A stretch of DNA of 64,000 nt from Cinnamomum chago (Eukaryota; Streptophyta; Magnoliopsida; Laurales; Lauraceae). Shown here one piece after another: positions 1 through 64,000 of the stretch (its first letter is position 1; each line of letters starts with the position of its first letter). Location: assembly GCA_038049695.1 (NCBI GenBank), contig CP142453.1:14574001-14638000 (forward strand), given 5' to 3'. The notes under the pieces are model-generated. The model was not told where the DNA came from and searched no databases. It was given only the letters and a program-made list of their open reading frames with translations. A program made the translations under genes and the position numbers.

Positions 1-1274
1 TTCAAAAATAACACAAAAGACATTTCTAAGAGGGCCCACTATGTAGATCTTATGATCCAAAAATAACAATCTCTTTCACTTATATGTATTATGATCCAAA
101 AATGACAATCTCTTTCACTTATGTGTTACCCCCACAAAAGTTTTAGAGAATTTAATAAATCTAACACATGCACCATTTTAGTGGGACCACCTCATAGAAC
201 TTGTCAACCTGACTCAGATGTTTAATGGACTTGAGCCTTTGTTGAACTAAGACCTTCAAAGAGTTGTCATATATTTTCAATACTTTTATTATCATGTGGT
301 TTGAGCTGGGATGATCCTATGTGCACCAAGACTCAAACCTTAGTCTGACCCCGGCCTTTAAGGGGCAGTCTCAACCCAACAATATTTTTTGAGTAGGGGG
401 CTCGAACTTAGTATCTAGGACTTGATATACACCTGAACTTAGGCCGTTCAATCCCTATTGATAATAGAAATAGGTCAGTCCAGAAACAGACCCATTGAAA
501 TTCCTACAACAGGCCATTAATTTAATGAAATTCTAAATTATAAAACTTATTGCACATGCTTGCAATGAGGTTAGTTTTGATGTTTCAACATTCATGTAAA
601 ATCTAGAGCTTCAACATTGATGAAAGCAATTAAATTGCCCTCTTTATCGTTATCTTGCACCAAGTATAGATCCCATGTGAGGGACCCTTTTTCCTTGGAT
701 CATTTATTTTATATATTAAATAAATATATGACAATGATGAAGAATAAAAGGATTCTACACTTCTCTTTCTCTCTTTAAGTGTTTGGTTGGATGTGGATTT
801 GATTTGCATTTTCAAACAGGTGTGTTTTAATGGTAAGTAGGCTCAAAACAAGTGGGTAATTTTTTGGGCCATTGGTGTAGGACTCATCTTAGTCAAACTC
901 ACACTCCACATGATATATCTAACAGACTAAGCCCCAGTCGGGTATTGATAGGAAAATGGATGCATTTGTTTTTTTCTTTTTCTCATTTTTTTTCTTCTTT
1001 GAATGGTATCATTTTTTTTCTTTTTGCTTCCATTCAAAGTTTTCTCTTTTTTAGTATGGACTTTCAACCCATGCATTTTTTCAATTTACAAAGATTTTAT
1101 AGGTGCGATATTACAAGATTTTCATTATTATTTTTCACGATAATTTCCTTCTTTTACCATAAAATCTCAAGATCTTTTTCCAATTTATTTTCTTCTAAAA
1201 ATTCTTAAAAATAATAATAGTGGATTCTTCTTTAAAAGTTTTAATTATTATAATAATTTACTATATCTTATTTC
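1..1274. other. intergenic, repeat-derived, no gene recognised
   Basis: No exon-like sequence or family could be recognised here. Open frames are short and AT/T-rich. The stretch leads up to a Helitron-like 3' terminus at 1275-1305, so part of it may be Helitron body, but I could not find the 5' end. Confidence 0.4.
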
Positions 1275-1305
1275 AGCCGGGCTAAGCACGGGAGTCTGTC
1301 GTTAG
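1275..1305 (+). mobile_element. Helitron-like 3' terminus (decayed)
   Basis: The sequence CCGGGCTAAGCACGGG forms an imperfect short hairpin. It is followed after a short spacer by GTTAG and then T, close to the Helitron 3' signature (hairpin, then CTRR, inserted before T). The same GCTAAGCA core is seen at 34.8, 36.4, 39.2 and 61.0 kb, which supports one family. The last tetranucleotide is TTAG rather than CTAG, so this copy is mutated or the end is slightly misplaced. The 5' end was not found. Confidence 0.5.
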
Positions 1306-3150
1306 TTTAGAGATAAGATGATCAATTAAATCCCTTAATTATGCATGCATGTTGCACTGACTCAGAGAGCCGTTTCCCCAGCTTTGATGGGAGAAGGTGA
1401 TTTCTATATATTTGGACAGTGAGATCCATGGATACATAGAAAATTTCAGTAGAAAAAGGAGACATGTGAAAACCCCAGCACCAGAGATCACCAAATACAA
1501 ATAAAAGAAGAAAAACTGTCAGACAATCTTGCTTTGGTCAATAAACATAGAAGCCAGTTCTAAAATTATCATATATTTTCCATTTAATTTCATGGAAGAA
1601 AAGGCCAACTTGAACTCTGCTCTGTCTTCTTTGCCTTTTTTCTCCTCTCTTTTAAGTCTCTCTTTACCTTTAAAATCTAATCTATCATTGCTGCTCAAAA
1701 GCAAAAAAGAGAAGGCCAACTTGAACCACATAGGGACAACCTATGTGATGATAGGGACCTTCTAATTGTGTTCGAGGCTCTCAATTATTTAATGATAAAG
1801 AAAGTGTGATTTTTTATGATAGGAAAATGATAATAATCTATAATATCTAGATACTAATACGGTAGAGATATGGAATGAATATGGATTTTATTCAGAAAGT
1901 GAAATATTGTATACAATATAACATAAAACATTGCCTATTTTCAAGTATATTGGTATCATAAATGACAATATCTTCAATGATATTTTTATGATCATGTTCA
2001 AGGAGTAATATTGGAATATTTTATTTTTCTCATTCAAAGTAGAAAGATAAATTGTACAAAAAAATTTTGACCAGAAACTTTTATAAATTGGAAGAATATT
2101 AAGAGAGATCCCATATTTTTTTAATCTTAAGGGGTGAATTTTTTTTTTTTTTTTTTGAGATTTTAAGCTACGGAAGAAACTTAGAAACCAATAGATTTTA
2201 TAATAATAAATGCAATTTTATTTTATGTTTTTTGTTTGAGTAAACATAACTGCACCATAAAACGCATTGTTCATATACATTTATGCGCATATGATATGAA
2301 TCTTTTAAACTTTTGTGAGCATTGTACCATAGAATAAAAAAGAAATATAAGAGAGATGACTAGTGCCATAATCCTTTAAATTTTTGTACTCTACATAAAT
2401 CATCTGGAGGGAAGCACCCATGTGGGGCTGGCCATCTTTGATCCTCAACATTCAATTTGACATTAATCAGGACTATCTAAGACTTAAGGGATAAATAAAA
2501 TAAAATAAAATTTGACAGTTGATTTTTGGGGACCATATCTAAAAGATAGCCCTCCTGGCTTGATACCCAAACCCCGGATCTGGATCAAATAGGGAAGCCT
2601 TGTTTGAACCAATCAGGGAGTGCCACATGGAAAGAGAAATTTTTGAGAGAGATGAGGTTTTTTTTAAGAGATGGGATGTGACATCTCAAACCCATGTGGC
2701 ACCCTAATTGGTCCAAACAAGACTTCCCTCTTTGGACCAAAGGGGAATCCATTTCCCCCAAACCCCTCCTCTGCAGGTAGGGTCCAGTGGGCCGTGATCA
2801 CCATTGGTGTACTTTGTACTCAATTTCATTGAAGCAGCCCCAAAGGCCAAAACCATCATGTTTTTACCCCATTTGGTGAATACAAATTATAATCCCAGAA
2901 CCATCACGGGTAATTTGGGTTGGGTAGGTGGGAATCTCTGTGCACATTCACCAACAATGCAGACTCTATATTAAGAATCTATGGAACTGAGCTCTTTCCT
3001 CATTTCCCATCCTGATGACCTTCCGTGTTGACCACTAAAATAAACAAAAAAGAAATCAACTTACCTTTTCAAATGACTGACTCAGAGTCTCTATGCAGCT
3101 TTTTACATAAAATTACCTCTGCCCAAGCTAAAAAGACATTGGTGTAAGGA
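1306..3150. other. intergenic, nothing recognised
   Basis: AT-rich sequence with scattered homopolymers. There is no convincing exon, RNA gene or element boundary. It could include distal promoter of the MIR319 locus downstream. Confidence 0.35.
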
Positions 3151-3549
3151 TACTCATATGCACCTCTATCTTCCTATCTCGCTGTCTTTGTTGTTTCAGG
3201 GTGCACCCTACAAGGTCACGTGGGCTTTAATGGTTGGGTGGTGAGGGTCTTTCAGCTGAATCTGGAGGCTCATTTACATGAGAGGGTTTGTTTGGAACAG
3301 CACATTCCCTTTGAAAAATCTGTGTGGAAAGAGGGAGAGGGGAAAGAGGGAGAGGGTCTTTTAGTTCAATCTCTCTCGGTTCCTTTTCTTTTACCCACTT
3401 TGGGTGTAGAGTTGCAGTATACACCGTCGCTTTCCTGTCTCTGACTAGTATGATGAAAACGACACATCTTTCAACCCATTACTGCTTCTCTCCCGTGATT
3501 TCTGCATCTCTCTCTTACTTTTGTTCTTAGGATATGACATAGACATGGT

Positions 3550-4640
3550 TTCTTCAGTAACGCCTTCTTCTTCTTCTTCTTCTTCTTTATCTCGGCTGTT
3601 TTTGTATTTTTAACCTTTTTTTTCACCTTAATATAGGACAATGATGTGGGGTTATTCTGTTAGCTCTCTCTGGTAGATTTGGGTGGTTCTACTATTGGGG
3701 TTCTTCTGTTATGGACTGTTTCTATGATATGGGTTCTCTCTCTCTCTCATACTTCTGTTCTTTAGATATGATATAGATATGGATTCTACTAGACCCTCTC
3801 TCTCTCTCTCTCTGCTATTTTTAACCTTTTCACCTTAAAATACGATAATGATATATATGATTTTGGGGGTTCCTCTCTCTCTCTATCTCTCTCATATGGG
3901 TTCTAGCTAAGGTTTTATTAGACCATCTCTCTCTCCCTCTCATATATGATATTGGTTCTTTTAATTCTCTCTCTTGATTTTGTTTTATATCATCACCATC
4001 ATCACTGTTTAAGCTTTAATGCATCTATCTGTACTTTATAGATAACATGAATTATTGCGATACAAAGGTTTCCTCTCTCTCTCTCTCTCGATTTTGTGTG
4101 TTTATATAATCTCCATCATCACTGATTGAGCCTTATCCCATCTATCTATGTGATACTAGGGCTCTCTCTCTATATATGTGTTTATATACCAGGGTGTATG
4201 TGTGTACCTTTGACGTACGTGTTTCATTAGGTAGAGTGATAAGAAAGAGAATTATAGGGTTTCAGAGGTCGAAACCGATAGCGCTTGAACAGCCAACCCC
4301 AAGAAGATAGGGGTTTTAAAACTGTACGTATTGCAGTCGAAGGTAATTAGAAGGTGAGATCCTCTCTCTCTCTCTCTCTAGTTTTTGTTTTTGTGATTTT
4401 TTCTTCTATTTTTTTTATATGTTTGGATGGATTGACATTTATATTGATATCATAAAGAAAGGCAGCACAGGTGAGATCCTCTCTCTTTCTCTCTAGTGTT
4501 TGTTTTTGTGATTTTTTCTTCTATTTTTTTTATATGTTTGGATGGATTGACATTTATATTGATATCATAAAGAAAGGCAGCACAACCATTTGTTTTCGCT
4601 CTCTCTCTCTTCTCTCTTCTCTCTGCTGATCTCTTTCTCT
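3550..4640 (+). promoter_or_regulatory. CT-microsatellite-rich promoter/leader of the MIR319 locus
   Basis: A dense series of (TTC)n and (CT)n tracts runs through this kilobase: TTC near 3566-3588, and CT near 3738, 3798, 4073, 4362 and 4597. Plant 5' leaders and promoters often carry such CT runs. A higher-complexity stretch at 4235-4353 ends at AAG|GTGAG, a good donor site, and could be a leader exon. Assignment to the MIR319 primary transcript is inferred from strand and from the hairpin 1.3 kb downstream. The start site cannot be fixed by eye. Confidence 0.4.
4354..4584 (+). repeat. tandem duplication of about 117 bp carrying a splice-donor sequence
   Basis: Copy 1 is 4354-4470 and copy 2 is 4471-4584. 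Both start GTGAGATCCTCTCTCT and end AAGAAAGGCAGCACA, and they differ mainly in the length of the CT run. Each copy begins with GTGAG preceded by AG, so the duplication doubles a candidate 5' splice site in the leader of the MIR319 locus. The near identity suggests a recent event. Confidence 0.85.
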
Positions 4641-5949
4641 GTCTAACAGTTTTGACTTCTATTTTGGGGTATTACTTGATGGGTTTTCAGTTTTATGTGT
4701 TGTGGTTTCAAGGTTATTACTGGAGAAAAGAGTTTACAGTTCATATGCTGTTAGGGTTCTTTCCTACTTTTTCATTACTGGTTAGGGTTAGTGTCCGGGA
4801 CATTTTCCCTCCTAAATGAGATATAGGTTTGGAATGAAGATGTTTTTCACTCTTTTTGAATTTTGCAGTGAAGAGTGTTACCGTAGATTAGGGTTTGTTG
4901 AAGAGAAGTTCTTTTATTTGGTGAACAACATTACATTAAAAATGCTCAGAATTTGTTGGTTTTGATTGTTTTGGGGCTCTTATTATTATTATTATTGAAG
5001 TTATGGGATTCATAGTTATTATTGAACAAATTTACTGATTTGGCAATTGAAAGATGGGCTTTGCCTGTGTGCATTAATCATTGAAAACAGTCTCAGTGAG
5101 AAGAGGAATAAGCATTTTGTTTGGCTTTGTGGTTGAAAAATCTTTGGTACAAATGGTTTAAAAACTCTACAGATTTCGAGTATTTTGGTTGAAAATGAGG
5201 AAAGTTTTCTTTGAATCTTAAGGCCTTTTGTGATTGCATAATGACACAGTGAGTGCCCCGGTTTTTCTTTTAAATTGATTGTGATTAACGTTTTAGAGTC
5301 AAGATAAGAACATTCTATTACTAATCTATCCATAATTTGTTGTTAGTTTTACTTTGTTTAAATCATAAGTTCATCATGTTGAAAAGAGAAAAAGCTTTCT
5401 GGTGTGTGTGTGTGTGTGTATATTGAAATATGCATAGTGAGTACAATTTGTTGGTAAACTTTCTCTAATCAAGTCTAGTGATGATGGAAATTGTTTAAAG
5501 CATTCCAGGTTCTCTTACGTGTCTATCTAATGTTCAAAATCTATGTAAAAACAAACCTTTTATTCTGGTTCCTTTTTTTCTAATAATTTTTTGTTCACCC
5601 CTTTTTAGCTTTCAAGATTTCCTTGAATGTGTCTTGTCTTGTTCATCAGTACAACCCCTTTTCCATTTTTGCATATTGATATTTTTTTCTTTAAACTATA
5701 TTTGGGGGTGAACTGGTGAAGTATCCTATTATGCATCTTAATTTCTTTGCTGCCATTATTGAAAAAGTTCTATCATATATGATTTTTGTGAGGATGTGAC
5801 CTTTAAAAAGAATTCTTTGATGTGAGTGCTTGGACTTCATGGGACGTGACCTTTCTTCTTCTGGCATGGGAAGAAGAGGGGACTGCTATGTTTCGAGAAT
5901 ATACCTAGTGGTTTCAAAGATTACACTTTGGGAGGTTTCTCCAAAGTAG

Positions 5950-6165
5950 TTTTGAGAAATGGTTTGAGAGAGCTTCCTTCAGTCCACTCATGGTTGGCTT
6001 GTGGGGTTGAATTAGCTGCCGACTCATTCATTCATACGCTCAGTAGAAAGGGAAGCCGTTTAAGCTACTTTGTGAATGTGTGAATGGTGCGGGAGATAAA
6101 CCTTACCCTCTTCCCCCTATGCTTGGACTGAAGGGAGCTCCCTCTTCCCTCTCCCTCAGGACTAC
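5950..6165 (+). ncRNA. MIR319: MIR319 microRNA precursor
   Basis: The 21 nt at 6123-6143 begin TTGGACTGAAGG and end GAGCTCCCT, matching the conserved plant miR319 as I know it. The opposite arm at 5969-5989 (AGAGCTTCCTTCAGTCC, then ACTC) is its near-complement and is the miR319* strand. The miRNA lies on the 3' arm. Between the arms is a second paired block (GCCGACTCATTCATTCATA with TGTGAATGTGTGAATGG), giving the unusually long two-block hairpin typical of the miR159/miR319 class, which is processed from loop to base. By family knowledge miR319 directs cleavage of TCP transcription-factor mRNAs and so controls leaf and petal growth. The surrounding primary transcript is not delimited here; CT-rich leader sequence lies 5' and a 241-bp tandem duplication lies 3'. 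Confidence 0.95.
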
Positions 6166-6515
6166 TACTATCTCTTGCTTTTCCTTTTTTTAATTATAGG
6201 TTAGAAATTTGTCTTTGGAAGAGCAAATTTCACATCCATTATTTTTTCATTGATGGTTCATTCTCTTCACTGCCCTTTTCCCCCTTGACTTTGTTTTCTT
6301 CTCATGCCCATTTTTTGGTGTTTGTTTGTTTGCTTTGCTAATTCATTAGGATGAAATTTATATGCCTTCCCTTTTCTAAATGTTCAAGTTACATCCATTT
6401 AAAGGAAAATAACATTCCTGCTTCTCCATATTTGTATTCTTCATGAAGAATACAACTTCACCTCTTCTGAATGTAATCCCAAGTTGTACAGTTACACCGT
6501 TATAAAGTTGAATTT

Positions 6516-7010
6516 AAAATTTGAATTACTGCTGCTGCTGCTCTCTCTCTCTCTCCTAGCTAACTTAATTTTGCAAAAATGTGGGTATTATTTTCAGGTT
6601 AGCTAAATTTTTTATTTTTATTTTTTAAGAGCCCATATTATGGTTGGTGCTCATTGTCGCAACTTGGTTCATGTCATGTTACCATTCTAAACAGAAAAAA
6701 AGAAGGAAAGTTCGACTTCTTTTATGGTTTGTAAAACAGTTATATGTGTAGGGCATAAAATTTGAATTGCTGCTGCTGCTGCTGCTCTCTCTCTCTCTCT
6801 CTCCCCTAGCTAAACTTAATTCTGCAAAAATGTGGGTATTATTTTCAGGTTAGCTAAACTTTTTTTTTTTTTTTTCTATTTTTTAAGAGCCCATATTATG
6901 GTTGGTGCTCATTGTCACAACTCAGTTCATGTCATGTTACCATTCTAAACAGAAAAAGAGAAGGAAAGTTCGACTTCTTTTATGGTTTGTAAAACAGTTA
7001 TGTGTGTAGG
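6516..7010 (+). repeat. tandem duplication of about 241 bp with GCT/CT microsatellite
   Basis: Copy 1 starts at about 6516 and copy 2 at 6757, ending near 7010. Each copy begins AAAATTTGAATT, continues with (GCT)n(CT)n and CCTAGCTAA, then ATGTGGGTATTATTTTCAGG, and ends in ACTTCTTTTATGGTTTGTAA. The copies differ in microsatellite and poly-T length and a few substitutions. The unit lies about 370 bp downstream of the miR319 hairpin and may be part of its primary transcript. Confidence 0.85.
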
Positions 7011-7892
7011 TTATAATTGTTTTATTGTTCTTAGATTTTCTCCTAGCCTTTTTTTTTGGGTAAAGGATTTTCTCCTATCCTTTGTATCAGTGTAGGACTG
7101 TAGGCAACTATTTATTTTATATTCATGATACCAATTCTAAAAGCTTATTGGCATTTCCTGCTCATGGTATTTTGGAAATGTCTTGGCTTATATCAGCTAT
7201 GATTTCTTCTTATTATTATTTGCTATGTTGGGCTACTGGTCTAGTATAGTTACTTCAACTTGAGGATCCAGGGATCGATCCCTGGGCATGTGTGCAAAAC
7301 TAAGGTGCCAACATTGCTCAAATGAGAGGGAACTTTCATTCTTCTGCGTAATTTCTATAATCACTGCATCTAATCTTGTTGAGGTTCTTGAAGACATTTC
7401 TTCGTCTTTCATGTCTTTTTATTATTTCATATGATTAGCTGGAGATTTTTTTTTTCAAGGTGCAGCAGCACTCATTGCACTCTACTATATCAAAATGTGT
7501 TTTTTTTTCCCAGTTCATGTTGTTTCCAAATTTGTTTTCATTTTGAGGGGCTTATTGATGGTTGTGGTAGTGGATAAGCATTCCATTGAAAGTGCATTAA
7601 CTCACAAATGCCGGTTTTATTGGTTTTTTTTTTCTCCACTTCCATTTCTCACGCCCTATTTCTAGTCTTGCAGATAATTGTTTCATAATCCATCTTTTAG
7701 TTCATGGGTGGTTTCAAGGCAGTGGGAATCCAGTATTGTGAGCACATTCTCTGATGTTGTCTGTTTCTTGCTTTACCATGCTTCATGTATCATCTCATTT
7801 TTTATGGAAACGATGGAGATTGCATTGGTTAGAGAGATAATATTGCCAATCTCATTGTTGATCTTTTATGAGTATGATAACTTTTCTTTTTA

Positions 7893-8271
7893 GGGAAAAT
7901 TTCAAATAAGGCCTCAAGTTTTTGCCTTATTTCAAAGGACAATCGGCCATTTAAACTTTTCAGAAGTGGAAGCTTATATATATACCACCTATTCTTGTGG
8001 GGACGTTGGTTGCCGTTAATCACTTTGAGGATGCTAGTGAGGCAACAAAGGAGAAAATTGCAGAAGTGGATGAGGGTTTTATTTCAATGAAGGGTAATTT
8101 GGGCATTTAAAAAAAATTGGGGGAGAAATTCGCTGGAAAATAACTTTAAATGGCCGGTTGTCCTTAATTAAAAACTTACTTTAGAACTTAGGCCCTAATT
8201 TGTAAAGTTATGAAACTTGTGTCATTCTATGAAATAAAGCAAAAACTTGAGGCCTTATTTGAAATTTTCCC
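7893..8271. mobile_element. MULE-type MITE with long TIRs
   Basis: The ends are inverted repeats. The left end starts GGGAAAATTTCAAATAAGGC and continues through CTCAAGTTTTTGCC; the right end is its complement, ending TTTGAAATTTTCCC. A second complementary pair lies inside (CGGCCATTTAAA and TTTAAATGGCCG). Flanks TTCTTTTTA on the left and a near match on the right look like a degenerate 9-bp target duplication, as expected of Mutator-like elements. There is no transposase, so it is non-autonomous, 379 bp long. Confidence 0.75.
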
Positions 8272-8345
8272 TTCCTTTTTAAGTTTGATCACATCTCTGT
8301 TTTTTTTTTTGGTTATCCAGCTAAGGGGCTGGTTCTCTCGGACAC

Positions 8346-8465
8346 TCGCACATGTGAGGTAATAGGAAATCGCACATGCAAGGGGCGGACAACTTGTACA
8401 TGTGAGGTAATAGGAACTCACACATGCAAGGATACACTCACGCATGCAGAGTTATAGGAACTTGT
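8346..8465 (+). repeat. short tandem repeat, about 49-bp unit
   Basis: Two clear copies, and a decayed third, of a unit containing ACATGTGAGGTAATAGGAA and CACATGCAAGG begin near 8347, 8396 and 8440. No function is apparent. Confidence 0.6.
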
Positions 8466-8469
8466 TACA

Positions 8470-10180
8470 CATACTAACTCTTATATTTATCTGTTTTAAT
8501 TTTTCTTCCTATCTATGATGCTTGGATATGGGATGGAAAAGACTGCGGAGATGGATTTTACACACAAAATGTAGTACTAGATACCATGCGAAGTATATGG
8601 GTGTCATAGTTTCTTGTGGGCATTGTGGAAACTTTCATCCGATATTCATATTTTCACATCTTTGGAATGCTGTGAAGAAATACAGCCATCTTTTCCTATT
8701 TTTATTTACCTTCTTTTATTATTTTCTTTTAAGTAAGATGGGGACATCCCTCATCTTTCAGTAATCATAGAGACATTCCTTCCCAGATTCCATTTTCCAC
8801 CTTTGTGAATGTTCTTGGAGACGTTTCGCTCCTGCTACATCTTCCCATGGGGAAATGGTGATAAAGCTTTTTGTTAAGGGCAAAACACGCAAGCGTGCAA
8901 GGGCATCAACCCATCTAAGTTTCTTATCTTCTTTAGCACTTTTAAAATTTGAACCTTTTTAGACATTTTCCTCCGCAATATCTGCTTTTCCTACATTTTT
9001 CTTTCATTCTTCTTGGTTTCATCTCTTCTTTTCCTACTTCTCAAACACTAACCATGTTTCACATTACAAGAACTTGGAACTTGAAGTTCATCAATGTTTG
9101 TTGACATTTGATTGGTTATATTTAGAATTTCTTGGGACTCTCCAATCTCCATAGGCTTTGTTTCAGTTTTTTATTGAACAAAAGGTGGCTGCCTCACAGC
9201 CAACTAATGAGCACTACCCCTACCTCGAGCTGAGTTCTGTCGTATCTATTATCTACATTAATATAAAGACCTGTTTTTCTTCTTCGTTGAAACATGAAGA
9301 TATTAAAATATCTCTCTCTCTCTCTCTCTCTAAGTAGCAAGTACTGATCTGAAAAAGGTTATTAAAAGAGGAAAAAGCTCTTGAGTTTGCAGGTGTGAAA
9401 GTACAATCAATGCCATTTTTTTATTTGTTTCTTTTCATCTAAAGCCTGCCACTGCCTACCATTTTGTTTCATGCGTTGGTAGAAGAATTTAGTTTTCGTG
9501 GGACTTGGGCTGGCTTTGTCTAGCATTTCCAAGGAAAAAAACTTTGGTATATTTTCAATAAAAAGAGGCATATAGGTGAAATTAAAGTACATTTCCCTCA
9601 CACCTTCAATTTCTCAGGAAGCTATGGAGGTAAGAATTTCCAAACATGCATTCCTTTTATTTTGTTAATTTCCATGAAAATGCAGTTGGCCAAACACAGA
9701 CCAGCTCTACAAACCCTTGATTGGTTGGTGGATGGAAGTGGCAACTCTTTGTACCCCTTTCTTCATGTGTTTGATTGATTGTGATTTCATGACCTTGGGT
9801 TTTTATTTTCCTGAAAGTTAGGAGATGGGTTTGGTGAGGGTGTGGTATTTTCAATGTATTAGATGAGGGGAGTTGAGAGATTGGTCACCATAAATGAAGA
9901 AGAATATTTTCTAGGATGTGACTTGTTAGGTAATATGACTAATGGGTAACACTGGCGTCTGCTTAAAAGCATCTTATTGGAAATATGGGTTACATGGTTT
10001 TCCAGTTTCGAGTGAAAATTATGGGCTACATGTGAGGTAATGACTGATGGATAACAATGCGTGTTCTTGTTGATGGTCTCAAAGTTGAGAGAGAGAGAGA
10101 GAGAGAGCAACAATGATGTGAAATTTTCAGATTATTGTTTTGATTTGATGGTGTTTATTAAAAAATATGGCATTTAGATT
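8470..10180. other. intergenic or primary-transcript sequence, nothing firm
   Basis: The stretch is AT/T-rich with (CT)n at 9309-9331 and (GA)n at 10088-10108. A 12-nt segment GAAGCTATGGAG at 9619-9630 sits between CAG and GTAAGA and could be a micro-exon, but nothing else supports it. No protein family is recognisable. Confidence 0.3.
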
Positions 10181-10184
10181 ACAG

Positions 10185-10225
10185 TGGCTGACCTTGAGAA
10201 ATTTAAGTCGGATTACTTAGTACAG
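10185..10225 (+). other. possible orphan 41-nt exon
   Basis: The sequence between ATTACAG and GTTTGTG has consensus splice borders and one open frame reading ADLEKFKSDYLVQ after two leading bases. I do not recognise the protein. It could be a 3' exon of the MIR319 primary transcript, a remnant of a lost gene, or chance. Confidence 0.25.
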
Positions 10226-10619
10226 GTTTGTGACAACCCTCATCCCTTTTTCTGTCTTTGTATGTGATATCTGGATGTGGCTCTCTAAAAAATGAGGACT
10301 GTGTAAAGCTGTAAATGCTCCAGAGTAGATTACCTGGCCCTTGGAGCAGGAAACCAGGTCGTGGGCAATTTTTTTTAAATCCCCTATCAATAGTGGTCCA
10401 GTTGTAGGTTTGGTTCGGACCAAGCCAAGTATAATTTTTTAAAAGCCCTACTGTGTGAGGGAAGATGACTTGCTACTATTTTTAACTCTGAACAACTAGG
10501 TAAGAATAAACACCTTTTGGATAAGATGCTGTTCTTCTTGTACCTATTAACACGCTTTGTAAATATGTTTTATGCTTATGTATATTGACAAGATATGCGT
10601 TATATATATATATATATAT

Positions 10620-10732
10620 GAGAGATGCTCTCACCTTATTATGGTGGGGGCCTTCATATCCATATCCAATGTCAACAACTTAAATATGAGAGGTTTTACT
10701 CCTATCTCTAATAATAAAGTGAGAGCATCTCC
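10620..10732. mobile_element. small MITE inside a TA microsatellite
   Basis: The 113-bp segment begins GAGAGATGCTCTCACCTTAT and ends with the complement ATAAAGTGAGAGCATCTCC, and it lies between runs of TATATA. Terminal inverted repeats of about 20 bp and insertion at TA suggest a small MITE. The superfamily is not certain. Confidence 0.6.
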
Positions 10733-10787
10733 TATATATAAATTCAGGAGTATATATAAGCTCATGTGTTATTTAATGTGTTAGGGC

Positions 10788-12037
10788 CCATTCGAATTCT
10801 TGGAAATTTTTGGTAGAGTGGGTTGCAAAGAAGAATAGCTCATGTGGATGTTCGGGCATGCAGATGTCACTGTTGTTAGGGTTGGTGCTTTTAAATTCAG
10901 GGGTCTCCTGGTCTTTTGATGGCCTGCAGCAATCGAGCCTCTTTGTCCTTTGACCGTCATATTGGGACGTACATTCAGACTTTTTAGCTGGCGAAAATTA
11001 CACCGAAGGTTCTTTTACTTGGATGTTTTTACAAGAATATGGTAGGCTGGAAATTTATGGTCATGATGTTATCTTTCTGAATGCTGTGATTTTTTTATTA
11101 AAATTTTAAATTTTCGACCACCTAAAATGTTATAAATGACCTTTGGAATTTTTAAAATTCCAACATCTTTTGCTTTTTGGTTAGATCTGGTTTGTTTCTT
11201 TGTTTGAATTCAAGGAGCTCATATCTCTAAATATATGGAATTCTTGAATCTTCATTTGTACTTGAGAATTATAAATTTTAGTAAAAATAAAAGAGGTTGG
11301 AATTTTAAGAATTCCTAAGGTCGTTCGAGGTTTTTTAACTGGTTAGAATTTGGAATTTTGATAAAGAAACACGGCACGGGGACAAGACATAATTGTCATG
11401 TCCATCAATTTATAATGTACGAAATCCTTATCATAAATTCTAGTAAAGGAATAGGCCCTTAGGGTCTGGTTGCAACCATTTTTTTTACAGGAACTCTTAA
11501 TAACAATGCTGGGGTTGTCTTTGGAAATTCTAAGGGCCTATTTTTTTTTGTTTGGAATTTAGGAAATTATTATTTATGGGATTTTTGAATTTTCAGTTAG
11601 AGTAGAATTCCCTTTGTACTTGCACATCCAGAAATTGCATCAAACAATAAAGGGGTTGGGATTTTTGAATTCCGACATAGCAGTAGGGACCTTTTAGGTG
11701 GTTGAGATTTTGAAATTCTTGTGAGGAAATATGACATTTATAAATATTAAGGGATAAGCCATCACATCTTGTGAAAAAAAAAATGGAACACCCGACATAA
11801 TAAATTCTTATCAAAGATTCCTGGAAAGAAATAAGCTCTAAATTTCCTTTTTTATTAAGTTTAGATGGTGAGAATTTGCCATGTGAAAAGCCATCTTTTG
11901 CCAGTAAAATTCTAGACTTCCATATGTCACTTTCCTTCAAGCATTTTGGAAATTTACTTAGAGGGGACATGCATTTGAGATTCTCCAACTTCTCCAAATA
12001 ATATATCCTCAAATGTTTGTAACTAAACGGGCCCTAA
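10788..12037. mobile_element. two related decayed GGGCC-ended elements
   Basis: A first unit (about 10788-11459) starts AGGGCCCATTCGAATTC and ends AATAGGCCCTTAGGG. A second (about 11530-12037) starts AAGGGCCTA and ends AAACGGGCCCTAAA. Their interiors align loosely (TTTGTACTTG, AGGGGTTGG/AGAGGTTGG, GTGGTTGAGATTTTGAAATT, TCTTATCAAAGATTC versus CCTTATCATAAATTC). Ends of this kind are common in hAT-like MITEs. Target duplications were not resolved. Confidence 0.45.
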
Positions 12038-12039
12038 AG

Positions 12040-13180
12040 TGGAGATGTAACCGGAATTTTATAGTACTAAATATACCAAGGTCATGGTTTAGTATTCATT
12101 TTTTTGTGTTCATTTCATTTCTATAGAAGAGATGATTGTTTGATGGTCATTTATGAATCTTCGCTTGTGTCTTCGGTTTTAACAACCGATGGCAATACAA
12201 TTCTTGTAAAGGCAAGACTTCATGTGCATTTACCTTTTACTGTATTATAACAAGAACTTTGAGTGGGCCAACCTTATAATTCATCTAAACCATTTACATG
12301 CATGAGACCCCCCTCCTAATGGTTATTAGACTATGCACTTTGCACCTAACTGAATAGACTAGACCATTGTATCTCGGTTAATATTTCATTTTAATATAAA
12401 GCTAAACTTGTGGTAATGGACATGAAATTGACCTAGTTTTTATATTTGGATCCATCATGAGTGTATCTTCCATCCCACTCATGTTCCATGATTTGTGGAA
12501 TGTGCACAGTAAGACCATGTGACCACCGTGGTCCTGCTTGTGCAAGCTGAGAAGAGAGTATGAATATCGTACATGAATGAAATAATCAAATGCAATTGGG
12601 TGGATTGAAGATACGTTTCATTTGTTTAATGACAATAAAGTAGCCTACATCCGATCACATGGCCTAGGAGTCTAGGACTAGGAGATCGTCACTCCTATGG
12701 GCTATGGCCATGTGTATGAGGCCGAGGTTGCACCTCTGTAGGGCCCTTTTGATTTGTCCTATCCATGCAATGTCTCCTTTCAACCATTTTTTTAATTTTT
12801 TTTGGATAGTAATTCTATTGCCTCTGTTGCCTCTATCTACTCAGTAGATTTGATGAACGGAGGAAATTTAATGTCTCTCGAACCTCTTGTGATTTGCCGA
12901 TAAAAAGGTCTCCCTCAACTTGACCCATTTTGAACTTTTTCAGGGGTTGGGATGGTCGATTTAGCAATGGGTTATATTACAATGGTCTGATTCATTGATT
13001 GAAGGGTTATGTTTAGCTGAGAGGTACCTCTATCATTGTGAGAGGTAATTTTTATTATTACTTCATGGGAACCCCATGTGGAATCCAATATTCACACACA
13101 CCTACTCCCGTGAATTAGCACATATTAATCTCAATTATTCTTAACATTGGGTTGAGATTTTTATAAAATATATATAACTT
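12040..13180. other. intergenic, nothing recognised
   Basis: No exon, repeat boundary or RNA gene could be supported in this stretch. Confidence 0.35.
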
Positions 13181-13408
13181 AAAAGAAAGCGATAATCAGA
13201 TTGAAATGGTCTTTGCCCAAAATCATGCCAACAATGAGAGCTTCCAATGAATCCCATCTTACTATCACGGCGGTTTGCATCCAATTGGCTCCGGCGAGGG
13301 CTTGCAGTTTTCTTTACCCCTAAGAGAGAAGCCAAGGGCCATCCATGTAAATGCATTACCAGGTTTATTACTAGTGAAATATATTTTGGAACCATCAAAA
13401 GCATCTTC

Positions 13409-13480
13409 GGGCGTTTGGTCTAGTGGTATGATTCTTGCTTTGGGTGCAAGAGGTCGCGAGTTCGATTCTCGCAACGCCCC
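13409..13480 (+). tRNA. tRNA-Pro (anticodon TGG)
   Basis: The 72-nt gene folds as a full cloverleaf. The acceptor stem GGGCGTT pairs with AACGCCC, with C as discriminator. The D arm is GGTCTAGTGGTATGATT, the anticodon stem TCTTGC pairs with GCAAGA around TTTGGGT (anticodon TGG), and the T arm is GTTCGATTC. The A and B boxes look intact. CCA is not encoded, as expected of a nuclear gene, and there is no intron. Upstream, ATCAAAAGC gives the CAA motif typical of plant tRNA genes, preceded by AT-rich sequence. A T5 Pol III terminator follows at about 13487. It appears functional. Confidence 0.97.
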
Positions 13481-13486
13481 GCATTC

Positions 13487-13491
13487 CTTTT
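13487..13491 (+). terminator. Pol III T-run terminator of tRNA-Pro
   Basis: Five consecutive T residues begin seven bases after the mature 3' end, with a longer T run near 13505. This is the usual Pol III stop for plant tRNA genes. Confidence 0.75.
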
Positions 13492-13499
13492 TGTTTTTG

Positions 13500-15700
13500 G
13501 GATTCTTTTTTTTCAAATGAAGGGCATTGCCCAATTCTCCCTTCACCTGTAAATATATTTTTTTTCTTTCATTTATTTTGCTAGAAACCTATAAATCATA
13601 AATTTAATTGGCCATCACAAAGAGGTAATTCTTGCGACTCCTCATATTCTCTCTCTATCTCACAACTCTATCTATGCACGCCACGCTATATAAGAACCTG
13701 TAAAAATCTAATTTACTTTTAATTGGCTATCACAAAGAGGATATGTGATGAAAATAGTAAAAATATATGTAAAGAAGTGCGACCTATCTAGAGATTTAGC
13801 TAAAGATAGATTGGAACAGGTAAACATAGTTTATGTGACCTACCCAACAAAATTTAGACAAGGGTTTAATGAAGATGACAAAGATAGCTAAAAAAAAGAA
13901 GAATACCATTTACTCACAAGGCAACTCAAGTTGTTTTAAATGTGTTTAAGCCTGATTTAAACCCACATCTTATAGGTTTTCTTTACTTGTTAGCGCGCAA
14001 CTTGCTAAACCCTTCCCATGCCCATTTGGATGGATCTCTGCAAACCAAGTGCAGCCAATTAGATGTAAATAATGTTCATGCATTTGGATAACCTAAGCTA
14101 CAGGCAAGTGGCTGTTGTTTTGTTCTTTGCCTTGGAACAATTACAGAACAGGGGTCCCATGTAAAAAGTTACACGCAACTAAATTACAGGGAAATCCATA
14201 TCAAAGGTCCCAAACAGAATAGTTCTGATTACAGGTGACTCAGGCCAGGTTATACAGAGTTCAATTCCATAGTAACTATTAGGAGGTACGACAATGGCTG
14301 GCCGTCACTGAACTAAGAACAGATACGATATATCAGCCAAGTTAATCAAGGTGCAGTTCAGATAACAAGAAAGGATATGTGACATCCAAAAAGTTTGATC
14401 TGGGTCAGTCTGTTTAGGCCCTGTTTGGATCCTTCGAACTCGGTTGGCCTGCTCTTTGTTTGGCTTTACATCTAATTGTCTGCAACTCTGTTTATTGATT
14501 ATGGCAAACATGCAACAAACTCTCACTTACAGGTAACTCAGGTTATCCTGCACTCACCATAGGAAGATCCAAAACGCATAATGGTCAACACACCAAATTA
14601 GTGGCCCATAACTATTCACTTCCGGATGACAAATCTAGCTCTGACCCAAAGATGTTAAAGTCTCGGATCTCATAGATCAAAACTTAGCCACCAGATAAAC
14701 CAGTCTGGATCACTGAATCACAGGTAACAATCAAGAAATTTCAAGCCTTCTGCAGAAAACGCATATGAACAACGATTTCATGTTTAATGGATTCTTCATT
14801 ATTATTATTATTATTGATAGATGGAGAGTGAGAATATTGTTGAAACAAATAGTGCAGCAGACCCAAAATGCTGAATTAGCAAGCCTTCTTCAACATGTTA
14901 CAACAGCAGCACAGTCACAAATAACTAGCATAGGGTGAGCAACAATGGATCAGATGGGCACCTGCGCACTTTAGATTGATTTCAGAACCTGGAAAAAGGG
15001 CTTGGTCCTGTAAATGTTTAGTATTTAGCAGCCACTGGCAGCAGATGTGGACTGCTTACAAGTGAGAGTCATCGAGTTTGTGTGGCCTGCTATTTCAGCA
15101 GCTTGCATGGTAAAAACTAACAAGAACAACAATATCCCTGGCATTAATGCTTTAGGAGCTATTTGTTTGCATTATAATATGTAGGAATTCGTGGTCAAAT
15201 GAGCTCCACCCATGAATTATTAAAGAGGACCAGAGGGAACAATCTGAGGTGCAGGTAGCAAATAGCAATGACTTTCCTAGGATTTGAGTAACTAGGGTGA
15301 TGGCCTAGTATTCGGTTCTCATCTTCCCTCGATTCACTTTCCAATAAAGGAGAGGTATTTTTATGACCATTTTTGTATGTGCACCTTTGATCTTCATTTT
15401 CAACCATGTATGGCATGAATTCCTATGAAATTAGTTAACATTTCAAAAATAAATAAAAGTGTGCAGATCTGAAAAGCAAACTGCTTTGAATGAATGGTAA
15501 ACCAGACCATGGAAACCAAACTTACTCTCTTTTTTCTTTTCATAAATAGTTATTCAATACAGAGCTCCTCTACTTTAGCAACCAGCAACCCTTATTTATC
15601 ATGGGTTTTTCATTCAGGGTCCCCATTATCAGCCACCATTGAGCCATGTTTTACAGGTTTATATATCCATTTTCAGGTGAAATTGGTAAAAATGATTTCT
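13500..15700. other. intergenic and 3' flank of the oxidoreductase gene
   Basis: No coding sequence was found. The part nearest 15711 should hold the 3' UTR and polyadenylation site of the minus-strand oxidoreductase gene, but I cannot place the end. An imperfect pair (GAATTCGTGG near 15185 and CATGAATTCC near 15413) could mark a small decayed TIR element. Confidence 0.35.
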
Positions 15701-15710
15701 GGTGAGAATA

Positions 15711-18700
15711 TCAAAGCTTCGATCTCAGTCTCTTGTGTTCATCGAAGGTGATCATCACTTTTCCAATGACTTTCCTCTCTTTGATAGCAGCAAATGCAAG
15801 GTTTGCCTGTACAGAAGCACAAATTGAATTTAAATGTCAGGTTGCTAGATAATGTGACCATCCCTTCTTTCTTTCTTTCCTTTCCTTCTCGTTTTCAATC
15901 ATTAAAAAAAACCAAAAGTATTCCCATGAAGAGCCTTTAGCAATACCTCATAAATGTGGATATATTTGAACCTGAAACGAATAAGGGCTCCAACCCCGAT
16001 GGACCTAGTTTGAATTTCGAAACTCAGTCAAGTACTTCAATCAAGCATTTTGGAGGACCCGTGAAAGTCTCAACTGCTCAATTTAATTGCTTTGGGTAAC
16101 TAGAGATTTATTAAGCTGAGCATTTTGGACTTACAAATAGTTATTTAAGGTTTTATTCAATCAATATATATAGGATGAGGCTCACCTGCGGCTGTCTCTC
16201 ATGAGAGACACCATGTGGACCCACTTTTTCAGCATGTGGTAACCCCTATGATCAATCCAACCCCCTCATGTTCCATAAAAAAATATATGTAAAATAATTG
16301 TAAACATGGCAGGGCAAGGGCGGGCAACCAAAATCCAAACTTGCCTCACGACAAAATTTATAAACCTGTACCCGCCTTGAATCTGAAAAGCAACTAGCAG
16401 GGTCGAATCACCTGTTTAACCCAACCCATTGCTATCCTTGTGAAAGTTAGATGGGTTAGGCAGGTCAGCCGCGTCCAATTTGTTGAACTGTGGGTCAAGA
16501 TTTCCTGGCCTGTGACCGATCCATAAATGGAGTAGGTTAGACGCAGGTTGGGTAAAGATTCACCACCCTAGTTGAGGGCTATTGGAGGTTCAGACGTTCA
16601 GTAGCTTGTCAAATGACAAGTTGAAACTGGTTTAATAATTTTGACAAGGAAAGAGTTTTCATGAACTTTATTGGACAAAGAGAGTTGATCAACAAAAAGG
16701 TTTTTTGTTTTTTTTTTTTAATGGCATCAACAAAAATATTTTCAACAGTGTAAAGATTGTGTGAAACCATGAGAGATTTTTCTGTGAAATACATAGTCGG
16801 CCAAAATTTAGGGAAGTTAGGGAAAAGACCATTTCTTAAGGGAGGACAGATTCTTCCGCAACAGGTGCTTTGTAAGTTTGCAGGCAGAGACTAACAATCT
16901 TGGATGACAATGTTGGTTCTATGAATGTGTAGTGAAAAAGGTTTTCAGCAAATTCATAAGCCGCTTGCAGAAACTGGGAGGCATCATCGTTTAGGTGGGC
17001 TCCAGAAAAGAAATGCATGGAAGGAGTCACTTGCAGAGGCTTTTCTCAAGTCAATGTGAACAAGGCTTCACAATGCAATTCGAGGCAGGAAAGCATTGGG
17101 GTTATGGGGTGTGGGTACTTAAGAGAGAGATTTTGCAAGATGCATTTTCTCGGTTCTGTAGGGGAAAGAGTCAGAGAATCTTATAAAGCAAAAGTTCCCG
17201 CAATGAGGGTAGCTTTGAAAGAATTAAGGAATGAATTAGACCTAGGCTCAGTTTCTGCGGGAATCCCATAGCATGGGTACGTGGGAAGTGAAATGAATCT
17301 TGGAGGTTAGCTTTTGTTTTAGCTGAACTAAGCATTACAAAAGTCAGGACTGCTGAGATTCACCAATGACAAGAAAGTGTTAGGAATTTTCTAGATTGCA
17401 ATTTGATGGATGCATTTCATTCTAGCATCATTTGTTTCACACGCTTATGCATTATTTTAGATAAACTTGAAATCTTGTTTTATTCATGCATTGCTTTTAA
17501 GATTTGTAAAAGTATTGATTTATGTATGATTTGTATTTTCATCTTGGATGCATTTGATTTAGAAAAGAGTTTTCAAGAAATCAAGCAAGCCTTTGTTTTA
17601 AAAGTTTTGAATCTTTTTAGGCTTTTTATGTCATGTTTTAAAATCCATTAGAATCTTTAAAACATGTTTTCCTAGCTTGATTTAGTTGCCAAAAGGTCCC
17701 CCATAGAAAAACCTTCAAATATGCAAAAGTTGCAAAGGGAGGCTGTCCCGGTAGTGTTGCCGGTCGACCGAGAGGCAGGTCTCGGTCGACCGAGACAACT
17801 GGAGGTAATTTCTGCAGTTTTGAACTGAAACCTCCAACGGTCAGAAATCTGACCGTTGTGCCTTCCCGGTCGACCGAGACCTCTTTGTCGGTCGACCGAG
17901 GACTAGCCGTTGGCAACTTTTTGCTATAAATATGAGTTCTTTCCCTTGCCAAAAGTTGGGAATTTTTAACCCCTCCTTGAGAGGATTTGAGGCATATCAA
18001 AAGGGAAAAGAACCAAGGGATGAAAGGGAAGATTAGGAAAGCTAAAGCTTGGATTAATGAAGTTAAACCACCAAGTAGGCTCTTCCTTTCTTAATCATAT
18101 GTTTGCATGCTTTTGTTTTATTTTTGGTAAATCATTTCTAGCATGTTAAACTATGTTTGTGTTGTGTCCTTAACATATTTTATGTTTTGAGTTGATTTAT
18201 TGTTTTGGATACAACATCACATGATTCAATCCAAGTAGTACTTGAATTGGTAAATCAAAGTAGATCATGTTAATGAAAGAAACTTGGTAAATCATATGTA
18301 ACATGATTCCTATACTTGGTTGAATCTTTGGTTGTTGTTTTCCATCATAAGAAAATCACTTTCAAAAGTATCTTATGTTTTGGACTCAACTTCTTTACAA
18401 ATCATATGTTTTCATGTTTTGTTTTATCATTGGTAAATCTTGTAACATGTTAACCTATGATGTGTTGTATCCTTAGCATGTGTTATATTTTGAATAGATC
18501 TATTGTTTTGGATACATCACCATTGATTCATCAAAGTAGTACTTTATCTTTGGTAAATCTAAGTAGATCATGTTAATGAAATATGTAACATGATTCATAT
18601 ACTTTGTTGAATCATTGGTTGTTGTTTTTCCATCATAAGAAAATCTCTCTCAAATGTATCTTATGTTTTGGATCCAACATCATTACAAATCATATGTGTA

Positions 18701-21700
18701 TTATTGTTTTAATGCTTCACAACTTGCCTTACTTTGATTGGTAAATCTTTTTCAAGTTGTCCTTATAATTACATATGATTTGTCCCCTCTTTTCAATCAA
18801 ATCTATTTTTATGTTTTGAGCTTCATGTTGATTTGATTGACATCCCTATGCATCACATGTTTAGAGCTAATCCATTTCATACAACTTGTGTAACTTTGAT
18901 ATCATTAACAAGTTGTTACTTTTAACATGTGATTGCATTACATCCTCAATCATAAATGTTTTATGAGCTAAAACTTTCAAAAGCCTTAGGCATACATTTA
19001 TGAACTTTCATTTTCAAAATGATTGAGGACCACACACACACACTTCATTTGTTTTCATCTTTGCATTCATAGTGTGAGTGTGTATTTGTATTTCACTTCC
19101 ATATCCGCCTATTTAAGAGGCAATGTAATGAGCTTAATTGAATCTCCATCAAGTGTGTTAGACACTAAATTAGTGAGATAACCAACCTTTGGTTGAAGAG
19201 GTTATTGCTTAGCCTATAAAAGCATAGTGTATAGGTTGATGTTAAGCCTTGAAAAACATCATTGTAAGGTTATTGCTTAGCCTTGGAAAGCATATTGTAA
19301 AGGTTATTGCTTAGCCTATTGAAAAGCATAAATAGTGGAAATCCGGTGGGGTGTTGGATCACAAGCCGGTAGTGGATGTAGGCATTGAGGCCGAACCACT
19401 ATAAATACTTGTGTGATGGTGCTTGCTTTGTGGTGATTGCTTATATTAGCTTCCGCATATTGTTTGATAATCATCACTTGTGACTAGTTTGTTTTAAAGA
19501 AGTTAAAATTGTTAAAATTGGTCATAAAAGAAGCTCACCCTATTCACCCCCCCTCTAGGGTTCGGATCCCCATGGACTCACAGAAAGATGTCAAGAGGTA
19601 AATGGTGCTCATATGTCTTGCAGAGAGAATATATGGACAGTTCCCCTTTGCCAATAATTAACATTATGAGTATTGAAAATATAAGCATCAACATTAAAAT
19701 ACATCAAGATGGTCTACTTCTAAAATAACAAATAAAATTATATATATACATGCATTGCAACACCGTAAAACCTCATCAGGAAATCAATTCCGGAAACAAC
19801 CCAAATCCATGGACAAGGAAAAAACTGTAAGATAAAGCAAATATAAGCAGTAGAGGGGTATAAGAAATCTCCAACCTCCGATAAGCTGTAAGAGTGAGAA
19901 ATATTGATGGATATCCAGCCCCTTGCTAGCCATGATAGGAGCTCCTTGAGAGAGTCTTCAAGAACCTTGGGTCGATACACTCTGTAGCTCCCCCAGTAAA
20001 GTCCATGTACTGTCCAATTCTAAAATGCAAAGATTGAAGAATTCAGCAATCGAGCATATTAACAAATATGCAAAAGAACACAATCCACAAAAAAAAAAAA
20101 AAAAAAAAAAAAGCAAGTGCATTTTGCATTAGATACTCCATAATGAGGAACACATGTGTGCATAACGGCTAAAATGTATCCCCCTTCCTTGGTATACTAG
20201 GAATTGCTGAGTGAACTAACTAAACCTTCACACCCTCAAGCTATGATGCTTGGATATTTCAAAATAGGCAACATACCGTGTTGTATCTTATTGATACTTC
20301 ACTTTTTATGTGTAAATCTATGTCCCTGAAATATGCATGGCGTGTCTCTGCCGTATCTATGATGTATCTGGGAATCATAGCCCTCAAGATATGATGCTTG
20401 AATATTTCAAAATAGGCAACATACTGTGTTGTATCTTATTTGATACTTTACTTTTTATGTGTAAATCTATGTCTGTACCATCTGCATGGTGTGTCCCCGC
20501 CGTATCTATGATGTATGTATCAATGATGTATCTGGGAATCATAACCCTCAACATGATAAAATGAACGGAAATTGGAAAAAGAACCAACATTTGGACCAGA
20601 TATCCATCTGGATAGCTCAAAAAAAAAAAAAAATGACTTAGTTACCAGGGAATACAATAAAATTATGCAGTCCTGTATTATCACTTATACCTTAACAAGA
20701 GCAATGTTTGCTGGGATAACTGGGATTTCTCCACTTGCAAATCCTATGACCAAAATATTTGCTCCCCAATTCAGCAGCTTCATACTGTCCTTCGTAAGCT
20801 TTCCCCCAACTGGATCATATAGAACATCAACCCCTTTAAGTTTTCTCACCTTTAGAAACCCCTTCACACTTTCTATGATGTTTCCCTTGCTCAAGTCTAC
20901 AACATGGTCCACACCCAACGACTCTAGAAACCTAACTTTTTCAGCTCCCCTGCAATTTCAAAATACATGCCAACAATCGATTAGAATTTATTCAGAACTC
21001 AGTTGAGCCCATGCAAAGAAGACAATAAATACAAGCGGTCTTTGTTTTTTTTTTAAATAAAATTACCTGGCAACAGCAATCACAATTGAACCGCAAACCT
21101 TTCCTATCTGTACAGCTGAAAGCCCAACACCACCAGCTGCACCAAGAACGAGCAAGACCTGTGTTTCTATCAACATCAATCCTCACAAAAGCAACTCTAA
21201 AGGCCCAAACCATTGTTAAAGCAAGAAGAAATCTATATTATTCAACAAAACATCATATAGATCATAGGACAATTCATGTGTATGAGCCTGCCCCACAGAT
21301 GTTTGGAAATGATACCTTGGGATGGAGGTAAAGCTAAACAAATTGCTTATGTTCCAAGAATAGAGGATAGTGTAGGTTGTAAGAGATGTGAATGCATGAA
21401 TCCAACAGACTTCTTGAGTGTTGGGTTTACTTATGGCATGAGACAACTTGCAGCATGGGTCTAGCTTATTGATATGTTCAAGAAAAATCCATTTGAACCC
21501 ATGCATATGACTAGAATCAGTTATATGCAATTTCATGCAAGCCAAAGTTATCAAATAAGAACATTAAGAGTGTGGTTATTTGTTGTTAATATCCGTCACG
21601 AAATAGAAGGAAGCCAAAGATGATCACAAAATAACAAGCCCAGATCAGGTCCAGCCTGCTTAGGGCTAGATGTGGGCTTTGCTTTTTAGGCTGGTGGTGG

Positions 21701-24700
21701 AGCCCAACCTTGAGTCATTGACCTGTTGGCACAAAATGTGCCTACCAACTAAAGACCAGCCTGGCCTGACAAATTTAACATCAACAAGCCCAACATTTCA
21801 CTATGGCTGGGCCTGGATCAGATATTCAGATTCATGGGCTATATTAGGACCTGAACATTAGGCCCGATAGCTAAATGGTCTGGGCTTAAGCTAAGCTAGG
21901 TTTAGCCGGTGAAATGTGCAACCCCAGGCATCGATGCCAAATAAACAGCTAAGATAGACCAATCAGTCCAAATAAAATGAGCACAAAGTATAGCTGGAAT
22001 ATGGAAAGAATTGGATGCTAGGCTCCAAAGTTTAGAACAAAGATGCGTTCTTAATAAACACGAAATGTCAAATTCCTGATTCAGGTGTTCAACTTCATGC
22101 ACTTCTCTAGCAGACAATATTCCCTGTCCAAAAGGTACAAATACAGTTTATCCTTCTGCACTTCTCCAGGAGAAAATATTCCCAGCACATTGAAAGCTTC
22201 ATATACAGTTTGTTCTTCTGAATCAAATTCTTATGTTTAAATGAGGTCTAAAATTTTAACAAAACCAAGTTAACTAAGCTGGATGACAGATTTAACCAGG
22301 GAACAAACTGAAAAAAAAGGTGCACAAGTATGAAACAAAACAAGCTAAAAATAAACAGAGGAAAATGAACCCAATCAAAATGTGAACCCAAATTTATTCA
22401 TTCTCATGGCGGTTATTTCTGCTTCTTAAATTGTGCCATTATTTATCTTATTTTTCACGATTAAAATGATACAATACTGAAACTACTAGATCAAGAATAT
22501 ATATATATATATATTTAGAAATGAAGCCAAAACATACCTGCCCAGGACCCAATTTTGCTCTATGAACAAGCGCGACATGTGAAGTTCCAAATGCGACAGG
22601 AAGGGCGCCAGCAGCAACCAGATCACATCCATCAGGCACTAGATATCTTCAATTTAGCAACAAAGGAAAAATGTACAAATTATAATCATGATGAGTTGAA
22701 TGGATTTCCTTTTATAGGATAGATCTTGACAATAACAGTGAAAAACATGAAGGCCAGCAAAGGTCTTTGGAATCAAACACGCACACAAAAGTTACCTTGC
22801 AACAGTGACACCCAAGTGTCGTCAAACTATCCCTAAAAATTCTCCATTCTGCATTATACGAGTGATATGAATCTATTTTTCTTTCAACATTTAAAAGAAG
22901 CTGGAATACTGTAGGACAATTCTTTTTCTGTACAAATTTTCCGTCATCAAGTATGTATCTTTTCCAAACCACCCAACTTATGAACATATTCATCATTTCT
23001 GCTCGTTTCTTCTGGAAGACAAGATTACTCATGTTCTGATTTGTTCTTGGAATTAATCTGAACTCTTGTCTTTTATGTTCACCTATTGTATTTTCTGCCA
23101 CTGTTTGGTTAGATCTTACTTGTTACGAATCAGTATTCATTTATCATAAGCCACTCAATTCTCATCAGACTGCCACTGAAAGTGCTGTCCCCATTCGCAT
23201 ACCTGTAACTACTCCAATATCATTCCCAGCTGAAATAAGAGACCAAAGAATGCACTCAATCACATCAAGTTATTTCTAAAGACATGTTTTCAACATACTG
23301 ATAATGATAAAAAAACAAAATTGAGAGTAATTTTTTGCTGACAGGTCATACTAAAGAAGGTAAAATTATGGTTATCTGGATCATTGGATCAGAATTTTTG
23401 TGGTTGCAGTTTGCTTCTTGCCAATGAAACCGATTTGCCAGGGTAGAATGGAATTTTCATTTTGTGGACCACCCAAATAGACTCAACTATCAAGTGGACA
23501 AGTGAGGCCCAATTTAGTTATTGAAGATTCCAAGTTGATGATATGATGGGCCAAGTTACGGGCTATTTGGAGAATAGACGGCCAAAAATTGAATCATGAT
23601 GCAGGAGGTCCTGTGCCATTGTAAAATTGAACTCTCAACCAAATTCATGTAAACCCATCTATATTGCAATCCATAAAGAACCAACCTGCAATCTGGATTG
23701 CTGTGACCTAGATCATGGGTAAGTACAACAAGCTAGGTAGTACCTGGGAAAACACCTCCAAGTTCATTTTACCATAACTGAAGAAAAGTTGGGAAAGCGA
23801 CTGCCTTAACCAAGTTTAATGTTCCAACCAAGTAGAGTGAGCAGGAAAAAAATGAACAGAGATTATACTGACAATTTCAGTATGGACATGAAAACTGCCA
23901 GACCCTCTTTAAGGGGGTTGTCACGTTTTATAGTAATGTCCTCAGTGTACAATTACATGAATACCCTTTAGGAAGATTTTAAAGAGAGAATATGTACAAG
24001 GATAGATTAGGAAGAACTAATTTATAAGTAGTTATCTCCAAACTTCTCTTTCTTTGAATTAGTCTTGTAGAGGTATATCATGCTCCCCCAGTGCACCGAA
24101 ATTGGTACTCTCTTCACACTCCCGCTCAAATTGAAGCAGATCATCAAGAAGCATCAATTTACACCATAAGATTAGAACGATTGTGAGACATGGTTTTAGT
24201 AAATACATCAGTGATGTGCAAATGGGTGAGATTTTTTTTCCTGTTTTTGGTAAGAGGGACATGGGGGTAGCGATAGTTTCATCTTCAAGGTGTTCATAAA
24301 TGAAATGGTAATCAAAAGTGATATGTTTTACCCGTTTGTATGGATTGGCTATGAGTCTTATAGAGCTTTTATAATCAGTAGAGAGGGGCATAGAGGGGAG
24401 TAGGTATTGAGACAGAAACATAAAGTTTGCCTTCCTTTTTTTTCTTTTTCTTTTTGCCAGAAAGAAAAATTAACTTTTTTTTTAAGTAAATATTGTAAAC
24501 CAAATGATTTCGGAGCACTTAGAAGACATGGATCGATATTCAGATTCTGTAGATGACTCAAAGATGCTGCCATGTTTCTTACATTTTCAAGAAATCAAGG
24601 AATTCTCCAGAAAGATATACCAACTAGTTCCTGATTGACAAGTGTCAAGGCATCTTACCCAATCAACATTAGCATATGTAGTGAATTGCACTGAAGAATC

Positions 24701-27700
24701 TTTTGCAAAGAAAACCCCACATCTTGGAGTTCCTTGTAGGTATCGAATTACACGAAGAACAGCACTCCCATGAAGATGCCATGGGTTAGACATAATTTGG
24801 TTGACAACTTGAACTACATAGTAAATATCCGATTGAGTCATTGTGAGATAGATAAGACAGCCAAATAATGCCTGTTAAAGAACCGGATCAGAAACAGGCT
24901 CTGCACTGTTCTTGTTGCATTTCACATTTAGCTTCATTGGTGTATCAACTATCTTTGCATCTAAAATCTGAGCCATTTCAATGAGATCTGTTGTGTATTT
25001 CTATTTAGAGAGAAAGATACTAGTAGTAGTAGGAGTTACTTTCAAATGAAGGAAATAAGTAATGTACCCCAGATCTTTCGTCACAGTCAATATCGTACTC
25101 TTGTTGATAACCCAAAACAACAAGGTGTTCTTTGTATCTGTCAGGACTTCCATATGATTTTAGCCTTTTTTTGTATAAAACAATTTACAACCAATGGGTT
25201 TGACATAAAACAGGACAGGGACAAGATCTCCTGTGTGATTATCCTGGAAAGCCTTTAGTTCCTCATCATAACAATCTGCCTACACCTATAATTCATTGCC
25301 TACTTGTAAGAGTTGATGGAAATTGATCTTAAAGGAGACATAGAACAAAGCCATATCAGTCAGGAGGTTTTATGATACGAGAAGAATGACGGAGAGAAAT
25401 GGCAGGAGAATCACATGTAGGGTTCTGTGGCATACCTATAGAAGCTTCTGAGGAAGAGTTACGTGGAGGTGGCTGGCCATCTTGCCTTTGACCCTGATAT
25501 ACCACACCCTTAAATCATCCAAGTGAAGACAAATCAGAGACTGAATCAATGGATGAAGGAGAGGAATTAGTAGACGCGTTGGAGAAAATAGGTATACAGG
25601 AGATGACAAAAAAGAATTAGATGAAGACCGAGAGACATGAACGAAAGAAAAAAATTCTAACTCATTTTGTGTGTGTGAGTGTGTGGTGGGGGGACGGCCA
25701 GAGGCGCAGCGGATGGAGACGGGAGCATTCAAATTTGGACATAAGAAAGCTGACAAATCTCAAGGTCAACAAGGCGATCGAGACCAGAGAAGTAGGCAGG
25801 TGAAAATAAGATCAAGAGATAAAAGAAAATCCAGCTGAATAAGCCGCATAGAGCACTCCAATGCACTCTCAACAAACCTTTGAACCCTAGCAATCTACAA
25901 GAAAATAACCCCAAGCTCCAACCAAACAAGCTTGATAGCTGAGAAAATCTGGCCAAATGAAACATCTCTTCAGATCGTATCTAATCTGAGAGATGTTTTA
26001 GGTTTACATTTAGGGAGAATTCAAGATCGTCCCATCTACAAAAATTCAAAGCAAAAGAAGCAGTGAATGAGATGAAGATGGGTTAGTCCCGTGGGGGGAA
26101 GCCTAGCCCTAGAAATCGCTCTAATACCAGCACAATTTCATAGTTGGTATGAAAACTGCCCTATCCTCTTTAGCGGGGTGCCTCATTTTTATATTAATAA
26201 CCTCAACATACAATTACATGAATATCCTTTAGGAAGATTTTAAAGAGAGGATATGTACAAGGTTGATAAGGAAGAACTAATTTACAAGTACTGTCTCCAA
26301 GATCCCCGATATTTGAATAAATCATATAGAGGTAATATTCTGCCAGTGTACCAAAATTGGTACTATCTTCACATATATTACACCAACTGATCCCAAAACT
26401 AAATTCTAAAGAGTAAAGCTATCTTCATCAAAATCCAGGGATTCAAGAATCAATAATAAACTATCCACCCAAAACCAGAAATCTAGAGACAAGAATCTCA
26501 TCAAATCACATTTTCAAATAAAAAATACATTATAACGCCAAAAAAGCTATATATTTTTTTTATCAAAATTCATGGACCCATGAACCAATTTCAAGCTTTT
26601 CCTACACCGAGTATAAAATATGGAAAATAAAACGCCATCAAACTATATTTTGGGAAAGAAAATGCATCAAAACACAAAAGAAAACTATTTTAATAAAATT
26701 CATGTGTTCAAGAACCATTTTCAAACTTTCACCACCTCGAATAAAAAAAATGAAAACTAGAATCTCATCAAACTACCTTTTAGGGGTAGAAAAAGTCAAA
26801 ATCCTAGAGAAGCTATTCTTATCAAAATTCAAGGATTCAAGAACCAATTCCCTAATAGCTTATAAAGGCCATGTCCATTTGTCCTCTTCCAATTCATTGG
26901 GCCCAATTAGATGTGTGGTCCATTTAAATCCAATTAGCCACTTCACATCATAACACAATTGTTTTGATTGAAACTAAAATTGGATCTTTTCATATCCAAT
27001 TATCACATTGAATAAGCAATCAAGGAAAGATTGCTTCTAGATGATATTGATTGTTGATTAGATAGTTAATAGAAAATCCCCTCATCTCTAGCCTGCCACT
27101 CCACCCAATATACACACCATGCCCAGCCATACTGTCAAGTATGTGTAGTTTTTCCAAGCTTTACCATCAAGTATGTGTGATTTTATGTGAGGAGTACAGA
27201 AGTAGAGCCTCCTAGACCAAGATCATGGCCAAAGCACCATCAATAGATCTTTCTCACAGCAATCGATGGCCACTCAAAGTACATATATAATGGCTTTGAT
27301 TTAAATTTCAAGATTATATTTTATACATCCATGTATATTACAAGGGAAAAAAATTTCTACAATCCCTGCCTTTCAGCCAAATTAACCAAAAGTCATTATA
27401 GTATTCAAATTGTTTTTAGTCCCTAACTTCTACAATTTAAAATATAGTTGCTTTGGTCAAAATCCAATTAACAAATGAAAAAAATGCCTCTCTGTGGTGA
27501 AACAATTTGGTCCTTTTGAAAGTTCTTTTGACTTCTAAAACCATAATTTTCAAGTGTGGGCATTACATAATGGTTTTGTTAGCCAAATAACAGTCGCAAT
27601 TCTTGACCCAAGCATCCAACCCGACCCAATAATTCAAGGTTTGGGCTGACCCTCTTTTGTTTTCATCTTGTGTTAAAGTTGAAGTTTCTAACTTGATTGA

Positions 27701-29027
27701 GAAATGAGTTGGCTTCGAAACAAGTCCATTCTAACTATTTGACCCACCAACCCGACCTCATCAATAAATGTGTCGGTCTTGGGATGAGTTGACCCAATGC
27801 TCAACCAAACATGACACACTGCTACCTTTTAGGATTTGATCCGGATTTTAACTATTATGTACATCTAGCTATTATGGGTTGGTCTCAATTGAGCATATTG
27901 ATTGATTCACAATGCTCACCTTTGAAAAATCCAAAATCTTTACTCTCCTATCCTATCAATTGGCATTCACCTTAATTCGTGTCTGATCCAACCATTTACT
28001 ATTGTTGGATTTAGTCATGGAATAAGTATGCACTCAAAACAATCATTAAAGGTTGATGCACTCAAATCCAAGAGTTACAATTATCTATTGGGAGTGACAT
28101 TGGCTCAAAGGGTGGCTATGGGTAGGCTCAACCTAACCCAAAACCAAACGGAAAGTTAACCTTAATTAAAAGATCAAGTTCAGTTTGGATTGGCATGTAT
28201 AGTTTGGTTGGCAGGTCAAATAGTAAGAATGGACTGAACTCAAATACAACTCATTTATAAATTGGACCATAAATATCAACCCCAATCCAACCCAAGAATA
28301 AAAAAAAGGGTCACTTAGAACCTTGAATCACCCAGTTGGGTTGGTGGGTTGGGTCAAGAATTGTCATTCCTAATCAGTCAACCATACCAGTACCCATGTT
28401 AAAAAAAAATCAAAAAATCAAAAAGTACAAACCTTTTCAGTGCAGTAGAGCATTTGTACCATTTGCTACACAGATTTTGACCTAATAATTAAGAACAAAT
28501 ATAATGGGGAAACTTAAAGCCAAAAGGTGGGGACTCTAGAACAACTTTCCTTATTACAAATCTTCTAGTTTTCAATTCAAACTCTCAATTTTACCAACCC
28601 AAATCGAAAACTCTGAAAGCTAAAATCTGATCAAAATAACATTTTAGGAAGAAAACAAAAAGAAGGAATCTTTGAACATCGCTTACAGATGTTTCTCTTC
28701 TGCGACAATCATTTCAGCGAAGGATCCAAGCGCCGCAAAGGAGCAGACACGATCTCCGACCTTGAACCTGGAAACCCCATTTCCGACGGATTCGACGACG
28801 CCGGAGTAGTCGGATCCAGGGACGAAAGGGAGAGGGGGTTTTTCTTGGTACTTTCCCAAGATTTGGAGGTAGTTTGCGTAATTGAGACTCGTTGCTCGGA
28901 TTCGAACCCTAACTGCCGTAGGAGAATCCAAGGAAGGGATGGGATGCGAGGTTGAGATGGAGATTGGAGACTCTGATGAGATCGGGACCGTCGGATCGCC
29001 AAGCCTCTTGCACAGAAGAGCTTCCAT
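15711..29027 (-). CDS. quinone oxidoreductase-like protein (MDR superfamily), six exons, C-terminal SKL
   Basis: Exons in coding order are 28687-29027, 22538-22646, 21067-21158, 20691-20949, 19876-20019 and 15711-15806. All introns are GT-AG, phases agree, and the joined frame is 346 codons plus TGA. The ATG at 29027 is the first in frame. The product is a zinc-free medium-chain dehydrogenase/reductase. Exon 1 holds the GroES-like domain ([14 protein letters not shown] and [13 protein letters not shown], with GDRVCSF). Exon 3 holds the NADPH-binding GAAGGVG at about residues 156-162. Exon 4 has [12 protein letters not shown] and [13 protein letters not shown], and exon 5 [12 protein letters not shown]. 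The order and near full length match the Arabidopsis quinone oxidoreductase-like protein I know as AT3G56460. It should reduce quinones or reactive carbonyls with NADPH; the substrate is inferred. The last residues SKL are a canonical peroxisomal PTS1. Introns 1 (6.0 kb) and 5 (4.1 kb) are swollen by retroelements, yet no exon is broken. Confidence 0.93.
17761..17932 (+). promoter_or_regulatory. LTR promoter: four GGTCGACCGAG palindromes and TATA box
   Basis: The 10-12 bp palindrome CGGTCGACCG with flanking GAG occurs at 17761, 17783, 17868 and 17889. Between them AACGGTCAG and CTGACCGTT (17837-17858) form a perfect 9-bp inverted repeat. TATAAATA follows at 17925. Position directly upstream of the TATA box suggests enhancer or protein-binding sites of the LTR promoter; this is inferred. 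Confidence 0.6.
18093..18780 (+). repeat. tandem repeat of about 300 bp inside the solo LTR
   Basis: Copies begin with AATCATATG at 18093, 18400 and 18688 (the third partial). Shared segments in order include TTGGTAAATC, AACATGTTAA-like, TTGTTTTGGATACA, AAGTAGTACTT, AGTAGATCATGTTAATGAAA, TTGGTTGTTG and CCATCATAAGAAAATC. The copies are diverged by substitutions and small indels. Confidence 0.8.
20233..20544 (+). repeat. tandem duplication of about 150-165 bp in intron 4
   Basis: Copy 1 is 20233-20380 and copy 2 is 20381-20544. Both contain TATGATGCTTG, ATATTTCAAAATAGGCAACA, GTGTTGTATCTTAT and TGTGTAAATCTATGTC, and end TATCTGGGAATCAT. A diverged relative lies at 43916-44008 in an intron of the bromodomain gene, so this is a dispersed repeat that was then duplicated here. 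Confidence 0.8.
21640..21915. repeat. decayed repeat in intron 2
   Basis: The stretch is rich in GGGCT/AGCCC-type words (AAGCCCAGATCAGG, GGGCCTGGATCAG, AGGCCCGATAG, CCGGTGAAATGTGCAACCCC). This pattern is common in decayed MITE-like plant repeats. Ends and duplication were not resolved. Confidence 0.35.
23869..24118 (-). repeat. 3' LTR of the Copia element
   Basis: This copy shares ATGAAAACTGCC, ACAATTACATGAATA, CCTTTAGGAAGATTTTAAAG and AAATTGGTACT with the other LTR. It retains TG...CA ends on the minus strand. Confidence 0.88.
24170..25330 (-). pseudogene. Copia pol remnant: reverse transcriptase to RNase H
   Basis: Translating the minus strand in shifting frames gives a recognisable Copia series. 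It runs INSYKQAM and [15 protein letters not shown] (start of the RT domain), IFLSK then [12 protein letters not shown] and [12 protein letters not shown] (late RT), [20 protein letters not shown] and ILRYL-like [13 protein letters not shown] (RT/RNase H joint), and [21 protein letters not shown] (RNase H end). Stops and frameshifts interrupt it and DADW is degraded to NVDW. Gag, protease and most of integrase are missing upstream. It cannot encode an active polyprotein. Confidence 0.82.
26130..26373 (-). repeat. 5' LTR of the Copia element, abutting the primer-binding site
   Basis: This LTR starts (minus strand) TGTGAAGATAGTACC at 26373 and ends at 26130, directly next to the primer-binding site. 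Its last two bases read GC where the other LTR has CA. The two LTRs differ at many positions, so the insertion is not recent. Confidence 0.85.
27590..28372. mobile_element. decayed TIR element in intron 1
   Basis: The left end (CAATTCTTGACCCAAGCA, CCAACCCGACCCAATAATTC, AAGGTT) is roughly complementary to the right end (AACCTTGAATCACCCAGTTG, GGTTGGTGGG, TTGGGTCAAGAATTG). Similar half-length sequence lies at 59690-59885. Ends of this type occur in decayed hAT-like plant elements. No target duplication was resolved. Confidence 0.55.
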
Positions 29028-29150
29028 GGAAGAAGACCTTTGAGACTTGAGAGAGAGAGAGAGAGAGAGTTTTCAAGAGAAATGGAGAGGACTCTGAGCT
29101 CTTTTTCACTGCGAACGAATCCTCTACGGGAAATGTGAACAGAAAAAAAA
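29028..29150 (-). promoter_or_regulatory. 5' UTR/core promoter region of the oxidoreductase gene
   Basis: Upstream of the ATG the minus strand carries a (CT)n run (29050-29069) and CT-rich leader sequence up to about 29135, typical of plant 5' UTRs. No clear TATA box was seen, so the start site is not fixed. Confidence 0.4.
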
Positions 29151-30022
29151 AAAAGCACCTTTGTCCTTTGGCGACTCCTGAAAATTCATCATCTGGTGGG
29201 CAATTTAAAAAATCAAACGGCTTAGAATAGATGTCTCATGATTCCACCATCAGATTCAGAATGATCACCAATATTCGAGTAAATTGAGTCCACACTTTTA
29301 TTGAATTCTTTCTTTTTCACATATTTATCCACTTTTTAATTAACATGAACTCATATTTACAGAAAGTCAGAATATCAAAAATGGTGCCAACTAGATCTAG
29401 CCCAAAGATGGAAGCCAGGCTAAGGTGTAGCCCATTTGCAAAATATATGTAAAACTCTATACTCGGAATGTAGAAACAGAACTCATATAGCCGACCTAAT
29501 ATAATTAGGATAAGACTTTGATGGTGATGATAATATTATTATATATATAAAGACAGCAGTATTTTCGCAAGAGTGCGCACGTGGCATATCTTCAATTTTT
29601 TTTTATTTTTCAAGGGCGCCATGTGAGCATAAAAAAAAAAAAGTGACTGGTGGCATCATAAATTAAAGTATTAAATCTTCTCCAACTCCCCTAAAATTCC
29701 TCCCATTCAATTTTAAACTTTCTAACATCACCTCTAATTCTACTATCTCCTAACGTCACATCTCTCTAACCTATTGTTTTTTATTAATCAGTGGTGCCCA
29801 CTGTCAAAGCCAATTTATTTTATTTTATTTCAAAGTTCGAATAATATATGGGTCCCATTTTGAAAGCTACATTTTCTTCCTTTTCAAACTAACAATTAAT
29901 GGAGTCACTTTCATAAGCTGTAATTACTTCATTTTTCTCCTTATTTTCGTTTCAATATCGGTATGATTAATATATGGGGCCCATTATGGAAGCCAATGGA
30001 TTTCAAAACCCACATTTAATAT

Positions 30023-33000
30023 TGTCGCGACCCCGGACCGGGAAACCCGGGATCGAGACTGTTTGGGATGACGATGAGAACCACACATCTGTTTAATAAT
30101 AACATACGTTTATTTAATTTCCAACAAGTGTCCGCGATGAGAATATCACAACCATAAATGAACATTTCTATTAAGTGCGGAAGCGTGTAGCAAATTAAAT
30201 AGTCAAACCATCATTGGTCATAAAGACAATATCACAAGTATGAAATACTGTATCAGAATGAGCAATGATCATTGGCATGTTACCCAAAGTAAGTTAAAGT
30301 TTATACAAATATCATTTAATTACGTTTCCAAAAAATAGAGGCCCACAAGGCCAATATAACAAAATACCAATCCAAAGAATGGTTAAAAGTTTTCCAAAAT
30401 GATAAGTCTCTCATAGCAACCGAACGTCTACATGACGTCATCAGCACGCCACTCAACTAACTGTTGCGGTTCTACGACCGCCTCCTCAAACTCCTCCTCA
30501 AGATAACCGACAACAGGACCTGAGTACCAAAGAGTAGGTCAAACACGACGGTTTGACAAATGGAGGAAAATACAACGACAATATGAAAAATACATGAATT
30601 TACCTTCAAAACATGTAAACCTGTTTAAATAACAATTTCTATGAACGAGATAAAACATTTATTCAATTACAAAGATGTAATGTAAAATATGTAAGGTGAC
30701 CAAGGAAACGGAAAACAAGCAAGATGGCGACCACACGAAGCTAAGTCCTCTATCACTAAAGCGATAGAGCAATAACTAGGCACTGATCTCAGTCACTCGA
30801 GATAAGGAGAAACAGTGGATCTTTTAAATACATATACTTATACATATACAATACTATACATGACCACGGTAGCGAGCTGGGCATCGGGGACCACAGTAGC
30901 AATCTGCGGCATCGGGACAAGACCACAGTAATGACCGGGTAGCGGGATCCAAACTGCAGCTGGCGGGACAAGAGGGGGATCTCTAAGTCGGTGGATCAGA
31001 CCAACAGGGTTATCCAAGCTTAGTGGTGTCGACTCATAAGTCAAATACAATCGAGACATATGCAATTAAATCAAGTACAAATACATAAACAAACGGGCAA
31101 GACGGGGGTGCTCAAGGGCACATTATCATATCATGTGGTGCAATGCACTTCGGGTCAAGTAACCATTTCAAGTGTACATCAATGCTTTCGGGAAAACAAG
31201 ACATGTAGTATAAATCTCGGGATTGATAAGGTACAATAAACAATTGGAATTTCGGTAAAGTATCGTGTTCAAAATTCGTTTAAAGTGGATAGAGACCCCG
31301 TATGTCAATCTAATGACCATTTGGTACTCTTTGAGTTTGGGGACATTCCGGGCTCCTTATACACTTTGAATTTTCAAAACTTCAATTGAGATCTTTGTGA
31401 TATGGTTTCTTCCTCAAATGGCCTCATACAATGCTTAACAAATCCTCTTGACATAGAGGAGTTCCCCAAAGAATAGTCTCAAAATGTTGAAATAGTTAAA
31501 CATTGTCCCAAACATAACCTTGCCCAACAGGGCCCATCGCTCGAGCGGACTGGCTCTCTGGAATGGTCGTCTGGGTCGATTTGCTCGAGCGATTTTGGAG
31601 GTCGCTCAAGCGAACACATTGGGTTGAGCGAATATTTAAATGCGTTCGAACGAACAACTCTCTGGAATGAGTTCTGGGATGTCCGCTCGAGCGAAAAAGG
31701 ATGCGCTCGAGCGACCAAGCTACTGGAAAGCTCCGAACCCTTCTCTGGACAGGTCGCTCGAGCGAAGTGTCATGGTCGCTCGAGCGAACTGTCCAGAAAC
31801 TGATTCCGGACCAGTTCAACTCCTCTCTATCTCTTCCTTCTACAACCCCTTTTTAGCCACTTTCATACATCAAATGAGGAGTCTAATACTTCATTCAAAC
31901 TACATCAAATCCTTCATCACTCCCATCCCATTCTCCTCCATTAGTGTCACACATTAATATCAAGAAGAGAAGAAAGAAGGAACCATCTCACATAAGATAC
32001 ATTTGGGACCAAACAAGAAGAATTAAATACTATGCACCAACACATCTATATGATCATAAATGCACTAATAAGGCTCTCCATGAGCATTTATTTCAAAGCA
32101 AGACAATAAATAGGCATGAGTGAAAATTTATGAAACCAACCACATTTCTCATAAGACATTGAAAACTCTTAAAAATCATATTATCCACTTGCCTTAGGTC
32201 TTTACTCAAGCAAATCAAGCTCTAACAATCTTCCAAAACAAAGGTCCAAGCTACAAGGCAAAAATCCTAAAATAAAACCCTAAAGAGTCAAAACAAAGGA
32301 TAGGAAGAAAGAGCCTTCAATAACAAGGATGGATATTCCCTTAAGCTAGGAGAACACAAACCTAGAAGATGAAGGAGATTACTTACTTAAATGACCTTCA
32401 AATGAGGAGAGCTAGTTCAAAGAAGATCTCAAGGTTGGAAGATTTCTCCACAAGTGGTATCAAGACGAAGCTTGCAAGATGAGGAAGAGGGTGGTGATCT
32501 CCATTTCTAGATTGGTGCAAGTTTAGTGTGGATTGGAGGTGGAGAAGCAAGAAGAAGAAGAGAAAAGGGAAAACCCTAGCTTATGCTTGTGCTGGAAAAA
32601 GGAAATGGAAGGGGAAGGGTCTCCTTATAAACAAGTGGGGAGTGGGCTCCATCACTAACAATCCAATTGGGCTAAAATCATGGCTTTCGGGGCTTCTAAT
32701 GAATTCGACGAAGAAGAGAAAAGTGATCGTCGAAATATCTAATTTCCAAAAAGTATATATTTCGCGGGTTTCGGGAATATCAAGTTTTGGGTACAGATTT
32801 TGTGTGCAATGACTGTTTTGCTCTCGAGGCTATGAAATCGGGTTTCGGGATCTCGAACGGGGACGGGATCAACATGAAAGTTATAGAGACTATCAATACG
32901 GATGAAACGGGATTAAAACCATGAATGCGAAAACCTCCGATAAATCCTCAAACAAATGCAATGTCTTAAAAAGGAACCCCCAGAGGGCTCTACTAACACA

Positions 33001-33133
33001 AAGCAATCAAAATTCACCAAAACTATTTCAAAAGCTACTCCAAACCCATCTTAGCCAAAATCACTAATCAAGCTTAGGACTAACACACAACTTAATTAAC
33101 ACTAATTGAGTTCACTCGGGTCGGGGTCTTACA
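30023..33133 (-). mobile_element. solo LTR or LTR-like insertion, 3.1 kb
   Basis: On the + strand it starts TGTCGCGACCCCGG and ends GGTCGGGGTCTTACA, flanked by perfect AATAT duplications (30018-30022 and 33134-33138). TG...CA ends with a 5-bp duplication define an LTR-type insertion. No gag or pol motif was found, so a solo LTR, probably of a Gypsy element with very long LTRs, is the simplest reading; a non-coding LARD is the alternative. A minus-strand TATA candidate (TTTATAAGG near 32625) suggests minus orientation. Nine CGCTCGAGCGA-type palindromes cluster at 31537-31786. Confidence 0.75.
31537..31786. repeat. cluster of CGCTCGAGCGA palindromes
   Basis: Six exact or near-exact GCTCGAGCG palindromes and three degenerate ones (GCTCAAGCG, GGTTGAGCG, GTTCGAACG) lie in 250 bp. 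They are spaced irregularly, often with CTCTGGAA between them. The cluster is inside the 3.1-kb LTR. Confidence 0.8.
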
Positions 33134-33690
33134 AATATTGACACTTAATTCATGCCTAAGCACAAATATAATCAAATCAAACTTCTAAAATATCTACTAT
33201 TTACTTGATATTCCCCTAAAATCTCACAAGTTCCCATCTTTATCAAAAAAAAATTGTTATCATAATTATATTTACTAAATTAACTAAATAAATCTAAGGG
33301 CCCTATTGCGAAAGCCGATTTTTCTATTTCCAAACTCACAATTAAAGGGGGCCACTTTCATAGTCTATATTTACTACTTTTTTTCTCCTTATTCTCCTTT
33401 CAATATTTGGCATAAGTAATTTGTGGGACCCATCATGGAAGCCGATCGGTTTCAAAATTCATATTTAGTTTTGAAAGCGACAATCAATTTATGCTTAAGC
33501 ACAAATAAAATAAAATCAATATCCTATAATATCTACTATTTACTTATTATTTCCCTAAAATCTTTTAGCTTTTTAAAATTTTAGAATATTTCAAGTCATT
33601 TTAAACACTTATAAACATTTTTAATTAATTAAAACTTTAATTAATTTTTATCATGGCTTGCATTGGGTGGAGGCCTGCTACACAAGTTAT

Positions 33691-34836
33691 ATATATTAAA
33701 GCAAAGGGGGAGGTGAGCTGTGAGGGGTGTCACCTCATTCCAAAAAAGTGTCTCTGGGCTGTGAGGGGTGCCACATCATCCTTAAAAAAGTCTCTCATTT
33801 TAAAGAGGGCTATTATTTCTCTCTTAAAACCTCTTATGAGAGATTTTTATGAACGTTTGAGTTTGAGTCATTTTTCTTGCCATTGTCCAAATTATAAGCA
33901 AATCTTTACAGTCAATTTGTTTTCTTTTCGTTAGATCTTCAATCATCAATGTGTCTCATGTTAAATATGTTTTGTGGGCCCTACCGATGACTGAAATCCA
34001 AATTGTTGCTCATTTACTCTCCTTTCAGTTTTTTTTCCCTAAAGGGATGGATCCAGTAGCGGGCACCAATTTGTACATATTTTAAGATTGGACTCCAGTA
34101 TTGGATGAAATCCCAATGGCCCTCACTTAACCCATTTTTTCTAAGAGTGGGCCCCACTGATGGAGGGAGGCAAGCCTACTGGTTGTTGTCTGGTTTCTTA
34201 ATGGAAGCAAATCAATTAGTGGGCCGCGCACATTTAACTTATTTCTGCAGTGGGACCCACTCATGGATTATGCATAGATATTAGTTTGCTAGGTCAATAT
34301 GGATTATGGATTATTCTCTCTCTCTCAACACCATCTATCTCTCATCATCTCAAGATTGTCATGTTTTTATTTTAATATTTGGGGCCCACCTTTCAACAAT
34401 TCACACTGATAAATTTTCTCATTAAAAATATCATTTTCTTTTAGTTTCCAAATAGAGCTCTACTCTATTCAGAGATTGTCACACGTGAATGAAAATCAGA
34501 CCCGGTTTTAAAGTCTCATAATTTATGGCTTTTAAAATTAAGATGTTTATACTTTTTTTTAAAAAATTTAGAGCTAAAAAATGGTTTGATCAATTCTAAA
34601 ATGGCATTGGTGCTACTTTAAAAGAGTAGAGAAGAAATTTGTGCGGAAGGATTGAAATGATCATTTGCCTATGTGAAAATAACACTTGTATTTATGATTG
34701 AAGATGTGTTAACTGTTTTTATATAAATATGTATGAATATATTCTTATATATTTATAATTAATTTTGATATCTAATAAATTAAAAATATAATATCTTACT
34801 TTTTGCCCCGGGCTAAGCATGGGGCGTTATTGCTAG
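33691..34836 (+). mobile_element. Helitron A (non-autonomous)
   Basis: It starts in TATATATTAAAGCAAAGGGG and ends CCCCGGGCTAAGCATGGGGC, a short spacer, then CTAG before T. No Rep/helicase is encoded. It is closely similar along its length to the next element (for example GGGCCCTACCGATGA, TTCAAGATTGG-like, AGTGGGCC, CTCAAGATTGTCAT). Its intact ATTCTAAAA site (34593-34601) is the pre-insertion site of the MITE found in Helitron B. Confidence 0.75.
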
Positions 34837-36396
34837 TATATATTAAAGAAAGGGGGGAGGTGGGCTGAGGGGTGCTACTTCATCCCTAAAAGTCTTTCTG
34901 GGCTGCGAGGGGTGCCACATCATCCCTAAAAAGTATCTATTTTAAAAAAGGGCTACTCTTTCTCTCCTAAAACCTCTCTCATAAGAGATTTTTATGAAAG
35001 TTTGAATTTGAGTCATATTTCTTGTCATTATCCAAATTATAAGCAAATCTTTACAGTCGGTTTGTTTTCTTTTTCTTAGATCTTCAATCATCAACAGTTT
35101 GTTTTCTTTTCCTTAGTTCCTCAATCATCAATGGGTCCCATATTAAATATGTTTTGTGGGCCCTACCGATGATTGAAATCCAAATTATTGCTCATTTACT
35201 TTCCTTTCAGTTTTTTTTTCCTTAAATGAATTGATCCAGTAGTGGGCACTGGTTCGTATTAAATATATTTCAAGATTGGACTCCATTATTGGATGAAATC
35301 CCAATGGCCTTCTCTTAACTCCTTTTTTCTAAGAGTGGACCCCACTAATGGAGGGAGGTAAGCCTATTGGCCGTTGTCTGGTTTCTTAATGGATGTAAAT
35401 CAATTAGTGGGCCCTGCACATTTAACTTATTTCTGCAGTTGGACCCACTAATGGATTATGCATAGATATTAGTTATCTAGGTCAATATGGATTATGGATT
35501 ATTCTCTCTCAACACCATCTATCTTTCATCCTCTCAAGATTGTCATCTTTTTATTTTAATATTTAGGGCCCACCTTTCAACAATTCACACTGATAATTTT
35601 TTCATTAAAAATATCATTTTCTTTTAGTTTCCAAATAGAGCTCTACTCTATTAAGAGATTGTCACACGTAAACGAAAATCAGACCCGACCTTCTGGTAGA
35701 CCACTTCATGGATGGGCTTGTGATAAAAATGTTTAAAGGTTGGAGTTTTTTTAATTGAATCTTATAGGCATCATTTTCTGATTTGATTATATAGACAAAT
35801 GACCCTAAGTTTGCCCTACCATAATTACACTTTCGTGGGCCCACATGGACCCATAATTAAGAGATATATACATTGATTCAAGGTGGGCCAATTATTACTG
35901 GGATCAAACAACACTAACCTGTTGTTTTAAAGTCTCATAATTTATGAATTTTAAAGTTAAGATGTTTATACATTTTTTTTTTTAGTTTAGAGCTAAAATC
36001 TGGTTTGATATATTCTAAAAGAGGAGAGCTCACACAAGCTGCAGTCCAGCTTATTACAAGCTAGAGCCTCATAAGCACCGTTGGGCCTCACCTGGGCCTC
36101 ACAGGCTCCAGCTTGTAATAAGCTTAGCTGCAGCCTGTGTGAGCTCTCCTCATTCTAAAATGGTATCGGTGCTACTTCAAGGGGTAGTGGAGAAGAAATT
36201 TGTGTGGAGGGATTGAAATGACCATTGGCCTATGTGAAGATAACACTTGTATTTATGATTGAAGATGTGTTGATTGTTTTTATATAAATATGTATGAATA
36301 TATTCTTATATGTTTATAATTAATTTTGATATTTTATAAATTAAAAATGTAATATCTTATTTTTTGCACTGGGCTAAGCATGGGGCGTTGTTGCTA

Positions 36397-36397
<1 letters not shown>
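34837..36397 (+). mobile_element. Helitron B (non-autonomous), joined to Helitron A
   Basis: It begins at the base after CTAG of Helitron A with TATATATTAAAG and ends GGGCTAAGCATGGGGCG, spacer, CTAG at 36394-36397. It matches Helitron A along most of its length. It carries an extra block of about 240 bp (about 35687-35925) and a 131-bp MITE (36021-36151). No transposase is encoded. Confidence 0.75.
36021..36151. mobile_element. MULE-type foldback MITE with 9-bp target duplication
   Basis: The 131-bp insert starts GAGGAGAGCTCACAC and ends GTGTGAGCTCTCCTC, with the inverted pairing continuing inward (CAGCTTATTACAAGCT against AGCTTGTAATAAGCTT). It is flanked by perfect ATTCTAAAA duplications (36012-36020 and 36152-36160). 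A 9-bp duplication is the hallmark of Mutator-like elements. Helitron A has the same site once with no insert. Confidence 0.92.
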
Positions 36398-36444
<47 letters not shown>

Positions 36445-38132
36445 GCAAACTGGTAGGAGAGCTGTGAGGGGTGTCACGTCAGCACCCATAATTTCTCTTT
36501 TCAAAAAAATACTTATAAAACCACACAGAGCTTTGGGCTTAATGTGGGCCACTACTCCCTAACAAGTCTCCTCCCTTAAAATCTCAACCGAAACAAATCT
36601 CTTCAAATCCCCTCCCTTAATTCTAGAAATAGTTATAATCTTAAATCTAGATCACACACCTCCTTGGATTTGTTCTCCCTAAAATCTCGACCACTCACAT
36701 TTTAAAGTGAACCTTATGTCATTTTCCTTACAAGATTAGAATCAACTCCATTTAATAGAGGTCTAATGGGCCCCGCTTTCATGGTTTTGGCCGTCAAAGA
36801 GAATGGGTAGGACTAAATTATCATTATCTGAGAATAGATCAATCATCCAACTTTGGATCCTCTCAAAGCAATCGGTTTAAACTAAAAGATATCATCCACT
36901 TCCATCTTCTAAAATCTCTCCTCTATAGTTATAATATCCACCTAACATTCCCTATTTCTATAAAGATAACATAAAATTTAAATTCAAGAAGATTTGAATA
37001 CCAACTAATTTGGACGATAGTTTGGAGCATCCAAGTCTCTATAATTCAAAACCCATTATGTCTATCGTCCCTAACATCTTCATTTTGGTTTGCAAGTTAT
37101 TCAAATATCTACTTCCTCCATTTCCATTTGTGTGCTGGGTTCGAAACTGCTCTACTGATTTCAATCTTCATTTGGTTTGCAATTTTTTAGTGTGTGCAGT
37201 ATGTAACGGGGAACTTAAATATGTACATCAAATGTATGTTAGATGAAGAAAATCTGTTGTTAGTATGCAATCCTATATTAAATTGTTGACTATGCATCAA
37301 CTATACAACAGATGATTAATATTAATGTGTTTTGGAATCTAAGAAGCTACTTTTGCAGAGAAGACATTTGATGGAGTTTCTGTATCAGTCAACCTCATGG
37401 GATGAGGTTATATGATAATGCATGTTCTTATTGAATAGTTTCCATTCTGACTTGACGTTAAGTGGATAGAGATTCACACATCTTGTAGATCAGGATTTCA
37501 AGTCCAAAATGGTGCAGGTAATCGTTTTTGGGTGGTTTATAGCCATATGCAGTAACCTCTTTAAAAATGATTGAGTTGAATCAGAAAAATCATTAATTCA
37601 ATTTGAATCAAGATTGTAGCAGAACCATTTGAGTAAAATCTACATACCACACTAGAAACTCCAATGGGGCCTTCTTTGACTATAATCATTTCTGAATAAA
37701 ATATAGTGTACAATGGTAAAAATTAATTTTATTAATTTGTGCATTCTAGCATTATCATGGTTTCCTATTTTTTTTTTTTTCAACATGGTCTTATTTGAAA
37801 ATATTGTGATGGCCTAAGAAGAAAAAACGAAACTGCAAAAATATGTAACTTTTAAGCATCCATTTCTCATAACTATGATTGCTCAATCAGCGAATTCTAT
37901 ATTAGCAATGGTGGTTAGATGTGATTAGAGTGGCATCCCATACAAAGGTTCAAGCAGCGCATGAAACACTAAACCAAAGTTAATGGATCATGCATGTTAT
38001 TTGAGTCATTTTAGAACTATATTTGTATGTTTCTTGTGGTATGAAGATTAGATAGTCATTTATTTTATTTTCAGTAGTCTTTATCTTTTTCCTAGCAAAG
38101 CATTTTTAGATAATTTTTCAATATAAATCTTA

Positions 38133-38910
38133 GGGACATTTACTTCAAAAATCACATTAAATAAGGTAATTACAACTAAGGACCCTAAATTTTTATAATG
38201 ACGGCCAAGGACTTCCAGCCCAAAATCCAATATTTCATTCCATTTTTGCCCTTGGTTAGTTGATGTCAACATAACACTACAAAAAAAAAAAAGAAGAAAA
38301 AAATGTTCTTCACACCCAAATCAACAACAACAATAGAATAAAAGAAAGAGAGGAAGGAGATTAACACCCTACCCCTTTTTTCTCAATCACAGTAAGAGAG
38401 ATTGCTCGATGTCAACAAAATCTTAAACAACGGAAAACTCAATTTTTGTTGATGCTAATTGGGTGTTTTTGTTGATGTCAACACAATTTTATATTGATCT
38501 TAACGAATCTTCTGTCGACGTCAACAAATTTACAGGGTCACTTATGCTGTTGACTGTGCATTTTTATTGACCTCAACACAATTCTATGTTGATGTCGATG
38601 AATCTTCTATCGACGTCAACAAAATCCCAGTCACTGACTGTGATAACTGGGCATTTTTGTTGATGTCAACACAACTTTATGTAAGGATGTTGAAGAATGT
38701 TTTGTTGATGTCAACAAATATTACTCATAACAGAATGGGGAACTGATTATGTTGACATCACCAAAAAAAGGGCAAAATAAGAAAAAAAAAAAAGAAAAAA
38801 GAAAAAAAAAAGAGATGATTTGGGCTGGAGGTCCTTGGCCGTCATTATAAAAGTTTAGGGTCATCAACCGTGGGTACCCTATTTAAGAGGATTTTTGTGG
38901 TAAATGTCCC
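38133..38910. mobile_element. MULE-type element with TIRs of about 95 bp
   Basis: The left end starts GGGACATTTACTTCAAAAAT and runs through ACCCTAAATTTTTATAATGA to ACGGCCAAGGACTTCCAGCC. The right end is its complement, ending AAATGTCCC. Flanks TAAATCTTA and TAAATCATA form a 9-bp duplication with one change. The interior has several copies of TTGATGTCAAC-type palindromes and poly-A tracts, and no transposase. Confidence 0.85.
38410..38765. repeat. degenerate repeats built on TTGATGTCAAC
   Basis: The partial palindrome TTGATGTCAAC or CGACGTCAAC recurs about every 30-60 bp inside the MULE-type element, together with GCATTTTTGTTGA and GAATCTTCTATCGACGTC segments. At least three units of roughly 110 bp can be traced (near 38463, 38558 and 38650). 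Confidence 0.6.
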
Positions 38911-39241
38911 TAAATCATATAATTATTTCATTTTTAAATTTGGGAGATTTATATGTTGCTTTTGTGAGGCACCTCTTTCTACAAAGACAACGGGGGATCA
39001 ATGCCTTTTTCTACAAGTGTTTCTGATATGCTTCTAAGATTTATAGATAACTTATAACCTATTTCACATGAATATAAATTTATTTTCCCACAAAGATGAC
39101 CAGGGATCAATGGTCATTTATCATATGTATTTCATTTTTACTAATACTCTTCATTTCTATAAAATAATTTCATTTTGTAATTTTATTTTTTATATATTCT
39201 CATTTTTTGTGCGCGGGCTAAGCACAGGCCTTTGTTGCTAG

Positions 39242-40304
39242 TATAAACCTATGTGTAACATGTTACACCAAGATGGGCCTTTATAATACAAGGATGCCCA
39301 TTTGACTATTGGGGCGAATAGTCCAATGGAGATGTTCCTCCTACCAAAATTGAACTGACATTGCTTGCCACCAGAACTGACATGTGGGTTCTCTCCATGT
39401 GAAATTCAAGCCATCCATATCATACTCTTCCCTGTAAAGGCATTCCTGTAGAGGCCTCCCTTTCATCACCTTGTACTTCCTTGAATAGTAGTGAACTAGA
39501 TATTTTTGGATCATGGGAGCAAATCAATGGTTTTCATTTCCTAGAGAAAACCATTTGCAGTTTCCAGAAACACATCCCAGAGAAGTAGAGAACCATCCCA
39601 GACTCATCCCAGAGAAGTTGAGAACCATTTGCTGCAGTCTCATATACAAGGGGTTGAAACGCATTCCATCACTCTAAACAATAGAAACTGAAACCATAAA
39701 AAATGAAGACATGAGTTTCCATTTTCCCCACAAAATGAAATCACTGTGGATGTAAAACTTCCATGGAAGACTATAAAAAACATGCCCTTTAGAGAAACAG
39801 AATTTCCAATTTCCTCTGTTTTTCCATTAGTGCAAAACTTCTTTTAAACTTAGCATGACTGTGAAAATGGCAGTGAAGATGTTAAATCGTTGAATCTGTT
39901 GCTTGAACTTACTGCAAATGAGAAATCCCAGTCCATGCATGAGAAAAGGGGGTAGACAAACAAGGAGAGAAACAAAGAGCCAACCAACTCTTTTTTTTTT
40001 TTTTTTTTTTCATTCATTTTCTAAGCTTTTCCAACACAATTTAATTTATCTTTTCAACCCTGAAAAGTTTCTATAATCTAGGATGGATACAGGTGAATAA
40101 AATCTAAACTGCTCTGTTGGGTAGTTTGAACCACATGGAGGATATTTTTGGGAGGAGGGACTAGACTATTTCTAAGTAATGGGTAAAATCATCATGGGCC
40201 CACCTAATGAATGGCCCAGGCCTTGACACATTTTAGACAGAATTTCAATACTTTTGGCTTCTACCTTATTTTCTGCTCCTCTTTAGGGAACAAGTCTTGC
40301 AGAA
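39242..40304. other. 3' flank/3' UTR region of the bromodomain gene
   Basis: The side nearest 40305 should hold the 3' UTR of the minus-strand gene. A T-run of 22 lies near 39989-40010. No further gene is seen. Confidence 0.4.
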
Positions 40305-43300
40305 TTATAGCTGAAGGGCCAGATCAGGGTGTGTATCAAACAGCATTCGAGTACTCAGCTCCCCCTGAAGGCTATGGCCCACATTCCTCTCAGAGTCATC
40401 CACAAACACAGTCTCTGAAACATGCGCTGGGGGCAATTCCAGCCTGGAAATCCCATTCTGGCCCCATGAATTCGTCCCACCAAGCCTTGCCTGCAAGTAT
40501 GACATGTCAAGGACGGTCTGCGGGCCCCATAACTCAGGCCGGCCCCATGGAGAGCACTGATCCATCTGAGATGAGTCATTCCTGCCGCTCAGATCTGGCG
40601 CCTCCACTGCAGCTTGATCCTTTCCATCTAAGGTATGGACACGGGGGTTGTGAATGGAGTCAGCAGCTTGGCCAGAGCCAGAGGGCTTCATGGCTTGAAA
40701 AGGCGAAAAGGACGATGCTGCAGCTTGATTCTCTATGTTAGAAGTATGTAAACCAGAGATATGTATGGGGTTGGCAGCTTCACCTGAGTTGGAGGCCTTC
40801 ATGGCTTGGAAAGGCCAGGAGTGCAATACCACGGCTTGATTCTTTTCATTAGAAGTTGGGAAGCCAGAGTTAAACATGGATTTGACACCTTGGTCTGAGC
40901 CAGAGGCCTTCATGGCATGGAAAGGCCAAGAGGGTGATGACGCAATTCGATTCTCTCCATCAGAAGTTTGGAAGCGGGATTTATTCATGGAGTTGGAAGT
41001 TTGACCTGAGCCAGAGGCCTTCATGGCTTGGAAAGGGCAAGAGGGAGATGCCCCAGCTTGATTCTCTTCATCAGAAGTTGGGAAGCAGGAATCATGCATG
41101 GAATTGGCAGCTTGGCCTGAGCTGGAGGACTTCAAGGATCGGAAAGGCCTAGAGTGTGATACCGCAGCTTGTTTATCCTCGTCAGAAGTTGGGAAGCTGG
41201 AGTTATGCATGGAGTTGGCAGCTTGGCCTGAACCAGAAGCCTTCATGGAATGGAAAGGCCAAGAGTGCGATACTGCTGCTTGATTCTCGTCATCAGAAGT
41301 TGGAACGCTGGGGTTCTGCATGGAGTTGGCAACTTGACCTGCGCCAGAGGCCTTCACGAAATGGAAAGGCCATGAGGGAGATAACACGCCTTGATTCTCT
41401 TCATTAGAAGTTGGGAAGGAGTTACGCATTGAGTTGGCAGATTGGCTTGTGCCAGACGCCTTCATGGCATGGAAAGGCCAGGAGGATGATGCCGCAACTT
41501 GATTATCTTCGTCAGATGCCTGAAAGCGGGAGTTATGCATAGATATGGCAGATTGGCTTGAACCAGATGCATTCATGACTTGAAAAGGCTGAGGAGGCGG
41601 TGTGACCACACTGTTGTTATTTTTTAACATGATTTCAAGCAGCCTTGATTGAGAAAACTCCGCAGTCAAATCACCTGACTGAGTCAGGTTACCAGGCAAT
41701 CCGGAACCGGGCATAGTTGCCAGGAACTCATTCCTGGAGTCCCGATTGAAAGCAGCCGGAATACCCGAACTCCCAAAACCGGAGGGCAAATATGAACAAG
41801 ATGGGATATCGGAACCTTGATTCTGATGGAACATTTCTCCTGTAGCAGTGCTCAAAATATCATTCCTGTTGGCGGTGTCAACATTGGCATTCGGATGATA
41901 GGATTTACTGCCTACATTAATCCTGGATGCAGGAAAAATGACAACATTGTTAGAAGGAACAGGTGTTGGCTGTACTGGAAGCTTTGCCGGAGTCTGAAAA
42001 TTCTGACCAGGAGTCTCTGGTGGCAGTGCTGGAGTCCCGAAATTCCATCCTGGAGCCTGGAGGTCCCACCCCGAGTTATGAGATTTCTCTAACTTCCGTT
42101 GAGCCACCATTTGAGCTGTCGGCCCCAAGTCCTTGACAAACTGTTGCAAACTTGCTGTATAGCTACTACTGTCCAGATTCGCCTGCAGAACCAAGAGGTT
42201 GTAATCATAAACCAATCACTGTCACCCTCAAAAGAGGATATATAAAACTGCTTATAAAGACAAAAATTAGACGACAAACAACAAGGTGTATGCACACCTA
42301 GGAAAATGGGAAATTGTTCTAGAGGGTAATTTTAATGAGAGCTACACTCAGGTCAGGTTTCCATGATTAGGGCCTTTTTTTTTAATCAGATAGAAAAACA
42401 AAGATGGATAGAAGAGGGAATCAATAGTGGCTGACAGTGGACCAGCCCCAGAGAACGTGGGATTTTTTTTTTTTTTTTTTCTGTTTAGTCAACAGGAGGT
42501 AGTGTTGAGGGAATGGAATATTTTCATCTCTTCAATTTCTTTTCTTTTCTTTTTTTTGGGCCAAGATTTTCCACATTTCCTATTCTCGAGTTTTATTCCC
42601 AATACCAAATAGGCCCTAACAAAAACATGGATATCCAGATTCCAGGATGACATGTGCAGATGGTAAAGCATATTACGAAATAAACTGAAAAACGAAGTTT
42701 CGCATAAGTATTGATGGAATCAATGTGGAGGAAGATGGTAGGAAAAAGAGGTCTGAAAGAGAAATATTTTAAACTGGGAGAACACATTTAATAGAAGAAC
42801 ACTAATTAAAATGTTGTACTTGCAAGCACAAATATGCAATGGCAACAAAATTGAGGTGTTATTCAAATAGTATGGTTATCTTGCATCTGTTTGGTATATA
42901 CCTAAATTTGTGAAAATTAGAAATTTATTTTGATATAAAATGATACACGGTCATCAGTAAGATCAAAAGCTCAATCAAGTACTTGGAAAATTTAGAAATT
43001 TATAATGATATAAAATGATATTGGTCATCAGTAAGATTGAAAGCTCAATCAAGTACTCAGAAAACTCCCAAGTAGAATCTGTTATACAACTGGGTTAATG
43101 AGAAACTAGCATGTGACACCCACTTCGCTGCTGCTAAGGCTAATAAAAAGGTCTTATGTCCTACTAGCATGATTTACAAATAGATTTGATCCTCGTAGCA
43201 ATATACAACTGTGGTTTTCATAACATCGGATAACTTTATTTATACAAAAGACAGATTTTATTTTGTAAAAAAATGATTTATTCAACTATGGACCCATCAT

Positions 43301-46300
43301 TGATTTTTCTTTTTTCTCCCTTCTTTTTGTCTCAGTGACTAAATATGTTCCAAAAGCTAACTGTAGGTTACATTCACTTTTATCCATGTTTGCTTACAAC
43401 CACATGTGCCACTCGTAAGAAGAAGGTGCCAAGTAATAAACATCAACCGATTACAGCATGTAAAGAAGAAACATGCATTATCAGAGTGCATTGCCAAAAA
43501 AACATCAACCAACTTCGGCTTGTTAAGAAGAAACATGCATTATCAGAATGCACAATGCCAAATAACGAACTGCAAAAGTCAATATGTGAAAATAAATAAA
43601 TAAACAAATAAAAGTCAAAAGCCATGCAAATTAAGTTCTAACAATGATGTTAGTAACAATCCCAGAGAACGTCATAAATAGCAGTATATAAAGAATGTTT
43701 TTAGAGAAAATAAGACTTACGTAGGAAAGCTGCCTTGGGCTATCAGCAAGTGTTGAAACTAGTGACTCATTGGAGCTCAGGAAATCAGCCCAGGGTCTGT
43801 AGGAACGTCGTTCTTCTTCAACAACGTTAGACTTTCTACCATCTCTAAACCCTGTTGAGAAGAACAATATTCTAAAGGAGTTAGTGACTTAGCTCCTTAT
43901 CGTATAGACTTCAAAACTATGGCATCTGGATACTTCAAAACGGTCAATGTGTCCTTATCTAATACTTCAATTTTATGTGATCAGTTAGTGGTGTGTCCTT
44001 GCTCTATGTGGGCATCACTGAAGTAATCAATAATATTTAACATACTGTAAAACCTGGAGTGACTGCATGTCGGCTTGGATGGACATCAGAATTGGAACCA
44101 CGTAAAATAGACCAATCTTGATTTCGGGAACCATCTGTCCATCCATCCTGCAAAATGATAATAAAAGGGTGCAGTGGATGGTCCACTTGCAAAAGTAACC
44201 CTAAAAATGACAATGAAATTGAAAGAGCAAGTCCTCTTTCCATGACATTCTCTAGGTGGTATGACAGATCACGCTATTTCTGCTTGTGCTGCACACCATA
44301 AAACCAAACACCCTAAAACTTTAAGGAAAATAAGAATGATTAAAGGAAAAGGGAAAGCAGATTTTTAAATCAAAGCACGTGTACAATCTCAAACAATTCC
44401 ATGGTCCACTGTGACTCAACCTATCAATGGTCTAAAACCTGGCATTCCCTTGACATACCAAATTAGCTTGATGAATTCCACGCTTGAATAAAACTTTTGG
44501 TTAGTGGATTAAAAATTAAAAAGGATAAAGACAACAGTAGAAGAAAAAGGAGCAAAAAAAAAAAAAAAAGACTTGACAAGTATTTCAGTATTCTCAGCTG
44601 GGAAGTCTTCCATAAAAATTATGGGTGTAAATGAGACAAGCTGATCCAAGTTTAAACTAGTTTGAGATTGGCTTAAACGCTAAACAAGCCAGCTTGAAAG
44701 AAGCCAAGCTTACCTCAAAACCAAGCTATCTCAACTCATTTTGACAACACTAAACTGACCTCGAGCTTGACTTGACAATGTATATCAAGTTCGAGTAAAC
44801 CCAAGTCAAGCTCCAATATTTACATATTGTTTTGGATTTTAGAGGGATGGGTCCACAAAGGTCAAATAAGGCCGTTACCAAGGTCGTACAGGTTCGTTGG
44901 CAGGATATGATCATTTCTCATTTTCCTATATCCCATTAAATAATTTTGTTATTAAAAAAGGAACAGTTCTAAAAACTTAAATCTAATGTATTATGCCTTA
45001 AATATACTATGTCTATACCATATCAAGTTGAACCCTTTAACAAGAAGAGCTCGTGTCAAGTGAAGTAGGACCGAGCTTGAGATTTACTCATGAGACAACT
45101 GAGTTGAGTTCAATCTCAAGCTCAATCAAGCTGAGCCGAGGACTTCTTACCTTGAGATTGGCTCATGAGACAACAAGCCTTGCTCAAATTCAAGCCCAAG
45201 AAGTCGAGCCAATCAAGCTCTTGGCTCGTTAATAGCCCTTTTGAAGAAGAATTGTGTAATGATGGGAATTTTGGTCAGGTTGAGCTGAGCATTGCGTACA
45301 CAGGGTGCATCTTTCAGCAATCCAGACAGTTCAACATATCCTTCACAGAACAAACCTAGCTATCTGCCAAGTGAATATTTTAAGGAATTGATGCTAAGAT
45401 CTCCCATATGGGAACTCTTCACAGCATCAGCCAACAACTGCATGGTCCACTACATGAACCAAGTTTAAATTGCTGAAATTAGGCAACATCCCTGCAGAAT
45501 GCTCATTTAAGTGAAAATGTAGGTACTCTTGGCTGAGACTTGAATCATTTCTCCTCAAATCTCACATCTCTATGAGACTTTGATAACTGTCAGAAAACCA
45601 GATATAAAATTGGACTCTCCATAACATCACTCTAAAGGTTGCAGCAAAGAAAACAAAATGACACGGATTTCAGGTCCAAGTTGATTTCAGTACCGAAAAG
45701 GTCTTCACTAGTTCTTCGGTTCTCAACAAGAGCAGTCGAACCACTGGCCATAGGGCGTTCATGGAGGTTTCTTTTAAGACCCAAATGAACCTGTGATGGC
45801 CTTTGTCTATCAATTGATGTAATATGGCTGGTCAGATTGATTGATTTCACACTGGTTGCAGGCTTAGGGTGTGAATCTGAGTTTCCAGCATCTGCCTGGC
45901 CAGTTTCATCCACATGGCTTTTCATTGCCTTGTTCAAGTAATGCCGGCGTCTCGTGCTTGAGAACTCTGATTCGAAGTTTTCTGGATCAGTTCTTAGAGC
46001 AAGAAAAGCCTTCTTCGCCAGTTCTTGGATAGAACGAGCCTGGAAAAAGCCAGCAATCAGTCAATGAAGAATCTAAAGATTGTGTTCATGATACCTTAGC
46101 CTTTAAATATAAGAAAAAAGTAAAATTTAAAAATTTTACTTCACACTCAGAAGTAAGAACTTACCTGTCGGTAAAAGACTGTACTTGGGGAATTGAAAAG
46201 CATAGCATTGCTGCATATCAAGAGAACGTCATTCTGCGACTCGGGAATTCAAGAAAAATACAATAATCAGTTGACAATCCAAACACTTAAACCTAATGCA

Positions 46301-49300
46301 GTAATTGTTTTAAGAAAATGCAGTTGTTTATTAGCATTACAGGCTCTTTGTTATATCAGCAGGATTTTCTGTAAGTGAGAAAAGTCTGACTCAACTTTTA
46401 GGATGCCAGATCGCTTGTTTCCTGATTATAAGTGAGAAAAGTAATAAACTTTGTTTTCAGGATTTTAGGATGCCAGATCGTTTGTTTCCTAAAATCTTTG
46501 TTATACCAGCAGGATTTTCTATAAGTGAGAAATCCAAAACATTTTAGGATGCCAGGTCCCTTGTTTCCTGATTTCCACCTCAAGTTTCAAGAGCAAACCC
46601 AAATGCCAATTTTGGAAATCCTAGAAAAAGAAACCTTGAACTTCAAATCATACAAGGTATCCCTAAACAGCTTTCTCATATATGATGGTTATTGGTGATA
46701 TCCATGAAAGACAACAAAACTATTGATGCGAAAATGTCAATTAAAAATCACTTTATTTTTATCAATTAGTAACCACATCTCAGTAAGCAAAAACAAAAAG
46801 ACGGCACCAGAAGTACAGTATCAAAAGGAGACAACCTCGAACTGCTCAAGAGATGTGTACAGTCCTTCCTGAAGTTTCGCCCTCATCGTGCCAAAATCCA
46901 TTGGATCTTTAATAATATCATAGTAACCTTCAACCTGGTCGATCAAAAGACTTGAATCTATTAGTGTCTATAAATAAACTGATTCTTAACACCTGAATTT
47001 AAAGAACTGCTACCAAATACAAACCTCATCGGGATCAACTGGCTCAGCAAATATCTCATGTGTGTCTTTCCTGGAATAAGAACATGGAACAGGAAAAAAT
47101 AAAAAAATATATATAAAAAAGAAAGAAAGGTCAAACTCTATGAGATTTATTATTTAACAAATAATTTAAGAAGCTATTAAAAATAATTTAAAAATCCAGA
47201 GAATGCACCTATTTTCCATTTTTTTTTTATACTTAGAATTGAATCACATATAAGGTAAGGTTATAGACACCTACCACCAACTCTACATGTTGGGTTCAAG
47301 TCCCAAAGACAAGAAGGGAGGTAAAGGAGCTAAATTCCTGTATGAGCCAGTTGCTACAAAATTCCTAGGGATTCATATGGTTTCTATGAAGGGGTATTGA
47401 AGGTATGAAAAATGAAGTGTCATGGGTGGAAGACCTAGAGGGAGGCCGGAGGCATCAAATTCTTAAGATTTAATTTCTTAGAGTGGAGGATAAGCAATCA
47501 TTTCCTATCGAAGGACGATATATTTTAATAGTCCCCTCTAGATCTCAACATTTGATCATTCACTCTGAGCCCCTTGGATGGAACCTTATTTTTTTTATGA
47601 AATCCTTCAAATTTAGTAAGAAACTAAGAATCAGGCAAAAGGGCCCTAAAAGTTTGGGACGGAGTGGAATCAGAAATGACAACAGGTATGAAACTGCTCT
47701 TTCTAACTTTGTACATCCCAAATTATATTGGTGATTGGTGCTTATATGAGTTGGAGAAGAAAATGCATAAGAAACAGTATCCTATCTCAAGTGGCTCCTT
47801 CTTATTTCCACGAAACGCTAAGTTTACAGTACCATCCACTTTGCCAAAACATAGTTAAAATGACTGCGATAAATCCAAATGGGGATTTAATATTATGCAA
47901 GATGCATACGTTAACTTCCTCTAATCAAATCAAAGTGAGAGAATTTGCAGTTCCAGTTACCTTTGCAGTACATCAAGGATGAGCTCAAGTACTCGTTTGT
48001 CTGGAATGCAAGATGCACTGCTTGATGATTTGTCTGTGGCAGTAATACTAATTCAGACCTTGATTTGAGTCTTAGAATGGCAACTTAATAACATATGATT
48101 CATACTTCCAGCAATGACAGAAAAGGACACTAACCAGCATTGCGCAGATGGCCATCTCGTTGGAGATTTTTTCCCGCCTGCAAAAAAGCATTCTGAAGTA
48201 AAAAAAGACGCAAAAATAGACTCCCACCTTATGTTGCGAAAGGGGGAGGGAGGTCCTGAGCAGAAATCAAAGAAACACACCGACTGATAACTATGTCAAC
48301 ATCTGTTATCAAGAATTTTTCCTTGTCAGTTCCAGATGTGAAATGCAAGAAAACTATAAACCAGATAGCAGTCCACCATGAGATGGAAGCCATTACATCA
48401 TACAAAAATTATTTCAAATAGAATTTGTCAGCAAGCAGAAAGGAAATCCATGAAAAGAGTGAAAAGATAAATGATCTCAAAAACTCAGATAGTGAAGCTC
48501 TCCAAATGGTAGAAAAGCACACTAAGCAGCTACTAACACAAGTAATGGTTAAGCTCATTTCTAAAATGAAACCTGCAAGTTGCAACAACCCTAGACATTT
48601 CGTTCACAGCAAAGGCCAACAAATTACTCCTGGAAGAATAAATTCAATTGGAATCCATCTATGAATAGATAATAAAATAGTCATATTTTACCAAAATGAA
48701 ATACAGACACACTTTAAGAAAGCCTTTAAATTTTCTTAAATACCCAAATATGATTATGAGCATGTATTCATTTGAACTGACTGCTAGAAATATGATGTAC
48801 CAAATTCAGGTGAAGTCGAATAAGTTAAGCATCTAAAGAACTCAGTACAAATAGCTAATGGAATGCATGAGAACCAAATCAATATTTAAAATATACTACT
48901 TCAGCATTGTCATCATCGTCATCATGCTTACTTATCCAAGTCAATCTATTAGAAAAGAACCAATGTATCAAATATCAGCAAAATGCCTACAATGTCCATG
49001 CTAGCAAAGAAGTAAGTGGTGAACAAAAGGCAAAGACTGAGACCAGAGGTGACAATGAGTACTTTGTGTCAATTACTTATATAACCATAACGTATCAAAC
49101 CAACCAGTAACAAATACAGAACAACTCACTTTGGAATCAAGAATCAAATGAAAAGTTAGGGAACAAATGAGTCACCCCATAATCCTGTTCCTGTTCTCGG
49201 ACCAACCAAACATTTATGTAACAAAAAAAAAGACATATTCTGCCCAAAGTAAATGTGGCCATTTAATTTGAGGTACATCCAAACATCACTTGATATTGTT

Positions 49301-49895
49301 CAACAAAAAGAACATCTTTCAGAGTTCATTCCAGAGTTGACTTCAAATCAAATAAATTCAAGTAACAGAGTCCATGCCACCTGTAAAACTAGGATCATAA
49401 ATAAACATACAGACTATCAATAAATTCAAAATGATCCTCTTAAAAGCAGCCATTACCAGTTAGAACTCATTATTAAGGTTCTAACCATATAAACATTAAA
49501 AACCAACCACATGAAGTTACTATTCTATCTCCAAATTCCCAGTCAAGAAAACGTACAGTGAAAAAGAACCCCAGAAATGTCCAACAATAACTTCAACATA
49601 ATATGAGAGAGAGTAACAGGAAGAAGAAGAGGAGGAACGGGAAGAGGGAAAGGTCAAAAAAGCATACCTCTCCAACAACCTTGTCAACGGAATTAACTAC
49701 CACCTCTTCAACTTCTTCCAACTTCTTCTTCTTCCTGCCCCTCTTCTTCCCGGGCAACCCCTGTCCCCTGCCCGTCTCCTTTCCATCCTCTGCCCGCTTC
49801 TCCACCTTCGGGACCCCACCACATGGAGCTTTCTCCTGCTTACACTTGTCAAGAGCAGAAAGCCTCGCACTCCTCCTATGTATACCTTCTTCCAT
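40305..49895 (-). CDS. bromodomain-containing protein, ten exons
   Basis: Exons in coding order are 49668-49895, 48135-48177, 47961-48033, 47025-47070, 46836-46934, 46165-46233, 45694-46039, about 44054-44134, 43721-43851 and 40305-42182, about 1000 codons. The ATG at 49895 is the start; the frame upstream has only GTG. Residues 50-58 (KKRGRKKKK) form an AT-hook/NLS-like basic patch. The bromodomain spans about residues 100-200: IPDKRVLELILDVL, the ZA loop AEPVDPDEVEGYYDIIKDP with MDFGTM, and NAMLFN, whose last Asn is the expected acetyl-lysine contact. After FYRQARSIQELAKKAF comes a long low-complexity region, a conserved WADFLSSNESLVST, and QFVKDLGPTAQMVAQRKL. These C-terminal motifs recur in plant bromodomain proteins. 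It should bind acetylated histones in the nucleus. The exon 7-8 junction is ambiguous (see findings). Nine 37-aa repeats fill exon 10. Confidence 0.92.
40593..41588 (-). repeat. nine tandem 111-bp units encoding 37-aa repeats
   Basis: Within exon 10 of the bromodomain gene the protein repeats a unit that opens PFQAMKASGSGQAANSMHNS and continues FPTSDEENQAAVSxSW. Nine units are present and all keep frame; unit 2 has 36 residues, the rest 37. Units differ by many substitutions, yet PF, K(A/S)S, the hydroxyl/Asn spacing and the acidic ENQ segment are kept. The composition is Ser/Asn/Gln-rich and probably disordered. A perfectly in-frame array with diverged DNA suggests selection on the protein. 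Confidence 0.95.
42918..43067 (-). repeat. 75-bp tandem duplication in intron 9
   Basis: Copies begin TAGAAATTTAT at 42918 and 42993. They share GATATAAAATGATA, GGTCATCAGTAAGAT and AAGCTCAATCAAGTACT. Confidence 0.8.
43438..43561 (-). repeat. 62-bp tandem duplication in intron 9
   Basis: Copies begin AAACATCAACC at about 43438 and 43500. Both contain AAGAAGAAACATGCATTATC and AGA(A/G)TGCA, and end TGCCAAA. Confidence 0.8.
43916..44008. repeat. dispersed repeat in intron 8, related to 20233-20544
   Basis: The stretch with CTATGGCATCTGGATACTTC, GTGTCCTTATCTAATACTTC and ATTTTATGTG resembles the duplicated unit in intron 4 of the oxidoreductase gene (TATGATGCTTGGATATTTC, GTGTTGTATCTTAT). It is one diverged copy. 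Confidence 0.5.
44622..45239. mobile_element. decayed hAT-like element in intron 7
   Basis: The left end TGGGTGTAAATGAGACAAGC and the right end, read in reverse, AGGGCTATTAACGAGCCAAG, are imperfect inverted repeats. The interior is full of AAGCTTGAGCTCAAG-type words. This composition is typical of decayed hAT-like elements in plant introns. The target duplication was not resolved. Confidence 0.5.
46345..46570 (-). repeat. interspersed short repeats in intron 5
   Basis: TTTTAGGATGCCAGATCG followed by CTTGTTTCCT (or a close variant) occurs three times, near 46396, 46463 and 46537. CAGCAGGATTTTCTRTAAGTG occurs near 46358 and 46508, giving a higher-order unit of about 150 bp. Confidence 0.7.
47225..47955. 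other. intron 3 sequence, partly repeat-like
   Basis: No exon of the bromodomain gene is needed here: the phases of exons 3 and 4 join directly. The middle (47270-47700) has a different texture from the flanks and may be an old insertion, but no termini were found. Confidence 0.3.
48178..49667. other. intron 1 of the bromodomain gene, nothing else recognised
   Basis: The stretch is AT-rich sequence between donor GTATGC at 49667 and the acceptor at 48178. No coding or element signal was supported. Confidence 0.5.
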
Positions 49896-49991
49896 TATTG
49901 CCTCTTTTGTCCACACAAAACAACAAAACTACCTAGAAATCTGCATAACTAATAAAACCCATTTCTTCTCTTCTTCTTTTTTTTTCCCTTT

Positions 49992-50760
49992 TTTCTCTTC
50001 AATCAAACAGCTATCAGGACCTCGTACTGAGCTTCCAGAATCCGAAAAGGAGAAGGTTAGAGTATCTTTTTGAATAAAATCAGAAACCCACTTACAAAAA
50101 TGCAAAAAGAATGAAACCCAATAATGGTTTTTATTCAATCTCTCTTCAATCAAACAGTAATCAAGGCCTCAAAACCAGGTTCAAGAATCCAGAAAGGGGC
50201 TGGCTCGAGCACGTCTTTTTCAATGAAATCAAAGACCCGCCTAAAAAAAAAAAAGCATGCATAACACAAAAACACATGTCTGAGAATTCTCTATTCTTCA
50301 GCCAGACAGCAATAGGGGCCCTTCTACTGTTCTACTAGAATCCCAAAAAGTGCTGCTTACAAGTTACAGCGAGCGTCTTTTTCAATAAAATAACAGAACC
50401 CAACAGTACAAAAACAGCATATAAAATAAAACACGGTTTTCCTTTTTATCTGTTTCTTCAACCAGACAGCGATCGATCGAGGGCCTTCCAACATTCAATC
50501 ATCCAAAATGGGGATACTAAAAAAAAAAAAAAAAAAAAAAAAAAACCAAAACCCGGATATAAAAATGCACGAATCACAAAACCCAGTAATCTCTTTTTTT
50601 CCCCAGAAGAAGGGATCGAGGAGGCTTGTTGTCGGCTGCTGTGTGGAATCCAGAAGCCCAGCGTCACATCAGAAATGAGGCAAAGACTCGTTCTTTCTCT
50701 GAGAAATCGAAAACCCACCTCGGGAAAGGCATTAGAAACAAAACCCAGATTCTGATTTCT
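49992..50760 (-). repeat. five degenerate tandem copies of about 150 bp upstream of the bromodomain ATG
   Basis: Copies start near 49992, 50141, 50291, 50443 and 50593. On the + strand each runs through a T-rich start with CAATCAAACAGC/CAGCCAGACAGC, a segment like ATCAAGGCCT, CCAGAATCC, a GTCTTTTTCAATRAAATCA block, AACCCACC, an A-rich tract, and CAAAACCCA. They are diverged but collinear. They begin just 5' of exon 1, so they form the 5' UTR and/or core promoter of the gene, including repeated sequence at potential leader splice sites. Confidence 0.7.
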
Positions 50761-50989
50761 TTTCTTTCCCCTCTGATTTGCAGTGGGGGATTTGGATGAG
50801 AATGCCGGGAGAGATAGAACCGTACGGTCACAACCCAAATGAAGGAGGGTTTATGTGGGGGCTTATGAGAGATTTTTTAAGCCGCAATGATGTCACCCCG
50901 GGGCTCAGGGATTTCCCGCTTCTCGGAGTTGCGGACGGGAAAAACAATGGACAGAGAGACCCTGAAGAATCCTAAATAGAGGAGTGGTG

Positions 50990-53300
50990 GCAATTGAGAA
51001 ATTGGAATCTATTTTTCAAGGATTTTGGAGTAGGATATGAGAAAATAAAAGACTTTCATCTTTAAATAAAAATATATAAAAGCACAAAAAAGAAGGCACT
51101 TTTTTAAAGATACAATTAGCTATGCATGTGAGTGAAGTGAAAAATGAGGAGGGGGTCTACCTGAAACAGAGAAATAGAGGAATGGACTCCTGGACTGAGC
51201 TACAAGGCTAACCCTTGAGTCTCTCATTAGCTCACCCACTAGATTGATTTATAGGGAAAAGCAAAATGATAAGGTCATTCCTTCACTTTTAGGACTTGGA
51301 GATTGCATCTCTTAAGATTTCTAACAACCCTAATTGGCCATTGCGCACTCTAATTTGAGTCGCTACAGTGTGTTTTAATAGGTACATCGTATTTAGGACT
51401 CTAATTTGAGTAGGCGCTAATACACCAAGACATGTGTATATATTCATTATGATTTTTATGTTAAAAATAGTGTATTTTACGGGGCTATATGTGGAGATAC
51501 AAGTCTAGAGATTAACATCTAATTTATTGCGAATCTTTTTTTTTTTTGTAAATGTTAATTGTCGCCTTATACTGGTTGTTGTGTTGTATATAGCATGAGA
51601 CAGGCATGTGAGAGATGTAACGCTGTGCCCAGTGGCATTGTTACAGCTATATTAGATACGGAGTGAGATTTCTTTCTAATGGAGAAAAGCATAGATATGA
51701 ATGCATGCATTACGGTTCATGTTTCTAAATTAAGGTTGCCAGTGACATGAATCTAGTTTGGGAGTATCCTTAGGTATGTAAACGGGTCAATTTCAGGTCG
51801 AGACCATACTGGACTTGGAATTAGAATCATTTTTAAGTGGTTAGTTCCAAACTTGTTTTGTTTGTTTCAATCACGATTTTGATAAGAATGTTCATATCCG
51901 GTTCTGAAATCGGTTTCAACTAAAAGACTGGGATCAGTTCCCAAACTGGACCCAAGTGTATGTGTAAATGCACTAATTGATGGAGTCGGTATTGTCGATT
52001 TTCAAAACGGGTGCACTTTGATCTAAGCACTAGGGTTGGTGTCGAACCTTGGTCTCTGTTTTGGATTCCTTAATCCTAAACGAGCTTAGGGTCGAACATG
52101 ATAGGAATGATCTAAATCTAACTCTTTGACGACCTTAGTCACATCTACTATACATAAGCTGAACAAGCATTTTGATCATAATGTCTAATCATGTTATAAA
52201 CCATCGTTACTAATATAGTGTAATTACCAATTGGTTTAAGATATTGTTATGTAGGTGTCTGCCAAACGATGATATGAAAAAAGTTTATTTTATTGGAAGA
52301 CCCTAAACGCATGCATGACGTTTTCATTTCTCGTATGGCTCAACTCGCCAAAAGGCCTCATGCAAGGTGAGGGTACAAACTCTACATATAATCTCACTCA
52401 CTTTCTTTTCTATAGTCGATGTGTTACTCCAAGGCGCCACAATCTATGTCATGCTTGTGGCTCCCTTGTAGAAGGGTGTTGAGTCCGACGAGGTCTGGAT
52501 ATGCAGTGGTGCATAAGTCCCACATCGGAAATATGTTGGTCCTGGTCTTGGGTATATAAAATGGATTGCACATTCTCACACTTCAAGAGGTGCTGCAGTG
52601 TCAATTCATACAGGACATATTTTCATTTTTTAAATTAGAGTGGGTCCCTAAATCATGATCCGAACCATTAATCATGTTAGGAAGGTCGTAAATGGCTATA
52701 ATACCAAATTTCAGCCGTTTGATCATCATCATTGTGAGAAGTATATGAAATCATCCAGACCATTAGATGTTAATTTTTTGGACTTTTGTGCGCCTTATTT
52801 TTCATTGTCCAACACATGCCCTCGCGTGCAAGTCCAACGGATTTCATAGACGGGTGTGCCACGTGGGCTACACAAGAACGATGTGATTAAAACCCGCTCT
52901 AATGCCATGTACCATGTGCCAATCCAAACCAAAAGCTTAAGCTATAAAGAATGGTGTAACAATACATATCAAGCTTGCAACATTGTATAGGTCCCTTTTT
53001 CCCTATCCAAACCGTTAATCCTCATCAAAAGTCCAACAATGCCTACTGAGTCAAATCTCATAATTTGATTCATCATATATTTTTCACAATATGTGAAAAT
53101 TGTGAAAAACACGTGAACTGTTTGATGATATTAAATTCACATTTAAAGAGGTGTGAAAATGACAAACCATAGATTGTGTTCCACATATGACTCATTTACA
53201 TATTTTCACATCATATGTGAAATTGATAAATAACCCCTTTGGGTAGCGTCAAACTTATCCACTAGATGCAATCTCACAAAGTTAGTAGCAGAGGAAATTT
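50990..53300. other. intergenic, nothing firm
   Basis: The promoter side of the bromodomain gene lies at the left edge. A segment at 52516-52562 with AAGTCCCACATCGG and TATAAAATGG resembles sequence common in small LTR elements, but no termini were found. No exon was recognised. Confidence 0.35.
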
Positions 53301-54436
53301 GATTGGTTTCATACCCGAAAAAGAGAATTATCACCATTGAATCTTTATCTCCAATTTATTTAGGGCTTTGCTATGTAGGTTCTTGTACTCTTTCACCTAA
53401 CCATATCTTTAGTCATATTTTCAACGGCTCTTAATTTATCATTCGTCTAATCGCTTCTTCTTTTTTAGGCAATGTTTATGTAGCAAATCTTTGGGGGACT
53501 CACCATGCTTCTATGCTTTTAGGTATGACATATTTTCACATGAAAAAAAGAGAGGCACCTTTAAGCTTATTTCTCTGCGAAGGAAAAGATTAAAATCCAA
53601 TGGGGATGGAGAGCGAAGTTTTGTGCTTGAGCAAGAAAGGGATATCACAAAAAGTCCTCTCACTACACAAATGTATCCTAAAGATTTTTATTGGTCTCTA
53701 CCCTAGCCTGATTCTTTGATCATTTGGCCCTTAAATATTTTATTCACAGGGGTTGTTTATGATGTTTTCTGCATGTGTTCATATCATTTCAAATGACATT
53801 TCTTGACTTTCATTGTTCTTGGAGTTGCTCATAAGTAATTATTATTTATTCCCAACTCTATCATTTCTTGTACCTTCACACATCCCTTTTCACATATGCA
53901 TCTCCCTGAAATTTACTTTCCTCGCAATCTTCATTGACTAATATTAACATGATACAAGCAATACCGGTGATACAAGCAATCATAACATTTGAGATGATTT
54001 AAACATGTCCAACACAAGCCAACAACAATATCAATGAGAAAATTTTCTCTATACAAGTTGATGGCCTCTCAAGGAGAAAATGTAAACAGAAAATCCTTTC
54101 AAGGAGATCAGGTATGCGGGGAAATTATTGATATAAGTAATAAGGATAAATCAAAAGAAGTACAATTTATCCAAGGACTATGCCTAAAATAGGACGGAAC
54201 ATCATATAGCAGACTACAACATAGGCTTGATGATGACGACTACCACGACCACGACTCCAACATAGCTTTGACACTGACAACAACAACTGTGATAGATAGA
54301 TAGATAGGTAGCATGACATAGACATGTACCGAGTTATAGCAGTGTGCCATGGGGTACTGTGGGACTTGTATTTAACATCAGGCAAAAGGTTTAGAGGAGA
54401 GTATAGTTCAAATATGTGAATGTACCTATTCGTAAC

Positions 54437-54702
54437 TGTAGGGGAGCGGGAACCGCCGCCACCGCACCAGCTGAACCCCCGTAGGGTGCCCGGGGGTGTC
54501 CGGGGACGTAGGCCTCCCCCCAAGGGGGGGAACAAATAAACAATTGGCCCGAGTAGGCTCCACTGGTACGCCCTGGGGTGGGCTAACCCCTCACGGGGGG
54601 GAAAAACCTGCAGGGTGAAGGGCCCCATGTCCCCGGGCACCCTATGGGGGTTTAGCTGGGGGGTTTAGCTGGTGCGGCGGCGGTGGTTCCCCCTCCCCTA
54701 CA
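54437..54702. mobile_element. GC-rich foldback element with 5-bp target duplication
   Basis: The 266-bp insert starts TGTAGGGGAGCGGGAACCGC and continues CGCCACCGCACCAGCT. It ends with the complement, AGCTGGTGCGGCGGCGGTGG then TTCCCCCTCCCCTACA. It is flanked by perfect GTAAC (54432-54436 and 54703-54707). The inside is also self-complementary (GGGTGCCCGGGG and CCCCGGGCACCC). It is very GC-rich in AT-rich surroundings. No coding capacity; the superfamily is unknown to me. Confidence 0.85.
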
Positions 54703-56440
54703 GTAACAGTGTTGAAATTTCTTAGCAATTATTTGAATTACAATGCCTACGTACGGAGGAAGAACTAAGATCATATTACAATCATGGTTAATATTTAAGT
54801 ATTATATATCGATCAATTGTTTCACGGGTACCAATATAATCGCTTCTGCCATTCATTGGAGGATGAAGGAGCTTGTTTTATTAGAAGACTAAGTGACTGC
54901 CATGTAACAATGCATTGTGCGAGTCTTGCACCTCATAAAACTTCTTTGAGTAGAAGTTTGATTTGAGCCAAATTTCATTTAAAATAATTATAGTGGTAGT
55001 CGTCATCATCATCAATCCTAATACGTCATAAAACTAGTGTAAGATGTAGTTTGATTTAAGTCATATTTCGTTTAAGAGAATTGTAGTTGTCATCGTCATC
55101 ATGAATCCTAATCCCATCACCATCAGCCATGCATTTGGGTAACTTTGAGTTTTTACTTTTCCACACAACTATATTTGTAGACATATTTTCAACAGCTCTA
55201 CAACTCATCATGTCCTTTATCACTACTTCATTTAGGGCATGAATGACACCTTTTTTGGCATGCAAAAGTACATTTTGAGCTTACTTTTCCATGATTATGA
55301 GAGTTTTTTTTTTTTTTTAATACTTGAGTGATTATGAGAGAATTGAAATCCATTTTAGGCCTGGAGGCAGAAAATATTTCACACAGATGCCAAGTCCTCT
55401 TATTGTGCAAATGCACCCTTAGATCTTTACTAGCTAGTCTCTACCTTTTTCTAGTTCATTAACTTATGACCCTTGAGTAAGTATCACAAGGATGTTTCTA
55501 CCCTTTTGTACATGAGTTTTTACTGTTTCAAATGACATTTCTTGATTTTCTATATTATTGAAATTGCTCTTGAGGCTCCCTGTATGTATTCGTTTTTAAT
55601 TTTGTCCTTTCATGTAATTTCACATATCCCTCTTACATAGAAATCTCCACAAAAATGCATTTCTGCTTTTATTTTTTCTTCCTTGTCTAACAATAATATT
55701 TACATACAAACATATATATTTAGAGATGCATATTTTCTCCTGTACTCCTATGAATGTATTAGTTACTAATGATATTGTAACATGAGTCTTACCTAACATG
55801 GAAGAAGTTGAAATCTCTTTATGATTATTTGAATTGCAGTGTTTTATAGTGGAAGAACTAACAACATATTGCTAGAATGGTTGATATTGGAGTACTTTTA
55901 ATTGTTTCAGTGGCTCGTATGAATGTGCTTTCCATTTAGGTAGTCTGCAGCCTCATAAGGATTATGTATGAAGAAGTTTAACTGAGTCACATTCTGTATA
56001 AGAGAATCATCTTCATTGTTATCGTCATCGAATCCTAATTATCCAATCTATTTAATTAGGATCTGTTTTGTGAGATTTGTTTTTTTTTTTTTCAATCAAC
56101 TGTGTTTCTAGCTATATTTTCAACAACTCTACAATTTATCATATATACCATCCATCGCTTCTTCATTTAGGAATAGTTTTCATTTTTTCACTACAACAAA
56201 ATACATTTTTAGCGTCAAACTTATAGCGGGGGCTGGTAAAATTCATGTGGAATTTATCCCAATTTTTTATTTTTGTGTGGAATTTATCCCAATTTTTAGC
56301 TTTTCCAACATGATATCTTTATGTACGAAAAGATGCCCAGCTTACTTTTTCGTGATAAGAGAGAACAACAAAATCCAATGAGGGTAAGTCCATTCATACT
56401 GAGAGAAAAGAGTTCTATCCAAAGTATATACAAAGGAAAG

Positions 56441-56753
56441 TGTTGTGATCTAAGGTCTAGGAGAAGATATCAATCACGCACAAGAGAATAGAGATTTACG
56501 TGGTTCGACTTTTGGCCTACATCCACGGGGAAGACGGGAGAAATCACTATGCAATCAGAAGAGAGGTTGAACATCCTAGAGACTTTTAGTCTTTATTTAT
56601 AATATCAGCGCCAAACCCTGTTACACTCAAACACTATTTCTTAATCACAGTATACCTATAAAAAGCCTACTTCTAATCACAGTATAAGTTGGGCAGTCCA
56701 GAGGCCCGATTAACTAAGATTAATTAACTTCTATTGAGCCATAAAAATTAACA
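56441..56753 (+). mobile_element. short solo LTR (Copia/TRIM-like)
   Basis: The 313-bp block starts TGTTGTGATCTAAGG and ends AAAAATTAACA. It is flanked by GAAAG and AAAAG, a 5-bp duplication with one change. It contains GAGATTTACGTGGTTCGACT, then TTTGGCCTACATCCACGGGG, which I know from many small plant LTRs. No internal region is present. Confidence 0.7.
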
Positions 56754-56804
56754 AAAAGGTCTTCATTGTTCCCCACCTATTTCTAGTTCTTCAAACATAT
56801 GATT

Positions 56805-56807
<3 letters not shown>

Positions 56808-56842
<35 letters not shown>
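56808..56842. repeat. (TA)n microsatellite
   Basis: An uninterrupted AT dinucleotide run. Similar runs lie near 10601, 22497 and 36397. Confidence 0.9.
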
Positions 56843-56848
<6 letters not shown>

Positions 56849-57379
56849 AGGGTTGTCTTCGATATTTTTATGTCTAATGCCCATACCATTTCAAATGAGT
56901 TTCTTAATTTTCTCATTTAATGGAGTTACTCAAAGAGTTTCATCTTACATGCTGATTTCTAATTCTATCCCGATAACTCTATGTATTTCTTCATCTCAGG
57001 GCATGTACTTGTTCATTGGCTGACATGGTTGAAAGATACAACAGTGTGCCAGGTGACCCGTACAATCTGTACTTGTTATAGAGCAAAGACTATTTTTTGC
57101 ATATGATATGAACTGGAATAAATTGTGACATCTATAATAGAAGATTACAAATCATGGTTAATAGTAAAGTATTGGTGATTGTTTGTCAAATACTGACGTG
57201 AGTGTTTTGCCATGCAGATTAAATAGTCTTTTAGATTGGAAACCATCCAGACAGTCTCACCTTGTAAGAACTGTGCATGAGGCCAATTAATTGGAGTCAT
57301 CTTTCTAAATAGAGAATTGTGGTCATCATCATCAAGGACAACAACAAAGCCTTGAGCATTTATTTTTGGGCCTACTTTG

Positions 57380-58971
57380 TGAATTTTACTTATTCACTAG
57401 TTCACTCGGCGTTATTTATAATAATGTTCTTAGTAAATAGTAACTCTAAGATCTTTAGTATCTTTCATCTTCTTTATTTATGGCAGGTTTGACTAGAGGA
57501 TTTTTTGAAATTGCTCATAAATCTCCTTTCTAGAAGCCCTACGGTTGTTCTTTTCCTTCTTCATATGCTGCTCATGTCTCTTATTGTACTTCATATACTT
57601 TCCCTTCTTGGCATCCGATTGAGGTATTCTATCATACATTATATATTTAGGGTGTTTTTTTAGCAGATTTGCTCTTATCTTTGGCTATTTGGTGCAATTA
57701 GCTTAAGTTTTTGCTATACAGAGGAAATTTCACACTTGCATGTAAAAGGATTCCTCGTGTATGTGCTTGCATAGCATGAGGATTTTAGCCCTATGAATTC
57801 GCTTTTAAAGTTTAGTTTTCATGCATCTTTAATACATCTTACAAAGTGCATGTTTGGCATCCCTATTCTCAACTTGTACTTGTCAAATAAGAGCATTTGG
57901 CATATGATTTTATCCTCTGCACATTTTAAAAAAGTAGACGTAAGTTATATTAAAATCAAAATCCTCAATTATAGGCTTCAAAATATAAGAGCCACGGGTC
58001 ACAATAAAATAGAGGTAGACTTATTTTTCTTTTAAAGATAAAACACACTTTCTTACTTTAACATCTTTTTTATGGCTCAATTTTGGATGGCTTCGTTGGA
58101 ATAAAAGTAAGGATACCAAACAAGGCCAGATTTATTTCTAATATTTTATTTCATCATTTCAAAACGCATTTCTTAATGTTTTCTTTTATCAAAGCTAGCT
58201 GCTCATGTGTTCATTATGATCAATAGTATCCTTTATTTCAACTCTAGAAAATCATATACTTTTCTTTCTTCACATCCTAATGAATCGATTATTAATTATA
58301 ATTTAATTGGTAAACATAAACCAACTTCAAGTAGAAGGCTTCATACAAATTCAAGTAGGATTTTCAGTAGAAGATTTCTGCATTAACAAGATATGGCAGG
58401 GATGACCAGTCACCCTACCCCACACGCCCGTCTCTTTTCTCATCTTATCCTTGGCATCTCACCTTTGTCATTATTATGTTCAATAATATTTGAAAGGTAT
58501 CAAGTAATATTTGAACATGTGAATTAAGAGATGTGACATGGACCTACCCAGTAGTGGATATCTTGTATCACCTTATTGGAGGTCAACAATCCGACATTAA
58601 ATGTCTTATGTTCGTAGTAGATCAAGGTATCCTAGCATTATTCCACTCCTTTCCACCAACATATTAATAAGATTGTGTGTATGGTTTAGAGATGTTAATA
58701 ACATTAAATTGCTAATCTATGATGCCAAGCCCACATGAGATGTAGGCACATGGGCCCACATTAATTTAAAAAATGAGCTGGAGGTCCCCGATTTGAACCG
58801 TTTGGGGCCTTACTTGATAGTGGGTGCCCCTTACCTGATAGTGGGTGGTGTTGTGCATTCAGGATTTTATCAATGATTAATCCTAAGGGAGTTGGCGGAT
58901 TCCTCTTCATTAAAAAAAGAAAAAAAAATGCACCTAATGAAGAGGTTTCAAATCCTCTTGCATTGGAATGT

Positions 58972-59003
<32 letters not shown>

Positions 59004-59690
59004 ATTAGGGGAAGAATTGACCTATCTTCCCTTCAATATATGGAAAAGAAATTCCAATACTGTGGGGATATTAGTTAACCTAGATTATCTTCTTCCCTCA
59101 TAATCCATATAAAAATAGAGAGATTCTTTACCTTGTTTGGATGTATGGTGAATTGAAACATGGTAAGGTGAAGCATCAAATAAAAAAAATAAAATATAAG
59201 GTGTTATGATGGTGTTTTATTTTTAGTGTTTGGTGTGAAATCTTTTTGGCTTTTTATATAGAAAAGTGGAGTTTTTTTTTGTCTTTTAGTGAAAAAAAGA
59301 TGTTGTTTGTTTTTTTACTTTTGTTTAAAAATTATGATGGAATTTTGAAATTATATACTTTTGATATGAGCCCTTGTCATTTCTTGTCTGAATTCACTTT
59401 ACTTTACTTTAACTAATTAATTGCCAAACACGCAGGGTTTTTCTTATGGCTCCAAGCTACGTGGATTCCTGCAAAGGCTAACATATCATTCAATTTAGGG
59501 CCATCCATTATCACCTTTGGAAAACTAGTGAGAGGGTCACTTTTTTCATTTTGGTAAAAAGTGAGAGGGTCACTTGTAGTCATCTGTAGGATGTTCAAAT
59601 TACTGCTTCTCTTCAATACATACTATACAGTGTGTAATACAATGGAGCCTCCTGTTATTCTAGCTCATACATCCCTCTGCAACTTTTATA
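57380..59690. other. intergenic, nothing recognised except a (GA)n run
   Basis: No exon or element boundary was supported. A (GA)n microsatellite lies at about 58975-59002. Confidence 0.4.
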
Positions 59691-59885
59691 GACGATTAGT
59701 TGAGTTGGGTCACATTTGGCTTGGTTAGGAGGGTTAAGTAACAAGGACTCAATTAGAATCCAAGCCATTTATTATTTAGGTCATAAATACCAACCCAAGT
59801 CCAACCCAAAAATAAGAGGACATCAAACCAAAACCCTGAATTACTGAGTTGGGTTGCAATGGATTGGTGAGTCGGGTCATAACTC
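59690..59885. repeat. fragment related to the TIR element at 27590-28372
   Basis: Words such as GAGTTGGGTCA, AATACCAACCCAAGTCCAAC and CTGAGTTGGGTTG with GGTGAGTCGGGTCA follow the order seen in the right half of the intron 1 element. Only one end is present. Confidence 0.45.
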
Positions 59886-59889
59886 ACAA

Positions 59890-61025
59890 ATTACGTACCC
59901 CTTTTAATTTTGTCATATCAAGGAGCCCCACAAACTCTATCCCATGGTTATTTGATAATTACTTTAACAAGAAAATTATTGAGCAGGAGGCAATGAAACG
60001 TTTGGAGCCCGATGTGAGGAATATACTATATCGAATTTAATTAATAAATAGTTATAGTCCTTCGTTTTAGGATTTTCAAAGTCTAATGTCTATGCAATAT
60101 ATTTAATGATGAACAATGTCTAAAAGAGTGTAAATTATGATTTGTGTCGGTTCAGGGGGGGTGAATGTGTGCGAGAGAACTCGAATGGCTAAAATGGTAG
60201 AAGTATAAAAACTCGAAAAAAGGCGCATGAAAATTAAAAAAGGTTAAATGGATAATTCTAAATTTTTAATAGAAAAAAACTAAAAATCTATGCATGTCAT
60301 GTTGATGTACACCAAATGGATAGAGGTGTACCCGAAATGGTAGGACCACCTGTAGATCGACAAAAAGATACTCCTCGGGTCCACCTCTCTTGGTAGTATG
60401 TCGGGGGGGACAAATTGACCACCGATACCGTGTACCCCGTGAGACCAGATTCTGCACCTGGGGACCACCATAACACTCTTTCTGATGAGTTGGATACTGA
60501 CCATTCGATTCTGATATCCTCAGATGGAGATGTTCTTGATCTAGGTGGGCCATTTAAAATGATGTCCCTGTCGATGAGTCACAATTAAAAGACTATCCAT
60601 TGGGACTATTGGAACCACTCATGACAAAATCCCTTTTTTTTTTCTTGTCTATTTTCTATTTTATAGGTCCAAAAAAAGGGGATATTGCATTGTCCTTAAA
60701 CCTGTCATTCGCCTATCATAAGAGGTCGAAGTTTAAGAATTATAATATATTAAGCTAGGGGGTTTTGGATCTAATTTTGACCGTCAATTATGATTTTGAC
60801 CGGAAGTTACAACAACTACATTCTTTATCTCTTTATCATAACCACTCATAAATGCTCTCCACTTTTCTTTTCTTTTTTAAAGACTCTAATTCTCATTTTT
60901 TTCATTCTAGGATACCAATTCTTTGATTATATAAATACATACTCATAATTTTTTTTCTTTTGCTTTTTTCTAAAAAAATCTATGAATTTTTTATACATGA
61001 ATATTTAAGTTACAATGTTTGTCAT
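59890..61025. other. probable Helitron body, no gene recognised
   Basis: The sequence precedes a clear Helitron 3' end at 61055, so much of it is probably Helitron interior. The 5' terminus could not be placed and no Rep/helicase motif was found. Confidence 0.35.
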
Positions 61026-61055
61026 ATCCGTGCTAAGCACGGGTAATTTTGCTAG
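61026..61055 (+). mobile_element. Helitron 3' terminus
   Basis: CCGTGC-TAA-GCACGG makes a perfect 6-bp hairpin. It is followed by GTAATTTTG and CTAG at 61052-61055, then T. This is the cleanest Helitron end in the window. Confidence 0.75.
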
Positions 61056-61534
61056 TTTACAATTAAAGATGATCGTGCAGGGAAAATTGCACATATCACC
61101 CAATATGATAACTAAGGCCCGTGTGATACCTTGGCTACGCCATATTTTTCTACTTGTGTAGGCTTTTTTTCCGTTTGTGCAGGCTTCTTTTTTAATTGTG
61201 TTGGCCTTCTCTCCGCTTTGTGCGGGCTGTAGTCCTATGTGCATGCGTGCTCTCTCTTGGGCGGCAGGGCAAACCTTTATGCCTTAACGTAGAAATATGA
61301 ACCATGTACATTGCAACAATTGGGGAAGTAAGGCCCAACCCCAGCTAGCTCACTTCCCTAATTACAGCTCAAAATCTAACCGAGTGTGGGTCAGGCTTGG
61401 GCCAGGTTGGGGTTGATCCGGCCCATGAGCACTCTTACTAATAATAAATTGATAATTCTAAAATAGTCTCTGAGATATTTATGATATCTCACCCGACTCA
61501 GTTTGAAATTTATATATACATATTGCATATGTTT

Positions 61535-62474
61535 GGGCCTGTTTGGATGCACAAGAAAACACTAGAAAGTAATATTTTATAGAACATAATCTTTCATTTT
61601 CTAAATAAAAGAATCTTGTGTGTTTGGCAACTCAAGAAAAAACTAAAGAAAATATTATTTTCTTTAAAAAACTCAATATTTCTTCATACACCTCCCTCAT
61701 GTTGAAAACTTTTCACAATATAAAAATATTTCAAAATGACGATTACAAAGTGGTAGAGTAAAGTAAATACTTTAGTTAACCAAATCCATCTGATGTATTT
61801 ATTTACATATATGGTAAAGTAAAGTAAAGGTAAATGTCATAGCACAGTAAATGAGGAGTAAAGTAAATGTGAGATAAAGTATATGGTGAAGTAAAGTTGG
61901 CGGGAATGGTAAAGTAGTTTCTTTTTGTGTGACTTTACTTTATCACATTTTATTGTAGTTTTATATGTTAAATAAAAAGTGACACGTTCGCGTGTGTGGT
62001 AAAGTAAAATAAAGATTGATATCACATCATGGTAAAATATGAGATAAAGTAAGGTGAGATGAAGTAAGTGATGAAATAAAGTGGGAGAGAGAGTTGTAAA
62101 GTAGTTTTTTTTTTTATATTGACTTTATTTTACTACACTTTACTATAGTTTTATATGATAAAAGAAAAGTAACTTATAGTAAAAAAATGTGGTAGCTGAA
62201 CTTTACTTTATTACACTATTTTTTTTATCCAGACGTGGTAAATTACATATAAATTAAAAGTATTTAATTAAAAATTATTCTAATAATAAAAATTATTTTA
62301 ATCATAGTACATTCCAAACAACTCAATTGAAAATCTGTAATATTCTTCAAAAATTTCCAAACAGCAAAACTATTTTAATAATATAATATTATATTATTAT
62401 ATTCTATACTATCTTATTCTTGCAATATTTAAATCTATAAATATCTTATTTTGTAAACATCCAAACGGGTCCTA
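61535..62474. mobile_element. decayed TIR element with TAAAGTAAAGT-rich interior
   Basis: The left end GGGCCTGTTTGGATGCACAA is matched by the right end ACATCCAAACGGGTCCT in inverted orientation, a pattern of hAT-like MITEs. The middle (61740-62240) is built from degenerate GTAAAGTAAAGT-type words on both strands. No transposase was seen and the target duplication is unresolved. Confidence 0.5.
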
Positions 62475-62479
62475 AAACG

Positions 62480-63420
62480 GTTGATGATGTCATAATCTCT
62501 TGTTTCGAACGTCTTTTTCTAAAGGCTATGACATGTGTTCCCTCAATAGAAAATTAAAAATAATGATGATTCATGCAATAAGTTTAGAATCCAAAAAAAA
62601 AACATAGAAAGATTGATTCTTGAGAATCAGGTACATTATCTTGAAACCACTAATGGAACAGTGGTAAAGGCATTCAAGTTTGATACCAACCATGGATCGA
62701 TCCAAATTCTGATCCTCAAGGTATAAGTCCCAGTCCCTGGCACTTATAATCCGAGCGGTAGTCCAGTTGGATAGGACCAAGACTAATGAATCAAAGGTTG
62801 TGGTATTGACTCACGCTCTCTCCGTGGGCCACTTGCCCATAGACATGCCTGATTTATCTGGTTAATAAGGAAAGTAGAGACTTTATGTGCCCAGAGAATT
62901 TATTCAAATCCTCAAAGAAGCATGGACACCACGATTATCAGAAAAAAAAAAGAAAAAAAGAAGAAGAAAAAAGAGTCCTACTCCCTGGCCAAGAGTCAAG
63001 AAAAAATAAATTTGCATCCCATATGGAGGTGGGGTTTATTAGCAATGAACGAGCTATTCTGAAATTTACATATAATTACATGTTCTTTTTTCTTTTAATC
63101 GCAAATAAACAATTTTCCCTTTTATTTTCACAATAACCACCTCACTTAATCTGAAAATCTTTATCAGCCAATGGATTAAAGATATCCAATATGTTTTGTC
63201 CCAAAAATAATTAACACTTCCTAAGATCTATCCCCGTTCAAATTAAATTTGGGGCGATAATGTAAAAAGCCCATTAAAACTCTATCAAGATTGCTGTGTT
63301 ATCTCAACCCAATCTTAATTAGGTTAAATGTAATAATGTTTTTATTATGAGGATTTAACCAGAAAAATCACTTACTACGCACTTGTTACATGATAAAGCA
63401 CTTTAGCAAGTGGGGCACCA
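62480..63420. other. intergenic, nothing recognised
   Basis: The stretch is AT-rich, with a poly-purine stretch near 62942-62975. No gene or element boundary was supported. Confidence 0.4.
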
Positions 63421-64000
63421 ATTAGAGCAATTTGGCCCAATTTCCATTTGTTGTTACCTATTTGGTACATCGTCGACGCCGACCTTATTTATACTGAATA
63501 AGGTCGGCGATGACCTTATTCGCGAACCATATTCAGGGCTCATATCCCTGCTCCTTCTCTCCTCTCGTCCACCATACCGTCGAGACTGACCTTGGACCAG
63601 TGCCAAAGAGCGGTTACTTCCATTTCCAGAACCACCAGCCTTTAAACTGAATTCATCGACTGCTTCTCTTTGCTCCCATCGCCTTTTTCATCGTCTGTGA
63701 TTTCTACCGACACTCCAGGAATATCTATCTCCATCCATTTTTTTATCATTGTAAATGTTTTTGTATTTTTTCTCCTTTTTGGTTTCTCGCCATCCCGCAT
63801 ATGATATCAAAGTGTATGGTAGGTTAGCTTCAACGTCGTTGTTCGATTTGTACATTGTTTGTTTGCATTGATTAGGGTTTGTAGTTTCTAAATTTGGGGC
63901 ATTTTCAGTTGAGAAGGACGATGGAGGATTGTGGCTTGTTTTAACACTTTCAAAAAAAGTTAGAGTGAGAGTTATTTTTGTTTTAACGGTTTCAAAATTG
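63421..64000 (+). promoter_or_regulatory. possible promoter and 5' leader of a gene beyond the window
   Basis: From about 63540 the composition changes to C/T-rich, higher-complexity sequence of the kind found in plant 5' UTRs (CTCCTTCTCTCCTCTCGTCC, TCCCATCGCCTTTTTCATCG). It then becomes T-rich with GATTAGGGTTTGTAG, intron-like. No ATG-initiated exon is visible before the window ends. This is a guess from texture only. Confidence 0.25.
63478..63508. repeat. perfect 12-bp inverted repeat with 7-nt loop
   Basis: GCCGACCTTATT (63478-63489) and AATAAGGTCGGC (63497-63508) flank TATACTG. A third partial copy, GACCTTATT, starts at about 63512. The loop resembles a TATA element. Confidence 0.85.

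Follow-up and report, generated by a model that had tools for sequence, protein, structure and literature searches.

The protein studied here is probably related to the BRD7/BRD9 group of bromodomain proteins. In human BRD9, the DUF3512 region is necessary and sufficient to bind the other subunits of the complex, according to the accessible part of the report (PMC6479050). For Arabidopsis, the accessible texts are discordant on BRD5 as a BRD7/9-like protein. One of them considers both BRD1/2/13 and BRD5 as homologous to BRD7 and BRD9 (PMC11234113), whereas two others argue against this for BRD5. In the first of these, the orthologues of BRD7/9 that are listed are BRD1/2/13 only, found in BRM complexes, and BRD5 (At1g58025), recovered in CHR12/CHR23 complexes by IP-MS with TPF1 and SHH2, is termed uncharacterised and streptophyte-specific (PMC9170682). 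In the second, the bromodomain of BRD5, a protein of 572-582 aa, is placed near bromodomain 1 of BET proteins and not near BRD7/9 (PMC10030601). Another partly accessible report clusters BRD5 apart from BRD1/2/13 and mentions a longer C-terminal region in BRD13 (PMC10451976); BRD1/BRD2/BRD13 are described as the closest to human BRD7/9 (PMC10451976, PMC9170682). BRD5 has also been reported together with BDH2, as far as the text at hand goes (PMC9967331).

The present analysis concerns a gene carried by the minus strand of a 64-kb stretch of Cinnamomum chago DNA (hereafter the window), whose last exon contains a tandem array. The gene model consists of ten exons, which were positioned manually so that phase and AG/GT borders agree, and predicts a protein of 969 aa (637 aa without the array). 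Exon 1 (49668-49895) starts with an ATG at 49895, encodes a basic KRGR/KKKK stretch and ends with the donor gtatgc; exon 2 (48135-48177) has AG/GT borders and a compatible phase. The bromodomain region begins in exon 3 (47961-48033), extends through exons 4 (47025-47070), 5 (46836-46934) and 6 (46165-46233) and ends in exon 7 (45791-46039). The donor of exon 7 is uncertain: models were built with 45791 (CAG/gttcat, 969 aa) and 45665 (TCC/gtgtca, 1011 aa), and further in-phase GT sites are present. For exon 8 (44054-44147), the donor CAG/gtttta was chosen because it preserves the phase with exon 9 (43721-43851), in which a DUF3512-like stretch begins (residues 302-375 of the 969-aa model). Exon 10 (40305-42182, 625 aa) has an open frame between 42182 and its stop codon (40305) and comprises successively the last part of the DUF3512-like stretch, a segment of 198 aa ahead of the array, the array itself and a unique 95-aa tail with the stop (40305-40592). 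This tail has no Pfam match and ends with LALQL, an EAR-like LxLxL sequence. The original prediction had placed the array in the C-terminal exon (exon 10) of a bromodomain protein, and the hand-built model gives it the same exon number. On the opposite strand, a putative 176-aa ORF (40211-40741, +) is antisense to the last units and to the 3′ end of the gene, and shorter putative antisense ORFs (60-98 aa) likewise overlap exon 10.

The bromodomain (PF00439) was identified by Pfam at residues 109-188, with 84.3 bits for a cut-off of 21.7 (E 5.8e-24); DUF7877 overlaps it below threshold (22.1 for a cut-off of 27). Among the best 60 of 399 matches to PDB sequences obtained with the bromodomain included, BRD9 bromodomains come next after one multi-bromodomain polybromo chain (E 1.9e-20), with BRD7, BRD1, TAF1 and peregrin close behind. 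The DUF3512 match located behind the bromodomain (residues 302-375) reaches 13.4 bits, below the curated cut-off of 23.4 (E 0.071). It was found again (13.6 bits) on a piece carrying part of the bromodomain and was not reported for two protein pieces without bromodomain. A comparison of the region behind the bromodomain with PDB sequences retrieved no BRD7/9 chain, the top matches being unrelated (E 0.6-1). The DUF3512 match is thus a weak lead and not a proof. Taken together, the bromodomain and this weak match suggest a plant BRD7/9-like protein, which would probably belong to a SWI/SNF chromatin-remodelling complex. No ET domain was revealed by Pfam at E up to 1, either in residues 1-392 or in exon 10, which together make up the whole 969-aa model; this speaks against a BET protein. 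GTE12 (At5g46550) was rejected as an orthologue, because it is counted among the BET proteins in the accessible literature and the ET domain is absent here. We lean towards a BRD5-type rather than a BRD1/2/13-type protein, a tentative assignment drawn from length and the Arabidopsis sequences in general and not from a direct comparison.

The array consists of nine tandem units and extends from 41588 to 40593 on the minus strand; the unit borders that we determined coincide exactly with the coordinates first proposed (40593-41588) for a nine-unit array of 37-aa repeats. Unit 1 (41478-41588) is a diverged edge unit, unit 2 (41370-41477) is one residue shorter (36 aa) through a 3-nt, frame-preserving gap, and it is followed by unit 3 (41259-41369), unit 4 (41148-41258), which is the closest to the consensus, unit 5 (41037-41147), unit 6 (40926-41036), unit 7 (40815-40925), the diverged edge unit 8 (40704-40814) and the edge unit 9 (40593-40703), which is the most diverged. 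The eight units other than unit 2 are all 37 aa long, and the DNA consensus of the nine units translates to PFQAMKASGSGQAANSMHNSRFPTSDEENQAAVSPSW. TRF reported a period of 111 with 8.5 copies (score 876), and an ungapped repeat search found the same 111-nt spacing. Autocorrelation reaches 0.69 at lag 111 for DNA, compared to 0.27 ± 0.016 when the codons are shuffled 1000 times (0.33 at most), and 0.51 at lag 37 for the protein, compared to 0.088 ± 0.016 in 1000 residue shuffles, i.e. z of about 27 in both cases. A profile of the nine units searched against the 969-aa model recovered these nine known copies and no tenth one, not even a degenerate copy in the flanks. The array accounts for 332 of the 969 aa (34%), without any stop or frameshift and with a single indel of 3 nt, so that its description as a frame-perfect third of the protein holds, as does that of a diverged array (pairwise identities between units of 61-83% for DNA and 36-70% for protein).

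The array was also said to correspond to no described domain. In agreement with this, it gave no significant Pfam match, the best one (CBM26, E 0.26) being below cut-off, and exon 10 as a whole gave none with PDB sequences at E up to 1. Exon 10 had no match in a set of viral contigs, in which plant sequences are not expected. Elsewhere in the window, the best tblastn match to the array (26728-26838, E 0.072) lies inside a 130-nt tandem repeat and was taken as due to chance.

Several other features were detected in the window. A MIR159 microRNA precursor (5956-6154; 148 bits on the + strand and 96 bits on the - strand) supports the plant origin of the DNA, and a tRNA-Pro (TGG) gene is located at 13409-13480 (+) according to both ARAGORN and Rfam. 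Apart from the gene itself, a Pfam scan of eight out of 28 ORFs gave one match, an ADH_N domain (E 8e-16) in the ORF 28683-29072 (-), which could be the start of a quinone-oxidoreductase-like gene. The region 33690-36480 is a direct tandem of stretches of ~1.2 and ~1.6 kb (about 33.7-34.85 and 34.85-36.4 kb), whose main blocks are 87-96% alike; the second stretch contains an extra hairpin (36018-36154) with arms 88% complementary, possibly MITE-like. A large inverted repeat (38130-38913), with 95-nt arms that are 83% complementary and 594 nt apart, surrounds a ~95-bp tandem repeat and resembles a non-autonomous transposon.

The edge units (1, 8 and 9) differ from the DNA consensus by 20-26%, compared to 11-14% for the inner units. 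Mean DNA identity between units is 0.725-0.754 at lags 1-5 and drops to 0.68-0.61 at lags 6-8, where every pair of units includes an edge unit. Both patterns fit an expansion via unequal exchange that would have left the edges unhomogenised. TRF also lists a period of 333 at the array, but a higher-order 333-bp period was rejected, since identity at lag 3 (0.748) is not above that at lag 1 (0.754) and the tree of units is poorly supported.

Selection on the array was evaluated by a neutral simulation fed with the 159 observed substitutions; as it assumes that the nine units are independent, its power is overstated and its P values are optimistic. Neutrality predicts 5.2 stops on average, with a probability of 0.004 of finding none, and none was found in the 332 codons. 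Synonymous codon changes (n = 40) exceed the neutral value (28.1 ± 4.6) by about 2.6 SD, and nonsynonymous changes amount to 97 compared to 105.9 ± 4.8. Differences between units are 0.26, 0.20 and 0.35 at codon positions 1, 2 and 3, respectively. The ratio dN/dS between units, proposed from the outset as a check, is 0.56 when pooled; it therefore indicates a constraint, but a weak one, and exceeds 1 in seven of the 36 unit pairs. Overall, the frame has been kept and the composition loosely so, under weak constraint. These data bear directly on the hypothesis of a neutral minisatellite, i.e. an array functionless in itself, whose varying length the disordered exon would simply tolerate. The pooled dN/dS and its values above 1 speak for this hypothesis, and so do the near absence of columns that stand out (see below) and the 34 further TRF rows, some of them overlapping, elsewhere in the window. 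However, the lack of stops, the synonymous excess and the fact that the sole indel is a multiple of three together imply that the frame matters, perhaps only for the C-terminal end located behind the array. We regard pure drift as rather unlikely, although it comes next after the flexible linker that we consider the simplest reading.

The composition of the array was predicted to be rich in Ser, Asn and Gln. It is rich in Ser (20.5%) and also in Ala (41 of the 332 residues), whereas Asn and Gln together make up 14.5% of the array, no more than the 15.7% of exon 10 ahead of it, both values being taken from the same protein. The spaced aromatic PF and SW residues had a similarly mixed outcome: the PF pair is found in all nine units, whereas the W of SW (W37) is present in only five of them. 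Conservation of each of the 37 columns was compared to neutrality without correction, the gap of unit 2 being scored as a mismatch. Only P1 (P = 0.041) and F2 (P = 0.018) are below 0.05, S8 being at 0.050; 34 of the 37 columns show no conservation above the neutral level, and the variability of R21 and P35 exceeds it. 

These results are those against which a multivalent or condensate-forming tail, as initially envisaged, has to be weighed. In such a sticker-and-spacer scheme, the spaced PF (F/W) residues would bind a partner or each other ninefold and thereby concentrate the remodeller on chromatin. The constant spacing of PF in the nine units makes this possible, as does the fact that P1 and F2 alone exceed neutral conservation before correction, and the disordered tandem repeats of the diatom PYCO1, which carry aromatic stickers, are described to behave in this way in the accessible text of PMC10288592. 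Nevertheless, two columns out of 37 below 0.05 is the chance yield (37 × 0.05 = 1.9), and the other candidate stickers behave as under neutrality, W37 occurring in five units for 5.3 expected and F22 in six for 5.9 expected. Furthermore, aromatic residues (6.9% of the array compared to 7.1% of exon 10 ahead of it) are no more frequent than ahead of the array, and the same holds for Asn and Gln. Between a condensate and a simple flexible linker, none of the results obtained points to the former, and we consider the multivalent tail as doubtful, slightly behind pure drift.

Another periodic feature is the CK2-type consensus [ST]xx[DE], which is present at unit positions 24/25 (TSDEEN segment) in eight of the nine units. 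It raises the possibility of a phospho-array with one such site per unit, in which the charge and the reach of the tail would be graded by how many units, eight at most, are phosphorylated. T24 and S25 are each found in eight units, but neither is conserved above the neutral level (P = 0.21 for T24 and 0.22 for S25). In the acidic columns 27 and 28, only five units out of nine have the consensus residue. The array contains 14 CK2-type sites, compared to 6.3 ± 2.0 in shuffles; this excess is not independent evidence, because the copies inherit the motif from one ancestor. Such a function appears improbable. A motif scan of the array detected none of the SUMO, NPF, LxLxL and DLNxxP motifs, and AIM-type matches were at chance level.

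Disorder of the array, also put forward as a check, was examined by several approaches. An AlphaFold model of units 4-6, for which units 1-3 and 7-9 served as alignment, has a mean pLDDT of 52.8, a pTM of 0.10 and neither helix nor strand; the low pLDDT is no proof of disorder, because the alignment has three non-overlapping rows and no control protein was included. The array has a charge-hydropathy score close to the boundary (0.001), and this index separates disordered from folded parts poorly in this protein (0.052 for the bromodomain and 0.078 for exon 10 ahead of the array), and TOP-IDP gives a modest excess (0.165 for the array compared to 0.083 for the bromodomain). The lack of secondary structure in the model is consistent with disorder. 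In sum, the array-bearing C-terminal tail looks unstructured in these predictions. A folded repeat domain of a new kind, either solenoid or bead, would account for the near-constant period of 37 residues, and a new fold would be expected to lack a Pfam match. Yet the three-row model shows no secondary structure and low scores (pLDDT 52.8, pTM 0.10), Ser makes up 20% of the array and the hydrophobic positions vary. Of all the explanations considered, this one seems the most far-fetched.

We favour, with a probability of about 0.5, an in-frame expansion of 111-nt units that would provide a flexible, extended linker or spacer under weak selection in a plant BRD7/9-like protein. Two parts of this explanation, the bromodomain and the array, are observed, and the family and the complex are inferred. 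Recognition of acetylated histone tails would fall to the bromodomain and anchoring in the SWI/SNF complex to the DUF3512-like stretch, and the last exon would supply a long, apparently disordered tail that extends from it; this division of roles is proposed because the DUF3512 of BRD9 binds the complex, as stated in the accessible part of PMC6479050. One 111-nt (37-aa) stretch of the tail would have been duplicated in tandem and in frame up to nine copies, probably through unequal exchange, with edge units escaping homogenisation and copies diverging afterwards. The array may thus space the docked core from the unique C-terminal end, and selection would be weak and act on frame and composition rather than on any particular motif. 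A more speculative extension, which we hold to be quite unlikely, is that a lineage-specific array of variable copy number constitutes a tunable valence module: the number of units would set the strength with which the remodeller gathers on acetylated chromatin via the PF repeats, and unequal exchange would allow plant lineages to alter this dose fast.

Among the literature matches listed, and subscription papers aside, no title or abstract opening reports such tandem repeats for a BRD7/9-type protein of plants. Human BRD9 and BRD7 share with the protein studied here the bromodomain, behind which it carries a weak DUF3512-like stretch; among the best 60 of 399 PDB matches, these span residues 93-194 (BRD9) or 40-200 (BRD7), whereas the region behind the bromodomain and exon 10 match no BRD7/9 chain. 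The Rubisco linkers PYCO1 of diatoms and EPYC1 of green algae are disordered tandem-repeat proteins with recurring motifs, according to the accessible text of PMC10288592, and the array could possibly work like them; however, they are not known to be related to it, and most of its aromatic positions are at neutral conservation. Plant BRD1/BRD2/BRD13 (At1g20670/At1g76380/At5g55040), of BRM-type SWI/SNF complexes, have a single bromodomain as here, and BRD13 is 916 aa long with a longer C-terminal region, compared to 969 aa for the present protein. A single bromodomain is also found in plant BRD5 (Arabidopsis At1g58025; rice Os06g24870/Os08g01794), of CHR12/CHR23-type SWI/SNF complexes, with lengths of 572-582 aa for At1g58025 and 590 aa for Os08g01794, compared to 637 aa here without the array. 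Both groups were compared by description, and the accessible literature does not mention a tandem array in BRD5 or in BRD1/BRD2/BRD13. For BRD5, membership by IP-MS (PMC9170682, PMC9967331) and expression changes (PMC10030601) are described in these accessible texts, and a tested mechanism is not. If the array varies between relatives, it would provide a natural series for the effects of tail length or valence on the function of a remodeller subunit. Overall, the array is real and located in a known kind of protein, of which it represents an unusual yet understandable expansion of a disordered-looking tail.
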